Part shown: one piece after another, positions 1 to 64,000 of the stretch
How positions within the stretch are numbered: position 1 is the stretch's first letter
Layout of the letters: every line of letters begins with the position of its first letter
Source: Sphingomonas arvum
GTDB taxonomy: Bacteria; Pseudomonadota; Alphaproteobacteria; Sphingomonadales; Sphingomonadaceae
Reading direction: 5' to 3'
Assembly (NCBI RefSeq): GCF_026013565.1
Contig: NZ_JAPDOB010000002.1
Location: forward strand, 186,001 to 250,000
Length of the DNA: 64,000 nucleotides
The notes under the pieces: model-generated
The model's database searches: none
Seen by the model: only the letters and a program-made list of their open reading frames with translations
What the model was told of the DNA's origin: nothing
Translations under genes and position numbers: made by a program

Positions 1-899
1 GCTATGTTGCCGAGGAACAGCTTAAGCCAGTCCCAAGTGGTGGCGTCAAAGCCGAATTGGAGCTCGCCGAGGCTCGTGGCGGCGGCGGCGTGGCGGTAGT
101 ACTTGGCATACCAATGAAGGGTGGCAAGCGGGATGGCGAGGTAGACCAAGGCGAACAAGCCGACGAAGATCACGCCCAAGGTGGCGCCGTTGACGCTGGA
201 GCGGAGCGAAAACCCGACGATCGCCGCAAGAATGCCGCCGACGATCAGCATCGCGAACGGGGCGATATACAGCAGCGCCCAGCGGCGCTTCAGGCCCTCG
301 GTGGTAAGGTCGGCGCGGAACGGCAGCGGGCCGAAGCTCATCTTGTTCCAGCGCAGGTTCCATAAGCTCGTCTGCGCCCAAGGGAACATGATGAACAGGG
401 TGGCGAAGGCGGCCAGGCTACGACCGAGGTACTCGGCGGCATAGCTCCAGCCGCTGTCGTCACTCCCGCCGCGGATGCCGTGCCACCAGGTCCGGCTCAG
501 CCGGTAGCGCAGGGCGCGGAAGCGGGCGAAGCCGATCAGCACGAAGATGCCGAGGTAGACGAGGGTGGCGAGGCCCGCCGCGGCGCCTTCCTTGCCGCGT
601 GCGACCAGGGCCGGGAACACGAGCTGGATGAACAGGAAGAAGGGCAGCATGACGGCCATGACCATCAGGAAGCCGAAGAACATCTCCTTGCCGGTGCCGG
701 TCCATTCCAGCGTGTCATCGATGACGTGCGTGCGCGACCACAGGTAGCGCCGCTCGCGGGCCGAGGCCCAGAAGCGATAGACGCCGAGGGTGACGACGAC
801 CAGCAGGACGTTGGTGGCGGCGATCGGCAGATATTCCCGCCAGTTGCCGGTGAACCGGATGGCGCGGCCGCCGAGGCCGTCGTGACGCACACTATCCAT
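1..899 (-). CDS. DUF898 (YjgN-like) family membrane protein, 3' end beyond window
   Basis: At least 299 codons read without a stop from an ATG at 899 to the window edge, so the C-terminus is missing. The protein is polytopic. An N-terminal helix is followed by the motif YRFWASARERRYLW, then several hydrophobic segments, a motif around SLWNLRWNKMSFG, and two later hydrophobic segments. This arrangement (hydrophobic helices alternating with YRFW and NLRW-type cytoplasmic motifs) is that of the DUF898/YjgN family of inner-membrane proteins of unknown function. The start has a good GGGGAG Shine-Dalgarno 5 nt upstream, but this lies inside an inverted repeat (899-929). The subtilase gene lies 55 bp upstream on the same strand, so the two may be co-transcribed. 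Family assignment is by recognition of sequence pattern; no function is claimed. Confidence 0.8.
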   Translation of the reverse strand, partial: MDSVRHDGLGGRAIRFTGNWREYLPIAATNVLLVVVTLGVYRFWASARERRYLWSRTHVIDDTLEWTGTGKEMFFGFLMVMAVMLPFFLFIQLVFPALVARGKEGAAAGLATLVYLGIFVLIGFARFRALRYRLSRTWWHGIRGGSDDSGWSYAAEYLGRSLAAFATLFIMFPWAQTSLWNLRWNKMSFGPLPFRADLTTEGLKRRWALLYIAPFAMLIVGGILAAIVGFSLRSSVNGATLGVIFVGLFALVYLAIPLATLHWYAKYYRHAAAATSLGELQFGFDATTWDWLKLFLGNI

Positions 900-929
900 T
901 CACTCTCCCCGGTAGCGGCGAAGAGTGAA
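899..929 (-). promoter_or_regulatory. Inverted repeat covering the RBS and start of the DUF898 gene
   Basis: TTCACTCT (899-906) and AGAGTGAA (922-929) form a perfect 8-bp inverted repeat with a 15-nt spacer. Read on the minus strand, the downstream arm overlaps the GGGGAG ribosome-binding site and the A of the DUF898 start codon. The RNA hairpin could therefore hide the start site, or act as a weak terminator after the subtilase gene. No U-tract follows, so a terminator is less likely. Confidence 0.4.
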
Positions 930-954
930 GCGGGACTAAACGCTTGGCAAGCGG

Positions 955-3306
955 CTAGAAGCCTAGGCTGTAGCGCACCGCGCCGCCGATATCGGCGGGC
1001 GCATCCGCGATATGGCCGGGCTGCCGGCGGGCGAACAGGTTGGTGCCGAGCCACGCCTTGCCGCCCTGCAGCCGCCGGCTGTAGCCGAGTTCGGCGTCCA
1101 CTTCGCGCCCGCTGGGCGTCAGGCCATAGCGGGTCTGCTGCAGCGTCGGGCTCATCGTGTCGAAGCTCCACGCGGTGGGCAGCAGCAGGTCGAGGCCGCC
1201 ACCTACCACTTTGAGCGGCTGCGACAGGCGGAAGCCCAGGAGGTCGCCATCGGTCAGCAGGCCGGTCTTCGCAAGATCAAGGCCGTACGCGCGGGTGCGG
1301 AAGGCGCCGGAGCCGAAGCTGGTCCAGCCTTGGCGCGCGCTGAGGCCGCCGGACCAGCCGCGGCCGAAGTCGCGCCGGGCCTCCAGGTCGAGGAAGGTGG
1401 TGCGGGCTCCCTGCACGCCGCCAAGCGCCGCGGTGAATTCGCCGCCGAGCACGGTGCGGTCCTCATCCAGGCGGGTGAGGCCAGCGCTGAGCGCAGTACC
1501 GCCGTAGCGGCGGTCGACCGTCAGACTGGTGGAGCGGTAGCTGGCGTCGGGTCGCGCCAGCGAGGGCCGCAGGCTGCGCGCGACCTGGCCAGCCTCGCCC
1601 GCGAGGGTGATCCCGACGGCGCCGAGCTGGTGGCGAACGGCCATTGCGGAGCCGCGGTTGGCGTCGAAGCCGGGCTCGGCGGTGACGTCGCGAGCAGTCA
1701 GGAACGCACTGGAAGCCACGCCGGACAGGCGGCGCTGCATCGCCTTCGCCCCTTCCCTGAAGCCCAGTGCCACCGCGGTGCGGTTGTCGATACTGGCGAC
1801 CATGGTGCCCGCGACCAGCCGCGCCTGGCGCAGGTCATTCGGGCCGATGCCGGTCTGGGCAAGCGCGAAGCCCTGGCGGAGGTCCGTCCGGCGGGTAACG
1901 GTCATGGCCACGCTGACTGGGCCGGTGCTGGCGCCGGCTTGGCTGACGTTGCCGGTCAGCGATCGGGCGAGCAGTGGCTGCTGCGGCGCCTGGCGCAGGC
2001 CGGCGGCGAGATCGACCGCGAAGGGGCGGGAGAAGCCGTCGAGGATGATGGCGCCCAGCGCCTTCCCGCCCGCATCTCCGACCGCGGACGGCGCGGTGCT
2101 GCTGGCGGCAACCGCGACATCGGTCCCGGCCAGGGTAGCCGTGCCGATCGGCTGGAAGGCCCTCGCCACATTGAGGCGGCCGCGGCCATAAACGTTGTCG
2201 ATCCCAGCAGCGCCGAGGTCGTCGGCGCTGGCGAACAGGATCTTGACGATCTGCTGGCCCGTGAGGTTCGGATAGGCTTGGGCGAGCAGGGCAACGGCGC
2301 CGCTGATGGTAGGCGCCGAGAAGCTGGTGCCCGAATAATAGTAACGGGCGCCGTCCTGGTTGATGGTCTTCACGCCCGCACCAAGCGCCATCAGCGTGTA
2401 GTTGGCGCTGGTCCCCGCCCGGTTCGAGAAGGGCGAGATGGTGTCCGTACTCGTCGTGGTGCGCAGGTCGCCGTTGAAGGTGCCAACCGAGCCGGCGACA
2501 ATCACCGAACCGGCGAACTGCGCCGCGGGTACGGCCGCAAACGGATCGGCGTTGGCGCCCTCGGGCTTGGCGCCGTCATTGCCGGCGGAGATGACCAGCA
2601 CCACGCCCTTGCCGACCGCATAGCTGAAGGCGCCGAGCAGGGCCGCGCCGGGCGGGTCGCCGCCGAGCGAGAGGTTGATGACTTTGGCACCCGCGTCCGT
2701 CGCGACCCGCACGCCGGTGGCGATGGCCGGATCGCCGAACGAGCATTCCTTGTCCGGATCGGCGGTGCAGGTCCCCGCGGTGTCCGCGCGCATCATCACC
2801 ACCGTCGCATCGGGAGCCACGCCGTGAATGTAGACGCCGTCCTTGGCCGCGGCCGCGGTCGCCGCGACGGCGGTACCGTGCCCGTCCTCGTCGGCGAGCG
2901 GGCGGTTGGCGCCGGTCACGTCGCGGCTGGCCGAGTCGATCCGACCGGTGAACTCGCTCAAACTCGGGTTGATGCCGCTGTCGATTACGCCGAGCTTCAC
3001 GCCCCGGCCGGTCCAGCCCCCGTCGTAGGCGGGCAGCGCGCCGGACACCACCGCCGCGTTGCTGTTGCGGTATTCGATCGTGTCGTAACCACCCGTGGGC
3101 CGCGGAGTCGGGGTGCCGGTCATCGGCACGGTGGTCGAACTGGGGGTGGGGGTCGGCGTCGGCGTCGGCGTCGGCGCGGGCGGCGGAACCTCCGCGGCCA
3201 CTGGGGCGGGCGCCGGCGCGGGGCCGCCGCCGCCGCCGCCACCCCCACAGGCCGAAAGGGACAGCACGAGCATGCAGCCGGTACCTGCCAGAAGCTTCTC
3301 GCGCAT
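955..3306 (-). CDS. S8 family serine peptidase (subtilase), lipoprotein, possible autotransporter
   Basis: A 783-residue secreted protease. The start chosen is ATG 3306, with GGAGGT 7 nt upstream; a TTG six codons earlier is possible but would overlap that RBS. A lipoprotein signal ends in LSAC, with Cys about residue 20. A glycine tract and a Pro-Thr repeat linker follow. The subtilisin catalytic triad is clear: Asp in GVIDSG (about 109), His in DGHGT (about 143) and Ser in SGTSFSAP (about 328). The remaining 400 residues are unlike a protease domain. They are rich in alternating hydrophobic stretches and end in GGAVRYSLGF, a terminal aromatic typical of outer-membrane beta-barrels. This suggests a NalP-like lipoprotein autotransporter that processes surface proteins. 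The barrel is an inference. Confidence 0.88.
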   Translation of the reverse strand: MREKLLAGTGCMLVLSLSACGGGGGGGGPAPAPAPVAAEVPPPAPTPTPTPTPTPSSTTVPMTGTPTPRPTGGYDTIEYRNSNAAVVSGALPAYDGGWTGRGVKLGVIDSGINPSLSEFTGRIDSASRDVTGANRPLADEDGHGTAVAATAAAAKDGVYIHGVAPDATVVMMRADTAGTCTADPDKECSFGDPAIATGVRVATDAGAKVINLSLGGDPPGAALLGAFSYAVGKGVVLVISAGNDGAKPEGANADPFAAVPAAQFAGSVIVAGSVGTFNGDLRTTTSTDTISPFSNRAGTSANYTLMALGAGVKTINQDGARYYYSGTSFSAPTISGAVALLAQAYPNLTGQQIVKILFASADDLGAAGIDNVYGRGRLNVARAFQPIGTATLAGTDVAVAASSTAPSAVGDAGGKALGAIILDGFSRPFAVDLAAGLRQAPQQPLLARSLTGNVSQAGASTGPVSVAMTVTRRTDLRQGFALAQTGIGPNDLRQARLVAGTMVASIDNRTAVALGFREGAKAMQRRLSGVASSAFLTARDVTAEPGFDANRGSAMAVRHQLGAVGITLAGEAGQVARSLRPSLARPDASYRSTSLTVDRRYGGTALSAGLTRLDEDRTVLGGEFTAALGGVQGARTTFLDLEARRDFGRGWSGGLSARQGWTSFGSGAFRTRAYGLDLAKTGLLTDGDLLGFRLSQPLKVVGGGLDLLLPTAWSFDTMSPTLQQTRYGLTPSGREVDAELGYSRRLQGGKAWLGTNLFARRQPGHIADAPADIGGAVRYSLGF
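3152..3175. repeat. Hexanucleotide repeat GTCGGC x4 encoding the Pro-Thr linker
   Basis: Four perfect GTCGGC units sit inside the subtilase gene and encode part of its Pro-Thr repeat linker. Because the unit is 6 bp, copy-number change would alter linker length without a frameshift. Confidence 0.8.
3223..3240. repeat. GCC triplet repeat x6 encoding a poly-Gly tract
   Basis: Six perfect GCC units (GGC on the coding strand) encode most of the glycine run just after the lipobox cysteine of the subtilase. Slippage would change the length of the flexible spacer between the lipid anchor and the protease. Confidence 0.8.
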
Positions 3307-3368
3307 TCGTCCGACCTCCACCAAGCCGCTGATAAGTTTACAGATTTATTGGCCTATGCGGAAGGGAA

Positions 3369-3388
3369 GCTTTCAGTTTGCTGAAAGC
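3369..3388. promoter_or_regulatory. Perfect 8-bp inverted repeat upstream of dapD
   Basis: GCTTTCAG (3369-3376), a TTTG loop, and CTGAAAGC (3381-3388) form a perfect inverted repeat in the 131-bp divergent region between the subtilase and dapD. It lies about 50 bp before the dapD start. It could be a leader hairpin or a dimer-binding operator. No U-tract follows it in the plus direction. Confidence 0.4.
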
Positions 3389-3437
3389 GGACCGCGCGCT
3401 TAGGAGCGGGGCCGCTTGGTACCCAGGGGAGCATGAC

Positions 3438-4259
3438 GTGGAACAGCTGCAGCAGGTCATTGAACACGCCTGGGAAGAGCGGGACGGCATCGGTCCAGAT
3501 ACCCGTGGTGACGTGCGCGGGGCAGTCGACCGGGCGTTGGCGCTGCTTGATTCGGGCGAAGCGCGGATCGCCGAGCAGGCGAACGACGGCTGGCAAGTTC
3601 ACCAGTGGCTCAAGAAGGCGGTGCTGCTGAGTTTCCGGCTGCAGCCGATGGAGCTGATCGGCGGTGGTCCGGGCGCGGCCCACTGGTGGGACAAGGTCCC
3701 GAGCAAGTTTGCCGGCTGGAGCGAGGCGGAGTTCAGGGCGGCGGCGTTCCGCGCGGTGCCGGGCGCAATCGTCCGCCGCGGCGCCTACATCGCGCCCGGC
3801 GCAGTGCTGATGCCGAGCTTCGTCAACATTGGCGCGCGGGTCGGCGAGGGCGCGATGATCGACACCTGGGCGACGGTCGGTAGCTGCGCGCAGATCGGTC
3901 GCAACGTTCACGTCTCCGGCGGTGCAGGGATCGGCGGCGTGCTGGAACCGCTTCAGGCCGGGCCGGTAATCATCGAGGATGATTGCTTCATTGGCGCGCG
4001 GTCCGAAGTGGCCGAAGGCGTGGTGGTGGAGCGCGGCTCCGTGCTGAGCATGGGCGTGTTCCTGGGCGCCTCGACCAAGATCGTCGACCGCGCTTCGGGC
4101 GAGGTCATGTACGGCCGAGTGCCGGCCTATTCGGTGGTGGTGCCGGGCACGCTGCCGGGGAAAGACGGCGGCCCGAGCCTCGCCTGTGCGGTGATCGTCA
4201 AGACCGTGGACGAGCGCACCCGGTCCAAGACGGGGATTAACGAGCTGCTGCGCGACTGA
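3438..4259 (+). CDS. dapD: 2,3,4,5-tetrahydropyridine-2,6-dicarboxylate N-succinyltransferase
   Basis: DapD transfers succinyl from succinyl-CoA to tetrahydrodipicolinate in the lysine and meso-diaminopimelate pathway, in the cytoplasm as a trimer. The 273-residue product has the usual family length. The N-terminal helical domain includes [12 protein letters not shown] near the start. A left-handed beta-helix of hexapeptide repeats follows ([48 protein letters not shown]), with the family signature [13 protein letters not shown]. The C-terminus is [23 protein letters not shown] 3438 is chosen because AGGGGAGC lies just upstream and the N-terminus then matches the family. The gene stands alone here and converges on the CPBP protease with a 10-bp gap. 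Confidence 0.96.
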
Positions 4260-4269
4260 GCGGCCTCGC

Positions 4270-4986
4270 TCAGATCCACAGCGAGATCGAGTTGCCGAAA
4301 TTATGCAGGAGGACGGGCAGCAGCAGGCTGCCGGTCCGGTATCGCAACCAGACCGCGATGAAGGACGGCATCGCGGTCAGGGCCATGACCATGGGATCGA
4401 ACGAGAAGGCTCCGTCTCCGTAGCCGAACGCGTGAGCGAGGCCGAACAACAAGCAGGACAGGACCGCACCCCAGCCCCAATCGACGCCGAGCAGCCGAAC
4501 CCGAGCGGTGAACGCGCGATCGAGCGCGAAGAGGAGGATGCCGCGGTAGAAGGGCTCTTCCTGGAAGCCTGGCATGGTCAATTGGAAGGCGACATCCTCA
4601 GGCGTGCTCGTATCGCCGCCGAAGACGAGCGCGATGCCGAGGAAGAAGGCGCAATAGAGCAGGGCGACCGGAACGGCGGCCCGCAGGCTCCCGCCGCGCT
4701 GCTTGATTGTCAGTCCGACGCGGCGCCAGCCGAATGCGGGCAGCGAGGCAAGGACCAGGGTGGCGCCGAGGGCAAGGATCTGCCCCTGCCAGTTGCGGGT
4801 CGCCGCCGGAACCAGCTTTGGCAGCAAGCCGTAGCCACGGGTGAGCAGTAAGTCGTTCACCGCCACCAGCAGCGCGGCGATCAGCAACCAGCGAACATCG
4901 AAGTTGCGGCGTTGCGCCAGGCCGATGACAGCTCCAGCCACCAGCAGCAGGCCCAGCGTACCCCCAAGCGCGATCAGTCCGTCCAT
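4270..4986 (-). CDS. CPBP family intramembrane glutamic endopeptidase (Abi/CAAX type)
   Basis: A 238-residue polytopic protein starting at ATG 4986, preceded by a G-rich Shine-Dalgarno. The C-terminal half carries the three family motifs: EExxxR as QEEPFYRG, an H motif in FGLAHAFG, and a final HNFGNS. These are the residues that form the catalytic site of Rce1-like intramembrane proteases. Substrates cannot be told from sequence. CPBP proteins are sometimes immunity factors for bacteriocins, but no peptide gene is nearby, so a housekeeping or stress role is as likely. It converges on dapD. Confidence 0.88.
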   Translation of the reverse strand: MDGLIALGGTLGLLLVAGAVIGLAQRRNFDVRWLLIAALLVAVNDLLLTRGYGLLPKLVPAATRNWQGQILALGATLVLASLPAFGWRRVGLTIKQRGGSLRAAVPVALLYCAFFLGIALVFGGDTSTPEDVAFQLTMPGFQEEPFYRGILLFALDRAFTARVRLLGVDWGWGAVLSCLLFGLAHAFGYGDGAFSFDPMVMALTAMPSFIAVWLRYRTGSLLLPVLLHNFGNSISLWI

Positions 4987-5170
4987 CGGCCTACCCCCCC
5001 ACCAACAAGTGTAGCCAACGAGGCTGCCGACGCCAGCCCGCCGGTGCCTGGGCGATTGGTGCTGATTGCCGGGCCAGCGAAACCTGCCGGTAAGGGTTCC
5101 GGCCCCATGGGCGCCCGATTGATCAAGGCCGCCGGGCTGCATATCCGGTTGGCTCAGGGGGGAAGAAAAG

Positions 5171-5914
5171 ATGTCGTTCAATCTCATGCTCGCGCTCGCG
5201 GCCGCCGCTGTCGGCAAACCGACGACTACCGATGCGATGAAGCCGCCCGTCATCACCACCGCGCCGGCCACGGGCCGGCGAGCCGTCGATCCGATGGAAG
5301 CGATGGCGGGCATGATGAAGATCATCGACAAGGTGTTTCCGGCCGGTCCGGAGCCAGAGCCGGCCCGGCTGGCGATCGCGCGCGACGCGACGTTCCGAAT
5401 GTTCCCGAAGGGCGCCTATGCGCAGGCCATGAACGGCTTCATCGACAAGACGGTCGACCATGTGCTGAGCATGAGCGAAGCCGACCTTGCGGACCTGGCG
5501 CCGACGTCGGCGAAGAAGAATGGCAAGGCAGGCAAGCCGCCGAGCACGGAGCCGCTGCGCCTCGCGCTCACGCGTAAGGACCCAAACTTCGACGCCAAGC
5601 TTGCGGCGGGCAAGGCGTTCGCGCAGGTTATGTTGACCAAGGTGGCCGACGCGGCGGAGCCCCGCTTCCGCGACGGCATGGCGCGGTCGCTGGCACGCAA
5701 GTTCGACACCCGGCAGTTGGGCGAGATCCAAGCGTTCCTGGCGACTCCGACTGGCGCCGCCTACGGCCGCCAGATGATCGGCCTGTGGTTCGAGCCCGAC
5801 GTGATCCGCGGTACCTTTGAGGCCTTTCCCGAGATCATGCGCCTGATGCCGGAACTCGCCAAAGACGGCGCTACATTCCAAGCCCAGATGGAAAGCGGGC
5901 CCAAGAAGAAGTGA
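5171..5914 (+). CDS. DUF2059 domain-containing protein
   Basis: A 247-residue protein with a GGGGGAAGA Shine-Dalgarno before ATG 5171. A short hydrophobic N-terminus (about residues 3-14) could be a weak signal peptide. The C-terminal region, with FRDGMARSLARKFDTRQLGEI then FLATPTGAAYGRQM, is the pattern of the DUF2059 fold, in which a helical hairpin is followed by an F-x-x-T-P-x-G signature. The biochemical function of this domain is unknown. It converges on the TlpA-like gene with a 10-bp gap. Confidence 0.8.
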   Translation: MSFNLMLALAAAAVGKPTTTDAMKPPVITTAPATGRRAVDPMEAMAGMMKIIDKVFPAGPEPEPARLAIARDATFRMFPKGAYAQAMNGFIDKTVDHVLSMSEADLADLAPTSAKKNGKAGKPPSTEPLRLALTRKDPNFDAKLAAGKAFAQVMLTKVADAAEPRFRDGMARSLARKFDTRQLGEIQAFLATPTGAAYGRQMIGLWFEPDVIRGTFEAFPEIMRLMPELAKDGATFQAQMESGPKKK

Positions 5915-5924
5915 GCAGAGCTCC

Positions 5925-6479
5925 CTAGCGCGCCTCGCTCAGCAGCTTCGCCGCCTCCAGGCCGGTCCAGTCAAGGTCACCCGAGTAGCGCCAGATCTCC
6001 TTGCCGTTCGAGCCGTAGAGTATCGTCGTCGGCAGGATGTTGACGCCAAGTTCGCTGCTCATCGCCATTTCCTTGTCCTGGAACGGCTCCAGGTCGATCT
6101 TCCGCTCGTCCAAGAAGGCGGCAACGGTCGACTGGGGCTGCATGTCCTGGCTCAGGGCGACGACCTGCGGCGCGTTCGCCTGTTTGGACAGCTTGGCGAG
6201 GGTGGGCAGCTCCTTGATGCACGGCGCGCACCAGGTCGCCCACAGGTTCAGCAGCACGGGCTTGCCGGATAGCTCGGCAAGGCTGGTGTCCTCCGCATCG
6301 CCGTTCTTGAACTCGATCGCCGGCGCGGCCTTGCCGGCCTGGGTACGGTCGAGCCCGCCGGCCTTCTGCGCGGGGGCTGCGGCCGGAGCGGACGCGGGTT
6401 CGGCTTGGTTCTGCGGGGAAACTTGCCTATCGCAGCCGACGATGAGCAGTGCCAGGAACAGCAGGGCGGGGGAGCGCAT
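5925..6479 (-). CDS. TlpA-family thiol:disulfide oxidoreductase, lipoprotein
   Basis: A 184-residue membrane-anchored thioredoxin-like protein. The signal peptide ends in a lipobox LIVGC, with the lipidated Cys about residue 16. An Ala/Pro-rich linker follows. The thioredoxin fold carries the redox motif WCAPC (Cys about 84 and 87), with NLWATW before it and the cis-proline loop in NILPTTIL. Such proteins reduce disulfides in the periplasm, for example during cytochrome c maturation. The start codon overlaps the divergent lipoprotein gene region, so its promoter must lie inside that gene. Confidence 0.9.
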   Translation of the reverse strand: MRSPALLFLALLIVGCDRQVSPQNQAEPASAPAAAPAQKAGGLDRTQAGKAAPAIEFKNGDAEDTSLAELSGKPVLLNLWATWCAPCIKELPTLAKLSKQANAPQVVALSQDMQPQSTVAAFLDERKIDLEPFQDKEMAMSSELGVNILPTTILYGSNGKEIWRYSGDLDWTGLEAAKLLSEAR

Positions 6480-6480
6480 G

Positions 6481-6828
6481 ATGGTGGCCTACCCGCTTGC
6501 CCCCACGCTTGGGAAGGGCATCGTGCTGCTGTGTGGCGCGTTGCTGGTGGCGGCTTGCGGCAAGGTGGGCGATCTTGAGCCGGCGCCGGGCCAGCCGCTG
6601 CCGGTCAAGCCCAAGCTGGCGCAGACAGTGCCGACTGCCGAGGAATTGCTGACGCCCCCGCCGTATGCCCGGCCCGAACGGACGGACGAGATCCAGTCGC
6701 GGAACCGGCCCCGTAGCGCCGACCGTTTCGACCTTCCGCCGCCCGACGGCGGGGCCGCGCCGACGGTGGAAACCAATGGCCAGGCCGAAACCCGCACCAA
6801 CGATCCAGGACCCGCCTCACCCAAATGA
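6481..6828 (+). CDS. Small LptM-like lipoprotein
   Basis: A 115-residue protein whose N-terminus is a lipoprotein signal ending in LVAACGKVGDLEPAP. This short C-G-x-x-G-x-L-x-x-P pattern is that of LptM (YifL), a small lipoprotein that assists LptD maturation. The rest is proline-rich and probably disordered. ATG 6481 is chosen over ATG 6478 because the GGGGGAG motif is then 6 nt away instead of 3. It overlaps galU by 4 bp (ATGA). In related genomes such a gene usually sits between argH and lysA; neither is present here. Confidence 0.75.
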   Translation: MVAYPLAPTLGKGIVLLCGALLVAACGKVGDLEPAPGQPLPVKPKLAQTVPTAEELLTPPPYARPERTDEIQSRNRPRSADRFDLPPPDGGAAPTVETNGQAETRTNDPGPASPK

Positions 6829-7688
6829 ACCAGCCCTTTAAACCCGTTCGCAAGGCCGTTTTTCCCGTCGCTGGACTCGGCACCCGCCTGCTGCCCGCAA
6901 CCAAGACCATGCCCAAGGAGATGCTGACGGTGATCGACCGCCCGCTGATCCAATATGCGGTGGATGAGGCGCGCGAGGCGGGGATCGAGCAGCTGATCCT
7001 GGTGACCGGCCGCGGCAAGTCGGCGCTGGTCGACTATTTCGACCTGAGCTTCGAACTTGAATCGACTATGCGCGCGAAAGGCAAGGACCTGGCCGTGCTG
7101 GAACCCAGCCGGGTCCCGTATGGCGAACTGATCAGCGTCCGCCAGCAGGAGCCGTTGGGCCTCGGCCATGCCGTTTGGTGCGCCCGGCACGTAGTCGGTG
7201 ACGAACCCTTCGCGGTGCTGCTGCCTGACGACCTGATGGCGGGGACGCCCGGCGCGCTCAGGCAGATGGTTGACGCCTACAACAAGGTCGGCGGGAACAT
7301 CGTCTGCGCGGAGGAAGTCGCGCCGGAGAAGACGGCGAGCTACGGGATCGTCACGCCGGGCAATATGGACGGCAGGCTGACCGAAGTGCGCGGGCTGGTG
7401 GAGAAGCCGGCGCCCGAGGTTGCGCCGTCCCTCCTGGGCGTGATCGGTCGCTATATCCTGCAGCCGGAAGTCATGGGCGTGCTCGACGCGCAGGAACCCG
7501 GCGCTGGCGGCGAGATCCAGCTGACCGACGCCATGGCCAAGCTGATCGGCCGGCAGCCGTTCCACGCGGTCAAGGTGGATGCGGTGCGGCACGATTGCGG
7601 CGACCGGGCGGGGTACGTGCGAGCGACGATCGCGTTGGCGCTCGGACGGGACGACCTGCGTGACGTGGTGCGGGAAGCCGTCGCCTAA
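6825..7688 (+). CDS. galU: UTP-glucose-1-phosphate uridylyltransferase
   Basis: GalU makes UDP-glucose from UTP and glucose-1-phosphate, feeding envelope polysaccharide and glycolipid synthesis. The 287-residue product has the nucleotidyltransferase signature VFPVAGLGTRLLPATKTMPKE near the N-terminus. It is followed by LILVTGRGK, then AVLLPDDL for the metal and nucleotide site, and LTEVRGLVEKP. GEIQLTDAM is the typical C-terminal motif. It is coupled to the small lipoprotein by ATGA. Its stop overlaps that of the HNH gene by 4 bp (CTAA). Confidence 0.96.
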   Translation: MNQPFKPVRKAVFPVAGLGTRLLPATKTMPKEMLTVIDRPLIQYAVDEAREAGIEQLILVTGRGKSALVDYFDLSFELESTMRAKGKDLAVLEPSRVPYGELISVRQQEPLGLGHAVWCARHVVGDEPFAVLLPDDLMAGTPGALRQMVDAYNKVGGNIVCAEEVAPEKTASYGIVTPGNMDGRLTEVRGLVEKPAPEVAPSLLGVIGRYILQPEVMGVLDAQEPGAGGEIQLTDAMAKLIGRQPFHAVKVDAVRHDCGDRAGYVRATIALALGRDDLRDVVREAVA

Positions 7689-8251
7689 GGCTCCAGTTCG
7701 ACGTCCCAGTAGAGATAGTCGCGCCAGCTCGCGTGGAGGTGGTTGGGCGGAAAGCTCTTGCCATGGTCCTGCAACTGCCAGCTGGTCGGCCGGATCGGTT
7801 CGCGGTGGATCGGCATGCCGGCCTGGCGCGGGGTGCGGCCGCCCTTTCTGAGGTTGCACGGCGCGCAGGCCGTGGCGACATTCTCCCACGTGGTGCGGCC
7901 GCCCTGGGCACGCGGGATGACGTGGTCGAAGGTCAGCTCCCGCCCGGAGCCGCAATAAACGCAGCGGAAGCGGTCGCGCAGGAACAGGTTGAAGCGGGTG
8001 AACGCCGGATACTCGTTGGGCCTGACAAACTGGCGCAGCGCGATGACGCTGGGCAGTTTCAGTGTGTGGGTCGGCGAATGAACCTCGCGCTCATAGTGGG
8101 CGACCACGTCGACCCGTTCGAGGAACATCGCCTTGACCGCGGTCTGCCACGGCCACAGGCTCAGCGGGTAATAGCTCAGCGGGGTATAGTCGGCGTTGAG
8201 GACGAGGGCGGGACAGCTGTCGGGATGGCGGATAAGTTCGGGTTGGTACAC
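7685..8251 (-). CDS. HNH endonuclease family protein
   Basis: A 188-residue protein with an HNH nuclease domain: a zinc-ribbon CVYCG, then LTFDHVIPRAQGG, then ENVATACAPCN. The cysteine pairs and the His-Asn-His core are complete. The GTG at 8251 is chosen because the N-terminus then reads VYQPELIRHPDSCPALVLNADYTP, the conserved start of this family. A GGAGG lies 12 nt upstream, rather far. This lineage is a widespread single-copy chromosomal HNH protein, not part of an obvious restriction or toxin system. Its role is unknown. Confidence 0.88.
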   Translation of the reverse strand: MYQPELIRHPDSCPALVLNADYTPLSYYPLSLWPWQTAVKAMFLERVDVVAHYEREVHSPTHTLKLPSVIALRQFVRPNEYPAFTRFNLFLRDRFRCVYCGSGRELTFDHVIPRAQGGRTTWENVATACAPCNLRKGGRTPRQAGMPIHREPIRPTSWQLQDHGKSFPPNHLHASWRDYLYWDVELEP

Positions 8252-8419
8252 GAGCGCGCGGTGCCTCCGGTCGTTCAATGACCGAACCCGCGCTTCCCGG
8301 CCCGTCGCACCCAGGAGGAGAAACCGTTTTCGGCCCTTCCCTGATGCCAGCCGGGTGCCAGACCGGCGTGACAAGGGCATGAATCGCAAGTTGCAGGTTG
8401 GCGGTCAAGTGGGCACCAA

Positions 8420-9256
8420 GTGAGCACTTCCCGGTTCGCGCCCTCGCCGACGGGGCGGTTGCACCTTGGCCATGCCTATAGTGCGGTGCTTGGGCGGCGG
8501 GCCGCCGGGCGGTGGCTGCTCAGGATCGAGGACCTCGACCCGGGAAGAGCGCGGCCGGAGTTCGTCGCCGGGATCACCGAAGACCTCGCCTGGCTGGGGC
8601 TGCAGCATGATGGCGCGCCGCTGGTGCAGTCGGAGCGGGTCAGCGCCTATGCGGCGGCGCTTGACGAGCTCAAGCGACTTGGGCTGGTCTACCCGTGCTT
8701 CTGCACGCGCGCGGACATTGCCGCCTCGCTCACGGCGCCCCACGGGGATGCCGGGAGTGGCTATCCGGGCACCTGCCGCGGGCTGGCCGACGATCCGAAG
8801 CGGCGAGAGACGACGCCGCACAGCTGGCGGCTGGACAGCGCAACGGCGATCGCCAGGGCCGGAATGCCGGGGTGGATGGAAGCGGACGGGACTACCTTCG
8901 CCAGCGATGCGGCGCAGATCGGCGACGCGGTGCTGGCGCGCAAGGATGCGCCCTCGTCATATCACCTTGCCTGCGTGGTCGACGACGCCGCCAGCGATGT
9001 GGACCTGGTCGTGAGGGGCGCGGACCTGCGACCATCCACGCCGGTGCAGCGGCTGCTCCAGGTGCTGCTCGGCCTGCCGGAGCCGACCTATCTTCATCAC
9101 CCGCTGGTGGCGCATGACGATGGGCGGCGGCTGGCCAAGCGCGACCGGGCGCCCACGCTGCAGGCGCTACGGGACTTAGGGCAAGACGGCCGGGAACTGG
9201 CGCAAAGCCTGGCCTTGGACGTTTTGCCCACTGGTTTCCGCTTCCTCCAGCCCTAG
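8420..9256 (+). CDS. gluQRS: Glutamyl-Q tRNA(Asp) synthetase
   Basis: This truncated class I glutamyl-tRNA synthetase attaches glutamate to the queuosine base of tRNA(Asp). At 278 residues it has the catalytic domain but lacks the anticodon-binding domain. The motif FAPSPTGRLHLGHAYSA contains the HIGH signature. The zinc-site cysteines are in YPCFCTRAD and YPGTCRG. A KMSKS-like RLAKRDRAPTL lies near the C-terminus. It starts at GTG 8420. The next gene, a HIG1 protein, begins 11 bp after the stop, so the two are probably co-transcribed. Confidence 0.94.
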   Translation: MSTSRFAPSPTGRLHLGHAYSAVLGRRAAGRWLLRIEDLDPGRARPEFVAGITEDLAWLGLQHDGAPLVQSERVSAYAAALDELKRLGLVYPCFCTRADIAASLTAPHGDAGSGYPGTCRGLADDPKRRETTPHSWRLDSATAIARAGMPGWMEADGTTFASDAAQIGDAVLARKDAPSSYHLACVVDDAASDVDLVVRGADLRPSTPVQRLLQVLLGLPEPTYLHHPLVAHDDGRRLAKRDRAPTLQALRDLGQDGRELAQSLALDVLPTGFRFLQP

Positions 9257-9267
9257 ATAGGATCCCT

Positions 9268-9471
9268 ATGTCCACCCTTCTCATCATCGTGCTGGTCGTC
9301 GCCATGGGCGCGACCGCCTACGTGCTGGTCCGCGGCGTCATGGCGATGGCGTCGGGCAAGGTCGGCAACCAGGAGCAGCAGCAGCAATGGATGCGCAAGC
9401 GCGTCCTGTACCAGGCGATCGCCGTGTTCCTGGCGGTGGCCATCCTGATGCTTGCCGGCGGCGGGCGCTAA
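9268..9471 (+). CDS. HIG1 domain-containing twin-transmembrane protein
   Basis: A 67-residue membrane protein with two hydrophobic helices (about 4-30 and 47-63). They are separated by a basic, Gln-rich loop with the HIG1 signature QQQQWMRKRVLYQAIAV. HIG1 proteins in mitochondria support respiratory supercomplexes; bacterial ones are likely small partners of the respiratory chain. It sits tightly between gluQRS and the cobalamin adenosyltransferase, whose apparent start lies inside its 3' end. Confidence 0.85.
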   Translation: MSTLLIIVLVVAMGATAYVLVRGVMAMASGKVGNQEQQQQWMRKRVLYQAIAVFLAVAILMLAGGGR

Positions 9472-10039
9472 GCTGGTCAAGCTCAACCGCATCTACACGC
9501 GGACCGGCGACGCCGGGGAAGCGGGGCTGGTCGACGGCAGCCGGGTGAGCAAGGCCGGGCTGCGGCTGACGGCGATCGGCGAAGTCGACGAAGCCAATTG
9601 CGCCGTCGGGCTCGCCCTTGCCGAATTGCCGGCGGGACATGCGGTCGCAGTCGCCTTGTCGCGGATCCAGAATGAGCTGTTCGACCTCGGCGCCGACCTC
9701 GCCACTCCCGGCGAGATGGAAGGGGCGCTGCGGATCGTCGCCGAACAGGTCGAGCGGCTGGAACGCGAGATCGACACGATGAACGAGGCCTTGGAGCCGT
9801 TGACCAGCTTCATCCTGCCGGGCGGGAGCCGGACGGTCGCCGCGCTGCACCTCGCTCGCGGGGTGGTGCGCCGGGCCGAGCGGGCGGCGGTCGCGCTGAA
9901 CGAGGCCGGCCCGCTCAACCCGCACTTGCTGGCCTATCTGAACCGGCTGTCCGACCACCTGTTCGTCGCTGCCCGTGCCGCGGCGGCCGAGCAGGGCGGC
10001 GACGTGCTGTGGGTGCCCGGAGCCACGCGGGGCGACTGA
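9452..10039 (+). CDS. Cob(I)yrinic acid a,c-diamide adenosyltransferase (PduO type)
   Basis: This enzyme transfers the adenosyl group of ATP to cob(I)alamin to make the B12 coenzyme. The 195-residue product has the PduO N-terminal motif IYTRTGDAGEAGLVDGSRVSK for ATP binding. GEVDEANCAVGLA and FILPGGSRTVAALHLARGVVRRAER follow. The family normally begins VKLNRIYTRTGD. The only ordinary start in frame is TTG 9452, which overlaps the HIG1 gene by 20 bp; a CTG at 9473 would match the family N-terminus better. The start is therefore uncertain. Confidence 0.92.
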   Translation: MPAAGAKLVKLNRIYTRTGDAGEAGLVDGSRVSKAGLRLTAIGEVDEANCAVGLALAELPAGHAVAVALSRIQNELFDLGADLATPGEMEGALRIVAEQVERLEREIDTMNEALEPLTSFILPGGSRTVAALHLARGVVRRAERAAVALNEAGPLNPHLLAYLNRLSDHLFVAARAAAAEQGGDVLWVPGATRGD

Positions 10040-10089
10040 ACGGAACTGTGCTTCCCCGCTGCTCATTCAGCACGGGAAGGAGCACACCC

Positions 10090-10623
10090 ATGAACGCACA
10101 GACCATCGTCCGGAACGGGGCACTGGGCATTGTCGGCGGCCTGGTGGCATCATTGGCGATGAACAGTTTTCAGAGCGGCTGGAGTGCGGCCAGCAAGCTC
10201 CTCAAACCTGAACAGGACCGCGGCGGCGGCGGCGAGCCGAGCACTGTCAAGGCCGCCGACCAGGTCTCCCAGGCTACCACCGGCAAGCCGATCCCGAACA
10301 AGGAGCGTCAGACGGCCGGGCAGGCCACCCATTACGCGTTCGGCGCCTTGCTCGGCGGGCTCTACGGCGCCGCGTCAACTGCTTACCCGGCGGTGCGGAC
10401 CGGCTTCGGCGCACCGTTCGGAGCCGCGGTCTGGGCCGTGGCCGACGAGCTGGCAGTGCCCGCGGCCGGGCTGGCCAAGCCGCCGACGCAGACTCCGCTG
10501 TCCACCCACGCTTATTCCCTGGCATCGCACCTGCTGTTCGGCGCGGTGCTGGAATCCAGCCAATTGGCGTTGCAGCGCGGGTTCCGGGCGTTTGAAGAAC
10601 GACGCGAACGACAGGCGGCCTGA
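10090..10623 (+). CDS. DUF1440 domain-containing membrane protein
   Basis: A 177-residue protein starting at ATG 10090 with GGAAGGAGC upstream. It has an N-terminal hydrophobic segment (GALGIVGGLVASLAMN). A charged loop follows, then further hydrophobic segments around HYAFGALLGGLYGA, GAPFGAAVWAVADELAVP and SLASHLLFGAVLE. The pattern matches the DUF1440 family, formerly called inner-membrane protein YagU. No enzymatic motif is seen. Confidence 0.78.
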   Translation: MNAQTIVRNGALGIVGGLVASLAMNSFQSGWSAASKLLKPEQDRGGGGEPSTVKAADQVSQATTGKPIPNKERQTAGQATHYAFGALLGGLYGAASTAYPAVRTGFGAPFGAAVWAVADELAVPAAGLAKPPTQTPLSTHAYSLASHLLFGAVLESSQLALQRGFRAFEERRERQAA

Positions 10624-10642
10624 AGCGAGCTATAGAGCGGGC

Positions 10643-11881
10643 ATGGCCTCCGCCGCACCCGCCTTCCCGCCCGATGATCTCGCCGCGCGGCTGGCGGCGA
10701 CTCGCGCCCTCACCCTGGAGCTCGCCCGGCCGCTCAGCGACGCGGACGCCTGCCTCCAGCCGTTCCCCGACGCGTCCCCGGCCAAGTGGCACCTGGCGCA
10801 CACGACCTGGTTCTTCGAGACGTTCGTGCTGCGTGACCACGCGCCGGGCTACCGGTTGTTCGACGAGCGCTGGCCGTTCCTGTTCAACAGCTATTACGAG
10901 GGCGAAGGCGCGCGAATCGAGCGGGCTCGCCGCGGGCTGGTCAGTCGCCCAAGCCTGGAAGAAGTGCGCGCCTGGCGCGGGCATGTGGACGCGGCGCTTG
11001 AGCAGGCCTTGCCGGGTCTGTCCGGGGAGGCGCTGGCACTGGTCGACCTGGGCATCCAGCATGAGCAGCAACACCAGGAGCTGTTCCTGACCGACCTGCT
11101 GGCCGCCTTCGCTGCCAACCCGCTTGAGCCCGCTTACGGCGATCTGCCGCCTGCATCACGCCGTGCCAGCGAACCGCTAACCTGGCTGCGCGGACGCGAA
11201 GGCATCGTGGAGATCGGGGCCGCCGAGGGCGGGTTTGCGTTCGACTGCGAACGGCCGCGCTACCGCGTGCTGCTCGGCGCCCACGAGATCGCGCATCGGC
11301 CGGTGACCAACGGCGAGTGGCTGCAATTCATTGCTGATGGCGGTTACCGGACGGCCAGCCTGTGGCTGAGCGACGGCTGGGCCTGGGTGCAGGCGGAGCG
11401 TGTGGAAGCGCCGCTGTATTGGCGCATTGAGGAGGAAAGCGCCTTTACCCTCGCGGGCCGTCGGCCGCTCGACCACGCCGCACCGGTGGCGCACGTCAGC
11501 CATTACGAGGCAGACGCCTTCGCCCGCTGGGCCGGCGCGCGCCTGCCGACGGAATGCGAGTGGGAGAGCTTCGCCGCTTGCGCCGACCCCTCGACTGGCC
11601 ACCAGCTCGATGCGGCCGGACCGGTGTTGCCGCAGCCCGGGGGTAGCATCTTCGGTGATGTCTGGAACTGGACGGGCTCGGCTTTCCTCCCACATCCGGG
11701 CTTCCACCCTGCGAAAGGCACGGTGGGCGAGTACAACGGCAAGTTCATGAGCGGGCAGATGGTGCTGAAGGGCGCCAGCTGCGCCACGCCGCGCGGGCAC
11801 AGCCGGGCGAGCTATCGCAACTTCTTTCAGCCGGCGGCCCGCTGGCAATTCACCGGGGTGCGGCTCGCGCGTGACTGCTGA
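10643..11881 (+). CDS. egtB: Ergothioneine biosynthesis protein EgtB (iron-dependent sulfoxide synthase)
   Basis: EgtB is a non-heme iron enzyme that joins trimethylhistidine (hercynine) to a thiol donor, gamma-glutamylcysteine or cysteine, and forms the sulfoxide. The 412-residue product has an N-terminal DinB-like helical domain with the iron ligands: His in KWHLAHTTWF (about 50-53) and HEQQHQE (about 140 and 144). A C-terminal formylglycine-generating-enzyme-like domain follows, with HRPVTNGEWLQF, RLPTECEWE and a final GVRLAR. It overlaps egtD by 11 bp, so the two are coupled. Confidence 0.95.
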   Translation: MASAAPAFPPDDLAARLAATRALTLELARPLSDADACLQPFPDASPAKWHLAHTTWFFETFVLRDHAPGYRLFDERWPFLFNSYYEGEGARIERARRGLVSRPSLEEVRAWRGHVDAALEQALPGLSGEALALVDLGIQHEQQHQELFLTDLLAAFAANPLEPAYGDLPPASRRASEPLTWLRGREGIVEIGAAEGGFAFDCERPRYRVLLGAHEIAHRPVTNGEWLQFIADGGYRTASLWLSDGWAWVQAERVEAPLYWRIEEESAFTLAGRRPLDHAAPVAHVSHYEADAFARWAGARLPTECEWESFAACADPSTGHQLDAAGPVLPQPGGSIFGDVWNWTGSAFLPHPGFHPAKGTVGEYNGKFMSGQMVLKGASCATPRGHSRASYRNFFQPAARWQFTGVRLARDC

Positions 11882-12815
11882 TCCCCAATTCCGGACCGAC
11901 GTGCTGCGCGGGTTGGCCAGCACGCCCAAGGCGATCCCGGCGCGCTGGCTGTACGACAGTCGCGGGTCGGAGCTGTTCGACGAAATCACCCGGCTGCCGA
12001 GCTATTACCCGACGCGGACCGAGTCGGCGCTGCTTCAGCGGATCATGCCGGAGGTGGCGGCGCGGGTCGGCCCAGGGCGGGCCGTGGTCGAGTTCGGCGC
12101 CGGATCATTGACCAAGACGCCCCTGCTGCTGGAAGCGATTGCACCGGCGTTCTATGTGCCGGTGGATATATCGGGCGATTACCTGCGCGCGAGCGCTGAG
12201 GAGCTGGTGGCCAAGCTGCCGGGCGTGCCGATCCATCCGGTGGAGGCGGACTTCGTCCAAGGCATGGACCTGCCGGACGACCTCCTTGCGCTGCCGAAGC
12301 TTGGCTTCTTCCCTGGCTCCACCATCGGTAATTTCATCCCCGCCAGCGCGACGGACCTCTTGCGCCACTTCCGCCGGACGCTGGGCACCGGCGCGCTGCT
12401 GCTGATCGGGATGGACCGGGTCAAGCCGGTCGAGCGGCTGTTGGCGGCATACGACGACCCGGAAGGGGTGACCGCTGCGTTCAACCTCAACCTGCTCGAG
12501 CGGATCAACCGCGAGCTCGATGGGACGGTGCCGATCGATACCTTCCGCCACGAGGCGCGCTGGAACGACATCCTAGGCCGGATCGAAATGCACCTGGTGG
12601 CTGGCCGCGACGTCGAGTTCCGGATCGGCGGCCAGCCGTTCCGGATGACCAAGGGCGAGAGCATCCACACGGAAAACAGCCACAAATATGGGCCTCGCGG
12701 TGGGCGGACACTGCTGCTGGCCGGCGGGTGGACGCCTGTGGTCGAGTGGACGGATGCGGCTCGGGATTTCGCGGTGGTGCTGGCCGAGGCGTTGCCGGAG
12801 CGGTTCGCGCCATGA
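11871..12815 (+). CDS. egtD: L-histidine N(alpha)-methyltransferase EgtD
   Basis: EgtD methylates histidine three times with S-adenosylmethionine to give hercynine, the first step of ergothioneine synthesis. The 314-residue product shows the family signatures PARWLYDSRGSELFDEI and LPSYYPTRTE, the SAM site VEFGAGSLTKT, and GFFPGSTIGNF. ESIHTENSHKY near the C-terminus is also typical. It starts at a GTG within the end of egtB. No egtA, egtC or egtE is adjacent, so the other steps must be encoded elsewhere. Confidence 0.95.
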   Translation: MTADPQFRTDVLRGLASTPKAIPARWLYDSRGSELFDEITRLPSYYPTRTESALLQRIMPEVAARVGPGRAVVEFGAGSLTKTPLLLEAIAPAFYVPVDISGDYLRASAEELVAKLPGVPIHPVEADFVQGMDLPDDLLALPKLGFFPGSTIGNFIPASATDLLRHFRRTLGTGALLLIGMDRVKPVERLLAAYDDPEGVTAAFNLNLLERINRELDGTVPIDTFRHEARWNDILGRIEMHLVAGRDVEFRIGGQPFRMTKGESIHTENSHKYGPRGGRTLLLAGGWTPVVEWTDAARDFAVVLAEALPERFAP

Positions 12816-12843
12816 GGCCGCGTGTTGCCCCGTTCACGCGGCC
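12816..12843 (+). terminator. Possible terminator hairpin after egtD
   Basis: GGCCGCGTG (12816-12824) and CACGCGGCC (12835-12843) form a perfect 9-bp GC-rich stem with a 10-nt loop, beginning at the base after the egtD stop. There is no U-tract, so it may be a 3'-end stabilising hairpin instead of a true intrinsic terminator. Confidence 0.35.
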
Positions 12844-12859
12844 CGGCTAAGCCCCGCCC

Positions 12860-13153
12860 ATGCTGCTCGCCTTGTTCAACATCGCCGACCTGATGCTGCG
12901 GGTACTCGGCTGGATTGTCATCGCCCAGGTGATCCTGAGCTGGCTGGTGGCATTCAACGTCATCAACACCAGTTCGGAAGGCGTGCGTCGCTTCCTGGTC
13001 GGCTTGGACAAGTTCCTGGCGCCTATCTACCGCCCGATCCGCAAGGTGCTGCCGGACTTCGGCGGGCTGGACCTGTCGCCGGTGGTGCTGCTGATCGCCA
13101 TCCAGATCGTCCGCATGCTGCTGGCGGGGCTCGCCAGCGACGTCGCGGTCTAG
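12860..13153 (+). CDS. yggT: YggT family membrane protein
   Basis: A 97-residue protein with two hydrophobic segments (about 4-32 and 75-92). Between them is the conserved family motif [23 protein letters not shown]. YggT proteins are small integral membrane proteins linked with osmotic tolerance and, in other bacteria, with septum or membrane organisation. The folD start follows one base after its stop, so the two form an operon. Confidence 0.88.
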
Positions 13154-13154
13154 C

Positions 13155-14048
13155 ATGGCCGCGGCGCTGATCGACGGGCGGGCCGCGGCCGAGGCGCTGC
13201 GGGCGCGGGTCGGGATCGCCGCGGACTTCTTCCGTGCCGCGAGCGGGCGTGCGGCCGGTCTCGCCACCGTGCTGGTCGGCGAGGACCCGGCGAGCAGCGT
13301 CTACATCCGCTCCAAGATCAAGGCGACGCACGAAGCCAACATGCACGGGGTGCACCACCCCTTGCCGGCCGACACGCGCGAGGAGCAATTGCTGGCGCTG
13401 GTCGAGCAGTTGAACCGCGATCCCAGCGTGGACGGCATCCTGGTACAGCTGCCCCTGCCCGACCAGATCGACACCGCCCGGGTGATCGCCGCCATCGATC
13501 CGGACAAGGACGTCGACGGCTTCCATGTCGTCAACGCTGGCCGGCTGGCCGTCGGCGACCCGGACGCGCTAGTGCCGTGCACGCCGCTCGGCTGCCTGCA
13601 TCTGCTCAAGAGCCACCTCGGCAGCCTCAGCGGCCTGGAGGCGGTGGTGATCGGGCGCTCCAATATCGTCGGCAAACCGATGGCGGCGCTGCTGCTGGCG
13701 GAAAGCTGCACCGTGACGATCGCGCATAGCCGCACGAGCGACCTGCCCGAGGTCTGCCGCCGCGCCGACATTCTCGTGGCGGCGGTCGGCCGGGCGGAGA
13801 TGGTGCGGGGCGACTGGATCAAGCCGGGCGCTTGCCTGATCGACGTCGGCATCAATCGCGTTGCCGGGGCCGAGCCGGGGAAGACCCGGATTGTCGGCGA
13901 CGTGGCGTTCGACGAGGCGCGCGAGGTAGCAGGCGCGATTACGCCCGTCCCGGGAGGCGTCGGCCCGATGACCATTGCCATGCTGCTGAGGAATACGCTG
14001 GTCGCGGCGCACCGCCGAGCCAACCTGGCCGTACCGGAGGACCTATGA
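13155..14048 (+). CDS. folD: Bifunctional methylenetetrahydrofolate dehydrogenase / methenyltetrahydrofolate cyclohydrolase
   Basis: FolD interconverts 5,10-methylene- and 10-formyl-tetrahydrofolate with NADP, supplying one-carbon units. The 297-residue product has [19 protein letters not shown] with the catalytic Lys in the following segment. [20 protein letters not shown], and the NADP-binding [12 protein letters not shown] also follow, ending with [19 protein letters not shown]. All are canonical. Its stop overlaps the next start (ATGA). Confidence 0.96.
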
Positions 14049-14680
14049 TCATCGCCATGCTGCTTGCCGCCGCGCCCGTCGCAACCGCCGTGGATGCGGA
14101 GCGCGCTTTTGCCGCCGATGCACGCCGGCTCGGCCAGTGGACCGCGTTCCGCAAGTGGGCCGATCCAGGCGCCGTGATGTTCACGCCGCAGGCGGCTTGG
14201 GCGCAGCGTTTCCTGCGCGGCCGCAAGAACCCGCCAAGGTCGGTGGAATGGTGGCCGGAGCAGAGCTTTGTGTCTTGTGACGGGCGCACGGCAGTCAACA
14301 CCGGGCCGTGGCGGTTGGCGAGTGCTACCGGTTACTTCACGACCTTGTGGATCCGTGGCGCGCGGGGCTGGCGGTGGAGCGTGGATGGCGGGGACGAGGG
14401 CGCCCGGGCGACAACCATTCCGCCGCGGCTGACCGTGCGGCGGGCCGCGTGCACCAACCGCGCTCTCAGGCTCAAGCAGATCGAGGCCGCCTACCGCGCG
14501 CCGATCAACCGTGCCAACCCGCCGGGGGACACCGGCTACAACCAGTCGGCTGATGGCACCCTGCTCTATCAATGGAAGGTGGCGCCGGACGGCGCCCGGC
14601 AGCAGCAGGCCAAGCTATGGACCGGGCGGCGGTTCGAGCTGGTGCTCGATCAGCGGGTGGCAGTGCCGCCCAAGCAATGA
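14045..14680 (+). CDS. Secreted NTF2-like (DUF4440/SnoaL-type) protein
   Basis: A 211-residue protein with a short N-terminal signal-like segment (about 1-15). The motif [31 protein letters not shown] and a later GYFTTLW are reminiscent of secreted NTF2-like proteins of the DUF4440 group, in which a cone-shaped fold binds small ligands or dimerises. No catalytic residues can be assigned. It is coupled to folD upstream and marC downstream by ATGA overlaps. Confidence 0.75.
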
Positions 14681-15297
14681 TCGAGCTGTTCACCTCGGCG
14701 CTGGTCACCTTCCTGGTGGTGATCGACCCGCCGGGGTGCGCGCCGATCTTCGCTTCATTGACCAGCGGCGCCGTCGCGGCCGAGCGACGGCGAATGGCGA
14801 TCCGCTCCGCACTGATCGCCTGGGGCGTGCTGATGTTCTTCGCGCTGCTGGGCGAGCCACTGCTCCGAGCGCTTGGCATCCAGCTCGCAAGTTTTCGCAT
14901 CGCCGGCGGGATCATGCTGTTCGCGATCGCGCTCGACATGGTGTTCGAAAAACGGACGGAGCGGCGGGAGGAGCGGGCCAGCCAGGTTGTTCAGGAGGAC
15001 ATCTCGGTCTTCCCGATGGCCATTCCGATGATCGCCGGACCCGGCTCAATCGCGTCCGCCATGCTGCTCACCGCCCGCGCCAACGGAACGGTGGAGTCGA
15101 TCACGGTGCTGGCGGCGATGACAACCGTAATCCTGCTGACCATGGTCTCGCTGCTGATCGCGGGACCGCTGATGCGGCTCATCGGCCATCGGCTCGAAGC
15201 CATGGTCACCCGGATCCTAGGTGTGATCCTGGCCGCGCTCGCGGCGCAGTTCGTGGTGGACGGCCTCAAGGAGAGCTTTCCGGCCGTCCTGGCCTGA
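14677..15297 (+). CDS. MarC family integral membrane protein
   Basis: A 206-residue polytopic protein with about six transmembrane helices. Family motifs are visible: FLVVIDPPGCAPIF in the first helix, FRIAGGIMLFAIALDM, and PMAIPMIAGPGSIASAML in the fourth. The last helix contains RILGVILAALAAQFVVDGL. MarC proteins are of uncertain function, despite an early link with multiple antibiotic resistance. It ends the plus-strand run that begins at yggT. Confidence 0.92.
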   Translation: MIELFTSALVTFLVVIDPPGCAPIFASLTSGAVAAERRRMAIRSALIAWGVLMFFALLGEPLLRALGIQLASFRIAGGIMLFAIALDMVFEKRTERREERASQVVQEDISVFPMAIPMIAGPGSIASAMLLTARANGTVESITVLAAMTTVILLTMVSLLIAGPLMRLIGHRLEAMVTRILGVILAALAAQFVVDGLKESFPAVLA

Positions 15298-15321
15298 GGC
15301 TTAGCGCCGGCCACCACCCCA

Positions 15322-15876
15322 CTAGCCGCGGGCTTGTTGCCGCTCGGCGTTCGTCAGCACGCCGTCGCGATTGCGATCGGCGGCGTCGAAGCGCTGCAAC
15401 GCCGCGCCGGTCGCCTCCTGCACCGTCACCCGGCCATCGCGGTTGAAGTCGGCGGTGGCGAACATCCGGCTCACGGCTACGCCGCCCATCCGCTGTCCGC
15501 GCCGGCCAGCCTGACGCCGATCGGCATGCTGGGCACGGACCTGATCGAACTCGGCGCGGGTAATCACGCCATCATTGTTGAGGTCGCGCCGCGCAAACGC
15601 TTGGGCCAAGCGCTGCTGGCGGAGCGCCGGGTTCATGGCCCGTTGGCCACGCTGTCCGCGTACCTGCTGGCCGGCAGCCTGCGCCTCCTGCTGGGTCAGC
15701 ACGCCGTCGCGGTTCAGGTCCAAACGGGCGAACATGCCTTGAACGCGCTGCAAGACTTGCGCGCGGGTCTGGGTGGCGTTGCGCTGTCCGGGGCCGAGAC
15801 CGCCCTGCGGTACCTGGGCGACGGCGGCGGTGGCAGCGAGGCCGGCAAGCAGGCCGGCGACAAGCTTGAGCGTCAT
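15322..15876 (-). CDS. Secreted EF-hand calcium-binding protein
   Basis: A 184-residue protein starting at ATG 15876, with AGGAG upstream. It has a cleavable signal peptide (about 1-21, ending AVAQ). Four canonical 12-residue EF-hand loops follow, each of the form DxNxDGxxxxxE, beginning at about residues 53, 98, 143 and 167. Between them lie Arg/Gln-rich linkers. The loops should bind calcium in the periplasm or outside the cell. Target and function are unknown. The gene converges on marC with a 24-bp gap and is divergent from the glycosylation cluster. Confidence 0.88.
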   Translation of the reverse strand: MTLKLVAGLLAGLAATAAVAQVPQGGLGPGQRNATQTRAQVLQRVQGMFARLDLNRDGVLTQQEAQAAGQQVRGQRGQRAMNPALRQQRLAQAFARRDLNNDGVITRAEFDQVRAQHADRRQAGRRGQRMGGVAVSRMFATADFNRDGRVTVQEATGAALQRFDAADRNRDGVLTNAERQQARG

Positions 15877-15991
15877 GAGAGCAAACTCCTGGTGCGTTGT
15901 TGACTGCTCCTTAGGCATGCACCGCTGACCGCTTGTTGAACTCCTTGTTCACCTGCTGGCTTCCCGGCCAAACACTTGTAGGTTGAGGGCC

Positions 15992-17512
15992 GTGGACCGG
16001 CCTGCACGCGCCCTGATCGACCAGCAAGAGGCCGCCGGCTGGTGGCAGTCGCGCGCGATCGCGACTGCGCTGGTGCTGTTGTGCGCCGTACCGTTTGTCT
16101 GGCCGGCGCTGCCGCCCCTGGTCGACCTGCCGGCGCACATGGCGCGCTACCAGGTCGCGCTGCACCTCGAGGACTCGGCGGAGCTGCGGCGCTTCTTCGG
16201 CTATCATTGGGCGCTGATGGGCAATCTGGGCGTGGACCTGCTGGTGCAGCCGCTCGCCCGGCTGGTCGGCCTCGAGCCGGCCGTGAAGCTGATCGTGGTC
16301 GCCATCCCTGCGCTCACTGCCGCCGGCATGCTGGCGATCGCTCGCACCGCGCACGGGCGAGTGCCGGCAACGGCGTTCCTGGCACTGCCTTTTGCCCTGT
16401 CCGCCCCGCTTCTGTTCGGCTTCGTGAACTTCGCGCTGGCGGCAGGGCTGGCGCTGGCGGTGTTCGCCGCCTGGCTCCAGCGCCGGTCGCCGCTGCTGCT
16501 GCTCGTTGCCGGGCCGATCCTGTTCGTGGTTCACCTGTACGGCTGGGCCATGCTGGGCGTTACGACGATGGGCGCGGTGCTTGGGTCCGCCTACGCTGAG
16601 CGCCAGCCGCTGCGAATGGTTCTGCCGCAATTGTCGGCGGCCATCCTGCCGCTGGCACCCGTCCTGTTGTTCTTGCTGCTCGGGCCACACGGATCGGGCG
16701 GGCTGCTTGCCGAAGCCTGGTTCGACGTGCCGCAGAAGCTCGGCTGGCTGATGGGTGCGCTGCGCGACCGCTGGGCGCTGCTGGACATGGCTCCGGTGAT
16801 CGCGGCCGTGCTGGCGATCGCTCTCGCCCGCGTCCGCCGTCTCGGCTTCGACCCGGCTCTTGGCGGAGCGGCGGCGTTGCTTGGGCTGGCCGCGCTGCTG
16901 CTACCCTACAAGCTCATGGGCTCGGCCTATGCCGACATGCGGCTGTTCCCCTTCGCATTGGCGCTGGGCGTGCTGGCGATCCGGACCGAGCGGCTGGGTC
17001 CAAGCGCCGCCGCCCGTGTCGCCGTGGCGGCGCTTGCCTGCGCGGGACTGCGCGTCGGCACGGTCACGGCCAGCAACCTTCTCGCCGCCAGTGAGCAGCA
17101 GCGGCTGCTGACGGCCCTGACCGTCCTGCCACGCGGCGCGCGCCTCGCCGTGCTGGTCGGGCAGCCGTGCGACAACCGCTGGGCCTTGCAGCGGCACGCG
17201 CACCTTGGGGCGATGGCGACCGTGCGGCGCGACGGCTTCAGCAACGACCAATGGGCCGCGTCCGGGCTGAACCTGCTGGAGCGGCGCTACCAGCCGCCTG
17301 GACGGTTCGCCGCCGACCCGTCGCAACTGGTCCAGCCGGCCACGTGCGTTCTCACCTGGAGCGTCGACCAGGCGCTTGCCGAGGTGCCGAGCGACGCCTT
17401 CGACTACCTGTGGCTGATCGGGACGGAGCCGTCTGACCCGCGGCTGCTCGCCGGGTTCGTGCCGGTGTGGCGCAGCCAAGGCGCGATCCTGTACCGCCTA
17501 CCACGCCGGTGA
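15992..17512 (+). CDS. Polytopic membrane protein, candidate GT-C glycosyltransferase (copy 1 of a tandem pair)
   Basis: About 506 residues with roughly ten hydrophobic segments and a short soluble C-terminal domain. The N-terminal extracytoplasmic loop carries PPLVDLPAHMARYQVAL, and a mid-protein helix contains GSAYADMRLFPF. No named family is certain. Topology and the neighbouring GtrB- and GtrA-like genes suggest a GT-C-type transferase using a polyprenyl-phosphate sugar. It is clearly homologous along its whole length to the next gene. The start is uncertain: GTG 15992 is chosen, with AGG 9 nt upstream; TTG 15983 is also in frame. Confidence 0.72.
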   Translation: MDRPARALIDQQEAAGWWQSRAIATALVLLCAVPFVWPALPPLVDLPAHMARYQVALHLEDSAELRRFFGYHWALMGNLGVDLLVQPLARLVGLEPAVKLIVVAIPALTAAGMLAIARTAHGRVPATAFLALPFALSAPLLFGFVNFALAAGLALAVFAAWLQRRSPLLLLVAGPILFVVHLYGWAMLGVTTMGAVLGSAYAERQPLRMVLPQLSAAILPLAPVLLFLLLGPHGSGGLLAEAWFDVPQKLGWLMGALRDRWALLDMAPVIAAVLAIALARVRRLGFDPALGGAAALLGLAALLLPYKLMGSAYADMRLFPFALALGVLAIRTERLGPSAAARVAVAALACAGLRVGTVTASNLLAASEQQRLLTALTVLPRGARLAVLVGQPCDNRWALQRHAHLGAMATVRRDGFSNDQWAASGLNLLERRYQPPGRFAADPSQLVQPATCVLTWSVDQALAEVPSDAFDYLWLIGTEPSDPRLLAGFVPVWRSQGAILYRLPRR

Positions 17513-17558
17513 CGCTGGCCGCTGGCAAAGCCACGCGACTGCGCTAGGGAGGCGCCGC

Positions 17559-19142
17559 ATGGACTGGATGGTCGCTTCCCCGCCGAACACGGCCGCGCTG
17601 AGGCGATCGAAGCAGTGGTGGGAGCGGCGCTGGTTCGTGGCGCTAGTGATTCTCCTTACCACCGTGCCCCTGCTCTACCCGCCGGTGCCGCCGCTCGTGG
17701 ACCTGCTCGGCCACATGGGACGGTATCGGGTGGCGCTGGACCTTCAAGACAGCGCCAGCCTGCAGCGCTTCTATGCCTTTCAATGGAAGATCGTCGGCAA
17801 CCTCGGCGTCGACTTGCTGGTGGTGCCGCTGGCCAAGCTGATCGGGCTAGAGGCGGCGACCAAGCTGATCGTAATCGCCATTCCGCCGCTTACCGCCGGC
17901 GGCATGCTGTGGGCCGCGCGCGAGGTCCACTATCGCTTGCCGCCGACCGCGCTGTTCGCGCTGCCGTTCGTCTACGGCCACCACTTTCTGTTCGGCTTCG
18001 TCAATTTCGCGCTGTCGATGGCGTTCGCGTTCGTGGCGTTCGGGCTGTGGCTCCGGCTTGGGCGGCTCGGCAAGACGCGGCTGCGAGCCGCGCTGTTCGT
18101 GCCGATTTCGATCCTCGTCTGGCTGACCCATGCCTTCGGCTGGGGCATGCTGGGTCTGCTGGCATTCGCGTCGGAAACGGTGCGGCAGCACGACAAAGGC
18201 AAGGGTTGGCTGATGAGCGCGCCGCACGCCGCGTTCGAGTGCCTGAGCCTGGCGCCGCCCGTGCTGCTGATGATCGCCTGGCGCGAAAGCAGCGGCGGCA
18301 ACACGGTCGACTGGTTCAACTGGGAGATCAAGTGGCGCTGGATCACCATGGCGCTGCGCGACCGCTGGCGAACGTTCGACCTGGCGTCCGTGGCGGTGAC
18401 CGGGGGCGTGTTCCTGCTGGCGCTTATTCACCCGCGGCTGACCCTGTCGCGCATGCTGTTCTTCACCCTGCTGGTGCTGAGCATCGCTTTTGCCATCCTG
18501 CCCCGGATCATCTTCGGCTCGGCCTATGCCGACATGCGGCTAGTGCCCTATCTGTGGGCCGTCGCCATGCTGGCGATCCGGTTCAGGGAGAAGACGGATC
18601 TCCGGCTGGCGCGGATGCTGGCGGTGGCGGCGCTGGCCTTCTTCCTGGTGCGGATCGGCGCCAACACGTGGAGCCTGGCGCTCGCCGCTCACGAGCAGCG
18701 GCAATTGCTGACCGCGCTCGACCGGATGCCGCAGGGCGCGCGGGTGGCGTCGTTGGTGGGCATCAGCTGCCGCGAGCGGAGCTGGCCGATGTGGCGGAAC
18801 TCGCACCTTGGCGGCCTGGTGGTCGTGCGCAAGCAAGGCTTCTCCAACGACCATTGGGACGTGCCAGGCGCCAAGCTGCTGACGGTCACCTACGGCGACG
18901 CCGGGCTGTTTCGCTACGACCCGTCCAACCTGGTGCGCGATCCCGCGTGCCGACTTGGCTCGGCCCATCCGATCGGGCCGATGCTGCGGCTGCTGCCGGC
19001 TGACGCGTTCGATTATCTATGGCTGGTCGACCCGCCGGCCTATGATCCGGCGCTGGTCGCGGGCTACCAGAAGGTGTGGGCGGGGCCGAACGGATCGGCC
19101 CTCTACCGCCTGCCCGGCGCAGACGCTAACAATGCTTCATGA
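17559..19142 (+). CDS. Polytopic membrane protein, candidate GT-C glycosyltransferase (copy 2 of a tandem pair)
   Basis: A 527-residue paralogue of the preceding gene, 46 bp downstream, with GGGAGG before ATG 17559. Shared blocks include PPLVDLLGHMGRYRVAL, the next loop GNLGVDLLVVPLAKLIGLE, GSAYADMRLVPY and a C-terminal GFSNDHW then DAFDYLWLVDPP. The shared first-loop aspartate and histidine are candidates for catalytic residues, by analogy with GT-C enzymes that keep acidic residues in the first extracytoplasmic loop. That role is inferred. The stop overlaps the start of the GT2 gene by 4 bp, tying it to the GtrB-like enzyme. Confidence 0.75.
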   Translation: MDWMVASPPNTAALRRSKQWWERRWFVALVILLTTVPLLYPPVPPLVDLLGHMGRYRVALDLQDSASLQRFYAFQWKIVGNLGVDLLVVPLAKLIGLEAATKLIVIAIPPLTAGGMLWAAREVHYRLPPTALFALPFVYGHHFLFGFVNFALSMAFAFVAFGLWLRLGRLGKTRLRAALFVPISILVWLTHAFGWGMLGLLAFASETVRQHDKGKGWLMSAPHAAFECLSLAPPVLLMIAWRESSGGNTVDWFNWEIKWRWITMALRDRWRTFDLASVAVTGGVFLLALIHPRLTLSRMLFFTLLVLSIAFAILPRIIFGSAYADMRLVPYLWAVAMLAIRFREKTDLRLARMLAVAALAFFLVRIGANTWSLALAAHEQRQLLTALDRMPQGARVASLVGISCRERSWPMWRNSHLGGLVVVRKQGFSNDHWDVPGAKLLTVTYGDAGLFRYDPSNLVRDPACRLGSAHPIGPMLRLLPADAFDYLWLVDPPAYDPALVAGYQKVWAGPNGSALYRLPGADANNAS

Positions 19143-20191
19143 CAGCGCTGTCGATCGTCGTTCCCTGCTTCAATGAGGAAGCCTGCCTGCCCCTGCTGCA
19201 CCAGCGACTGACGGGCGCCGCGCGGTCGGCGGTAGGCGAAGATTACGAGATTCTGCTGGTCAACGACGGCTCGCGCGACGGTAGCTGGCCGCTGATGCAG
19301 CGGCTGAGCGCTTCCGATCCGCGGCTGGTGTGCGTCGACCTGTCCCGCAACCATGGGCACCAGCTGGCGCTGACCGCCGGGCTCGACTTGGCACGGGGCG
19401 AGCTGATCCTGATCGTGGACGCCGACCTCCAGGACCCGCCCGAATTGCTCCCCGACATGATGCGGACCATGGGGGAGGAGGGCGCCGACGTAGTTTACGG
19501 CGTGCGCCGCAGCCGGGCCGGCGAAACCCACTTCAAGAAGGCCACGGCCGCCGCCTTCTACCGGCTGCTGTCACGGGCAACCGATATCGCGATCCCCGTC
19601 GACGCCGGCGACTTCCGGCTGATGAGCCGCCGCGCGCTTGACGTGCTGCTGGCGATGCCTGAGCAGGCGCGCTTTATCCGCGGAATGGTGGCCTGGATCG
19701 GCTTTCGCCAGGTGCCGTTCCTTTATGACCGGGCCGAGCGCGCGGCGGGCGAAAGCAAATACCCGCTCGGCAAAATGCTGCGCTTCGCGTTCGACGCGCT
19801 GACTGGGTTCAGCTCGGCGCCGCTGAAGCTCGCCAGCCATGCCGGCCTGCTGCTCAGCCTCGGCTCGCTGCTGATCATCTTCTACATCGCCTACGCCTTC
19901 ATCAGCGGGCAGAGCATCCAGGGCTGGACCTCACTGATGCTGGTCGTCGTGGTGCTTGGCGCGGTGCAGATGTTCGTGCTGGCGATGATGGGCGAATATA
20001 TCGGCCGGCTCTACAGCCAGGCCAAGCAGCGCCCGCTGTACATCGTCCAGGAGGTCACCGGCGCCCCGCGTCAGGCGCGCGCGGGGCTCGGCCAGGTTGC
20101 GGACGGCGGCAGTCGCTCAGCCGTCGAAGCGATCGCGAACAGCGACAGCCCGGGCGGCAGCGGGACGCGGCCGATCAGCCGCGCTTCCTGA
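19139..20191 (+). CDS. GT2 glycosyltransferase of the GtrB/DPM1/ArnC type
   Basis: A 350-residue enzyme predicted to load a sugar onto undecaprenyl phosphate at the inner leaflet. The GT2 core has SIVVPCFNEE, LLVNDGSRDGS, HGHQLALTAGLDLARG, and the metal-binding DADLQDPPE. DAGDFRLMSR and a basic ERAAGESKYPLGK segment follow. Two transmembrane helices (about 240-262 and 275-297) are typical of GtrB. The last ~40 residues after YIVQEVTGAP are low-complexity and antisense to the methyltransferase gene. They look like an extension caused by loss of an earlier stop codon. Confidence 0.92.
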   Translation: MTALSIVVPCFNEEACLPLLHQRLTGAARSAVGEDYEILLVNDGSRDGSWPLMQRLSASDPRLVCVDLSRNHGHQLALTAGLDLARGELILIVDADLQDPPELLPDMMRTMGEEGADVVYGVRRSRAGETHFKKATAAAFYRLLSRATDIAIPVDAGDFRLMSRRALDVLLAMPEQARFIRGMVAWIGFRQVPFLYDRAERAAGESKYPLGKMLRFAFDALTGFSSAPLKLASHAGLLLSLGSLLIIFYIAYAFISGQSIQGWTSLMLVVVVLGAVQMFVLAMMGEYIGRLYSQAKQRPLYIVQEVTGAPRQARAGLGQVADGGSRSAVEAIANSDSPGGSGTRPISRAS

Positions 20192-20844
20192 GCGAACACC
20201 TTCTCCAGCGCAGCGTTCAGCGGGGCGGGCGGCAGCGTGTCGTCGCCGTCGTCCTTGCCGCGGAGCTTGCCCGCCAGCCGCGCGGCGACCGCCACCGGAA
20301 ACAGCAGGCTGTTGAAATAGCCGATCGCCTCCAACCGCAGCGGTGAGGCGTCGACCAGCTGCTTCAGCGACGCCTTGGAATAGCGACGCTGGTGGTGGTT
20401 TACGACATCGTGCGCCGACCACATCCACTGGTGAGCGGGCACGGTCATGACGAACTTGCCGCCGGGCTTCAGGCGCGTAGCGATGCTGGCGAGCGCCGCC
20501 GCGTCGTCGGCGATGTGCTCGATCACGTCGAACGAACCGATCAGGTCGAAGTGGCGCTCGGGCACACCGTCGAGCGACGGCAAGGGCGCGGCGCTGATCG
20601 GGCGACCAAGGCGCTGCTCGGCCATGCCACGGGCGGACTCGTCGACTTCGATCGCCTCCACTGAACCGAACGCGCCGAGCATGGGCAGGTTGTGGCCAGT
20701 GCCGCAGCCGATCTCCAGGATTCGCGCACCGTGCGGCGGCCGGACCCTCCGGCGGATGAGGGCGTCCAGCACTTCGCGGCGGGCGCGGTACCACCAATGC
20801 TGCTGGTCGAGCTCCGCCATGCGGTCGTAGACTTGACGTTCCAT
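20071..20844 (-). CDS. Class I SAM-dependent methyltransferase
   Basis: A 257-residue methyltransferase. The N-terminal HWWYRARREVLDALI is a motif often seen next to polysaccharide genes. The SAM-binding motif I is ILEIGCGTGHNLPML, motif II is FDLIGSFDVIEHI, and LKPGGKFVMTVPAH is the post-II strand. A C-terminal hydrophobic stretch around SLLFPVAVAARLAG may contact membrane. It is one base downstream of gtrA on the same strand, so a role in methylating a lipid-linked sugar or glycan is plausible. Its 3' end overlaps the GT2 gene by 121 bp, an unusually long convergent overlap. Confidence 0.9.
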   Translation of the reverse strand: MERQVYDRMAELDQQHWWYRARREVLDALIRRRVRPPHGARILEIGCGTGHNLPMLGAFGSVEAIEVDESARGMAEQRLGRPISAAPLPSLDGVPERHFDLIGSFDVIEHIADDAAALASIATRLKPGGKFVMTVPAHQWMWSAHDVVNHHQRRYSKASLKQLVDASPLRLEAIGYFNSLLFPVAVAARLAGKLRGKDDGDDTLPPAPLNAALEKVFAQEARLIGRVPLPPGLSLFAIASTAERLPPSATWPSPARA

Positions 20845-20845
20845 T

Positions 20846-21250
20846 CTAGGCGAACACCCACAAGCGGTTGAGGAGGTAGGTGGCGAACGGGGTCACCAGC
20901 ACGGCCGGGACCAGCGGCCACCAGGTGGGGCCATGCAGCACGTCCGTGCCGATCCAGGTGAAGGCGGCATTGAGCAGAAAGCCGAAGGTCTGCACTGTGA
21001 AGAACTGAACCTTGGTCTTGCGGTCCTCGACCTTGCCATGGCCCTTGAAGCTCCACCGGCTGTGCCCGAAGAAACCGGCGGTCACCGCGACGATGAAGGC
21101 GATCACCACCGCGAACACCGGCCACATGACATAGGTGGCGAGCGGCCAGTATATCGCGGCGTACAGCAGGGTCAGCCCGATCCCGACCACTCCGAAGCGG
21201 ATGATCTGGGCCGCGGTCTCGCGGTGCTGGGGCGGCAGGGTCGACAACAT
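20846..21250 (-). CDS. GtrA family flippase-like membrane protein
   Basis: A 134-residue protein with four transmembrane helices. The family pattern is clear: QIIRFGVVGIGLTLLYAAIYW, a GFFGHSRWSF loop, QFFTVQTFGFLLNAAFTW, and TPFATYLLNRLWVF at the end. GtrA proteins are thought to flip undecaprenyl-phosphate-linked monosaccharide across the inner membrane. The start is ATG 21250 with AAGGCGAG upstream. It is co-directional with the methyltransferase and divergent from the large GT-C-like gene, sharing a 71-bp promoter region. Confidence 0.93.
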   Translation of the reverse strand: MLSTLPPQHRETAAQIIRFGVVGIGLTLLYAAIYWPLATYVMWPVFAVVIAFIVAVTAGFFGHSRWSFKGHGKVEDRKTKVQFFTVQTFGFLLNAAFTWIGTDVLHGPTWWPLVPAVLVTPFATYLLNRLWVFA

Positions 21251-21321
21251 GGCTCGCCTTGCCCTTTAAGCCGGACCGGCTAGAGCGCCAGCCACTTTGT
21301 TCCGCTCGCCAAGGGTCTGCA

Positions 21322-23157
21322 GTGACGACCACCACCGACAAGATCCTGGCCTGGACGGCGAAGAACTGGCGCTGGCTGGTTTTGATCTATTGGTGGGTGG
21401 CGTGCGCCTGGTTCGTGTACAGCCGGTGGCGCGGGATCGAGCTCTTCCAGCTCAACGACACGGACGACAATCTGCGGTTGGCGCAGGTGCGCGCGTGGAT
21501 GCACGGGCAGGGCTGGTACGACCTCAGGCAGTATCGACTGGACCCGCCGGCGGGAGCGAACATCCACTGGAGCAGGATCGTCGACCTGCCACTGGCGGGG
21601 CTGATCACCATCTTGCGCTGGGTCACCAGCGGACCGAACGCAGAGCGTTTCGCGATCGCGGTGGCGCCTTTGCTGCCGTATCTGCCGATCTGCGGCGCGC
21701 TGGCGCTGACCGCGCGGCGGCTGATTCATCCAGCGGCGTTCGTCGCGGTGCTGGCGGCGCTGTTCTTCGCCGGCTCGGTCAACGGCATGGTGTCGCCGAC
21801 CCGAATCGACCACCACGGCTGGCAGCTCGCGTGCCTGGCCATCGCGCTGGCGGGGCTGGCCGACCCTGATCGGCGACGCGGCGGCCTGACCGTGGGTCTG
21901 GCCACCGCCCTGTCCCTCAGCATAGGGCTTGAGATGCTGATCTACCTGGCACTGGCGGCGGCCGCGCAGGTGCTGATGTGGGTCGACGACCGCGGGCAGC
22001 GCGAGCGGCTGGCCTGCTATGCCGTCAGCCTGGCGGGCGGCTGCACGGTCGGCTTCCTGCTGTTCGCCAGCTACGCCAACCGGGCACCGGTGTGCGATGC
22101 ACTGTCGCCGGTGTGGCTGTCCGATGCCCTGCTCGGCGGCGCGTTGCTGTGGCTGGTGGCCACTCTTTCGCCAGAGCGGTGGACGGTACGGCTGGGGATG
22201 GCGGCCGTTGCGGGGGTGATCGTCGCCGCCTTCCATGCGCTGGCCTGGCCGCACTGCCTCCACCGGCTGGAAGGCGTCTCGCCGGAAGTGGCGCAGCTGT
22301 GGCTCAACAATGTGCGGGAGGCCAAGCCGATCTACGAACATGGCTGGCGCACGGTGCTGCAGGTGGTCACGCTGCCCGCCGTGGGTGCGCTTGGCTGGCT
22401 GTTGCTGACGGCGCGCAACTGGCGGGTGGAGCGCGACCTGTTCCGCCGCACGGCGGCCGTCGCGGTCGTGTCCATCGTGCCGCTGGCGCTGCTGCTCTGG
22501 CAGACCCGCGCCGGTCCGTCCGCGCAGCTGCTCGGCTGCGCTGGCGCGGCGGCGCTGGTATGGCTGCTGCTGCCGCGGGCGTGGCACGCCAAGAACTGGC
22601 TGGTCGCCTCGATTGCGACGGCGGTGCTGGTGGTGGCCGGCCTAGGCGCGGCGGTCCCGTTCGCGTTCAACCTGGGGCTACTCAAGTCGCCGCCGCAGAC
22701 CAGGTACGAACGGCAAGTCGCGCGCGCCAACAGCCTGTGTCCCTCGATGCGGGCGCTGCGGCCGATTGCGAAGCTGCCGAAAGGCACGATCTTCACCTTT
22801 CTCGACCTGGGCCCGCGGATCATCACCGTGACCCATCACAACGCCATCGCCGGACCCTACCACCGCAATGGCGAGGCGATCGCCGACCTCATGAAGGCGT
22901 TCCGCGGTTCGGAGGCGCAAGCCCACCAACTCGTCGCCAAGCACCGCGCCGACTACCTGCTGATCTGTCCGATGATGAGCCAGGCGACGATCTTCATGGC
23001 CCGCGCGCCGCAGGGCTTCTACGCGCAGCTGGTGCGCGGCCGGGTACCCGGCTGGCTGCAGCCGATCCCCTTGCCCAAGGACAGCCCATTCAGGATCTGG
23101 CGGGTGCGCCCAGCGTCCGGTAGCGCGCCTCCGCCTCGGCCAGATAGTCGCGGGTGA
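21322..23157 (+). CDS. Large polytopic membrane protein, candidate GT-C glycosyltransferase
   Basis: A 611-residue protein with about 12 hydrophobic segments. GTG 21322 is chosen, with AAGGG 6 nt upstream. The first extracytoplasmic loop contains FQLNDTDDNLRLAQVRAW, then DPPAGANIHWSRIVDLPLA. Paired acidic residues there are typical of GT-C and STT3-like catalytic loops. A soluble C-terminal domain of about 150 residues follows. It is not obviously homologous to the tandem pair upstream. The context of gtrA and gtrB suggests a sugar acceptor transfer in the periplasm. Its last 68 bp overlap the CFA-like gene on the other strand. Confidence 0.72.
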   Translation: MTTTTDKILAWTAKNWRWLVLIYWWVACAWFVYSRWRGIELFQLNDTDDNLRLAQVRAWMHGQGWYDLRQYRLDPPAGANIHWSRIVDLPLAGLITILRWVTSGPNAERFAIAVAPLLPYLPICGALALTARRLIHPAAFVAVLAALFFAGSVNGMVSPTRIDHHGWQLACLAIALAGLADPDRRRGGLTVGLATALSLSIGLEMLIYLALAAAAQVLMWVDDRGQRERLACYAVSLAGGCTVGFLLFASYANRAPVCDALSPVWLSDALLGGALLWLVATLSPERWTVRLGMAAVAGVIVAAFHALAWPHCLHRLEGVSPEVAQLWLNNVREAKPIYEHGWRTVLQVVTLPAVGALGWLLLTARNWRVERDLFRRTAAVAVVSIVPLALLLWQTRAGPSAQLLGCAGAAALVWLLLPRAWHAKNWLVASIATAVLVVAGLGAAVPFAFNLGLLKSPPQTRYERQVARANSLCPSMRALRPIAKLPKGTIFTFLDLGPRIITVTHHNAIAGPYHRNGEAIADLMKAFRGSEAQAHQLVAKHRADYLLICPMMSQATIFMARAPQGFYAQLVRGRVPGWLQPIPLPKDSPFRIWRVRPASGSAPPPRPDSRG

Positions 23158-24328
23158 TCGGCACGGCGCGGCGGTCGCGGATATACTGCACCTGGTAGTT
23201 GCAGGCCGCGCCGCTCTCGAACATCACGATTCCGCCGGCGAGGTAGAACTCCCACATGCGGAGAAAGCGTTCGTCATAGATGGCAACGATCTCCGCACGC
23301 CGCTCCTGGCAGCGCTGGAGCCAGTGGCGCAGCGTGTAGGCATAGTGCAGCCGCAGCGTCTCCGTATCGCCGACGATCATTCGGTGTTTCTCGCTGGTCG
23401 CCTGCATCTGGCTGAGGCTAGGCAGGTGGTAGCCGGGGAAGATCCACTTGTCGGTGAACGGGTCGGGTGAGCCCGCACCGCCGAGCTTGCCGATGGTGTG
23501 GAGCAGCATGACCCCGTCCGCTTTGAGCAGGCAGGCGCAGGTGCCGTAGAATTCGTCATAATGGGCTAGGCCGACATGCTCGAACATGCCGACCGACACG
23601 ATCCGGTCGAACGTGCCGGTGACGTGGCGGTAGTCGATCAGCTCGAACTTGACGTGATCCGCAACGCCCTCCCGCTCGGCCCAGGCGCGAGCGTAGGCGA
23701 GCTGCTCGGTCGACAAGGTGACGCCCAGCACCTTCACTCCGGCGACCCGGTGGAGGTAGATGGCCAGCCCGCCCCAGCCGCAACCGATGTCAAGGACGCG
23801 GTGGCCGGGCTTGAGGTCGAGCTTGGCGGCGATGTGCGCCAGCTTGTCGAGCTGCGCCTGTTCCAGGCTGTTCTTGGGATCGGTGAAGTAGGCGCAGCTG
23901 TATTGGCGCATCGGGTCGAGGAACAGGTCGTACAGCCGGTCGTCGAGATCGTAATGGTGGGCGACATTGCGGCGGGACTTGGCGGCCTGGTTGCGGCGGA
24001 AGATCGCCTTCAAGTCATTGAAGCGGCCCTTGCTAAGCGCCGTCTTGCCACGCTTGCCGCCCTGCTCCCACGGGTTGGAGCCGACCACGATTTCCAGCAG
24101 GTCGAGCATCGAGCCGCGCTCGATCACCAGCCGGCCGTCCATGTACAGCTCCCCGATCGCAAGACGCGGCTTGCGAAGCAGCTGGCGTAGCGCCTTGGCG
24201 TCGGTGATCCGCAGCGCGACTTCCTTGCCGTCGCCCGGTCCGAGCGTCTCGCGGCGACCGCCGGGTAGCTCCACCTCGATGCGCCCGCGCTTGACCAGCG
24301 AGCCCGCCAGCCTGGTGATCAGCGACAT
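23090..24328 (-). CDS. Cyclopropane-fatty-acyl-phospholipid synthase family protein
   Basis: A 412-residue SAM-dependent enzyme of the CFA synthase/CmaA group, which converts cis-unsaturated acyl chains of phospholipids into cyclopropane chains. It shows NVAHHYDLDDRLYDLFLD, then MRQYSCAYF, VLDIGCGWGGLAIYLH for SAM binding, GVTLSTEQLAYA, DRIVSVGMFEHVG and a C-terminal LRHWLQRC. ATG 24328 has GGGG upstream. The MpaB-like gene ends 32 bp before it on the same strand. Substrate specificity is not certain from sequence, since some members methylate other lipids. Confidence 0.92.
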   Translation of the reverse strand: MSLITRLAGSLVKRGRIEVELPGGRRETLGPGDGKEVALRITDAKALRQLLRKPRLAIGELYMDGRLVIERGSMLDLLEIVVGSNPWEQGGKRGKTALSKGRFNDLKAIFRRNQAAKSRRNVAHHYDLDDRLYDLFLDPMRQYSCAYFTDPKNSLEQAQLDKLAHIAAKLDLKPGHRVLDIGCGWGGLAIYLHRVAGVKVLGVTLSTEQLAYARAWAEREGVADHVKFELIDYRHVTGTFDRIVSVGMFEHVGLAHYDEFYGTCACLLKADGVMLLHTIGKLGGAGSPDPFTDKWIFPGYHLPSLSQMQATSEKHRMIVGDTETLRLHYAYTLRHWLQRCQERRAEIVAIYDERFLRMWEFYLAGGIVMFESGAACNYQVQYIRDRRAVPITRDYLAEAEARYRTLGAPARS

Positions 24329-24360
24329 ATGGTACCCCTGAAGATGCGTTTGGCGCCTTC

Positions 24361-25209
24361 CTAGCGCGGCGACAGCGCCCAACGCAAAGTCGAGGCGAGG
24401 CCGAAGGTGGCCGCCCCGAGCACCGGCTGGCCGACACCGGACGAACGCAGGCCGTGCAGGCGCCGCGCCCACGGCGGCAGCAGGTCCACGGCTGATTGCA
24501 TCAGCAGGGCCTGCAGCGGCAGGGTGCGGAGCTTCTCGGGCGGTGCCTTGAGGATGATGTCGCGCACCGTGCGGCTGCGCTCGTCCGGCTTGAGCTCGGG
24601 CAGAAACCCGTTCAGCAGCGCCTGGGCGTGCGCATCGGTGTCCGGCACCGGATCAGCGCCGAGCAGGCGGGCGACCGGCGCGACCTCCGCCCAGTAAAGG
24701 TCGCGGTCGGCCAGGCTCATGGACGGCTCGCCGAAGCGCCGCCAGCCGGCCAGGAACATGGCCGAGCCGGCGAGGTGGACGAAGGCCAGCAGCCGCGGGT
24801 CGTTCGCGTCGTACGGCGTGCCGTCCGGGAGCGTTCCGTTCACATGGTCGTGGATGCGCCGCACCCGCGCGATCGCCGCCTCGGCGTCGGCCCGGTCGCC
24901 GTAAGTTGTCACGGCGATGAAGCGCGCCGTGTTGCGTAGCCGGCCATGCATGTTGCGCCTGAAGTCGCTGTGGTCCCACACGCCCGCCAACGCCTTGGGG
25001 TGGAGCATTTGCAGCAACAGCGCCGCGATGCCGCCGACCATCATGCCGGTGACGTCGCCATGCACGCGCCAGGCAACGCCGCCGGGCGGGCACAGCGCCT
25101 GCTCGCTGCGGAGAATCGGCCGCTGTCCTCGCTCGGAATCGTTGAAAAAGGCGACCACTTCACCGGCAATCCGGCGGCGCAATGCTTCGGTCGGGGCGAG
25201 GGAGGCCAT
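24361..25209 (-). CDS. MpaB-like oxygenase (DUF2236) family protein
   Basis: A 282-residue protein with the DUF2236 pattern: WRVHGDVTGMMVGGIAALLLQMLHP near the N-terminus, then VWDHSDFRRN, GRLRNTARFIAVTTYG, RVRRIHDHVNGTLPDG, and LAFVHLAGSAM. The histidines bind heme in characterised members such as latex-clearing protein and MpaB. No physiological substrate is suggested. The start at ATG 25209 has no visible Shine-Dalgarno, so an alternative upstream start is possible. It lies between the TauE-like exporter and the CFA-like enzyme on the same strand. Confidence 0.87.
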   Translation of the reverse strand: MASLAPTEALRRRIAGEVVAFFNDSERGQRPILRSEQALCPPGGVAWRVHGDVTGMMVGGIAALLLQMLHPKALAGVWDHSDFRRNMHGRLRNTARFIAVTTYGDRADAEAAIARVRRIHDHVNGTLPDGTPYDANDPRLLAFVHLAGSAMFLAGWRRFGEPSMSLADRDLYWAEVAPVARLLGADPVPDTDAHAQALLNGFLPELKPDERSRTVRDIILKAPPEKLRTLPLQALLMQSAVDLLPPWARRLHGLRSSGVGQPVLGAATFGLASTLRWALSPR

Positions 25210-25247
25210 GGGAGAGCTAACGCCTGCCGCGGGCAAAGGTCGCGAGC

Positions 25248-26006
25248 TTAACTGTAGGCGCGGATGAAGAAGGCAATCGTGGTGGCGCCGCTGACCAGCA
25301 GGGTCCAACCGCGAACGGCCTCGGCCGGCAGGCGCTTGCCCCAGTGGGCGCCAGCCCAACCGCCGACCACCGCCCCGGTCAGCATTACGGCGCAGGGCAG
25401 CCAGTCGACCATGGCAAAGGCGACGAAGACCAGCGCCGCGGCGAGGTTCGTGACCGCCAGCATCAGGGTGCGGGGCGCGAACAGGGCCCGAGGATCGAGG
25501 CCGGCGAGGAGGCCGTAAGTCGCGGTCATCATCAGGCCGACGCCGCCACCGAAGTAGCCGCCATAGATGCCGAGCAGGCCCTGCATCGCAAGAAGGGTCC
25601 GCCGCCCGATGCTGACCCGCTCGGCCAGCCAGTCCGACGCCTGCCGGCCGGCCAGCAGGACCAGGAACGCGTAGAGCACCAGCCAGGGGATAAGGAGGTC
25701 GAAGGTGCGGGTGGGGGTCAGCACCAGCAGCAGGCTGCCGATGAGTCCTCCGGCGAAGTTGATCACCGCCAGCCGCTGCCACGTCACGCCGCCGACGGGC
25801 CCAAGCTCGTCGCGCAGGGTCCAGGCGCTGGCTGCTGCGCCGGGCAGCAGGGCGACATTGGAGGTGGCATTGGCGATGTTGGCCGGGAGACCGACGGCAA
25901 GCAGGGCCGGCAGGGTGGCGAAGGTGCCGCCGCCGGCTAGCGCGTTCATCGCGCCACCGGCCAGTCCGGCGGCCGCTACCAGCGCCAGCCAGGCCGGCTC
26001 AGCCAA
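25248..26006 (-). CDS. Sulfite exporter TauE/SafE family (TSUP) membrane protein
   Basis: A 252-residue polytopic protein with about eight helices. The family repeat signatures are visible: [26 protein letters not shown] at the N-terminus and, after the central loop, [14 protein letters not shown]. Members export sulfite, sulfoacetate or other organosulfur anions; the substrate here is not predictable. It starts at TTG 26006, overlapping the end of rlmN by 8 bp, which suggests translational coupling. Confidence 0.9.
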
Positions 26007-27204
26007 GCGCCCGCAGCTTTTCCTCGGCCTGCCGGTCCAGCTCGGCGCGGCTCCGCTTCTCGGCCGCCGTCTTCAACTGTCCGCAAGCGGCGTCGATGTC
26101 GCGACCGCGGGGCGTGCGAACGGGCGCGCTGATGCCGGCCTCGAACACGATGTTGGAGAACGCGCGGATCCGCTCTGGCGTGGAGCATTCATATTCGGCG
26201 CCGGGCCAGGGATTGAACGGAATCAGGTTGACCTTGGCCGGCAGGCGGTAGTGGCGGATGAGCCGCACCAGCTCGCGGGCATGCTCGTCGCTGTCGTTCT
26301 TGTCCTTGAGCATCACGTACTCGAAGGTGATTCGACGCGCATTGTTCGCGCCGGGATAATCGGCGCAGGCCTGCAGCAGCTCCTCGATGCCGTACTTGCG
26401 ATTGAGCGGCACGATCTCGTCGCGGATCTCCTTGGTGACCGCGTGCAGCGAGACCGCGAGGTTGACCCCGATCTCCTCGCCGGCTCGCGCCATCATGGGC
26501 ACCACGCCCGAGGTGCTGAGAGTGATCCGGCGCTTGCTAAGGCCCAGGCCGTCGCCATCCATGACGATCTTCAGCGCGTCGCGGACGTTGTCGAAATTGT
26601 ACAACGGCTCGCCCATGCCCATCATCACGATGTTGGTCAGCATGCGGCCTTCCGGCTGACTCGGCCATTCGCCCAGGGCGTCCCGAGCGAGCATGACCTG
26701 CCCGACGATCTCGTGCGGTTCCAGGTTGCGGACCAGGCGCATGGTGCCGGTATGGCAGAAGCGGCAGTTGAGCGTGCAGCCGACCTGGCTCGACACGCAC
26801 AGCGTGCCGCGATCCGTGTCGGGGATGAACACCATCTCGAAGTCATGGCCGTCGTGCGTCTTCAATAGCCACTTGCGGGTGCCATCCGTCGACACCTGCG
26901 CCTCGACCACGCCCGGGCGCTCGATCGAGAAACGCTCGGCCAGCCACGGCTGCTGCGTCTTGGCGATGTCGGTCATCAGCGCGAAGTCGGTGACCCCGCG
27001 GTTATAGATCCAGTGCCACAGCTGCTTGGCCCGCAGCTTGGCTTGCCGCGGCTCGAGGCCGGCTGCTTCAAGGGCGGCGCGAATCTGCTCGCGGGACAGG
27101 CCGACCAGCTCGACACGCCCATCCTCGCGCGCCGGGGCGGCACGGGGAACGGGCACAGGGTCGACCGGGCCGGGGATCGGCATCAAGGTGGTATCAGCGC
27201 TCAT
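25999..27204 (-). CDS. rlmN: Dual-specificity 23S rRNA (A2503) / tRNA (A37) C2-methyltransferase RlmN
   Basis: RlmN is a radical-SAM enzyme that methylates C2 of A2503 in 23S rRNA and A37 in several tRNAs, aiding translation fidelity. The 401-residue product has the radical-SAM cluster motif CTLNCRFC (Cys about 143, 147 and 150). [20 protein letters not shown], and [22 protein letters not shown] follow. [12 protein letters not shown] and a late [14 protein letters not shown] contain the second catalytic cysteine. An N-terminal extension of about 30 residues is Pro-rich. Confidence 0.96.
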
Positions 27205-27240
27205 GGGAAGCCGCCATGTAGCGACGAATGCTGCAATTTC

Positions 27241-27711
27241 CTAGCGGGCGGCGGAACAGGCCGCCGCGGCGGCGTCGATCGCGGTCGGCGCGCCGGGCAG
27301 CAGGTAGCGGTCGGTGTGGGCGCCGTCCGCCGAGCGGAAGCGGAGGCGCATGTCGCCGGACGCCCGCATGGCGCCGATGATCGCGGCCTCCTGCGACGGA
27401 CCGCTGCTCCACGCGTCGACGCCGCGGGTAATCAGCTGGAAGCTCGTCCCGCCGACCTGCAGCAGGGCGGCGGTGCCGGACCGGGCCGGGCGACTGAGGC
27501 GAAGGTGCAGCTCGCCGCGGCGTGGGCCGGGACGGCGGTCGAAACTGACCGTGGCGCGGGCCTGATCCCGGCCGGGCGGGGCAATCACTTCCGAGCGGGC
27601 ATTCGCCGCGCAGGTCGCGCCGCGATCGAACGCGGCCCAGTAGGGATTGGCGAACAGGAGGCGGGATGGCGCGGCGGCGCCGAGCGCGGCCGCGCCGAGC
27701 AGGGCAATCAG
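27241..27711 (-). CDS. IalB-like secreted protein (weak family call), no canonical start
   Basis: An open frame of about 156 codons. It begins with a hydrophobic signal-like stretch IALLGAAALGAAAPSRL and continues with FANPYWAAFDRGATCAANA. Later segments AALLQVGGTSFQL, IIGAMRASGDMRLRF and TAIDAAAAAC resemble the invasion-associated-locus-B family, with a Cys near each end. No ATG, GTG or TTG lies in frame upstream of the signal. The best start is CTG 27711, overlapping the stop of the pilin-like gene (CTGA), or ATT 27708. Reinitiation or frameshifting is possible. It precedes rlmN. Confidence 0.6.
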   Translation of the reverse strand: MIALLGAAALGAAAPSRLLFANPYWAAFDRGATCAANARSEVIAPPGRDQARATVSFDRRPGPRRGELHLRLSRPARSGTAALLQVGGTSFQLITRGVDAWSSGPSQEAAIIGAMRASGDMRLRFRSADGAHTDRYLLPGAPTAIDAAAAACSAAR

Positions 27712-27875
27712 CGAACGGCCGTGCCGGCCTGCACCGCCCGATCCTGCGCAACCGCCTGCTGAACGGCGGCGTTGAGACCGATCGAGCCCACTACCACCGC
27801 CGCTCCGGCCAGTGCCACGCCCAGCGCGACCTCGGCCAGCGCCGCTCCCGCTATGTTCGTCAGCAACCTGCGCAT
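27708..27875 (-). CDS. Small type IVb (Flp-type) pilin-like or TadE-like membrane protein
   Basis: A 55-residue protein beginning at ATG 27875 with AAGGTG directly upstream. The N-terminus is short and basic (MRRLLTNIAG). A Gly followed by five residues ending in Glu (GAALAE) leads into one long hydrophobic helix (about 16-35). This is the prepilin-peptidase pattern of Flp pilins and TadE-like pseudopilins: Gly at -1 and Glu at +5. The C-terminal 20 residues are polar. No pilus assembly genes are adjacent, so the assignment is structural only. Its stop overlaps the following gene's apparent start. Confidence 0.55.
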   Translation of the reverse strand: MRRLLTNIAGAALAEVALGVALAGAAVVVGSIGLNAAVQQAVAQDRAVQAGTAVR

Positions 27876-28251
27876 CACCTTGCGTCCGTTTCCTTGAGCC
27901 GCCCCCAGCCAGTGGCGCGGCTACCTGCTCCAATCGCAAGGTTAACGCAGAGTCAACCGGCGGAACTTCCAAGGCACGCACCATGGCGCGACCATCCTGC
28001 CAAGCCGTTGAATTCGCAAGAGCCTGATTGATCCCGCAACCGCGCAGGCCGACGGCGCGGCGACCATGACCGTTACGGCGAGGAAACAGCGCTGGCCGAG
28101 TCGCCATTCGCACGTACCGGTGCGTGGCGGGAAAGACACTTAACCTAAACCATTTCGGACCCGTGTTGCACCTGCCCGATCGCCGTGCCAGACGGCCCCT
28201 GCTCGGTTGTCACATGGGGGGTGTGGTGACGACGGGGCAAATTCCCGGACG
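27876..28251. other. Intergenic region with divergent promoters, no gene seen
   Basis: About 376 bp between the minus-strand pilin-like gene and the plus-strand NfrB-like gene. No convincing coding frame is visible on either strand. It holds a CtrA-like box (27941-27956) oriented to the pilin-like gene, and an AT-richer patch around 28135-28155 that could hold the promoter for the plus-strand pair. Confidence 0.5.
27941..27956 (-). promoter_or_regulatory. CtrA-like binding site upstream of the pilin-like gene
   Basis: On the minus strand this reads TTGA, seven bases, TTAAC. The CtrA full-site consensus in alphaproteobacteria is TTAA-N7-TTAAC, so only one position differs. It lies 65 bp upstream of the pilin-like start codon. 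Pilin genes are CtrA targets in Caulobacter. The match is by eye and the consensus is short. Confidence 0.4.
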
Positions 28252-29640
28252 ATGTGCCGATTGCGTGCGGCGGTGAGCCTGGCCTGGCTGGTCCAGCAGG
28301 CCGCGGCCGAACTGTCGCTGTTCGCGGCAGCCGGGTTCCTGTTCTTCGCGCTCGACGACCTCGCGCTGGATCTCATCTTCTTCATCCGGCGCGCCTGGCG
28401 AGCCATGACCGTCTACCGCCGTCACCCGCGGGCGGATTCTCGGTTGCTTGCGGACGATGTCGGGGCCGGCTGGATGGTGGTGTTCATCCCCGCCTGGGAC
28501 GAAGCGGCGGTGATCGCGCAGATGCTCCGCGCAACGCTGGAGCGGTTCGATTATCCAAACTACGCGCTGATGGTCGGCCATTACCGCAACGATCCCGCGA
28601 CGGCGGCCGCGATCCGCAGCGTCGGCGATCCGCGGGTGGTCGCCGTGGACATCGGCGTGGACGGCCCGAGCACCAAGGCCGACTGCCTGAACCGGCTGTA
28701 CACGGCGCTCGTCCGGCTTGAAACCGAGCAGGGCCGGCGTGCCAAGGCCGTCGTGCTGCACGACGCCGAGGACCTGGTCCACCCGCAGGAGCTGCGGTTG
28801 TTCAACCGGCTGATTGGCCGCGCTGGCGTTGTGCAATTGCCGGTGGTGCCGCTGATCGACCCCGCCAGCCCATGGATCGGCGGTCATTATTGCGACGAGT
28901 TCGCCGAGAGCCACGGCCGTGACCTGGTGGTGCGCGAAGCGGTCGGCGCTTCGATCCCGCTCGCCGGCGTCGGCTGTGCCATCGGGCGGGAGGCGATGGG
29001 CCGGCTGGCGGTCATGGAGGACGGGCGTCCCTTCGCCGGTAGCAGCATGACGGAGGATTACGAGATGGGGCTGCGGCTCGGCGCGCTGGGCGAGCGGACG
29101 GTGTTTGTCCGCTTGCCGGTGCTGCACGGCGAAGGCGGCGTGGTCGCCAGCCGCGGCCACTTCCCGGCAACGCTGTCGGCCGCCGTCCGGCAGAAGGCGC
29201 GCTGGCTGGGCGGGATTGCTTTCTCAGGGTGGGACCGGCTGGGCTGGGCTGGCCATTGGGGCGAGCGCTGGTTCCGGATGCGCGATCGGCGCGGTCCGCT
29301 GGCGGCGCTGTTGTTGCTGGCCGGTTACCTCGGCGCGCTGTTGTGGAGCCAGCTGTGGCTGGCCGAGCAGCTCGGCGCGCCGGCGATGCCCGTGCCGCCC
29401 GGTCTTGCTCTGCTGCTCAAAGTCACGGCGGCACTGCTGGTCTGGCGGGTGGTGCTGCGGGCCGCCTTTACCGCTTCGGCCTATGGCTGGGGCGAAGGGC
29501 TGATGAGCCTGCCGCGCATGTTCGTCGGCAACTTGGTCGCCATCCTCGCCGCCCGTCGGGCGCTCGCCATTCACCTCAGCGGAGGCCCCAAGACGTGGGA
29601 CAAGACCGACCACATGTTTCCAGCGGACGCGGCGCGATGA
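28252..29640 (+). CDS. NfrB-like membrane GT2 glycosyltransferase without MshEN domain
   Basis: About 462 residues. The N-terminal helix is followed by a cytoplasmic GT2 domain with VVFIPAWDEAAVI, HDAEDLVHP for the metal site, SSMTEDYEMG and RQKARWLGGI. These are the D, DxD, TED and QxxRW motifs of processive glycosyltransferases such as NfrB. Two or three C-terminal helices follow. E. coli NfrB has a further cytoplasmic MshEN domain that binds c-di-GMP; it is absent here. ATG 28252 is chosen; GTG 28273 and TTG 28207 are alternatives. The stop overlaps the next start (ATGA), so the pair is co-translated. Confidence 0.82.
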   Translation: MCRLRAAVSLAWLVQQAAAELSLFAAAGFLFFALDDLALDLIFFIRRAWRAMTVYRRHPRADSRLLADDVGAGWMVVFIPAWDEAAVIAQMLRATLERFDYPNYALMVGHYRNDPATAAAIRSVGDPRVVAVDIGVDGPSTKADCLNRLYTALVRLETEQGRRAKAVVLHDAEDLVHPQELRLFNRLIGRAGVVQLPVVPLIDPASPWIGGHYCDEFAESHGRDLVVREAVGASIPLAGVGCAIGREAMGRLAVMEDGRPFAGSSMTEDYEMGLRLGALGERTVFVRLPVLHGEGGVVASRGHFPATLSAAVRQKARWLGGIAFSGWDRLGWAGHWGERWFRMRDRRGPLAALLLLAGYLGALLWSQLWLAEQLGAPAMPVPPGLALLLKVTAALLVWRVVLRAAFTASAYGWGEGLMSLPRMFVGNLVAILAARRALAIHLSGGPKTWDKTDHMFPADAAR

Positions 29641-30824
29641 GCGCGCCGACACGCTTTCTGGCCGTGGCGGTCGCCGGCTGGGTGACCTTTCGCGCGGCGG
29701 CGAGCGTGCTGCCCTTGCCCGCATTGGCCTTGCCGCAGGTGGCGCCAGCCTCGGACGAAGGCACCCCGTCCGCCCAGCCGCCGGCCTTTGAGGCGCCGCT
29801 GAGCTACGCGCCATTGTCACCGCCACCTGCCGCGCCGGTGATTCCGGCCAGCTATGCCACGGCGCCCTGGCCTCCGCAGGGGTATCCAATGGCGGTGCCT
29901 TACCCCGCAGCGATGCGCTACCCGGTGCCCCGTTACGTGCCCGCCGCCATGCCCGCCTACTATCAGGAGCCGCCGCCGCCTTCGGCCATGCCCCAGCGGG
30001 GGCAGTCGCCGTGGCTGGCACCAGCGCCGGAGGGCGTCGATTTCTCCGGCATGCCGGAGGCGGAAGAAGCGCCTGTCTCGCGCATGGCGGCGGTATCGCT
30101 GCCGCTCGTCCGGCCCGGCCGGTCCGCCACCCTGCCGAGCTTCGCTGCGGGCGGTCCACCACGGCTGGACCGCTGGAGCCTCACGAGCTGGGCATTGATG
30201 CGGCAGGAGCAGGCTTCGCTCGACGGCTCGGGCACGCAGCCGGCGCTCGCCGCCGGCGGGCAGCTCGGCGGTAGTCAGGCCGGCGTGCGGCTCGGCTACC
30301 GGTTCAACCGGCATCTTGGTGTCAACCTGCGATTCTCGGCGCCGATCCCCGCACCTGGCGCCGCGCAGACCAAGGTCAATGGTGAGGCCGCCCTGGGTGT
30401 CGCCTGGCAGCCGCTGTCTGCCCTGCCGGTCCGTTTCATGGCCGAGCGCCGTCAGCGCGTTGGCGGGCCGGAGGGCGGGCGCAACGCCTTTGCGCTGCTG
30501 GCCGAGGGTGGCGTGTATGGTCGTGCGCTGCCGCTCGGCTTCAAGCTCGACGGCTACGGCCAGAGCGGCATCGTCTCGCTGCGGCAGCGTGACTGGTTCG
30601 TCGACGGCGCGGTGACCGCCAGCCGGCCGTTGCTCGGGCGCTACTCGGTCGGGCTGGGTGCCTGGGGCGGGGCGCAGCGCGGCCTCGCCAGGCTCGATGT
30701 CGGGCCGCGCGTATCGATGCGGCTGCTGCCCGGCATCAAGGCCCATGTCGACTACCGCTGGCAGGCGCTGGGCAAGGCACGGCCGGGCAGCGGTTATGCG
30801 CTGACGGTGGCGGGAGACTTCTAG
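29637..30824 (+). CDS. NfrA C-terminal domain-like outer-membrane protein
   Basis: A 395-residue protein with an N-terminal signal-like segment. A long Pro/Ala-rich region (about 25-135) is followed by a C-terminal domain of about 200 residues. The domain includes WSLTSWALMRQE, a GGSQAGVRLGYRF strand, then NLRFSAPI and repeated beta-strands, ending YALTVAGDF. This resembles the C-terminal domain of NfrA, the outer-membrane partner of NfrB and phage N4 receptor. The large tetratricopeptide part of E. coli NfrA is missing. Together the pair could make and export a surface polysaccharide. Confidence 0.75.
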   Translation: MSAPTRFLAVAVAGWVTFRAAASVLPLPALALPQVAPASDEGTPSAQPPAFEAPLSYAPLSPPPAAPVIPASYATAPWPPQGYPMAVPYPAAMRYPVPRYVPAAMPAYYQEPPPPSAMPQRGQSPWLAPAPEGVDFSGMPEAEEAPVSRMAAVSLPLVRPGRSATLPSFAAGGPPRLDRWSLTSWALMRQEQASLDGSGTQPALAAGGQLGGSQAGVRLGYRFNRHLGVNLRFSAPIPAPGAAQTKVNGEAALGVAWQPLSALPVRFMAERRQRVGGPEGGRNAFALLAEGGVYGRALPLGFKLDGYGQSGIVSLRQRDWFVDGAVTASRPLLGRYSVGLGAWGGAQRGLARLDVGPRVSMRLLPGIKAHVDYRWQALGKARPGSGYALTVAGDF

Positions 30825-30927
30825 GCTGCTCTGCAAATCTGCAGAACGGCGCCGCAACATCGTTGCTCCCGCACGCCCGGCATGAGGTTCATATAGCTGC
30901 CCTGCTCGCAAGACAGGGAGACCCGCC

Positions 30928-31266
30928 ATGACCATCCGTTCCGCTTTCGCCGCCGCCACCGTCAGCCTCGCTGGAGCCGCCGCCGCACTGGCGATCGCGC
31001 TGCCCGCGCCGGCCCATGCTGCCATGCCCGGCGCCGTGGAGATCGCCGCCGTGTCGACGGCCGACATCGACCTGGCGTCCCCCCATGGTCAGGCCATGCT
31101 GAAGAGCCGGCTGCAGCGCGCCGCCGCCGAGGTGTGCGGTGAGGCTTCTTCGGTCGATCCGGCCGGACGTCGCTGGATCAAGAACTGCCGCGCCGAGACC
31201 TTTGGCAAAGCATGGAACCGGGCGCAGGCCCGCCTCGCCACCCCCGAGCGGCTGGTGTCGCGCTGA
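30928..31266 (+). CDS. UrcA family protein
   Basis: A 112-residue secreted protein with an N-terminal signal peptide (about 1-31, ending PAHAA). The UrcA motif follows: VSTADIDLASPHGQAMLKSRLQRAAAEVCG, with a second cysteine in IKNC. UrcA proteins are small, common in sphingomonads, and of unknown function. It stands alone between the NfrA-like gene and the hydrolase. Confidence 0.9.
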   Translation: MTIRSAFAAATVSLAGAAAALAIALPAPAHAAMPGAVEIAAVSTADIDLASPHGQAMLKSRLQRAAAEVCGEASSVDPAGRRWIKNCRAETFGKAWNRAQARLATPERLVSR

Positions 31267-31312
31267 GCGCAAAGGTTGCTGCGGACGGCGGCCGGGCCTA
31301 ACCGCCATCGGC

Positions 31313-32056
31313 ATGACCGAGCCCGACTTCCTCCACCTGGCGGACGGCCGTCGTCTCGCCACCCGGGTGCGCGAGGGCTCCGGCCGCGCCACCCTGCTGT
31401 TCCTGCCCGGCTATGCGTCGGACATGGCGGGCGCCAAGGCCCTCGCGCTTGATGGGTGGGCGGCCGAATGCGGTCTCGGGCTAGTCCGCTTCGACTATGG
31501 CGGCACGGGCGCCAGCCCCGGCCGCTTTGAGGACGGCACGCTCGACGGCTGGCTCGCGGACGCGCTGGCCGTCGCCGACCGGCTTACCGACGGGCCGTTG
31601 ATCCCGGTCGGCTCGTCGATGGGCGGGTGGCTGGCGCTGCTGCTGGCATTGCGCCGGCCCAATCGGGTGCGCGGCCTGCTCGGCATCGCCGCCGCGCCTG
31701 ACTTCACTGACTGGGGCTATGGCGACGCCGATCGGCGTACGCTGGTCGAGACGGGCCGGCTGGAGCGGCCCAACCCCTATGGCGGGGAGGCGGAGCTGAC
31801 GACGCGCGGCTTCTGGGAGTCGGGGCAGCGCCTACTGCTCGGCACGGACATCCCGCTGCACTGCCCGGTGCGGCTCGTGCACGGCGATGCGGACGGCGAG
31901 GTTCCGCTCGAAGTGGCGCTCCGAACCAAGGACGCGCTGGCCTCGGCCGACGTGCAACTGTGGGTGGTAAAGGGTGGCGGGCACCGGCTGTCGAGCCCGC
32001 ACGAGATCCGCACGATCCTGCGCGCCGCCGCCGACCTGATCGAGCTTGCCGGCTAG
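31313..32056 (+). CDS. Alpha/beta hydrolase
   Basis: A 247-residue cytoplasmic alpha/beta hydrolase. LLFLPGYASDMAG holds the oxyanion region, VRFDYGGTGAS is typical of the family, and the nucleophile elbow is GSSMGG (Ser about 103). The acid is in VHGDADGEVP and the catalytic His in GGGHRLSSP. The pattern resembles ABHD10-type thioesterases acting on acylated proteins or small esters. No specific substrate is claimed. Confidence 0.88.
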   Translation: MTEPDFLHLADGRRLATRVREGSGRATLLFLPGYASDMAGAKALALDGWAAECGLGLVRFDYGGTGASPGRFEDGTLDGWLADALAVADRLTDGPLIPVGSSMGGWLALLLALRRPNRVRGLLGIAAAPDFTDWGYGDADRRTLVETGRLERPNPYGGEAELTTRGFWESGQRLLLGTDIPLHCPVRLVHGDADGEVPLEVALRTKDALASADVQLWVVKGGGHRLSSPHEIRTILRAAADLIELAG

Positions 32057-32097
32057 CCGGCCTTGTTGGCGGGCGCTGCAGCGCCCAAGTGACGGCA

Positions 32098-32511
32098 ATG
32101 CGCTATCTCCATACCATGATCCGGGTGACCGACCCGGACGCCACCGTCCGCTTCTTCAACCTGCTGGGGCTCGAGGAGCGCCGGCGGATGGACAACCAGG
32201 CGGGCCGGTTCACCCTGATCTTCCTTGGCGTGCCCGGCGACCAGGGCGAGGTCGAACTGACGCACAATTGGGACCCGGAGAGCTATGGCGGCGGGCGCAA
32301 TTTCGGCCATCTCGCCTATGAGGTCGACGACGTCTACGCCACCTGCCAACGGCTGATGGACGCTGGTGTGACCATCAACCGCCCACCGCGCGACGGCCGC
32401 ATGGCGTTCGTCCGCACGCCGGACAACATCTCGATCGAGCTGCTGCAGAAGGGCGCGAGCAAGCCGCCGGCCGAACCGTGGTCGTCGATGCCGAACACCG
32501 GCGAATGGTGA
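32098..32511 (+). CDS. gloA: Lactoylglutathione lyase (glyoxalase I)
   Basis: GloA isomerises the hemithioacetal of methylglyoxal and glutathione to S-lactoylglutathione. The 137-residue product has the vicinal-oxygen-chelate fold. The metal ligand His is in YLHTMIRV (about 5). Glu lies in VELTHNWD, His in FGHLAYEVDDV, and Glu in ISIELLQKG. The stop and the gloB start share one base (TGATG), so the two glyoxalase enzymes are translated together. Confidence 0.94.
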   Translation: MRYLHTMIRVTDPDATVRFFNLLGLEERRRMDNQAGRFTLIFLGVPGDQGEVELTHNWDPESYGGGRNFGHLAYEVDDVYATCQRLMDAGVTINRPPRDGRMAFVRTPDNISIELLQKGASKPPAEPWSSMPNTGEW

Positions 32512-33245
32512 TGGCAGCGGCGCCGGAGATCGTCGCCGTCCCGGCCTTCAGCGACAATTACATCTGGCTGCTGCACGATTCCGCGACCGGCCACACGGCG
32601 GTGGTCGATCCGGGTGACGGTGCGGCCGCGCTGGCCGCGGCGGAGGCACGCGGCTGGCGCATCAGCCAGGTGCTGATCACCCACTGGCACCCCGACCATA
32701 CGGGCGGCATTGCGGCGGTTGTCGCTGCGACCGGCGCTCCAGTGTGGGGACCGGAGGCGGAGCGGGACAAGTTCGCCGGCCTGGATCACGGGCTCTCGGA
32801 CGGCGACCGGGTCGAGGTCGGGCCATGGACCGCCGAGGTCTGGCACGTGCCCGGCCATACGCTGGGCCACATCGCCTTTATCCTGCCGGACGCCGGCTTG
32901 GCGTTCACCGGCGACACGCTGTTCGCGGGCGGCTGCGGGCGGCTGTTCGAGGGCAGCCCCGAGCAGATGTTCACCTCGCTCGAGCGACTGGCCTCACTTC
33001 CCGACGAGACCGTGGTCCATCCGGCGCACGAGTATACGCTGTCCAACTACCGCTTTGCCGCCCATGCTTTTCCTGGCGACGCAGCCATCGCGGGCCGCCT
33101 GGCCGAGGTGCAGCGGCTGCGTGCGGCAGGAGCGATGACCCTACCGACCACGATCGCCGTGGAGCGCGCCACCAACCCGTTCCTGCGCGCCCCCGATGCG
33201 GCGGAGTTTGCCTCGTTGCGGCAGGGTAAGGACAGCTTCCGTTAA
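32511..33245 (+). CDS. gloB: Hydroxyacylglutathione hydrolase (glyoxalase II)
   Basis: GloB hydrolyses S-lactoylglutathione to lactate and glutathione, completing methylglyoxal detoxification. The 244-residue metallo-beta-lactamase fold carries THWHPDHTGG for the binuclear metal site, VPGHTLGHI, FTGDTLFAGGCGRLFEG, and a late HPAHEYTLSNYRFA. ATG 32511 is preferred because its A is also the last base of the gloA stop; ATG 32505 is possible. Confidence 0.96.
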   Translation: MAAAPEIVAVPAFSDNYIWLLHDSATGHTAVVDPGDGAAALAAAEARGWRISQVLITHWHPDHTGGIAAVVAATGAPVWGPEAERDKFAGLDHGLSDGDRVEVGPWTAEVWHVPGHTLGHIAFILPDAGLAFTGDTLFAGGCGRLFEGSPEQMFTSLERLASLPDETVVHPAHEYTLSNYRFAAHAFPGDAAIAGRLAEVQRLRAAGAMTLPTTIAVERATNPFLRAPDAAEFASLRQGKDSFR

Positions 33246-33305
33246 GCGGGGAGCAAGCATGAGGGATCGGCGTTGAGTCAGTTCGACTCGCCTGAGAGGT
33301 CCGCC

Positions 33306-33731
33306 ATGCGCAGCTTCGTCGCCCTTGCCCTTACCGCCTCTACCCTTTCCGGCTGCGCCTACAACGCTGCGCCGCAGCCCCGTTCGCCACTCGCCGCGCA
33401 GGAACTCGACCGTTATCTCGCCGGGCGCGTCGCCGGTCGGCCGCAGGCCTGCCTGCCGAGCTACCGTTCGCAGGACATGATCGTGGTCGACGAGAACACC
33501 GTGTTGTTCCGCGATGGCGCCAACCGGTACTGGCGGACGGAGATGGTCGGCGGCTGCAACGGCCTAGGCACGCCCGGCCGGGCGCTGGTCACCAAATCGT
33601 TCGGGACCGCGCAGCTGTGTCGCGGTGACATCGCCCAGGTGATTGACACTGCGGCCGGCGGCTTCTTCGTCGGTGGCTGCAGCTTCGGTGACTTCGTGCC
33701 CTACACGGGCCCGGGCATCCGCCGGCGCTAG
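33306..33731 (+). CDS. Hypothetical lipoprotein
   Basis: A 141-residue protein with GAGAGG upstream of ATG 33306. The N-terminus is a lipoprotein signal with a lipobox LSGCAY (Cys about 17). The rest has four further cysteines, which could form disulfides in the periplasm, and no recognised domain. Its stop overlaps that of the acyl-CoA ligase by 4 bp (CTAG). The function is unknown. Confidence 0.82.
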   Translation: MRSFVALALTASTLSGCAYNAAPQPRSPLAAQELDRYLAGRVAGRPQACLPSYRSQDMIVVDENTVLFRDGANRYWRTEMVGGCNGLGTPGRALVTKSFGTAQLCRGDIAQVIDTAAGGFFVGGCSFGDFVPYTGPGIRRR

Positions 33732-35503
33732 GAAGCCTTACCGCCGTACAGCGCGTCCAGCCGCTCGCCATAGCTGGCGCGGATGACGTGGCGGCGGATC
33801 TTCATGGACGGGGTCAGCATCTCGTTCTCCACGGCGAACGGCTCGTCCGCGACGATGAAGCGGCGCACCTTCTCGATCACGCTCAAGTCCGCGTTGACCC
33901 GGTCGACCGCCTTCTGCAGTGCGGCCTTGAGCCCGGCCTCGTCGCCCTTGTACTGGGCGATGATCTCGGGCTCCGGCACCAGCAGCCCGACGAGGTGCGG
34001 GCGGCGGTCGCCCGTGACCATCGCCTGCGCAATCTCCGGCTGCAGCGTCAGCATGCCCTCGACCCGCTGGGGCGAGACGTTGTCGCCCTTGTCGTTGATG
34101 ATCAGGTCCTTCTTGCGGTCAGTGATCACGATCCGGCCGTGATCGTCGAAGTGGCCGATGTCGCCGGTATGCAGCCACCCATCCTGCAGGACTCGCGCCG
34201 TTTCCTCCGCGTTATTCCAATAGCCGTGCATCACCAGTTCGCCCCGGACCAGGATCTCGCCATCGTCCGCGATCCGCACCTCCGTGTTGAGCAGCGGCGG
34301 CCCAACCGTATCCATGCGGACGCCGGCCTTAGGCCGGTTGCAGCTGATCACCGGCGCCGCTTCGGTCTGGCCATACCCCTGCAGCAGCGTCAGCCCGAGC
34401 GAGTGAAAGAAGATGCCGACTTCTGGATTGAGCGGCGCACCGCCCGAGACCATCGCCTTGATCCGGCCGCCGAACCGGGCCGCCACCTTGCGCTTCAGGG
34501 TGGCCTTCAGGAACCACTCCATCGGCAGGTCGGCAACTGACAGCTTGCCCCGGTCGTACCGCTCCTGCCCGATTTCCAGCGCACGGCGGAGCAGCAGCTG
34601 CGAGAAGCTGCCGCTCTTCTCCACGGTCTTCAGCAGCCGCTGGCGCAGCATCTCGAATAGGCGCGGCACGACCACCATGATGGTCGGGCGCACTTCCTCG
34701 ATGTTGGCGGCGAGCTTCTCCAGGCTCTCCGCATAATAGATCTGCGCGCCGAGGCTGATCGGGAAGAATTGGCCGCCGCTATGCTCATAGGCGTGGCTGG
34801 CGGGGAGGAAGGACAGGAACACCTCCTCGTCCCAGCCGAAGTCGTTTGCGATGACGTCCACGCACGCCGCGCAATTGTGCAGGATGGCGCCATGGTGCTG
34901 GCGAACGCCGCGCGGCGCGCCGCCCGTTCCGCTGGTATAGATAAGGCAGGCGAGGTCATCGCGACCGACCCGCGACATCCGCTCGCGCACGGCGTCAAGG
35001 TCGCCGCCGTCCGCCACCAGTTCGCTCCATTGATGGACCCGCGCCTCTACGGCCTGGCCAGTGCGGAGGTCCTCCATGCCGATGATGTCGTTGCAGTCGG
35101 ACGAGAACAGGACGGCCGGGATCAGCGCCTTGGCCAGCTTCTGGGTGGAGACGATCACCGCCCGCGCGCCGCTGTTGCCCAGCACGTGGGTATGATCGCG
35201 CGTCGTATTGGTCGTGTACGTCGGAACCGTGACGCAGCCAGCGGCCATGATCGCCAGGTCGGCGATCAGCCATTCGGGCCGGTTCTCGGCGACCAGCATG
35301 ACCCGGTCGCCCGGCTTCAGCCCGAGCTTAAGCAGGCTGGCCGACAGCGCCGCCACCTGCCGCGCCGCCTCACTGTAGCTGATCGAAGTCCACGTGCCGC
35401 CGCGCTTGGCCCACAGGAACGGAGCGTCACCGCGTTCGGCGACGCGGGCGAGGAACATGGCGACCAGATTGGGAAAGGTCTCGAGCTGCGTACGCTTGGC
35501 CAT
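33728..35503 (-). CDS. Long-chain fatty-acid-CoA ligase (AMP-forming)
   Basis: A 591-residue ANL-superfamily enzyme that adenylates long-chain fatty acids and joins them to CoA. The P-loop-like motif reads YTSGTGGAPRGV, where most members have YTSGTTGxPKG. GYGQTEAAPV, HTGDIGHFDDHGRI and ITDRKKDLIINDKGDNVSP are present. The C-terminal LTPSMKIRRH carries the catalytic Lys. The substituted P-loop residues are within the range seen in FadD15-type proteins but are worth noting. The gene is a single unit divergent from the gamma-glutamyltransferase. Confidence 0.92.
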   Translation of the reverse strand: MAKRTQLETFPNLVAMFLARVAERGDAPFLWAKRGGTWTSISYSEAARQVAALSASLLKLGLKPGDRVMLVAENRPEWLIADLAIMAAGCVTVPTYTTNTTRDHTHVLGNSGARAVIVSTQKLAKALIPAVLFSSDCNDIIGMEDLRTGQAVEARVHQWSELVADGGDLDAVRERMSRVGRDDLACLIYTSGTGGAPRGVRQHHGAILHNCAACVDVIANDFGWDEEVFLSFLPASHAYEHSGGQFFPISLGAQIYYAESLEKLAANIEEVRPTIMVVVPRLFEMLRQRLLKTVEKSGSFSQLLLRRALEIGQERYDRGKLSVADLPMEWFLKATLKRKVAARFGGRIKAMVSGGAPLNPEVGIFFHSLGLTLLQGYGQTEAAPVISCNRPKAGVRMDTVGPPLLNTEVRIADDGEILVRGELVMHGYWNNAEETARVLQDGWLHTGDIGHFDDHGRIVITDRKKDLIINDKGDNVSPQRVEGMLTLQPEIAQAMVTGDRRPHLVGLLVPEPEIIAQYKGDEAGLKAALQKAVDRVNADLSVIEKVRRFIVADEPFAVENEMLTPSMKIRRHVIRASYGERLDALYGGKAS

Positions 35504-35634
35504 CCGGCTGTCCGGCCCCCCGGCTGATGGAAACGAAGGGGCCGCTTTAGGCTTGTTACGGAGATGATGCCAGCGGCGCGGGCGTGGACAGCCGGTCCGG
35601 CCGTTCGTAAGCGCAGGGCCATCCGGGAGACACC

Positions 35635-37368
35635 ATGCGCCTGACCTACCTGCCGTTGACCTTCACCTTGCTGCTTGGCGGCTGCGCCACCGTCCCAGCA
35701 TCGGTCCCAAGGGCGCCCGCGCAGGTCACCGTCACGCAGCCGGGCTTCGTCATCGCCGCCAATCCGCTCGCCGCGGAAGCCGGCATGGCAGTGCTGCGTC
35801 GCGGCGGCACGGCCGCTGACGCGGCGGTAGCGGTGCAGGCGATGCTTGGCTTGGTCGAGCCGCAGTCAAGCGGCCTCGGCGGCGGTGCCTTCCTCCATTA
35901 TTACGACGGCACGACGCGCAAGCTGACGCTGTACGATGGCCGCGAAGTGGCGCCGGCGCAGGCCACGGCGACCATGTTCCTGGGTCTGGACGGCAAGCCG
36001 CTCGAGTACCAGCGGGCGATCCAGTCCGGGCGCTCGACCGGCGTGCCCGGCGCGGTGCGAATGCTGGAACTCGTGCAGCGTGAGCATGGAGCCCTGCCGT
36101 GGAACAGCTTGTTCGGCGATGCCGAGCGAACGGCGGCGGCCGGCTTCCGCGTCAGCCCACGGCTTGCGCGGCTGATCGCCGCTTATGCGCCGCAGATGCC
36201 GTCGGGCGACGTGCAGCGCTACTTCGCCAAGGCTGGCGGCGGCTATCTGGGCCCCGGCGACTTCCTGCGTAACCCGGCCTATGCCGCCTTCGTCGGGAAG
36301 CTGGCGGCACAGGGCTCGCGGGCCCTGCTGGAAGGCGAAACAGCGGCGCGGATCGTTGAACGGACCCGCAAGGACGCGCTGCCCGGACATCTCACCATGG
36401 CCGATCTTGCCGCGTACCGGCCGATCAAGCGCGAGAGCCTGTGCGCGCCGTGGCGCACCTACGTTGTCTGCACGCCGCCGCCGCCGGCCAGCGGCGTCGG
36501 GCTGCTTGAGTTGCTGAAGCTGACGGAGCGGACGGACATCGCCGCGCGCGGCCCCAACGATCCGCAGGCCTGGTACCTGTTCGCGGAGGCGAGCCGGATC
36601 ATGTACGCCGACCGCGACCGCTATGTCGGTGACCCGGCGTTCGCGGACGTGCCGGTCGCCGGCCTGCTCGCGCCCGACTATATCGCCCGGCGCGCGCAGC
36701 TGATTGGCGCGACCGCCGGCCCGCCGCCGGTACCCGGCGTCCCAGCCGGATCGGTAACCCCCGCGCCCGATCGCACGCGCGAGCCGGCGGGAACCTCGCA
36801 CTTCATCGTCGGCGATGCGAACGGCAACGTGGTGTCGATCACCACCACCGTGGAAAGCATTTTCGGCTCCGGACGGATGGTTGACGGCTTCTTCCTCAAC
36901 AATCAGCTGACCGACTTCAGCTTCTCCCCCGTCGATCCGCAGGGCCGTCCGGCGGCCAACGCCGTCGCCCCGGGCAAGCGCCCGCGCTCGTCCATGGTGC
37001 CGACCATCCTGCTGACACCGGACGGGCGCTTCGCCGGGGCGATTGGCTCGGCCGGCGGCAACGCCATCCTGGCCTATGTCGCCAAATCGCTGATCGCCGC
37101 CGTCGACTGGAACCTGCCCATGCAGCAGGCCTTGGCCCAGCCGAACCTGGTCGCGCGCGGTGCCGCCTTCCAGGGCGAAGTGACCAAGTTCGCCCCCTCC
37201 GTGCTGGCCGGGCTCCGGGCGCGCGGGATCGACCTCCAGCCCGGGCAGGGCGAGGACAGCGGCGTTCATGGCGTGCTGATCCGGAATGGCCGGGTCGATG
37301 GCGGCTTCGACCCGCGCCGCGAAGGCGTGGTGCTGGTCGATCCGTCCGGCGCGCGCCCTAGGCGCTAG
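35635..37368 (+). CDS. ggt: Gamma-glutamyltransferase
   Basis: GGT cleaves the gamma-glutamyl bond of glutathione in the periplasm and self-processes. The 577-residue precursor has a lipoprotein-type signal with LLGGCA (Cys about 15). The large-subunit part has GGTAADAAVAVQAMLGLVEP and SSGLGGGAFLHYY. The small subunit begins at the catalytic Thr of GTSHFIV (about residue 387), followed by SGRMVDGFFLNNQLTDFSF and GKRPRSSMVPT. Its 3' end overlaps pyrD by 11 bp. Confidence 0.95.
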   Translation: MRLTYLPLTFTLLLGGCATVPASVPRAPAQVTVTQPGFVIAANPLAAEAGMAVLRRGGTAADAAVAVQAMLGLVEPQSSGLGGGAFLHYYDGTTRKLTLYDGREVAPAQATATMFLGLDGKPLEYQRAIQSGRSTGVPGAVRMLELVQREHGALPWNSLFGDAERTAAAGFRVSPRLARLIAAYAPQMPSGDVQRYFAKAGGGYLGPGDFLRNPAYAAFVGKLAAQGSRALLEGETAARIVERTRKDALPGHLTMADLAAYRPIKRESLCAPWRTYVVCTPPPPASGVGLLELLKLTERTDIAARGPNDPQAWYLFAEASRIMYADRDRYVGDPAFADVPVAGLLAPDYIARRAQLIGATAGPPPVPGVPAGSVTPAPDRTREPAGTSHFIVGDANGNVVSITTTVESIFGSGRMVDGFFLNNQLTDFSFSPVDPQGRPAANAVAPGKRPRSSMVPTILLTPDGRFAGAIGSAGGNAILAYVAKSLIAAVDWNLPMQQALAQPNLVARGAAFQGEVTKFAPSVLAGLRARGIDLQPGQGEDSGVHGVLIRNGRVDGGFDPRREGVVLVDPSGARPRR

Positions 37369-38392
37369 CCCCGACCGCCTCCGCGATGCTGGCGTATGAG
37401 CTTTGCTCCAGCAGCCGCTCGAGCCCACGCGCGATCCGCCGCGCGATGCCCGGCCCTTCGTAGACCATCGCCGAGTAGAGCTGGACCAGGCTCGCGCCGG
37501 CCCGGATCCGCTCCCACGCATCCTCGGCCGAGCCGATGCCGCCGGCACCGATCAACGGCAGCGCGCCACCGGTCTCGCTGCGGAACCGGCGCAGGGCGTC
37601 GAGCGCCAGCGCCTTGAGCGGCGCTCCGGACAGGCCGCCAGTCTCGTGCCCATAGCGGGAGCGGAGCGGTGGGCGGCTCACTGTGGTGTTGCTGACGATC
37701 AGGCCGTCGATGCCGTGCTCTATCGCCGCCCGCACGATCTGCCGCGGCTCGCTTTCGCCGAGGTCGGGCGCAAGCTTCAGGAACACTGGCGGGCCGTCCG
37801 CCGTGCGGGCCTCGCGTACCGCGCTCAGCAGAGCCCGCAGCTCGCCCTCGTCCTGCAGCTGGCGCAGCCCCGGCGTGTTAGGCGAACTGATGTTGATCGT
37901 CAGATAGTCGGCGACAGGAGCCATCCGCCGCACGCCCTCGGCATAGTCGGCGATCCGGTCCGCGCTGTGCTTGTTGGCGCCGAGGTTCACGCCGACGATC
38001 CCGGCGCCGCGGCCACGCCGCGCGAGCCGCGCCAGCGCCTCATCTTGGCCGTGGCTATTGAAGCCGAAGCGGTTGATCACCGCCCGGTCCTCGGCGAGGC
38101 GGAACAGCCGGGGCCTTGGATTGCCCGGCTGCGGCTTCGGCGTGATCGTCCCCACCTCGACGAAGCCGAAACCCAGCCCCAGCATCGCCGCCGTCACCTC
38201 GGCATGCTTGTCGAACCCAGCGGCCAAGCCGACGGGCGAGGGAAAACTCAGGCCCGCCACCTCCGTCCGCAGCGTTGGTGACAGGCGTGGCGTCTTGCGC
38301 GGAGCCACGTTCAGCGCCGCGATGGTCAGCCCATGCGCCCGCTCCGGGTCGAGCCGGAACACGAGCGGGCGGAGGAGCGGGAAAAGAGCCAT
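37358..38392 (-). CDS. pyrD: Dihydroorotate dehydrogenase (quinone), class 2
   Basis: PyrD oxidises dihydroorotate to orotate at the inner membrane, passing electrons to quinone; this is the fourth step of pyrimidine synthesis. The 344-residue product begins with a short amphipathic membrane segment and AHGLTIAALN. It contains FPSPVGLAAGFDK for FMN binding, GFVEVGTITP, INISSPNTPGL with the class-2 catalytic Ser, and a late LIGAGGIGSAEDA. It diverges from the Rrf2 regulator with only 72 bp between starts. Confidence 0.95.
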   Translation of the reverse strand: MALFPLLRPLVFRLDPERAHGLTIAALNVAPRKTPRLSPTLRTEVAGLSFPSPVGLAAGFDKHAEVTAAMLGLGFGFVEVGTITPKPQPGNPRPRLFRLAEDRAVINRFGFNSHGQDEALARLARRGRGAGIVGVNLGANKHSADRIADYAEGVRRMAPVADYLTINISSPNTPGLRQLQDEGELRALLSAVREARTADGPPVFLKLAPDLGESEPRQIVRAAIEHGIDGLIVSNTTVSRPPLRSRYGHETGGLSGAPLKALALDALRRFRSETGGALPLIGAGGIGSAEDAWERIRAGASLVQLYSAMVYEGPGIARRIARGLERLLEQSSYASIAEAVGASA

Positions 38393-38464
38393 CGCCCCCA
38401 GCGCCTATCCGGTTGTCAACCGAGGGCCAAGCACCTAAATCAGACCGGAAAGCTCCACATTGCC

Positions 38465-38890
38465 ATGCGCCTGACCCATCTCGCCGATTACGCGGTCGTG
38501 ATCATGACCGCCGCCGCCCGTGCTCCCGCGGGTGGGCGCCTCAGCGCGTCGGTGCTGGCGGGCGAGACCGGGGTGCCGTTGCCGACCGCGCAGAAGCTAA
38601 TGGGCAAGCTCGGCTCGGCCGGGCTGCTGGGGAGCGTGCGCGGCGCGGGCGGCGGCTTCACCCTGGCCCGGCCGGCGGATGCGATCAGCCTGGCCGACAT
38701 CATCGAGGCGGTGGAAGGCCCCATCGCCATGACCCAGTGCAGCGGCTCGGACGAGGCGAGCGACTGCGCGCTCGACGCCCGCTGCCGGGTCAAGCCGCAC
38801 ATGAGCGTCGTCAGCCGGGCCGTACGCGGCGCGCTGGCCGGCGTCACCCTCGAACAACTGGCGCGTGAGCGCGTCCTGGAACCCGCATGA
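38465..38890 (+). CDS. Rrf2 family Fe-S cluster regulator of the SUF operon
   Basis: A 141-residue regulator of the IscR/SufR type. The winged-helix N-terminus includes [12 protein letters not shown] and [13 protein letters not shown], followed by the wing [17 protein letters not shown]. Three cysteines near the end of the protein (about 92, 101 and 107) match the IscR cluster-binding site. Their spacing is C-x8-C-x5-C, where E. coli IscR has C-x5-C-x5-C. It overlaps sufB by 4 bp. It most likely senses iron or cluster status and represses the operon. The 72-bp region shared with pyrD must hold its promoter. Confidence 0.9.
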
Positions 38891-40368
38891 CCGACGACGT
38901 CACCTTCAAGAACCGCGAAGCGCACGAGGCGGCAGAAAAGCTCGCCACCTACGAGTGGGGCTTCACCAGCGACATCGAGTCCGAGCGCGCCCCCAAGGGG
39001 CTGAACGAAGACACGGTGCGCTACATCTCGGCCAAGAAGGGCGAGCCCGAGTGGCTGCTCGAATGGCGGCTGAAAGCCTATCGCGCCTGGCTCACGATGG
39101 AGGAGGTCGACTGGGCCAAGCTCGACATCCCGGCGATCGACTATCAGGACGCCTATTACTACGCCGAGCCCAAGCAGAAGCCGACCATCGCGTCGCTTGA
39201 TGAGCTCGATCCGGAGATCCGCCGCACTTACGAGAAACTCGGCATCCCGATCGAGGAGCAGAAGGTGCTTGCCGGCGTCGAAGGCGCGCGCAAGGTCGCG
39301 GTGGACGCCGTGTTCGACAGCGTGTCCGTCGCCACCACCTTCCGCGAGGAGCTCAACAAGGCCGGCGTCATCTTCCGGTCGATCAGCGAGGCGGTGAAGG
39401 AATTCCCGGACCTCGTCCGCAAGTACCTTGGCAGCGTCGTGCCGCAGCGCGACAACTACTTCGCCTGCTTGAACTCGGCGGTCTTTTCCGACGGCACCTT
39501 CGTCTACATTCCGGAGGGCGTACGCTGCCCGATGGAGTTGTCGACCTACTTCCGCATCAATGCGGAGAACACCGGCCAGTTCGAGCGCACGCTGATCGTC
39601 GCCGACAAGGGCAGCTACGTGTCCTACCTTGAAGGCTGCACCGCGCCGATGCGCGACGAGAACCAGCTCCACGCCGCGGTGGTCGAGATTTTCGCCCACG
39701 AGGATGCGGAGGTGAAGTACTCCACCGTCCAGAACTGGTATCCGGGCAACGCCGAGGGCGTGGGCGGCATCTACAACTTCGTCACCAAGCGGGCGATGTG
39801 CTCGGGCGCGCGCTCCAAGGTCAGCTGGACCCAGGTCGAGACCGGCAGCGCGATCACCTGGAAGTATCCCAGCTGCATCCTCAAGGGCGATGGGTCCGTC
39901 GGCGAGTTCTACTCGGTCGCGGTGACCAACAACCGCCAGCAGGCCGACACCGGCACCAAAATGGTGCACATCGGCGCCAACACCCGCTCGACCATCGTGT
40001 CCAAGGGCATCAGCGCCGGCCGCAGCGACAACACCTATCGGGGCCTCGTGAAGGTGCTTCCCGGCGCGGAGAACGTCCGCAACTTCACGCAATGCGATAG
40101 CCTGCTCTTGGGCGACCAGTGTGGCGCCCACACCGTGCCCTACATCGAGGTCAAGAACCCGACCGCGACCATAGAGCATGAGGCGACCACGTCCAAGATC
40201 AGCGAGGACCAGCTGTTCTACGCCATGTCGCGGGGACTCGACCAGGAAGCGGCGGTCGCCCTGATCGTCAACGGCTTCGCCCGCGAGGTGCTGAAGCAGC
40301 TGCCGATGGAGTTCGCGGTAGAGGCACAGAAGCTGCTGGGTATCAGTCTGGAAGGAAGTGTCGGCTAG
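38887..40368 (+). CDS. sufB: Fe-S cluster scaffold subunit SufB
   Basis: SufB is the scaffold of the SufBCD complex on which new Fe-S clusters are built. The 493-residue product has the SufB beta-helix with [42 protein letters not shown], and [10 protein letters not shown]. The Glu and Cys near the C-terminus, in [12 protein letters not shown], are needed for cluster assembly. It begins four bases before the regulator stop and shares one base with sufC (TAGTG). Confidence 0.97.
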
Positions 40369-41108
40369 TGCTTGAGATCAACAACCTCCACGCGACTGTC
40401 GCGGGCAAGCCGATCCTGAACGGCCTTAGCCTCACCGTTCCCGCCGGCGAGGTGCATGCGATTATGGGGCCGAACGGCGCGGGTAAGTCGACGCTGTCCT
40501 ACGTGCTTGGGGGGCGACCCGGCTATGAGGTGACCGGCGGCACCGTGACCTTCATCGGCGAGGACCTGCTCGCACAAGAGCCGCACGAGCGCGCCGCCGC
40601 GGGCCTGTTCCTCGGCTTCCAGTATCCTGTCGAGATCCCTGGCGTGTCATCGATGCAGTTCATCCGCGAGAGCCTGAACGCGCAGCGCCGCGCGCGTGGC
40701 CAAGCCGATCTCTCCGGCGCAGAGTTCATCCGCCTCGCCCGCGCCGAAGCGGCCGAGCTCGGCATGGACGTCGACATGCTCAAGCGCCCGGTCAACGTCG
40801 GCTTCTCGGGCGGTGAGAAGAAGCGGGCCGAGATGGTCCAGATGGGCATCATGCGTCCGCGCTTCGCCGTGCTGGACGAAACCGACAGCGGCCTCGACAT
40901 CGACGCGCTCCGCGTGGTGGGCGCCGAGATCAACCGCATCATGCGCGGCCCCGACCGCGCGGCGCTGCTGATCACCCATTATCAGCGCCTGCTCGATTAT
41001 GTGCAGCCGGACCGCGTGCACGTCCTCGCCGCCGGCCGTATCGTCCGCAGCGGCGGCCCCGAACTCGCGCTGGAGCTGGAGCGCGAGGGCTACGCGGAGG
41101 TCGCATGA
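40368..41108 (+). CDS. sufC: Fe-S assembly ATPase SufC
   Basis: SufC is an ABC-type ATPase of the SufBCD complex; its dimerisation exposes the cluster site on SufB and SufD. The 246-residue product has Walker A GPNGAGKST, the Q-loop in LGFQYPVEIPG, the signature FSGGEKKRAE, Walker B FAVLDETDSGLD, and a switch His in LLITHYQRL. It begins at a GTG that overlaps the sufB stop and ends with ATGA into sufD. Confidence 0.97.
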   Translation: MLEINNLHATVAGKPILNGLSLTVPAGEVHAIMGPNGAGKSTLSYVLGGRPGYEVTGGTVTFIGEDLLAQEPHERAAAGLFLGFQYPVEIPGVSSMQFIRESLNAQRRARGQADLSGAEFIRLARAEAAELGMDVDMLKRPVNVGFSGGEKKRAEMVQMGIMRPRFAVLDETDSGLDIDALRVVGAEINRIMRGPDRAALLITHYQRLLDYVQPDRVHVLAAGRIVRSGGPELALELEREGYAEVA

Positions 41109-41854
41109 CCGCGCTCGCTCTCCCGACCCGCAAGGACGAGGCGTACCGCTACGCTGACCTCGACGCGCTCGGGCGCGTGTGGGCCGACCTGGCGCAAGCG
41201 CGCGAGATCGTCGTGCCCGCGGGCGAGGCGCACAGCCATGTGCTGCTGGCCGCGAACGAGGCCGTGGAAGTTCACCGCGCCCGCCTGGTGATCCAGCCCG
41301 GCGCCAGCCTCGACCTGTTCGCGCTGAACGGCGCCGCCGAATATGGCCGCATCGAGATGGACGTGGAGGTGCGCGAGGGCGCGCGCTTCACCCTCAACGC
41401 CGCCAACATCGCCGGCGGGAAGGCGACGCAGGAGATCGTTACTCACGTCCGCCACACCGAGCCGAACGGCACCTCAAACCAGACGGTGCGCAGTGTGCTC
41501 GGCGGCACCGCCACCGGCTCCTACCTCGGCAAGGTGGCGGTCGCCCGCCAGGCGCAGAAGGTCGACGGTGAGCAGTCGGTCAAGGCGATGCTGCTCGACC
41601 GCGGTGCGACGGCGAACTGCAAGCCTGAGCTGGAGATCTACGCCGACGACGTGAAATGCGCTCACGGCGCGACCGTCGGCGAGCTCGATCCGACCCAGCT
41701 GTTCTACGCCATGTCGCGCGGCCTGCCGCCGGCCGAGGCCAAGGCGCTGCTGCTGGAAGGATTCGTGCTGCAGCTGTGGGACGATGCGCCTGAGGATCGC
41801 CGCGATGAGCTGGTCGAAGCCAGCCGCGCGCTGCTGCGGAGGGTGGCGGCATGA
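41105..41854 (+). CDS. sufD: Fe-S assembly protein SufD
   Basis: SufD pairs with SufB in the SufBCD scaffold and helps iron acquisition. The 249-residue product is short for the family, since many SufD proteins exceed 400 residues; the N-terminal helical domain is reduced. The conserved C-terminal core is present: VRSVLGGTATGSYLGKV, SVKAMLLDRGATANCKPELEIYADDVKCAHGATVG, then [18 protein letters not shown]. It overlaps both neighbours by 4 bp. Confidence 0.94.
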   Translation: MTALALPTRKDEAYRYADLDALGRVWADLAQAREIVVPAGEAHSHVLLAANEAVEVHRARLVIQPGASLDLFALNGAAEYGRIEMDVEVREGARFTLNAANIAGGKATQEIVTHVRHTEPNGTSNQTVRSVLGGTATGSYLGKVAVARQAQKVDGEQSVKAMLLDRGATANCKPELEIYADDVKCAHGATVGELDPTQLFYAMSRGLPPAEAKALLLEGFVLQLWDDAPEDRRDELVEASRALLRRVAA

Positions 41855-43041
41855 ACGTCCAGGCACCGATCCGCACCGCTCTCGACGTTCGCGACCAGTT
41901 TCCCGCGATCGCCGGCTGGCACTATCTCGACTCCGCGGTGTCGGCGCAAAAGCCGCAGCCGGTGATCGACGCGATCACCCGCGCCTATGCGCAGGACTAC
42001 GCGTCGGTGCACCGCGGCGTCTACCAGCGCTCCGCCGACATGACGCTGGCGTACGAAGCTGCTCGGGCCCGGGCCGGCGCGTTTATCGGCGGCGCGGCGG
42101 AGGAAGTGGTCTTCACCCGCGGCGCGACCGAAGCGATCAACCTCGTCGCCCAAGTGCTGCCGAAGGAAGGGCGCGACCGCGTCCTGCTGTCCGCTCTGGA
42201 GCATCACAGCAACATCGTGCCGTGGCAGCTCGCCGGCTACACGGTCGACGTCGTGCCGCTGACGGGCGATGGCCGCATCGACCTGGACGCCGCCGAGCGG
42301 ATGATCTCCGACCAGCACCGGATCGTCAGCTTTGCGCACGTGTCCAACGTGCTCGGCTCCATCCTCGACGCGAGCCGCGCGGCCAGGGTCGCCCACTCGA
42401 AAGGCGCGCTGCTGCTGCTCGACGGCTGTCAGGCCGCGCCGCGCCTGCCGGTGGCCGTCGCCGCAATCGGTGCCGATTTCTACGCCTACTCCGGTCATAA
42501 GCTCTACGGCCCGACCGGCATCGGCGTGCTGTGGGGCCGCAGCGAGCTGCTTGACGTCATGCCGCCGTGGCAGGGCGGCGGCGCGATGATCGACCAGGTA
42601 AGCTTTGAGCGCACCACCTTCATGCCTCCGCCGCAACGGTTCGAGGCCGGCACCCCGCACATTGTCGGCGGGATCGGCCTCGCCGCCGCCATCGACTGGG
42701 TCGAGGGGATCGGGGTCGAGCGGTTGCATACGCATGAGGCTGCGCTCGTTGCAGAAACCCGGACGCGGCTGCGCGAGCTCGGCTTTGTCACCCTGTACGG
42801 CCCGGAGGAGTCCGCCGGCATCGTCAGCTTCAGCGTGGATGGCGTCCACCCGCATGATGTCGGCACGATCCTGGACGACGCGGGCGTGGCGATCCGCGCG
42901 GGCCACCACTGCGCGCAGCCGCTGATGGAGCTGCTCGGCGTGCCGGCCACCTGCCGCGCGAGTTTCGCGGCCCATTCCGACAGCAGCGACATCGACGCCC
43001 TCGTCGAGGGCTTGAAGAAAGTGAAGCGGATCTTCGGATGA
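41851..43041 (+). CDS. sufS: Cysteine desulfurase SufS
   Basis: SufS is a type II PLP-dependent cysteine desulfurase that provides sulfur for the SUF pathway. The 396-residue product has the PLP Lys in YSGHKLYGPTG (about 217), a His in ALEHHSNIVPW, and DGCQAAPRLPV. The catalytic Cys lies in GHHCAQPLM (about 354). No sufE or sufU partner is adjacent, so a sulfur acceptor must be encoded elsewhere. It is joined to sufD and to the SufT-like gene by 4-bp overlaps. Confidence 0.96.
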   Translation: MNVQAPIRTALDVRDQFPAIAGWHYLDSAVSAQKPQPVIDAITRAYAQDYASVHRGVYQRSADMTLAYEAARARAGAFIGGAAEEVVFTRGATEAINLVAQVLPKEGRDRVLLSALEHHSNIVPWQLAGYTVDVVPLTGDGRIDLDAAERMISDQHRIVSFAHVSNVLGSILDASRAARVAHSKGALLLLDGCQAAPRLPVAVAAIGADFYAYSGHKLYGPTGIGVLWGRSELLDVMPPWQGGGAMIDQVSFERTTFMPPPQRFEAGTPHIVGGIGLAAAIDWVEGIGVERLHTHEAALVAETRTRLRELGFVTLYGPEESAGIVSFSVDGVHPHDVGTILDDAGVAIRAGHHCAQPLMELLGVPATCRASFAAHSDSSDIDALVEGLKKVKRIFG

Positions 43042-43508
43042 ACGAGGAACGGAAAATCGAAGTGGACGAAGTGGACGCCGTGCCAAAGCCGCCGCGCGCC
43101 CGCGTGGAGGTCGAAACCCCGTCCAAAACCTTCGAGCGCAAGCGCGACTATCTCGCGGGCTTTTTAGCCGAGAAGCCAGCGGAGCCCGCCGCGCATGGTG
43201 CCGGTGGCGACGTGCAGGCGGCGATCGTCGAGACGCTCAAGACCATCTACGACCCGGAGATCCCGGTCGACATCTACGAACTCGGGTTGATCTACGACGT
43301 CGCGGTCAGCGAGGATGGCGACGCGGTGGTCACCATGACGCTGACCACGCCGCACTGCCCGGTGGCGGAGTCGATGCCAGGCGAAGTCGAGCTGCGCGTC
43401 CTGTCGGTGCCGGGCGTCCGCGACGCGGAGGTCAAGCTCGTCTGGGATCCGCCCTGGGACCCGTCCAAGATGAGCGACGAGGCCCGGCTCGAACTGGGAA
43501 TGCTGTGA
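43038..43508 (+). CDS. sufT: SUF system Fe-S assembly protein SufT (DUF59)
   Basis: A 156-residue MIP18/DUF59 protein that helps mature Fe-S enzymes. After a charged N-terminal segment, the DUF59 domain reads IVETLKTIYDPEIPVDIYELGLIYDV. TLTTPHCPVAESMPGEVE, containing the conserved Cys, and VWDPPWDPSKMSDEARLELGML follow. This ending is characteristic. The TGA stop shares one base with the next start. Confidence 0.93.
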   Translation: MNEERKIEVDEVDAVPKPPRARVEVETPSKTFERKRDYLAGFLAEKPAEPAAHGAGGDVQAAIVETLKTIYDPEIPVDIYELGLIYDVAVSEDGDAVVTMTLTTPHCPVAESMPGEVELRVLSVPGVRDAEVKLVWDPPWDPSKMSDEARLELGML

Positions 43509-43870
43509 TGGCCGACACCACGACGACCCGCCGCCCACGCCCCGCCGCGATCACCCTTACTCCGGCGGCCGAACAGCGGATCGCCGACCTGATGGCCCGC
43601 GCTCCTGACGGTGCAATCGGCGTCAAGCTGTCCACGCCCAAGCGCGGCTGCTCGGGCCTCGCTTATTCGGTCGACTTCGTCACGCAAGAGAACAAGTTCG
43701 ACGAGAAGATCGAAACATCGGGCGGCACCTTCTACGTCGATGGCGCATCGGTGCTCTACCTGATCGGCTCGGTCATGGACTGGCGCGAGGACGATTTCAC
43801 CGCCGGCTTCGTGTTCGAGAATCCGAACGCCAAGGGTGCGTGCGGCTGCGGCGAAAGCTTCATGGTCTAG
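43508..43870 (+). CDS. sufA: A-type Fe-S cluster carrier (SufA/IscA family)
   Basis: A 120-residue carrier that passes Fe-S clusters to client proteins. The three ligand cysteines are in KRGCSGLAYSVDF and the late KGACGCGESF. VDGASVLYLIGSVMDW is the conserved central block. The N-terminus has a short basic extension (TTTRRPRPAA). ATG 43508 is preferred over GTG 43505. It is the last of six suf genes in a chain of overlaps from the Rrf2 regulator. Confidence 0.95.
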   Translation: MADTTTTRRPRPAAITLTPAAEQRIADLMARAPDGAIGVKLSTPKRGCSGLAYSVDFVTQENKFDEKIETSGGTFYVDGASVLYLIGSVMDWREDDFTAGFVFENPNAKGACGCGESFMV

Positions 43871-43923
43871 CGGCTCGCGGGCAAGGCGGGCTTCTGTTAT
43901 CCTGCGCGCGAGGGAGAAACGTG

Positions 43924-44169
43924 ATGATTCTTCTCGCGTTGGCCGTCGCCGCAGCACCGCTGCAGGCCAATCCGGGCCTGCGTGCCCGGAATGGCCTGCT
44001 GCTGACCGGATGTCCTCCGGTACTCGCCAAGTCCCAAAGCCAGCGTGCCGAGCTGCACAAGCTTACCGACCTTCCGCCCGCGGATACCTATGCCGCCATG
44101 CTGCGGGTCGGTGGGAATTGTCCGGCGCTGCCGTTGCTCCGCTCCCGGTTCGGCGGCGGCCGGCGCTAA
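43924..44169 (+). CDS. Small hypothetical secreted protein
   Basis: An 81-residue product with a GGGAG motif before ATG 43924. The hydrophobic N-terminus (about 1-18, with AVAAAPLQA) looks like a signal peptide. The mature part has two cysteines and a basic C-terminus, with no recognised domain. Its stop overlaps that of the alpha/beta hydrolase by 4 bp (CTAA). The function is unknown. Confidence 0.65.
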   Translation: MILLALAVAAAPLQANPGLRARNGLLLTGCPPVLAKSQSQRAELHKLTDLPPADTYAAMLRVGGNCPALPLLRSRFGGGRR

Positions 44170-45065
44170 CGCAGGAAGGCGCTCACCTGCTCGGCGAATT
44201 GCCGTGGCTGGTCCTGCATGATGAAGTGCGCGCTTCCCGGAATGCCGACCAGCTTCACCCCGACCTTGCCCGCATAGCTGGCGGTATAGAGCTTGCCATA
44301 GTCACCGTCCCGCGGCCCCGCATGGAGCACGGTCAGCGGCACCTGGATCCGTCCGACCTCTCCGCGCATGTCGGTTACCATGTCGTCAAACATGGCCTGG
44401 GCGACCACCCGCGGGTCCGACACCCGCCCGCCGTACCCGACTAGGCAGGCGCCCAGCGCGCTGTTGGTCATCGTCGCCTCACCCGAAGGCACCGGCTCCG
44501 CCCCGGGGCAGTCCGGCTTGAGGGTGAAGTCCGGCGTCGTCTGACCGGGCCGGGCAAGCATCATCGCCCGCATCGCCCCGGCCCGAGGCGTAACCGCGGC
44601 GACGTCGGCCGCGCCGAACAGCGGTCCGATGAACGCCAGGCTGTCCACAACCATGATCCGGCTGGCAACCCCAGGGTGACCGGTGCCAAGCATTAGCGCT
44701 GCTAAGCCGCCCATGGAGTGGCCGATGACAGCCGGCTGCTTCAGGCGATTGGCCCGGATGTAGGTGGCGAGATCGTCGACGAACGGCCGCAGCACCGGTC
44801 CGCTGGCATTGGCCCCGGCCGGCTCGCCGAAGCCCTTCAGCTGTACCATGTGCACGCGATAACGCCCGCGAAGGTCGGCGGCGGTGGCGGCCCACACATC
44901 CCGCGTGCTGGACAGGCCCGGGATCAGGATGACGTCGGGTCCATGACCTTCCACCACCACGCTGAAGCGCGTGGGCAGGTGCACCGGCGCGGCGGCCAGG
45001 GCGGGCGCGGAGATGGGGAGGGCCACCGGCGTTATCAGCAGGGCGGCAAGGCTTAGTCGCAACAT
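44166..45065 (-). CDS. Secreted alpha/beta hydrolase
   Basis: A 299-residue protein with a signal peptide (about 1-25, ALAAAP). The hydrolase domain has DVILIPGLSSTRDVW with the oxyanion HG motif, a nucleophile elbow GHSMGG (Ser about 117), and a late catalytic His in GSAHFIMQDQP. Two cysteines in the cap may form a disulfide, consistent with periplasmic location. It lies 3 bp downstream of the XRE regulator, so it belongs to the same operon as that gene and the membrane protein. Confidence 0.9.
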   Translation of the reverse strand: MLRLSLAALLITPVALPISAPALAAAPVHLPTRFSVVVEGHGPDVILIPGLSSTRDVWAATAADLRGRYRVHMVQLKGFGEPAGANASGPVLRPFVDDLATYIRANRLKQPAVIGHSMGGLAALMLGTGHPGVASRIMVVDSLAFIGPLFGAADVAAVTPRAGAMRAMMLARPGQTTPDFTLKPDCPGAEPVPSGEATMTNSALGACLVGYGGRVSDPRVVAQAMFDDMVTDMRGEVGRIQVPLTVLHAGPRDGDYGKLYTASYAGKVGVKLVGIPGSAHFIMQDQPRQFAEQVSAFLR

Positions 45066-45068
45066 GGT

Positions 45069-45269
45069 TCAGTCCTTCTGGTCGGGTGAGAAAATCTGCT
45101 CGATCGGCAGCGCGAACACCGCCGCGATCCGGAATGCGAGGGGCAGCGATGGGTCGTACTTGCCCGTCTCGACCGCGTTGACGCTCTGGCGTGACACCTC
45201 CAGGCGTTCGGCCAAGTCCTGCTGGCTCCAGTTCCGCTCGGCGCGGAGCACCTTCAGGCGGTTGTTCAT
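45069..45269 (-). CDS. XRE-family helix-turn-helix regulator
   Basis: A 66-residue regulator that is almost all HTH domain: NRLKVLRAERNWSQQDLAERLEVSRQSVNAVETGKYDPSLPLAF, ending in EQIFSPDQ. Short regulators of this kind usually sit next to a small membrane protein and act on their own promoter. ATG 45269 overlaps the membrane-protein stop by 4 bp. An inverted repeat at the operon promoter (45688-45726) is the likely operator. Confidence 0.93.
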   Translation of the reverse strand: MNNRLKVLRAERNWSQQDLAERLEVSRQSVNAVETGKYDPSLPLAFRIAAVFALPIEQIFSPDQKD

Positions 45270-45688
45270 GCGCAGTCGGCCGAGGTGCCGGTGGTCAGCT
45301 TGTTGTAGAGCGCGCCGACGCCCAGGCCCATGAACCAGAAGAAGGCCGCGCCGAACCCGCCGGTGCCGGATGGCACGAGGTCGAAGTTCTGCAGGAACTC
45401 CCATACCGTCATCACCGTCAGGCAGAAGCCGGTGGCGATCAGCGCCTGGCGGACGAACAGCATGCGAATGAACTCGTCGGGCTCCTCCACCAACAGGCGC
45501 ATCACGGCCCAGAACACCCCGATGATGGGAAGCGCGGGCGCGATCGCAAGCGGCCAGGCGAGCAGCCCGATGTCGGCGCCGCTCCGGAAAGTGCGAACGG
45601 CAACTATCAGCAGCAGCAGATAAGCCGCCATCAGCACCGCCAGTCGCTTTAGATAGCGGCGCATCGCAGGGCTCTTGTACTTGGACAT
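45266..45688 (-). CDS. Small polytopic membrane protein paired with the XRE regulator
   Basis: A 140-residue protein from ATG 45688, with GAGGAG 10 nt upstream; an ATG at 45706 would add six residues. It has four hydrophobic segments: about 13-32, 40-60, 79-99 and 110-129. A short acidic linker [15 protein letters not shown] lies between segments two and three. No enzymatic motif is seen. Similar membrane-protein/XRE pairs occur in many genomes and often respond to membrane or redox stress. That role is inferred. Confidence 0.82.
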
Positions 45689-45726
45689 GTAAAGGTGGCT
45701 CCTCATGATGTGAAGTTACCTTTACA
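45688..45726. promoter_or_regulatory. Inverted repeat operator at the XRE operon
   Basis: TGTAAAGGT (45688-45696) and ACCTTTACA (45718-45726) are a perfect 9-bp inverted repeat with a 21-bp spacer. One arm overlaps the predicted -10 element and the other touches the membrane-protein start codon. The geometry fits a two-site operator for the XRE regulator encoded in the same operon. Confidence 0.55.
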
Positions 45727-45748
45727 CGACGGGCGACAAGCGTGTCAA
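45719..45748 (-). promoter_or_regulatory. Predicted sigma-70 promoter of the membrane-protein/XRE operon
   Basis: On the minus strand a perfect -35 TTGACA (45748-45743) lies 18 bp from a -10-like TAAAGG (45724-45719). The -10 is inside the upstream arm of the inverted repeat, so repressor binding would block RNA polymerase. Confidence 0.5.
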
Positions 45749-45811
45749 GTATCCTTGTCTTTGTTGTCGGGGGTGCAAAAAGCGCCGCTCGCCCGCTACA
45801 TGCGGGGCATC

Positions 45812-47833
45812 ATGTCCAAGATGTTCCGAATCTCGCTTCCCGACGGATCCGTCCGGGAAATGCCCGAAGGCTCGACGCCCGCCGATGTCGCGGCGGCGAT
45901 TGGGCCGGGCCTCGCCAAGGCGGCAATCGCCGCGCGCGTCGATGGCGAGCTGCGCGACATCACACGCCCGTTCGAGGGCGACGCACAGCTGGCGCTGGTC
46001 ACGGCCAAGGACGAGAAGGACGCGCTGGAGCTGGTCCGGCACGACTTCGCCCACGTCCTCGCCGAGGCGGTGCAGAACCTTTACCCCGGCACGCAGATCA
46101 CCTTCGGCCCGGCGACGGACGACGGCTTTTACTACGACTTCGCGCCCACTGCCGAGCGCGGGGCCTTCACCGAGGAGGACCTGCCCGCGATTGAGGAGGA
46201 AATGCGCCGCGTCATTGCTCGCGACGAGCCGCTGATCCGCGAGGTGTGGCAACGCGAGGACGTGCGCGATCACTTCCAGCGCACCGGCGAGGCGTTCAAG
46301 GCCGAGTGGGTGATGGAACTCCCCCCTGGCGAGACGATCACCATGTACCGCTCCGGCCGTGGCGAGAGCGCCTGGCTAGACCTGTGCCGCGGTCCGCACC
46401 TCGCCTCCACCGGCAAGCTCGATCCCCAAGCGTTCAAGCTGACGCGGGTGTCGGGCGCGTACTGGCGCGGCGACCCCAAGAACCCGATGCTGAGCCGCAT
46501 CTACGGGACGGCCTGGCTCAACAAGAAGCAGCTCTCCGAACACCTCACGCGCCTGGAGGAGGCCGGCAAGCGCGACCACCGCAAGCTCGGCCGGGAGATG
46601 GACCTGTTCCACCTCCAGGAGGAAGCGCACGGCTCCATCTTCTGGCACCCGCAGGGCTACCTCGTCTGGCGCCAGCTGGAGAGCTACATGCGCCGCGCGA
46701 TCGACGCAGCCGGCTACCAGGAGGTCAAGACCCCGCAGATCATGGACGCGCGCCAGTGGGAGCAGAGCGGCCACTGGGGCAAGTATCGCGAGAACATGTT
46801 CGTCATCCCCGATGAGGTGCCGAACACGGAAGACGAGGGCCCGGTCATCACCGGCGACGCCGACTGGATGGCGCTTAAGCCGATGAACTGTCCTGCGCAC
46901 GTGCTGATTTTCCGCCAGGGCATCAAGAGCTACCGCGACCTGCCGCTGCGGCTGTACGAGAACGGCTGCTGCCACCGCAACGAGCCGCACGGCGCGCTGC
47001 ACGGGCTGATGCGGGTGCGCCAGTTCACTCAGGACGACGCCCACATCTTCTGCCGCGAGGACCAGATCGTCGATGAGGTCCGCGCCTTTTGCGAGCTGGC
47101 CGATCGCATCTATCGCGACTTCGGCTTCACCTACTCGATCAAGCTGGCGCTGCGGCCGGACAAGCGGTTCGGCAGCGACGAGGATTGGGACAAGGCCGAG
47201 AACGAGCTGCGCGACGCGGTCGTCAAGGCGGGGCTGGCGACACCCGAATATGGCTGGGAAGAGCTGCCGGGCGAGGGCGCCTTCTACGCGCCCAAGCTCG
47301 AATGGCACCTGACCGACGCCATTGGCCGTACCTGGCAGGTCGGCACGATCCAGTCCGACCGCGTGCTGCCCGAGCGGCTCGACGCGTCCTACGTCGGCGA
47401 GGATGGCGAGCGGCACCGGCCCGTCATGCTGCATCGTGCCATCTTCGGCTCCTACGAGCGGTTCATCGGTATCCTGATCGAGCATTATGCCGGCAAGTTC
47501 CCGCTGTGGCTGGCGCCGACGCAGGTGGTGGTGGCGACCATCGTCTCCGACGCGGACGGCTATGCGGCCGATGTCGCGGCGCGGCTGCGGGCAGCAGGCC
47601 TCAGGGTCGAAACCGACACGCGCAACGAGAAGATCAACTACAAAGTGCGCGAGCACAGCCTGGCCAAGGTTCCGTTGCTGCTGGTCGTCGGCAAGCGCGA
47701 AGCGGAGGAGGGCACGGTCGCGCTCCGTCGGCTCGGCTCGGAGGAACGCCAATTGGTTATGAGCCTGGACGAGGCGCTCGCCGCGATCGCGGCCGAGGCG
47801 GTCGCACCGGACCTTGCCGCCAAGCCGGACTGA
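45812..47833 (+). CDS. thrS: Threonyl-tRNA synthetase
   Basis: ThrS charges tRNA(Thr). The 673-residue product has the N-terminal TGS domain ([19 protein letters not shown]) and the editing domain with [12 protein letters not shown]. The class II core includes the zinc ligand Cys in MKPMNCPAH-type [27 protein letters not shown] and [17 protein letters not shown] are also present. The anticodon-binding domain at the C-terminus includes [20 protein letters not shown] 45812 is chosen, with a GGGG motif upstream; ATG 45821 is possible. It is divergent from the XRE operon. Confidence 0.97.
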
Positions 47834-48155
47834 GCTGGAGGGCCGATGGCTGCGCCTCGTCCGCGAGGAACTGCCGACGGTCGCTTCGGATCGCGGGTGG
47901 CCGATCCGCAACGACCATTGCTTCGCGCGGGTGCTGCTCGACAATGCCTGCGGAGGCTGCTGGTACGATCACGTGGCCGGCCGCCCCGCTTATCGCCATG
48001 CGTCCGACGAATTGCTCGGGCGAGCCCTCGCGCTTGGCGGGCAGGTGCTTGCGAACCACGTCGATCTGACCGAATTGAATCGCCGCTCACTTGCGTGGCG
48101 GGGCAAGCTGGCCAGCCTGAGCGGCTTGCAAACCGACGCGGCCCCGCCACATTGA
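47814..48155 (+). CDS. Small uncharacterised protein between thrS and infC (GNAT-like)
   Basis: A 113-residue product beginning at TTG 47814, overlapping thrS by 20 bp. It has [15 protein letters not shown], then a Cys-rich block [21 protein letters not shown] and a late [12 protein letters not shown]. The same small protein is recalled beside thrS in related genomes and is sometimes annotated as a GCN5-related N-acetyltransferase. A full acetyl-CoA-binding fold is not evident in so short a chain. The function is unknown. Confidence 0.6.
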
Positions 48156-48240
48156 GCCGCAAATTGGCGGCGGCACGCGGCTGCCCCCTTCCATTCGGCG
48201 CGCGAACGCCTTAGCTCGCGGCGCTAGAACCAACCGCATC

Positions 48241-48256
48241 AGGAGATTGCGCTATA
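48241..48256 (+). promoter_or_regulatory. Strong Shine-Dalgarno followed by an AUA start codon for infC
   Basis: AGGAG (48241-48245) is spaced 8 nt from ATA (48254-48256), in the infC frame. No ATG, GTG or TTG occurs in frame between the preceding sequence and GTG 48341, which lacks a Shine-Dalgarno. E. coli infC uses AUU, and IF3 represses its own translation because it rejects such codons. An AUA start would permit the same control. Confidence 0.75.
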
Positions 48257-48796
48257 CCCCCGCCCTTCCGTCGCCCTCAGGCGCCGCCGCAGTTCACCGG
48301 CCCTCGCTTCAATGAGTTCATCCAGTCGCCCAAGGTCCGGGTGATCGATGAGAATGGCGAGAATCTGGGCGTGATGTATACGCGCGAAGCTTACGAACAG
48401 GCCGTCAGCGTCGGCCTCGACCTGGTCGAGATCAGCCCCAACGCCGATCCGCCCGTCGCCAAGTTCCTCGACATCGGCCGCTTCAAGTATGAAGCGCAGA
48501 AAAAGGCCAACGAGGCCCGCAAGAAGCAGAAGACGCAGGAGATCAAGGAGATCAAGATGCGTCCCAACATCGACGACCACGACTACGACACCAAGATGAA
48601 GAAGGTGGTCGAGTTCCTGGAGGAAGGCGACAAGGTCAAGGTGACCATGCGTTTCCGTGGTCGCGAAATGGCTCACGGCCAGCTCGGCATGGCGGTGCTG
48701 CAGCGGGTCGCCGAGGCGACCGGTGAGATCGCCAAGGTCGAGGCCCATCCGCGCATGGAAGGCCGCCAGATGCTGATGGTGCTTGCGCCCAAGTAA
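48254..48796 (+). CDS. infC: Translation initiation factor IF-3
   Basis: IF-3 binds the 30S subunit, checks the start codon and keeps subunits apart. From the AUA at 48254 the product is 180 residues, the usual length. It begins with a Pro-rich tail ([11 protein letters not shown]), then the conserved N-domain [22 protein letters not shown] and [18 protein letters not shown]. The linker [26 protein letters not shown] and the C-domain [18 protein letters not shown] follow. Starting at GTG 48341 would delete about 29 residues of the conserved N-domain. Unlike many genomes, rpmI and rplT do not follow. Confidence 0.92.
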
Positions 48797-48833
48797 CCAT
48801 CTGCCGTTACTGACATTGCCGTAAGGTGACGCT

Positions 48834-48870
48834 GCGCCGCAGCAAGAGAATAGCTCTTTTGCTGCGGCGC
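48834..48870 (+). terminator. Hairpin between infC and the TonB receptor gene
   Basis: GCGCCGCAGCAA (48834-48845) and TTGCTGCGGCGC (48859-48870) form a perfect 12-bp stem with a 13-nt loop, 38 bp after the infC stop. There is no U-tract on either side, so it may be an infC terminator of the tractless kind or a structured leader of the receptor gene. Confidence 0.45.
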
Positions 48871-48995
48871 ATCATGTTGCAGGCGCGCTACAGGTGAGAC
48901 CGATTGCTGGTTGCAACGGTTCCCCTCGCTTCCTTCACGTTCACGCCTGCTTTAGCTCTCTCCGGCGACTATTACGTTTCCGGAGGGGTTTTCAC

Positions 48996-51932
48996 ATGCG
49001 CAAGTCCATTTGGCTGCTGTCGGCAGGCCTGTTCGCCCTGTCTACGCCAGCCTTCGCCCAGCAGACCGACACCGACCAGGGCGGGACTCAGCCGACCGAC
49101 GGCGCCACGACCGAGGCCGGCGCCGTTGCGCAGTCGGACCCGACGCCGGAAACCCAGGCCCAGAACCAGAACGTTGGTGACATCGTTGTCACCGCGACCC
49201 GCCGCAACGAGGCCCTGTCCGACGTTCCGCTGGCCGTCAGCGCGGTCACCGCGACGCAGCTGGAGAATACGGGCGCGACCGACATCCGCCAGCTGAACCA
49301 GGTTTCGCCCTCGCTGCTCGTGTCCTCGACGTCGTCCGAAGCGGGCGCGGCCGTGGCCCGCATCCGCGGCATCGGCACCGTTGGCGACAACCCCGGCCTG
49401 GAAAGCTCGGTCGGCGTGTTCATCGACGGCGTCTATCGCTCGCGTACCGGTACCGGTCTCACCGAACTCGGCCCGATCGACCGGATCGAGGTGCTGCGCG
49501 GGCCGCAGGGCACCCTGTTCGGCCGCAACACCTCGGCCGGCCTCATCTCCGTCATCACCGCCCGTCCGAGCTTCACGCCGAGCGCTTATGGCGAAATCAC
49601 GGTCGGCAACTACGACTATCGCCGCCTTGAACTGGGCGCGACCGCGGGCCTGACCGAGTCGATTGCCGCCCGCCTCGACGGCGTCTACCTGAAGCGCGAT
49701 GGCCTGCTCGACGACGTAGTTTCCGGCCGCAGCATCAACAACCGCGATCGCTGGCTGCTGCGCGGCCAGTTGCTGTTCAAGCCGAACGACGACTTCTCGT
49801 TGCGGCTCATCGGCGACTATTCCAAGCGCAACGAGGAATGCTGCGGCGCCGTCTTCCTGCCGGCCAGCGACACGGTGGGGACGCCCAACGGCGCGCAGAC
49901 GCAGCCGTCGACCATTGCCGCCATCGAGCGCGGCTTGGGCGGCATCATCCTCGACGATCCCTATGATCGCGACGTGGCCATCACCCCGGGCCGCAGCTAC
50001 CGCCAGGACGTGAAGGACGGCGGCCTGTCGGCCGAGGCCGTGTGGGATTTCGGCGGCGCGGAGCTCACCTCCATCACCGCCTACCGCTACAACAACTACA
50101 TCCGCGGCCAGGACGCGGACTTCAACAGCCTCGACATCCTGTATCGCGACGATGACGGCGGCTCGTACAACCGCTTCAAGACGTTCAGCCAGGAGCTCCG
50201 TTTTCAGGGCACCACCCTGGGCGGCCGGCTCGACTGGCTGGTCGGCGGCTATTACGCGAACGAGAAGCTGCGGGTTCGTGACAATCTGGCGTACGGCGCG
50301 GACTACAGCCGCTACGCCAACTGCCTCGTTGCGCTGAACTTCGCGCAAGGGCTGCAGGCCAGCGCCATCCCGCAGGTGGCGGCGCTTGGCGGCACCCTGG
50401 TCAGCCCGACGTCGGCGACCTGCGTCAACCCGGTGACCGCGCCGACCGTGCGGACCTTCTTCACCGGCGCCACGCAGACCGTGTTCGACGCCTTCGCCCG
50501 CACCGGCGTGTTCGCAGCGCCGGTGTTCGGCAACAGCGGTTTCAGCAACGTCGCCACGGCGTTCGGCGCGCCCGGCCGCAACTTTACCGGTGTCGCGATC
50601 GACGACATCTACAACCAGGAAAGCAACAACCTTGCGCTGTTCACCCACAACATCTTCACCATCGCCGATGGGCTGAAGCTGACCGTGGGCGCCCGCTACA
50701 CGCGGGAGAAGAAGACTCTGGACATGTCGCTGCGCGACACCCAGCCGCTCGCCGCGAACCTGTGCACCCTCTACTCGACGGCGCCCGGCCTCGGTTCGCT
50801 GCAGCAGGTGCCTTGCGTGATCCCGAGCCTGCCGGGCGGCGCGATCGACCAGAAGGACAGCCGGACGGAAAGCAAGCTGTCGGGCACCGCGGTGCTGAGC
50901 TACAAGCCGACCGACCAGATCCTGACCTACGCCAGCTACTCGCGCGGCTACAAGGCGGGCGGCTACAACCTCGACCGGTCGGCGCTGTCGCGCTACGTCG
51001 CGCTGAACAGCTCGGCCGTCCCGGTCGCCGGCGCCGTCTGCCCGACGACCGGCGCGGTGCCTGCCGGCTGCGTCGCGGCCGGCGGCCTGGCCAGCATTGG
51101 TCAGCTGGAGTTCAAGCCGGAGATCAACAACGCGTTCGAGCTGGGCGCCAAGTACAATGGCAACGGGATCGACTTCAATGTCGCCCTGTTCCGCCAGCTG
51201 TTCCGCGACTTCCAGCTGAATACGTTCAACGGCGTCAACTTCTTCGTCGAGAACATCAACAGCTGCGGCGACGACCTGGGCGGCCTCGACCAGGACAACG
51301 TGCAGCAGGTTGGCGGCGTGCCGACCTCCACGGGCGCCTGCACCGGCAAGGTCAAGTCGGGCGTGAAGAGCCGCGGCATCGAGTTCGAACTGTTCAGCCG
51401 GCCGATCGCCAACGTGAACTTCAACTTCGGTGCCACGGTGGCTGACACCAAGTACCGCAACAATCTGGTCGGCGCCGATGGCCGGGCGCTGTCGACCGCG
51501 CTGTTCCAGCTGCCGGGCCGCCGCCTGTCCAACAGTGCGCTGTGGACGGTCAGCTCGTCCATCGCCTGGACCCCGCCGATCGGCACCAGCGGCCTGCGCG
51601 GTCTCATCTACCTCGATGCCCGTCACCAGTCGGCGTTCAACACCGGTTCCGACCTCGATCTCGAGAAGATGGAGAACGGCTACACCCAGGTGAACGGCCG
51701 CATTGGCCTGCGCGGCCCGAACGGCATGTGGGCGGTCGAGCTGTGGGCGCAGAACCTGTTCCAGGAGGACTACAAGCAGGTGGCGTTCGACGGCACCCTG
51801 CAGGGCAGCTGCACGGTCCGCGGTGCGCAGCAGGGCTTCTGCTCGCCGCTGCCGAACCGGGCGACCCAGCTGTTCGGCGCCTTCCTGGCCGAGCCGCGGA
51901 CCTTTGGTCTGACGCTGCGCGGCAAGATCTAA
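48996..51932 (+). CDS. TonB-dependent outer-membrane receptor
   Basis: A 978-residue outer-membrane transporter with GGAGGGG upstream of ATG 48996. The signal peptide (about 1-23) is followed by an acidic linker and the TonB box region DIVVTATRR. The plug domain has VPLAVSAVTATQLENTGATDIRQL, VFIDGVYRSRTG and RIEVLRGPQGTLFGRNTSAG. The barrel contains repeated aromatic strands and ends RTFGLTLRGKI with a late NLFQEDYKQV. This subgroup (many in sphingomonads) imports varied carbon compounds or siderophores; the ligand is not predictable. Extracellular loops hold an unusual number of cysteines. Confidence 0.94.
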   Translation: MRKSIWLLSAGLFALSTPAFAQQTDTDQGGTQPTDGATTEAGAVAQSDPTPETQAQNQNVGDIVVTATRRNEALSDVPLAVSAVTATQLENTGATDIRQLNQVSPSLLVSSTSSEAGAAVARIRGIGTVGDNPGLESSVGVFIDGVYRSRTGTGLTELGPIDRIEVLRGPQGTLFGRNTSAGLISVITARPSFTPSAYGEITVGNYDYRRLELGATAGLTESIAARLDGVYLKRDGLLDDVVSGRSINNRDRWLLRGQLLFKPNDDFSLRLIGDYSKRNEECCGAVFLPASDTVGTPNGAQTQPSTIAAIERGLGGIILDDPYDRDVAITPGRSYRQDVKDGGLSAEAVWDFGGAELTSITAYRYNNYIRGQDADFNSLDILYRDDDGGSYNRFKTFSQELRFQGTTLGGRLDWLVGGYYANEKLRVRDNLAYGADYSRYANCLVALNFAQGLQASAIPQVAALGGTLVSPTSATCVNPVTAPTVRTFFTGATQTVFDAFARTGVFAAPVFGNSGFSNVATAFGAPGRNFTGVAIDDIYNQESNNLALFTHNIFTIADGLKLTVGARYTREKKTLDMSLRDTQPLAANLCTLYSTAPGLGSLQQVPCVIPSLPGGAIDQKDSRTESKLSGTAVLSYKPTDQILTYASYSRGYKAGGYNLDRSALSRYVALNSSAVPVAGAVCPTTGAVPAGCVAAGGLASIGQLEFKPEINNAFELGAKYNGNGIDFNVALFRQLFRDFQLNTFNGVNFFVENINSCGDDLGGLDQDNVQQVGGVPTSTGACTGKVKSGVKSRGIEFELFSRPIANVNFNFGATVADTKYRNNLVGADGRALSTALFQLPGRRLSNSALWTVSSSIAWTPPIGTSGLRGLIYLDARHQSAFNTGSDLDLEKMENGYTQVNGRIGLRGPNGMWAVELWAQNLFQEDYKQVAFDGTLQGSCTVRGAQQGFCSPLPNRATQLFGAFLAEPRTFGLTLRGKI

Positions 51933-51954
51933 GGGCCAGCCGACCCGATGATGA

Positions 51955-51988
51955 GAGGGGCCTTGCGGTACGCCGCGGGCCCTTTTCT
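51955..51988 (+). terminator. Rho-independent terminator after the TonB receptor
   Basis: A GGGCC (51958-51962) and GGCCC (51978-51982) stem encloses an inner GCGG/CCGC stem with a TACG loop, followed at once by TTTTCT. It lies 23 bp after the receptor stop and before the glnD stop on the other strand. Confidence 0.75.
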
Positions 51989-51997
51989 ATTCGGACG

Positions 51998-54628
51998 TCA
52001 GGCGGCGGCGGCGCTGGCCGGCATCAGCGCCGCCTTCATCAGCGCGCCGCGCAGGTCCTCGATCTCGGCCGGACTGAGCTTCCGGCCGTCCGCCCGGGTC
52101 AGGTAAAACACGTCCACCGCCCGTTCGCCATAAGTGGCGATGTGCGCCGAATGGATCATCAGGCCCTGCTCGGTGATCGCGTGCGCCAGTCCTGCCACTA
52201 GCCCGGGCCGGTCGGTCGCATTCACCTCCACCACGGTGGTTCGGCGCGAAGCCCGCTCGGCCAGCGTGACCGAAGGCGCGATGCTGAAGGCGGTACTGCG
52301 GCCCGGGGCGGCCGCGGGCGCCGGCGGCCGCTCGGCCTTCAGCGCCGCCTCCACCGCCTGCACCAGCCGCTGGCGCCGCCGCCGGTCGCCGTACGGTCTC
52401 CCCCGCGCGTCCTGCACCAGCAGGTTGTCGAGCGCCATGCCGTCCCGCGTCGTGTGGATGCGGGCGGTGGCGATGCTCGCCCCCGCAGCGGCCAATCCGG
52501 CCGCGATCCGGTAGAACAGGCCGGGCCGGTCGGGCGCGAATACCGTGACCCGGGTGGCGCCGTCCTCCTGGTCTTCGGCTGTGACCGACGGCTGGGACTC
52601 GCCGATCCGCGCGCCGGCCGCCGCGATCTGGCGGGCGTTGGCGAGCACGGCCTCGGCCGGCTCGGCCAACCAGTAGCTGTCGGGCAGGCGCCGCGCATGC
52701 GCCCGCGCGGCCGCCGCGCTCCAGCCAAGCGCCTCCGCCAGCTCTCGCTGCCGCGCCTTCACCTCCTCGGCCCGCCCCTGCTGCTTGTGGCCCAGCCGAA
52801 GTCGCTCCTCCGCGGCTTCGTACAGCAAGCGGATGAGCCGCCGCTTCCACTCGGTCCAGATGCCCGGTCCCACCGCGCGGATGTCGACCACGGTCAGGAC
52901 CAGCAGCAGGCGCAGCCGCTCGGGACTTTGCACAATGGCCACAAAGTCGTCGACGGTCTTCGGGTCGGCCAGGTCGCGCTTGAAGGCCGTGTGGCTGAAC
53001 AGCAGGTGGTGGCGCACCAGCCATGCCACAGTCTCGGTCTCCGCCGGATCGAGGCCCAGCCGCGGACAAAGCCGCCGCGCGATCTCCGCGCCGAGCACGC
53101 TGTGATCACCCTTGCGCCCCTTGGCGATGTCGTGAAGCAGCACCGCGACGTACAGCACCCGGCGCGAACCAATCTGCCGGAACAGGGCCGTGGCGAGCGG
53201 ATGGTCGTCGGCCAGCTCGCCCCGCTCGATCTGGCCCAGCAGGCCGATCGCCCGGATGGTATGCTCGTCGACGGTGAAGTGGTGGTACATGTCGAATTGC
53301 ATCTGCGCGACCACCCGGCCGAAGTCGGGCACGAACCGGCCGAACACCCCGGCCTCGTTCATCCATCGCAAGACCACTTCGGGCCGCTGCGGGCTGGTCA
53401 GCACGGCCATGAACAGAGCATTGGCGCCCGCTTCCTCACGCACCCGGTCGACCAGCCTCGCATCGCGGGCGGCGACCCGCATGGCGTTGGGATGGATCTC
53501 CATGCCTTCGCGCGCAGCGAGGGTGAACAACTCCATTAGGCGGACCGGTTTCTCCCCGAGGAAATCATCGCGGGGGATCGACAGGCGTCCCCGATCGGTG
53601 ACGAAGCCGTTCAACCGACGCGGCCGCCGGAGGAAGGTCGGCAGGGCGAAGCGCAATCCCTTGGCCCCCAACTGCTCGTCCAGCTGGGCCAGGAAAACAC
53701 CGGTGAGGTCGCCGACGATCTTCACTTGGAGGAAGTAGAACTGCATGAAGCGCTCGACCGCGCTCTTGCCCGGCCGGTCAGCGTAACGCATCGCCGCGGC
53801 GAGCTCCCGCTGCAGGTCGAAGCTCAGCCGCTCCTCGGCCCGTCCGCTCAGCAGGTGCAGGTGGCAGCGGACCGACCAGAAGAAGCGCTCGGCGCGGTCG
53901 AACCGCCCGTACTCCGCCCTGGTCAGCAACCCGGCGCCGACCAGTTCGGCCGGCTTGCGGACGCCGTGGATGTACTTGCCAATCCAGTAGAGCGCGTGAA
54001 GGTCGCGCAGCGCGCCCTTGCCGTTCTTGACGTTGGGCTCCACCACATAGCGGCTGTCGCCCATCTTCACGTGCCGCTCGTCGCGCTCGGCCAACTTGGC
54101 AGCGACGAACTCGGCCGCGCTGCCAGCGACGACATCGCGCGTAAACCGCTCTTGCGCCTCGTCGAACAGGGCGTGGTCGCCGCCGACGAAGCGCGCCTCC
54201 AGCATGGCGGTGCGCACCGTCATGTCGCTCCTTGCGAGCGCGATCAGCTCCGGCACCGTGCGGACCGCCTGGCCGACCTTCAGCTTGCAATCCCATAGCT
54301 GGTAGAGCGTCGCCTCGATCACCTGCTCGCACCAGGGCGCGCGCGGGTGGGGCGTCACAAACATCAGGTCGACGTCGCTGAACGCCGCCATCTCGCCCCG
54401 TCCGTAACCGCCCAGCGCCACCAGCGAGACGCGCTCGGCGGTCGTCGGATTGCCGATCGGAAAGCGCCGCTTCGCCTCCTCGAAGGCAGCCAGCACCAGC
54501 CGGTCGGTAAGGGCCGCATAGCTGCTGGCATGCTTCCTGCCCGCGCCCGGCTCGGCGGCGAGGTCGGCTGCGATCGCCGCCCGGCCATCGGCCAGCATCA
54601 GCTCCAGCGCCGGCTCAGGTCCGCCCAT
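51998..54628 (-). CDS. glnD: Bifunctional uridylyltransferase/uridylyl-removing enzyme GlnD
   Basis: GlnD senses glutamine and adds or removes UMP on PII signal proteins to control nitrogen metabolism. The 876-residue product has the nucleotidyltransferase motif [19 protein letters not shown] (about 70-90). The HD hydrolase domain is present in [16 protein letters not shown]. Two C-terminal ACT domains follow, with [19 protein letters not shown] and [18 protein letters not shown]. Its start lies 14 bp inside mutS on the same strand, so mutS and glnD form an operon. Confidence 0.95.
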
Positions 54629-57215
54629 CGGCCAGCGCCTTGAGGCGGTAGAGCGCGTCGAGCGCCTCGCGCGGGGTCAGCGCATCGGGATTGAGCGTAT
54701 CAAGCGCCTCCACCAGCGGGTCGCCGGCAGGCTCCGGCTCGCCGAGCGCCGCGGCGAACAGCGGCAGGTCGTCCAGGCCTGCGGCGATACCCCCGGTGGC
54801 GTCGCGCCCCGCTTCCAGTTTGGCCAGCACCGACTTCGCGCGGGCGACCACCGCGGGCGGCAGGCCGGCGAGCCGCGCGACCGCGATACCGTAGCTGCGG
54901 TCAGCCGGCCCGTCGGCCAGTTCGTGCAGCAGGACCAGGTCGCCCTTCCACTCGCGCGCGCGGACGTGGTGCAGCGACAGGGCGTCCAGCCGGTCGGCCA
55001 GTCGGGTCAACTCGTGATAATGGGTGGCGAACAGGGTCCGGGCGCCGACGGTATCGTGCATCGCCTCGACCACCGCCCAGGCGATCGCCAGCCCGTCGTA
55101 GGTGGAGGTGCCGCGCCCGATCTCGTCCAGGATCACCAGGCTGTTGCGGGTCGCCTGGGCCAGGATTGCGGCGGTCTCCACCATCTCGACCATGAAGGTC
55201 GAGCGCCCCCGGGCGAGGTTGTCGGACGCACCCACGCGGCTGAACAGCCGGTCCACCAGGCCGACCTTGGCCCTGCCAGCGGGCACGAAGCTGCCGGCCT
55301 GGGCCAGCAGCGCGATCAGCGCCACCTGGCGCAGGAAGGTCGACTTGCCGCCCATATTGGGCCCGGTGATCAGCCACAGCCGGTCGTGCGGCCCCAGCGC
55401 GCAATCGTTGGCGATGAACCGCTCGCCGGCCTTGCCCAGCGCCGCCTCGACCACCGGGTGGCGGCCGCCCTCGATCTCCAGGCAGGGGTGGTCGGTGACC
55501 TGCGGCCGGCACCAGCCCCCTTCCGCAGCTCGCTCCGCCAAGGCTGCCGCAACGTCGATCCGGGCGATCGCCTCGGCGGTCTCGGCGATGCGCGGCCCGT
55601 GCGCAACCGCCAGTGCGGTCAGTTCCTCGAGGTGCGCCTGCTCGGCCGCGAGTGCGTGGGCGCCGGCCTCGACCACCTTGCTCGCCTCCGCATGGAGGTC
55701 GGGCGAGTTGAAGCGGACCACGCCGGCCAGGGTTTGGCGATGCGTGAAGCCGCTGTCGGGGCTGAGCAGCCGGTCGGCGTGCCGGGCCGACACTTCGACA
55801 TGGTAGCCGAGCACCGCATTGTGCCGGATCTTGAGCGCCGCCACCCCGGTCGCCTCGCGATACCGGGCTTCGAGCGCCGCGATCGCGCGGCGACCGTCGG
55901 AACTGGCTGCGCGAAGGGTGTCCAGCTCGGGATCGAACCCCTCGGCGATGTAGCCACCCTTGGCGCCGTCGAGCGGCGGCGCTTCGACCAGTGCCGCGGT
56001 CAGCCGTTCGACTACGGCATCGTGCCCACCCAGCCGGGGCAGCAGGCGATCCAGCAGGGGCGGGCGGCCGTCCTCGGCGCCAAGCTCCGTCTGCAACGCC
56101 GTCGCCGCCCGCAGCCCGTCGCGCAGCTGGGCAAGATCCCGCGGGCTGCCCCGCGCCGCCGCCAGCCGCCCCAGTGCACGGCCGATGTCCGGCATCGCCT
56201 TCAGCGCTTCCCGTACCCTGCGGCGCAGCAACGCGCCCTCGTGCAGCCAGCCGACCAGGGTCAGCCGGGCCTCGATGGCCCCGCGTTCGAGCAGCGGCGC
56301 CGACAGGTCGCCGCCGAGCAGTCGCCGGCCGGCGGCGGTGACGCAGCGGTCGACCTCGGCTAGCAGCGATCCCGCCACCTGCCCGTCCGTCGTGCGGCAG
56401 ATCTCCAGGCTGGTCCGGGTCGCCGCATCGATCGCCATGTGCTGCAGCCGGGCGATCCGGCGCGGTGCGGCGAGGAAGGCGGTGCTGCTCCGCTGCGTGG
56501 CGTCCAGGTAGGCCAGCAGCCCACCGGCCGCTGCCAGCTCCGCCCGCGTGAGGTCGCCGAAGCCGTCGAGGCTGGCCACGGCAAAGCGCGCCTTCAAGGC
56601 TTGCTCCCCGCCGGCGCTTTCGAACCCGCCCTTGCCTGGCGTGCACTTGAGGCCCGGTACCTGACCGTCGGCGATGGTCTCCGCGGGGGACAGCCGCGCG
56701 AGCTCGGCGGCCAGCTCACCCGGTCCACAGGCGATTAGCTCGAACCGACCGGTGGAGATGTCGGCCGCGGCGATGCCCCACTCCTCCCCGGCGCGCCCGA
56801 TGGCTGCCAGCCAATTGGCCGAGCCGCTGTCGAGCAGCGTTTCCTCCGTCAGCGTGCCCGGCGTCACCAGCCGCACGATCGCCCGCTCGACCAGCGCCTT
56901 GGACCCACGCAGCCGGCGCGCCTCGGCCGGGCTTTCCGTCTGCTCGGCGATGGCGACGCGGTGCCCCGCCTTGATCAGCCGGGCGAGATAACTGTCGGCC
57001 GAGTGCACCGGCACGCCGCACATCGGCACCGGCTCACCCGCATCGGCGCCACGCTTGGTCAGTGCGATGTCGAGGCAGGCGGCGGCCGCCTTGGCGTCGT
57101 CGAAGAACAATTCAAAGAAATCGCCCATGCGATAAAACAGCATGGCGTCACCGGCCTCCGCCTTGAGGCGGTGGTATTGCTGCATCATCGGGGTGGCGGC
57201 GTCAGCTCGGGCCAT
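54615..57215 (-). CDS. mutS: DNA mismatch repair protein MutS
   Basis: MutS finds mismatches after replication. The 866-residue product has the mismatch-recognition motif [12 protein letters not shown] with the Phe-x-Glu (about 30-35). Connector, lever and clamp domains follow. The ATPase domain has Walker [36 protein letters not shown] and [10 protein letters not shown] short C-terminal extension leads into glnD. It diverges from the malic enzyme gene with 41 bp between starts. Confidence 0.97.
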
Positions 57216-57256
57216 GAGGGGTGACGTTAAAGGGCGGCGGGTGTAACCGCCACCCC

Positions 57257-59523
<2,267 letters not shown>

Positions 59524-59527
<4 letters not shown>

Positions 59528-61626
59528 AGCCGCTCAGCGCTTGATACCTGTTCCGCCGCGCGCAGCGCGGCCAGGATCGCGTGCAGGTGCGCGAGGTCAT
59601 GCACCTCCACGTCCAGGTCGAACGTGTGGAAGCTGCCGTCGCGATGGACCTGCTGCAGGTTGACGATGTTGGCATCCTTGCCCCCCAGGATCCCCGCCAT
59701 TGCGCCGAGCGCCCCGGCCTGGTCGCGCAGGATGATCCGCAGCCGCGCCGGCGCGCCGTCCGAGCCATCGCCCCAGGCCAGGTCCATCCAGTCCGCGTCG
59801 ATGCCGGTCGCCAGTGTCTCACAGCCAATGGCGTGGACCTCGATCTCCTCGTCCTCCCGGCGCAAGCCGACGATCCGGTCGCCCGGGATAGGGTGGCAGC
59901 AGGGCGCCAGGTGAAAGGCGACGCCCGGGGTCAGGCCCCTGATCGAGATGGCGCGGCGCTGGGCCGAGCGGCGCGGGGTCGCGACGTCGCCGCCCGTCGA
60001 CCCGGGCATCAGCGCCTCCATCAGGGCTTCGTCGCCGACCCGCTTGCGCGCGATGGCGATCATCAGCGCGTCCTCGTCCTCCAGCTTCAGCTTCTTGAGC
60101 CCCCGTCCGAGCGCTTCCTTGGGTAGCGGCATCGGCAGCCGGGCGACGATCTCGTCGTAGATCTTGCGGCCGAGATCGACCGTCTCGTCCCGCTCCTTGT
60201 GGCGCACGAACCGGCGCACGGCCGAGCGCGCCTTGCCGGTCGCGACGAAGCGCAGCCAGCTCGGTTGCGGCTGCTGCGCCTCCGACGTCAGGATCTCGAC
60301 CTGGTCACCATTCTCCAGCAGCGTTCGCAAGGGGATCACGCGGCCGTTGACCTTGGCTCCGACCGTGCGGTCACCCAGCCGGGTGTGCACGGCGTAGGCG
60401 AAGTCGACCGGAGTTGCGCCCTTGGGCAGCTGGATCAGCTCGCCCTTGGGGGTGAAGGCGAAGATCCGGTCCTGGTACATCGCCATCCGGGTATGCTCGA
60501 GCAGCTCCTCGGGGCTGTCGGCATGGTCCAGGATCTCGACGAGGTCGTCGATCCACGGCACCTTCAGGTCCGCCGCCGGCTTGCCTTCCTTGTAGGCCCA
60601 GTGCGCAGCCAGGCCCTTCTCGGCCTGCAGGTGCATCTCGCGGGTGCGGATCTGGATCTCGATCCGCATCTTGCTGTCGTGAATGACGGAGGTGTGCAGC
60701 GACCGGTAACCGTTGCGCTTGGGCGTCGAGATGAAGTCCTTGAACCGCCCAGGAACCATCGGCCAGCGGCGGTGGATCAGCCCCAGCGACTTATAGCAAT
60801 CCTCCGGATTCGCGACGATCACGCGGAAAGCCATGACATCGGACAGTTGCTCGAAGCTGATGTGTCGCTCGGCCATCTTCTTCCAAATGCTGAACGGATG
60901 CTTCTCGCGCCCGGTGACCTCCGCTTCCAGGCCATTGTCGGCCAGGTGCAGCTTGAGACCGAGCCCAATCCGGCCGACGATGTCGCCGCCCTCGGCATGA
61001 AGCTGCGCCAGCCGCCGGGTGATCGAGGCGTAGGCGTCCGGCTCCAGCTCGCGGAAGGCCAACGTCTGCATCTCGTTCATGATCTCGTACATGCCGATCC
61101 GCTCGGCGAGCGGGGCATAGATATCCATCGTCTCGCGGGCGATGCGGCGGCGCTTCTCCTCCGACTTGATGTGGTGGAGGGTGCGCATGTTGTGCAGCCG
61201 GTCGGCGAGCTTCACCAGCAGCACGCGGATGTCGTCGGACAGCGCCAGCAGGAACTTGCGCAGGTTCTCCGCGGCGCGCTCGTTCTCCGATTGCGCCTCG
61301 ATCTTGGAAAGCTTGGTGACGCCGTCGACCAGCCGCGCGACGTTGGCTCCGAACAATCGCTCCACCTCGTCCGGTGTGGCGACCGTGTCCTCGATCGTGT
61401 CGTGCAGGATGCCCGTGACGATGGTCTCGTCGTCGAGCTTTAGGTCGGTGAGGATACCGGCCACCTCAATCGGGTGACTGAAGTACGGGTCACCCGACGC
61501 CCGGGTCTGCGAGCCATGCGCCTTCATGGAGAAGACGTAGGCGCGGTTGATCAGCCCCTCATCCGCATCGGGGTCGTAGGCCCGAACCCGCTCGACCAGC
61601 TCATATTGACGAAGCACGCCGACCAT
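59524..61626 (-). CDS. rsh: Bifunctional (p)ppGpp synthetase/hydrolase (Rsh)
   Basis: Rsh makes and degrades (p)ppGpp, the alarmone of the stringent response. The 700-residue product starts at ATG 61626, with GCGGGGCC upstream. The hydrolase domain has the HD motif ILHDTIEDT and LADRLHNMRTL. The synthetase has RFKDFISTPKRNGYRSLHTS. A TGS domain (FAFTPKGELIQLPKGATPVDFAYAVH) and a C-terminal ACT domain follow. Both active sites look intact, as expected for the single Rsh of alphaproteobacteria. It diverges from an HxlR regulator with 136 bp between starts. Confidence 0.95.
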
Positions 61627-61762
61627 GTGGCCCCGCACGCCGCGCTGTTGCAAGTGCGAACTGCTCTGGGCGTGCTGCAAGGCCGACCCCACGCTCACCT
61701 TTGGCCCTGTTCAGCACCGCGCATATGTGCTTCAATTTGCTTGCCGATTGATAGGAGGCAGC

Positions 61763-62284
61763 TTGGCCAGGGACAGCAAGCAAGTGGAGGCGTTCAAGGC
61801 TGCGGCCCGCAGATGCCCGCTGCCGAGCGCCATCGATCTCGTCGGGGAGCGCTGGGCGTTCCTGATCCTGCGCGGCGCCCTGAACGGGCTCCAGCACTTC
61901 GAGGAGTTTCAGGCCTGCCTCGGCATTGCCCGCAACGTTTTGTCGGACCGGTTGGCGAAGCTGGTCACCGGCGGCGTGCTGCGCCGCGCGGCCGACCCCA
62001 TCGATCGCCGACGGGTGGTCTATTCGCTGACCCGCAAGGGCGAGGCGCTGCTGCCGGTGGTGCTGGCGCTGCGGCAATGGGGGCTCGACTGGGGGCATGG
62101 CGGCAACGACCGAATCGTCGCCGATGTCCGCGACGGGCAGCCGATCGGCCGAATCGGGATCCGCGCGCATGACGGGCGCGAGCTCACCCTTGATGAACTG
62201 ATGTGGGTGGATGCCGACGGCAACGAGTATCGGCGGCCCGAGCCGCTCTTGCCGGTCAGCGAAGCGGTCAACGACGCCGCCTGA
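61763..62284 (+). CDS. HxlR family winged-helix transcriptional regulator
   Basis: A 173-residue regulator. TTG 61763 is chosen, with AGGAGG 4 nt upstream; GTG 61784 is an alternative. The HxlR motif CPLPSAIDLVGERWAFLILRGAL includes the Cys that senses thiol stress in some members. The recognition helix region FEEFQACLGIARNVLSDRLAKLVTGGVL and the wing DRRRVVYSLTRKGEALLPVVLAL follow. A C-terminal extension of about 60 residues is present. Its targets are unknown; the gene diverges from rsh and converges on rpoZ. Confidence 0.92.
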   Translation: MARDSKQVEAFKAAARRCPLPSAIDLVGERWAFLILRGALNGLQHFEEFQACLGIARNVLSDRLAKLVTGGVLRRAADPIDRRRVVYSLTRKGEALLPVVLALRQWGLDWGHGGNDRIVADVRDGQPIGRIGIRAHDGRELTLDELMWVDADGNEYRRPEPLLPVSEAVNDAA

Positions 62285-62298
62285 GCGGCGCCGGCACT

Positions 62299-62640
62299 TT
62301 ATTCGTAGTCGCCACCGCTCGGGGTCGGGCGCGGCGGGGCAGCGGCGGTCAGGCGCAGAGCCTCGGCCGACTCGCTCAGCGATGCCAGCTCGTCCGTCTC
62401 GTCCTCTTCGTCCATCCGGACGCGCTGCAGGCTCGAGACCACGGCCTCGTGCAGGTCGCGCGGACGGACCGTCTCTTCTGCGATCTCGCGCAAGGCCACG
62501 ACCGGGTTCTTGTCGCGATCACGATCGATCGTCAGGTCGGCGCCGCCCGAGATCTGTCGCGCCCGCTGGGCAGCAACCAGGACCAGGTCGAACCGGTTCG
62601 GAACCTTGTCGACGCAATCTTCGACGGTGACGCGCGCCAT
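62299..62640 (-). CDS. rpoZ: RNA polymerase omega subunit
   Basis: Omega helps assemble RNA polymerase and, in proteobacteria, forms part of a ppGpp binding site. The 113-residue product begins [20 protein letters not shown] and has the conserved [11 protein letters not shown], then [15 protein letters not shown]. An acidic tail follows. ATG 62640 is preferred over an upstream in-frame start because the family begins there. The nearby rsh gene encodes the ppGpp enzyme, but the two genes are separated by the HxlR gene. Confidence 0.95.
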
Positions 62641-62759
62641 GACCGGCAGCCTCTTTGTTGCAAGCAAAGCTTGGGATGGAAGAGCGGCGACCTAGGCAGT
62701 GAACACCTTCAAGTCAAGGTTGCGGGCTCCAAATCCGTTTCAGGTGCGTTACGCCCGCG

Positions 62760-63971
62760 ATGCTTGCCACCCTCTTCCGAACTGTCCAACAGCCGGCCAT
62801 GGACGAGGACGTTCCAGCGCCGCCAACCGCTCCCCGGATCGCCGCCACCGTGGCCGGCACCCGGCTGGAATTGCTGGACAGGGGGACGGAGCGGCTGAGC
62901 GCCCTTTTGGAGCTGATTGACTCGGCAACAAGCAGCATCCGGCTGCTGTTCTACATGATGAACCCGGATGCGGCCGGCGAAGCGGTCGCCGATGCCTTGG
63001 TCCGGGCCGCCCGGCGCGGCGTCGCGGTGCGGCTGCTGCTCGACGGCTTCGGCTCGTCGGTGACGCCCGCCTTCTTCCAGCCGCTCGCCGACGCTGGCGG
63101 CAGCTTTATCCTGTTCCATCCGCACATCGGCCGCCGCTACCTGCTGCGCAATCACCAGAAGATGGTCGTGGTCGACGAGACCCGGGCGCTGATCGGCGGC
63201 GCGAACATCGACACGCATTACCTCAGCGATCGCGGCGACGGGCACTGGCGCGACCTGTGGCTGCTGCTGGACGGCGCGGCAGTGAAGGCGGCGGCCAGGT
63301 ATTTTGACGCCATCTACCGCTGGAGCGCCATCCCCAATGGCAAGATCCGCAGCCTGCGCCGGATCATCCAGCGCCATTCCCAGCGCAAGGGCGCATTGCA
63401 GTGGCGTTTCTCCGGACCGATGCGGCGCCGCAACCCGTGGCCGACCCAGATCGCGAAGGAGATCATCACCGGCAGCCGCTTCGACCTGATCGCCGCCTAC
63501 TTCTCGCCGCCGTTCGCCATGCTGCGGCGGATCGCCCGCATGGGCCGGCGAGGCCAGGTGCGGATCGTCACCGCCGCCCGCTCCGACAATGACGCAACCA
63601 TCGCCGCCGCGCGGCACACCTATGCCAAGCTGCTCCGCAACGGCGTGGAGATGTACGAATATCAGCCGGCCAAGCTGCACACCAAGCTGGCGATCGTCGA
63701 CGACGTGGTCCACATCGGCTCGTCGAACTTCGACTTCCGCAGCCTGTACCTCAACCTGGAGGTGATGCTGCGCATCGACGACGCCGGCTTCGCGGCGCAG
63801 ATGCGCGGCTATTTCGAGCGGGAATTGGCCGACAGCCTGCGGATCACGCCGGAGGTCCACAAGGCACGTGCGGGGCTGTTGCGACGGCTCAAGTGGACGA
63901 TCAGCCACTGGCTGGTGACCGGCGTCGACTACACGGTGACCCGCCGCCTGAACTTCGGCGCGGAGGCTTAG
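62760..63971 (+). CDS. Phospholipase D-family cardiolipin synthase-like protein
   Basis: A 403-residue enzyme with two HKD catalytic motifs: HQKMVVVDE (His about 132, Lys 134) followed by LIGGANI, and HTKLAIVDD (His about 307) followed by HIGSSNFDFRS. This arrangement is that of ClsC/ClsB-type cardiolipin synthases without the N-terminal transmembrane helices of ClsA. RLLFYMMNPDAAGEAVADALVRAARRG is the usual first-domain strand. Its stop overlaps a minus-strand stop by 4 bp. ATG 62760 is chosen; ATG 62799 is possible. Confidence 0.88.
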   Translation: MLATLFRTVQQPAMDEDVPAPPTAPRIAATVAGTRLELLDRGTERLSALLELIDSATSSIRLLFYMMNPDAAGEAVADALVRAARRGVAVRLLLDGFGSSVTPAFFQPLADAGGSFILFHPHIGRRYLLRNHQKMVVVDETRALIGGANIDTHYLSDRGDGHWRDLWLLLDGAAVKAAARYFDAIYRWSAIPNGKIRSLRRIIQRHSQRKGALQWRFSGPMRRRNPWPTQIAKEIITGSRFDLIAAYFSPPFAMLRRIARMGRRGQVRIVTAARSDNDATIAAARHTYAKLLRNGVEMYEYQPAKLHTKLAIVDDVVHIGSSNFDFRSLYLNLEVMLRIDDAGFAAQMRGYFERELADSLRITPEVHKARAGLLRRLKWTISHWLVTGVDYTVTRRLNFGAEA

Positions 63972-64000
63972 CTCCGCGGCTCGCGGTAAGCCCAGAACAG
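63968..64000 (-). CDS. Possible 3' end of a gene entering from the right edge
   Basis: The last 33 bp read on the minus strand as an open frame ending WAYREPRS and a TAA stop at 63970-63968. This stop overlaps the cardiolipin-synthase stop by 4 bp (TTAG), a pattern repeated at other convergent pairs in the window. The fragment is too short to identify. Confidence 0.4.
   Translation of the reverse strand: MFWAYREPRS

Follow-up and report, generated by a model that had tools for sequence, protein, structure and literature searches.

Translation of infC, which encodes translation initiation factor IF-3 (IF3), almost certainly begins in Sphingomonas arvum at an AUA codon that is positioned by an AGGAG Shine-Dalgarno (SD) sequence, as judged by comparison with relatives. 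The gene is located in a 64,000-nucleotide stretch of the genome (the window), and positions are counted from the first letter of this stretch (Table 1). The initial annotation had described an AGGAG, a distance of 8 nt, and an ATA opening the infC frame, and all of these positions were as given there, with the spacer at 48246 to 48253. Its statement that the frame contains no ATG, GTG, or TTG ahead of the GTG at 48341 was also upheld in the window (locus L001), as counted from the TAG stop codon at 48212. The AGGAG-ATA motif alone was not significant, because 0.75 occurrences of AGGAG-N7-9-ATA were expected by chance per window and one was observed; conservation was the decisive evidence.

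Table 1. Positions of infC and of features near its start in the window
Feature	Position	Strand	Remarks
Possible -10 element, CTTAGCT block	48210..48216	+	~40 nt before the start; similar blocks in relatives; putative function
In-frame stop codon TAG upstream of infC	48212..48214	+	
Shine-Dalgarno sequence AGGAG	48241..48245	+	8 nt ahead of ATA; GGAG core kept in family loci
infC start codon AUA	48254..48256	+	Assigned by comparison with relatives
infC, translation initiation factor IF-3	48254..48796	+	180 codons from AUA, plus stop
First canonical in-frame start codon, GTG	48341..48343	+	Likely to be mistaken for the start by gene callers; cuts into IF3_N

The product of the open reading frame (ORF) that begins with AUA was IF3. 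In a profile search it matched TIGR00168 with 228.4 bits, IF3_N with 95.4 bits, and IF3_C with 134.9 bits; the Pfam domains were over the cut-off, and both IF3 domains are encoded by the gene.

The initial annotation had suggested that a rare codon kept at the same spacing in related sphingomonads would support the assignment, and this was the case in every one of the 145 distinct loci of the family Sphingomonadaceae, which had either ATA (113 loci) or ATC (32 loci) at the start position. ATA was present in all 30 loci from the genus of the window (L001-L030). The 71 distinct loci in an 80-locus Sphingomonadaceae set had ATA (47) or ATC (24), with a slight bias to Ile because the query for this set included residue 1, and 44 further loci from the genus and the family had ATA (36) or ATC (8). 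The queries for the genus, order, and class searches began at residue 30. The genus search matched 35 of 37 genomes, including that of the window, of which 30 became loci; genome G018 was added via the order search. The 80-locus set was kept from 589 matches and included many metagenome-assembled genomes and one record titled 'Arthrobacter', and all 80 were treated as Sphingomonadaceae on the basis of sequence.

Among the bases upstream of the start codon in the 145 family loci, constraint fell mainly on the GGAG core, which was found at a fixed distance (G at -12 in 138 loci, G at -11 in 143, A at -10 in 136, and G at -9 in 136). Codon +3 specified Pro in 143 of the 145 loci, with an entropy of 0.12 for the amino acid versus 1.28 for the codon. 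Thus, codon +3 is synonymously free but Pro is kept, which indicates that selection acts on the encoded protein in this frame immediately downstream of the ATA. Protein-level constraint also covered the codons ahead of an ATG that is present four codons into the gene in many relatives. As judged from these patterns, codon-wise constraint starts at the ATA.

Several other features of the family loci were observed. Many Sphingomonadaceae loci, for example L039, have ATG ATG four codons past the AUA or AUC start, where a gene caller would probably start, with a loss of only four residues. Pyrimidines predominated just before the start (C or T at -2 in 140 of 145 loci and T or C at -1 in 142 of 145; positions 48252-48253 in the window). 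A U at -1 could pair with A37 of the initiator tRNA and thereby aid a weak start codon. The 3' end of the 16S rRNA, which carries the anti-SD sequence, was sought in the genome: a long pattern gave no match, and the lone match to a 15-mer had a mismatch, with no rRNA recognized around it by Rfam, so that this end is masked or missing or the pattern was poor. AUU, the form used by Escherichia coli, was absent from all 145 distinct family loci (L001-L136 and L166-L187), in which AUA and AUC alternate freely. The lack of AUU in the family is a hint that which of AUA, AUC, and AUU is used may itself be tuned.

The use of ATA at the start differed from its use elsewhere in the gene. In the genus, ATA was the codon at the start in 30 of 30 loci versus 1 of 260 internal Ile codons of infC, and in the main set of loci from the class Alphaproteobacteria the corresponding values were 199 of 252 versus 89 of 2,234. 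A tree constructed from DNA of the 145 family loci required at least 19 changes between ATA and ATC and none to ATG or ATT, while 20 shufflings of the labels gave 26 to 31 changes. A protein tree of 253 main-set loci required at least 40 start-codon changes, or 36 with the ATA and ATC rows alone, a number that is probably inflated because the protein is short. A change from A to G is a transition that would yield the best start codon, yet it is hardly seen, which argues that selection maintains a third base other than G. ATG was found at the infC start in none of the 145 family loci and was called in only 2 of 314 alphaproteobacterial loci, although some of the 17 uncalled loci possibly have ATG, and this distribution argues indirectly for selection against AUG. 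In thrS, which served as a control gene, a canonical codon was present within six codons of the conserved N terminus in 50 of 50 loci. The SD rule applied to the same 50 thrS loci called ATG in 21, GTG in 1, and a far-upstream ATN in 3, and found no SD sequence in 25.

The non-AUG start extended well beyond the family. Among the 314 alphaproteobacterial loci there were 219 with ATA, 62 with ATC, and 9 with ATT (290 with AUH), 7 with a canonical codon (ATG 2, GTG 2, TTG 3), and 17 that were uncalled. The main set of 256 distinct loci had ATA in 199, ATC in 50, and ATT in 3 (252 at SD distance), ATG in 1 (L231), and no call in 3 (L164, L192, and L255). In 57 of the 252 loci there was no ATG, GTG, or TTG in the whole open frame ahead of the IF3 core. 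The infC of Sphingomonas daechungensis (L035/L022) likewise has AUA and lacks these three codons ahead of the core. A tally of main-set codons located at the SD spacing, made without regard to codon identity, gave ATA (196) and ATC (52) among 811 in-frame codons, and in either other frame ATA was outside the 14 commonest codons listed. The 58 further, more divergent loci had ATA in 20, ATC in 12, and ATT in 6 (38 with AUH), TTG in 3, GTG in 2, ATG in 1, and no call in 14. Thus, six of the seven canonical calls and 14 of the 17 uncalled loci were among the 58 most divergent. In several of the uncalled loci (for example, L355, L357, and L388), an in-frame ATG that lacks an SD sequence is present and may be the start. 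Nearly all of the better-conserved Alphaproteobacteria thus have the non-AUG start, which is less strictly kept in divergent lineages, and the canonical starts called in 7 of 314 loci indicate that it is not indispensable. The canonical-start loci (L231, L373, L377, L380, L383, L392, and L394) are candidates for lost or altered autoregulation.

These counts depend on how loci were collected and called. Of the genomes matched in the order search, 78 of 145 were read; all 143 matched in the class search were read (84 from that search at first, one through the search of other Pseudomonadota, and the 58 more divergent ones that form the further set). Removal of loci with identical 110-nt upstream stretches reduced 295 oriented loci to 278 (256 alphaproteobacterial and 22 other). 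Starts were allowed from 18 codons (main set) or 14 codons (further set) before residue 30. The main-set rule favored ATN over a better-scoring canonical codon in L155 (ATG) and L216 (TTG), and the further-set rule did likewise in L346 and L352; without this preference the further set would have ATC in 10 and TTG in 5. A wider first rule placed the starts of L003, L008, L014, and L157 elsewhere.

Other Pseudomonadota were examined with a rule that had no preference for ATN. The 62 distinct loci, from 63 of 109 matched genomes that were chosen either for their score or to represent a family with one or a few members, had ATC in 21, ATT in 19, and ATA in 13 (53 of 62 with AUH), GTG in 1, TTG in 1, and no call in 7. 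In L328, for which TTG was called, an ATC also has an SD sequence. Because AUH starts are also found in other Pseudomonadota, the non-AUG infC start is a general one, and what is alphaproteobacterial about it is the preference for AUA. The initial annotation had regarded AUA as a parallel solution in sphingomonads. This suggestion was not supported by the AUH starts in 290 of 314 alphaproteobacterial and 53 of 62 other loci, which point to an inherited feature with a drifting third base. The AUA form, which is the commonest in Alphaproteobacteria, was most likely inherited rather than invented in the genus of the window. We slightly favor a broader proposal, based on the same comparisons, in which AUA would be the ancestral or default infC start of Alphaproteobacteria; the third base would move between A and C, and less often U, but in most of the class would be prevented from becoming G, so that IF3 feedback is carried by a single class of bases, with loss only in some divergent lineages that have gone to ATG, GTG, or TTG. 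The 58 divergent loci made this proposal less probable than it had been on the main set.

Other positions for the start were weighed against these data. It is extremely improbable that the AUA is untranslated and that the true start is a canonical codon further downstream, which would be GTG 48341 in the window and an ATG a few codons inside the gene in many relatives. Such a start is what the standard, program-made ORF listing of the window gives, as it begins infC at GTG 48341, and an in-frame ATG is found after the ATA but ahead of the core in 20 of the 30 loci of the genus. However, the window has no such ATG; in relatives the distance of the ATG from the conserved SD sequence is greater by at least 12 nt; and the pattern of change at codons +2 and +3 is that of coding sequence. 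The start at GTG 48341 was rejected because it truncates IF3_N and is preceded only by a weak AAGG. It lowered the scores by 15 bits for TIGR00168 and 17 bits for IF3_N, and the IF3_N match began at profile position 13 versus position 2 from the AUA, with a loss of 11 positions. The initial annotation had stated that this start would delete about 29 conserved residues; 29 codons would be lost, but not all of them are conserved, as the profile matches begin at residue 17 (TIGR00168) or residue 20 (IF3_N). It had also stated that GTG 48341 has no SD sequence, which needs correction in that AAGG is present at 48332-48335, 5 nt upstream; this weak match is forced by the conserved Lys-Val codons AAG GTC (K27 and V28 were invariant in a six-row alignment). 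The further claim that gene callers routinely shorten infC was borne out here only in the mechanical sense that the ORF listing does so, and misannotation is described in the available portions of papers on Streptomyces and Xanthomonas (PMC5472188, PMC5559785). Equally hard to credit is a start upstream of the ATA, which would make the ATA an ordinary Ile codon. A canonical codon is available upstream in the open frame of the available stretch in 93 of 252 alphaproteobacterial loci. However, the window has none after TAG 48212, which refutes such a start there unless a codon other than ATG, GTG, or TTG is used, and a stop codon directly precedes the ATN in 10 of 252 loci and lies within six codons of it in 46 (e.g., L144, L146, L209, and L210). 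Furthermore, an ordinary Ile codon would be expected to be ATC, which accounts for 471 of the 545 Ile codons, versus 24 for ATA, in 27 long uncurated ORFs of the 69% GC window.

With the start placed at AUA, it is very likely that IF3 represses translation of its own AUA-started mRNA in a negative feedback loop. The initiator tRNA (anticodon CAU) pairs with only the first two bases of AUA, with a C-A mismatch at the third position, and 30S complexes without G at the third codon position are destabilized by IF3. High IF3 would then decrease infC translation and low IF3 would let translation pass, a negative feedback that would keep IF3 homeostatic in the manner known for E. coli infC with its AUU. 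In the portions of the literature available, start codons with a 3' G escape IF3 discrimination, unlike the noncanonical AUU, AUC, and AUA (PMC4611024), and weak third-base pairs are excluded by IF3 (PMC10158994). The initial annotation had considered AUA to be suited to IF3 autoregulation. The AUA start itself is strongly supported by ATA or ATC in 145 of 145 family loci, and autoregulation is its most likely purpose, given the example of E. coli and the avoidance of AUG. What the sequences themselves show is where the start lies, that it is conserved, and that relatives have A or C, more rarely U, and almost never G as its third base. An improbable explanation is that AUA is the start but merely a weak codon that keeps IF3 scarce, with no IF3 feedback. 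In S. aureus reporters of other genes (cvfC1, ccpN, and citZ), AUA or AUU gave ~10% of AUG expression in poor medium, and in rich medium the value for ccpN reached as much as 30%, according to the accessible text of PMC13009471, and TTG or GTG is used by 5 of the 58 divergent alphaproteobacterial loci. However, GUG, UUG, or a weaker SD sequence would suffice to keep IF3 scarce; instead, the SD sequence is kept and the codon stays in the class rejected by IF3. In addition, the 256 main-set loci had no GTG or TTG calls and one ATG call, with the reservation that two ATN calls overrode a better-scoring ATG and TTG.

The surroundings of infC differed from the E. coli gene order, in which infC is followed by rpmI-rplT. 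An upstream ORF ending at 47833 is thrS, and a 113-codon ORF (47814-48155) between thrS and infC had no Pfam match; its relatives were found only in L002, L005, and L031 among 295 loci searched, although in many of these the upstream DNA covered is too short to reveal it. An ORF judged from its sequence to be TonB-receptor-like lies directly downstream of infC. Thus, rplT is not directly 3' of infC, as it is in a thrS-infC-rpmI-rplT operon with L20 control. The sole rplT match of the genome is at position 72,666 of the same contig (infC is at 234,254), ~160 kb away, which indicates a gene order unlike that of E. coli and makes L20 control of a shared operon unlikely. A structured RNA leader was rejected, as no Rfam match was found in 47700-49100 at an E value of ≤1 and the fold of 48218-48300 was no more stable than those of shuffled sequences (z, 0.62). 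A sigma-70 consensus scan of 47700-49100 detected no promoter. By eye, a block of the CTTAGCT/CTAATT type (genus) or TATAT type (other Sphingomonadaceae) was noted mostly 36 to 43 nt before the start, and the listed block forms, which were chosen by eye afterwards and without a chance control, were present between -50 and -28 in 93 of 144 relatives. This block may be the -10 element of a promoter that serves infC specifically and gives its mRNA a short leader. A CTT-rich stretch was often seen ~20 nt further upstream of the block.

The principle of a non-AUG infC start dates to work on E. coli infC in the 1980s. The present analysis corrects the N terminus of an essential protein in the S. arvum genome and, probably, in those of many other members of the class. 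In addition, it reveals a large natural experiment in which A, C, and U, but hardly ever G, are tolerated as the third base of the infC start. The protein that polices bacterial start codons begins with a codon of the type it rejects, very probably in order to limit its own production. Within the literature searched, a clade-wide preference for AUA in Alphaproteobacteria was not found in print, nor were peptide, ribosome-profiling, or reporter data on any alphaproteobacterial infC start. The infC start was not mentioned in the main texts of papers on Ruegeria, Caulobacter, Sinorhizobium, and Zymomonas. No published report of an AUA infC in Alphaproteobacteria was recognized in literature searches, whose reach did not include supplementary tables and most subscription papers. 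One further publication reportedly names infC and may already cover an AUA infC.

The infC gene of the window belongs to the known E. coli-type non-AUG infC starts: it has AU plus a non-G base at SD distance, there is no canonical alternative, and the non-AUG codon is kept in relatives. As in E. coli infC, for which feedback has been demonstrated according to the available text of PMC5472188, the same gene has a start of the same class in the same place with an SD sequence present, and the statement of the initial annotation that the AUU start of E. coli infC is repressed by IF3 agrees with that source. In contrast to E. coli infC, the codon is AUA rather than AUU and rplT is distant. AUU has also been given as the infC start in both E. 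coli and Bacillus subtilis (PMC1805508, in part). Staphylococcus aureus infC has the identical AUA codon in the same gene, so that AUA for infC is already published; in the part of PMC13009471 available, this start was mapped by Ribo-Ret and autoregulation was proposed by the authors. However, S. aureus belongs to another phylum and has an extended SD sequence and experimental start mapping, whereas the start in the window was read from sequence. The infC genes of Streptomyces (AUC; PMC5472188) and Xanthomonas (ATT, found from peptides; PMC5559785), as described in the accessible portions of these papers, likewise have a misannotated non-AUG start of the AUH type. They differ from the window in the third base, although the AUC form is also found in 32 of the 145 loci of its family. 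Streptomyces sigR is a further example of a noncanonical start gated by IF3, in that its GTC start is repressed by IF3; unlike infC here, it is another gene with another codon and not a case of IF3 autoregulation (PMC5472188).
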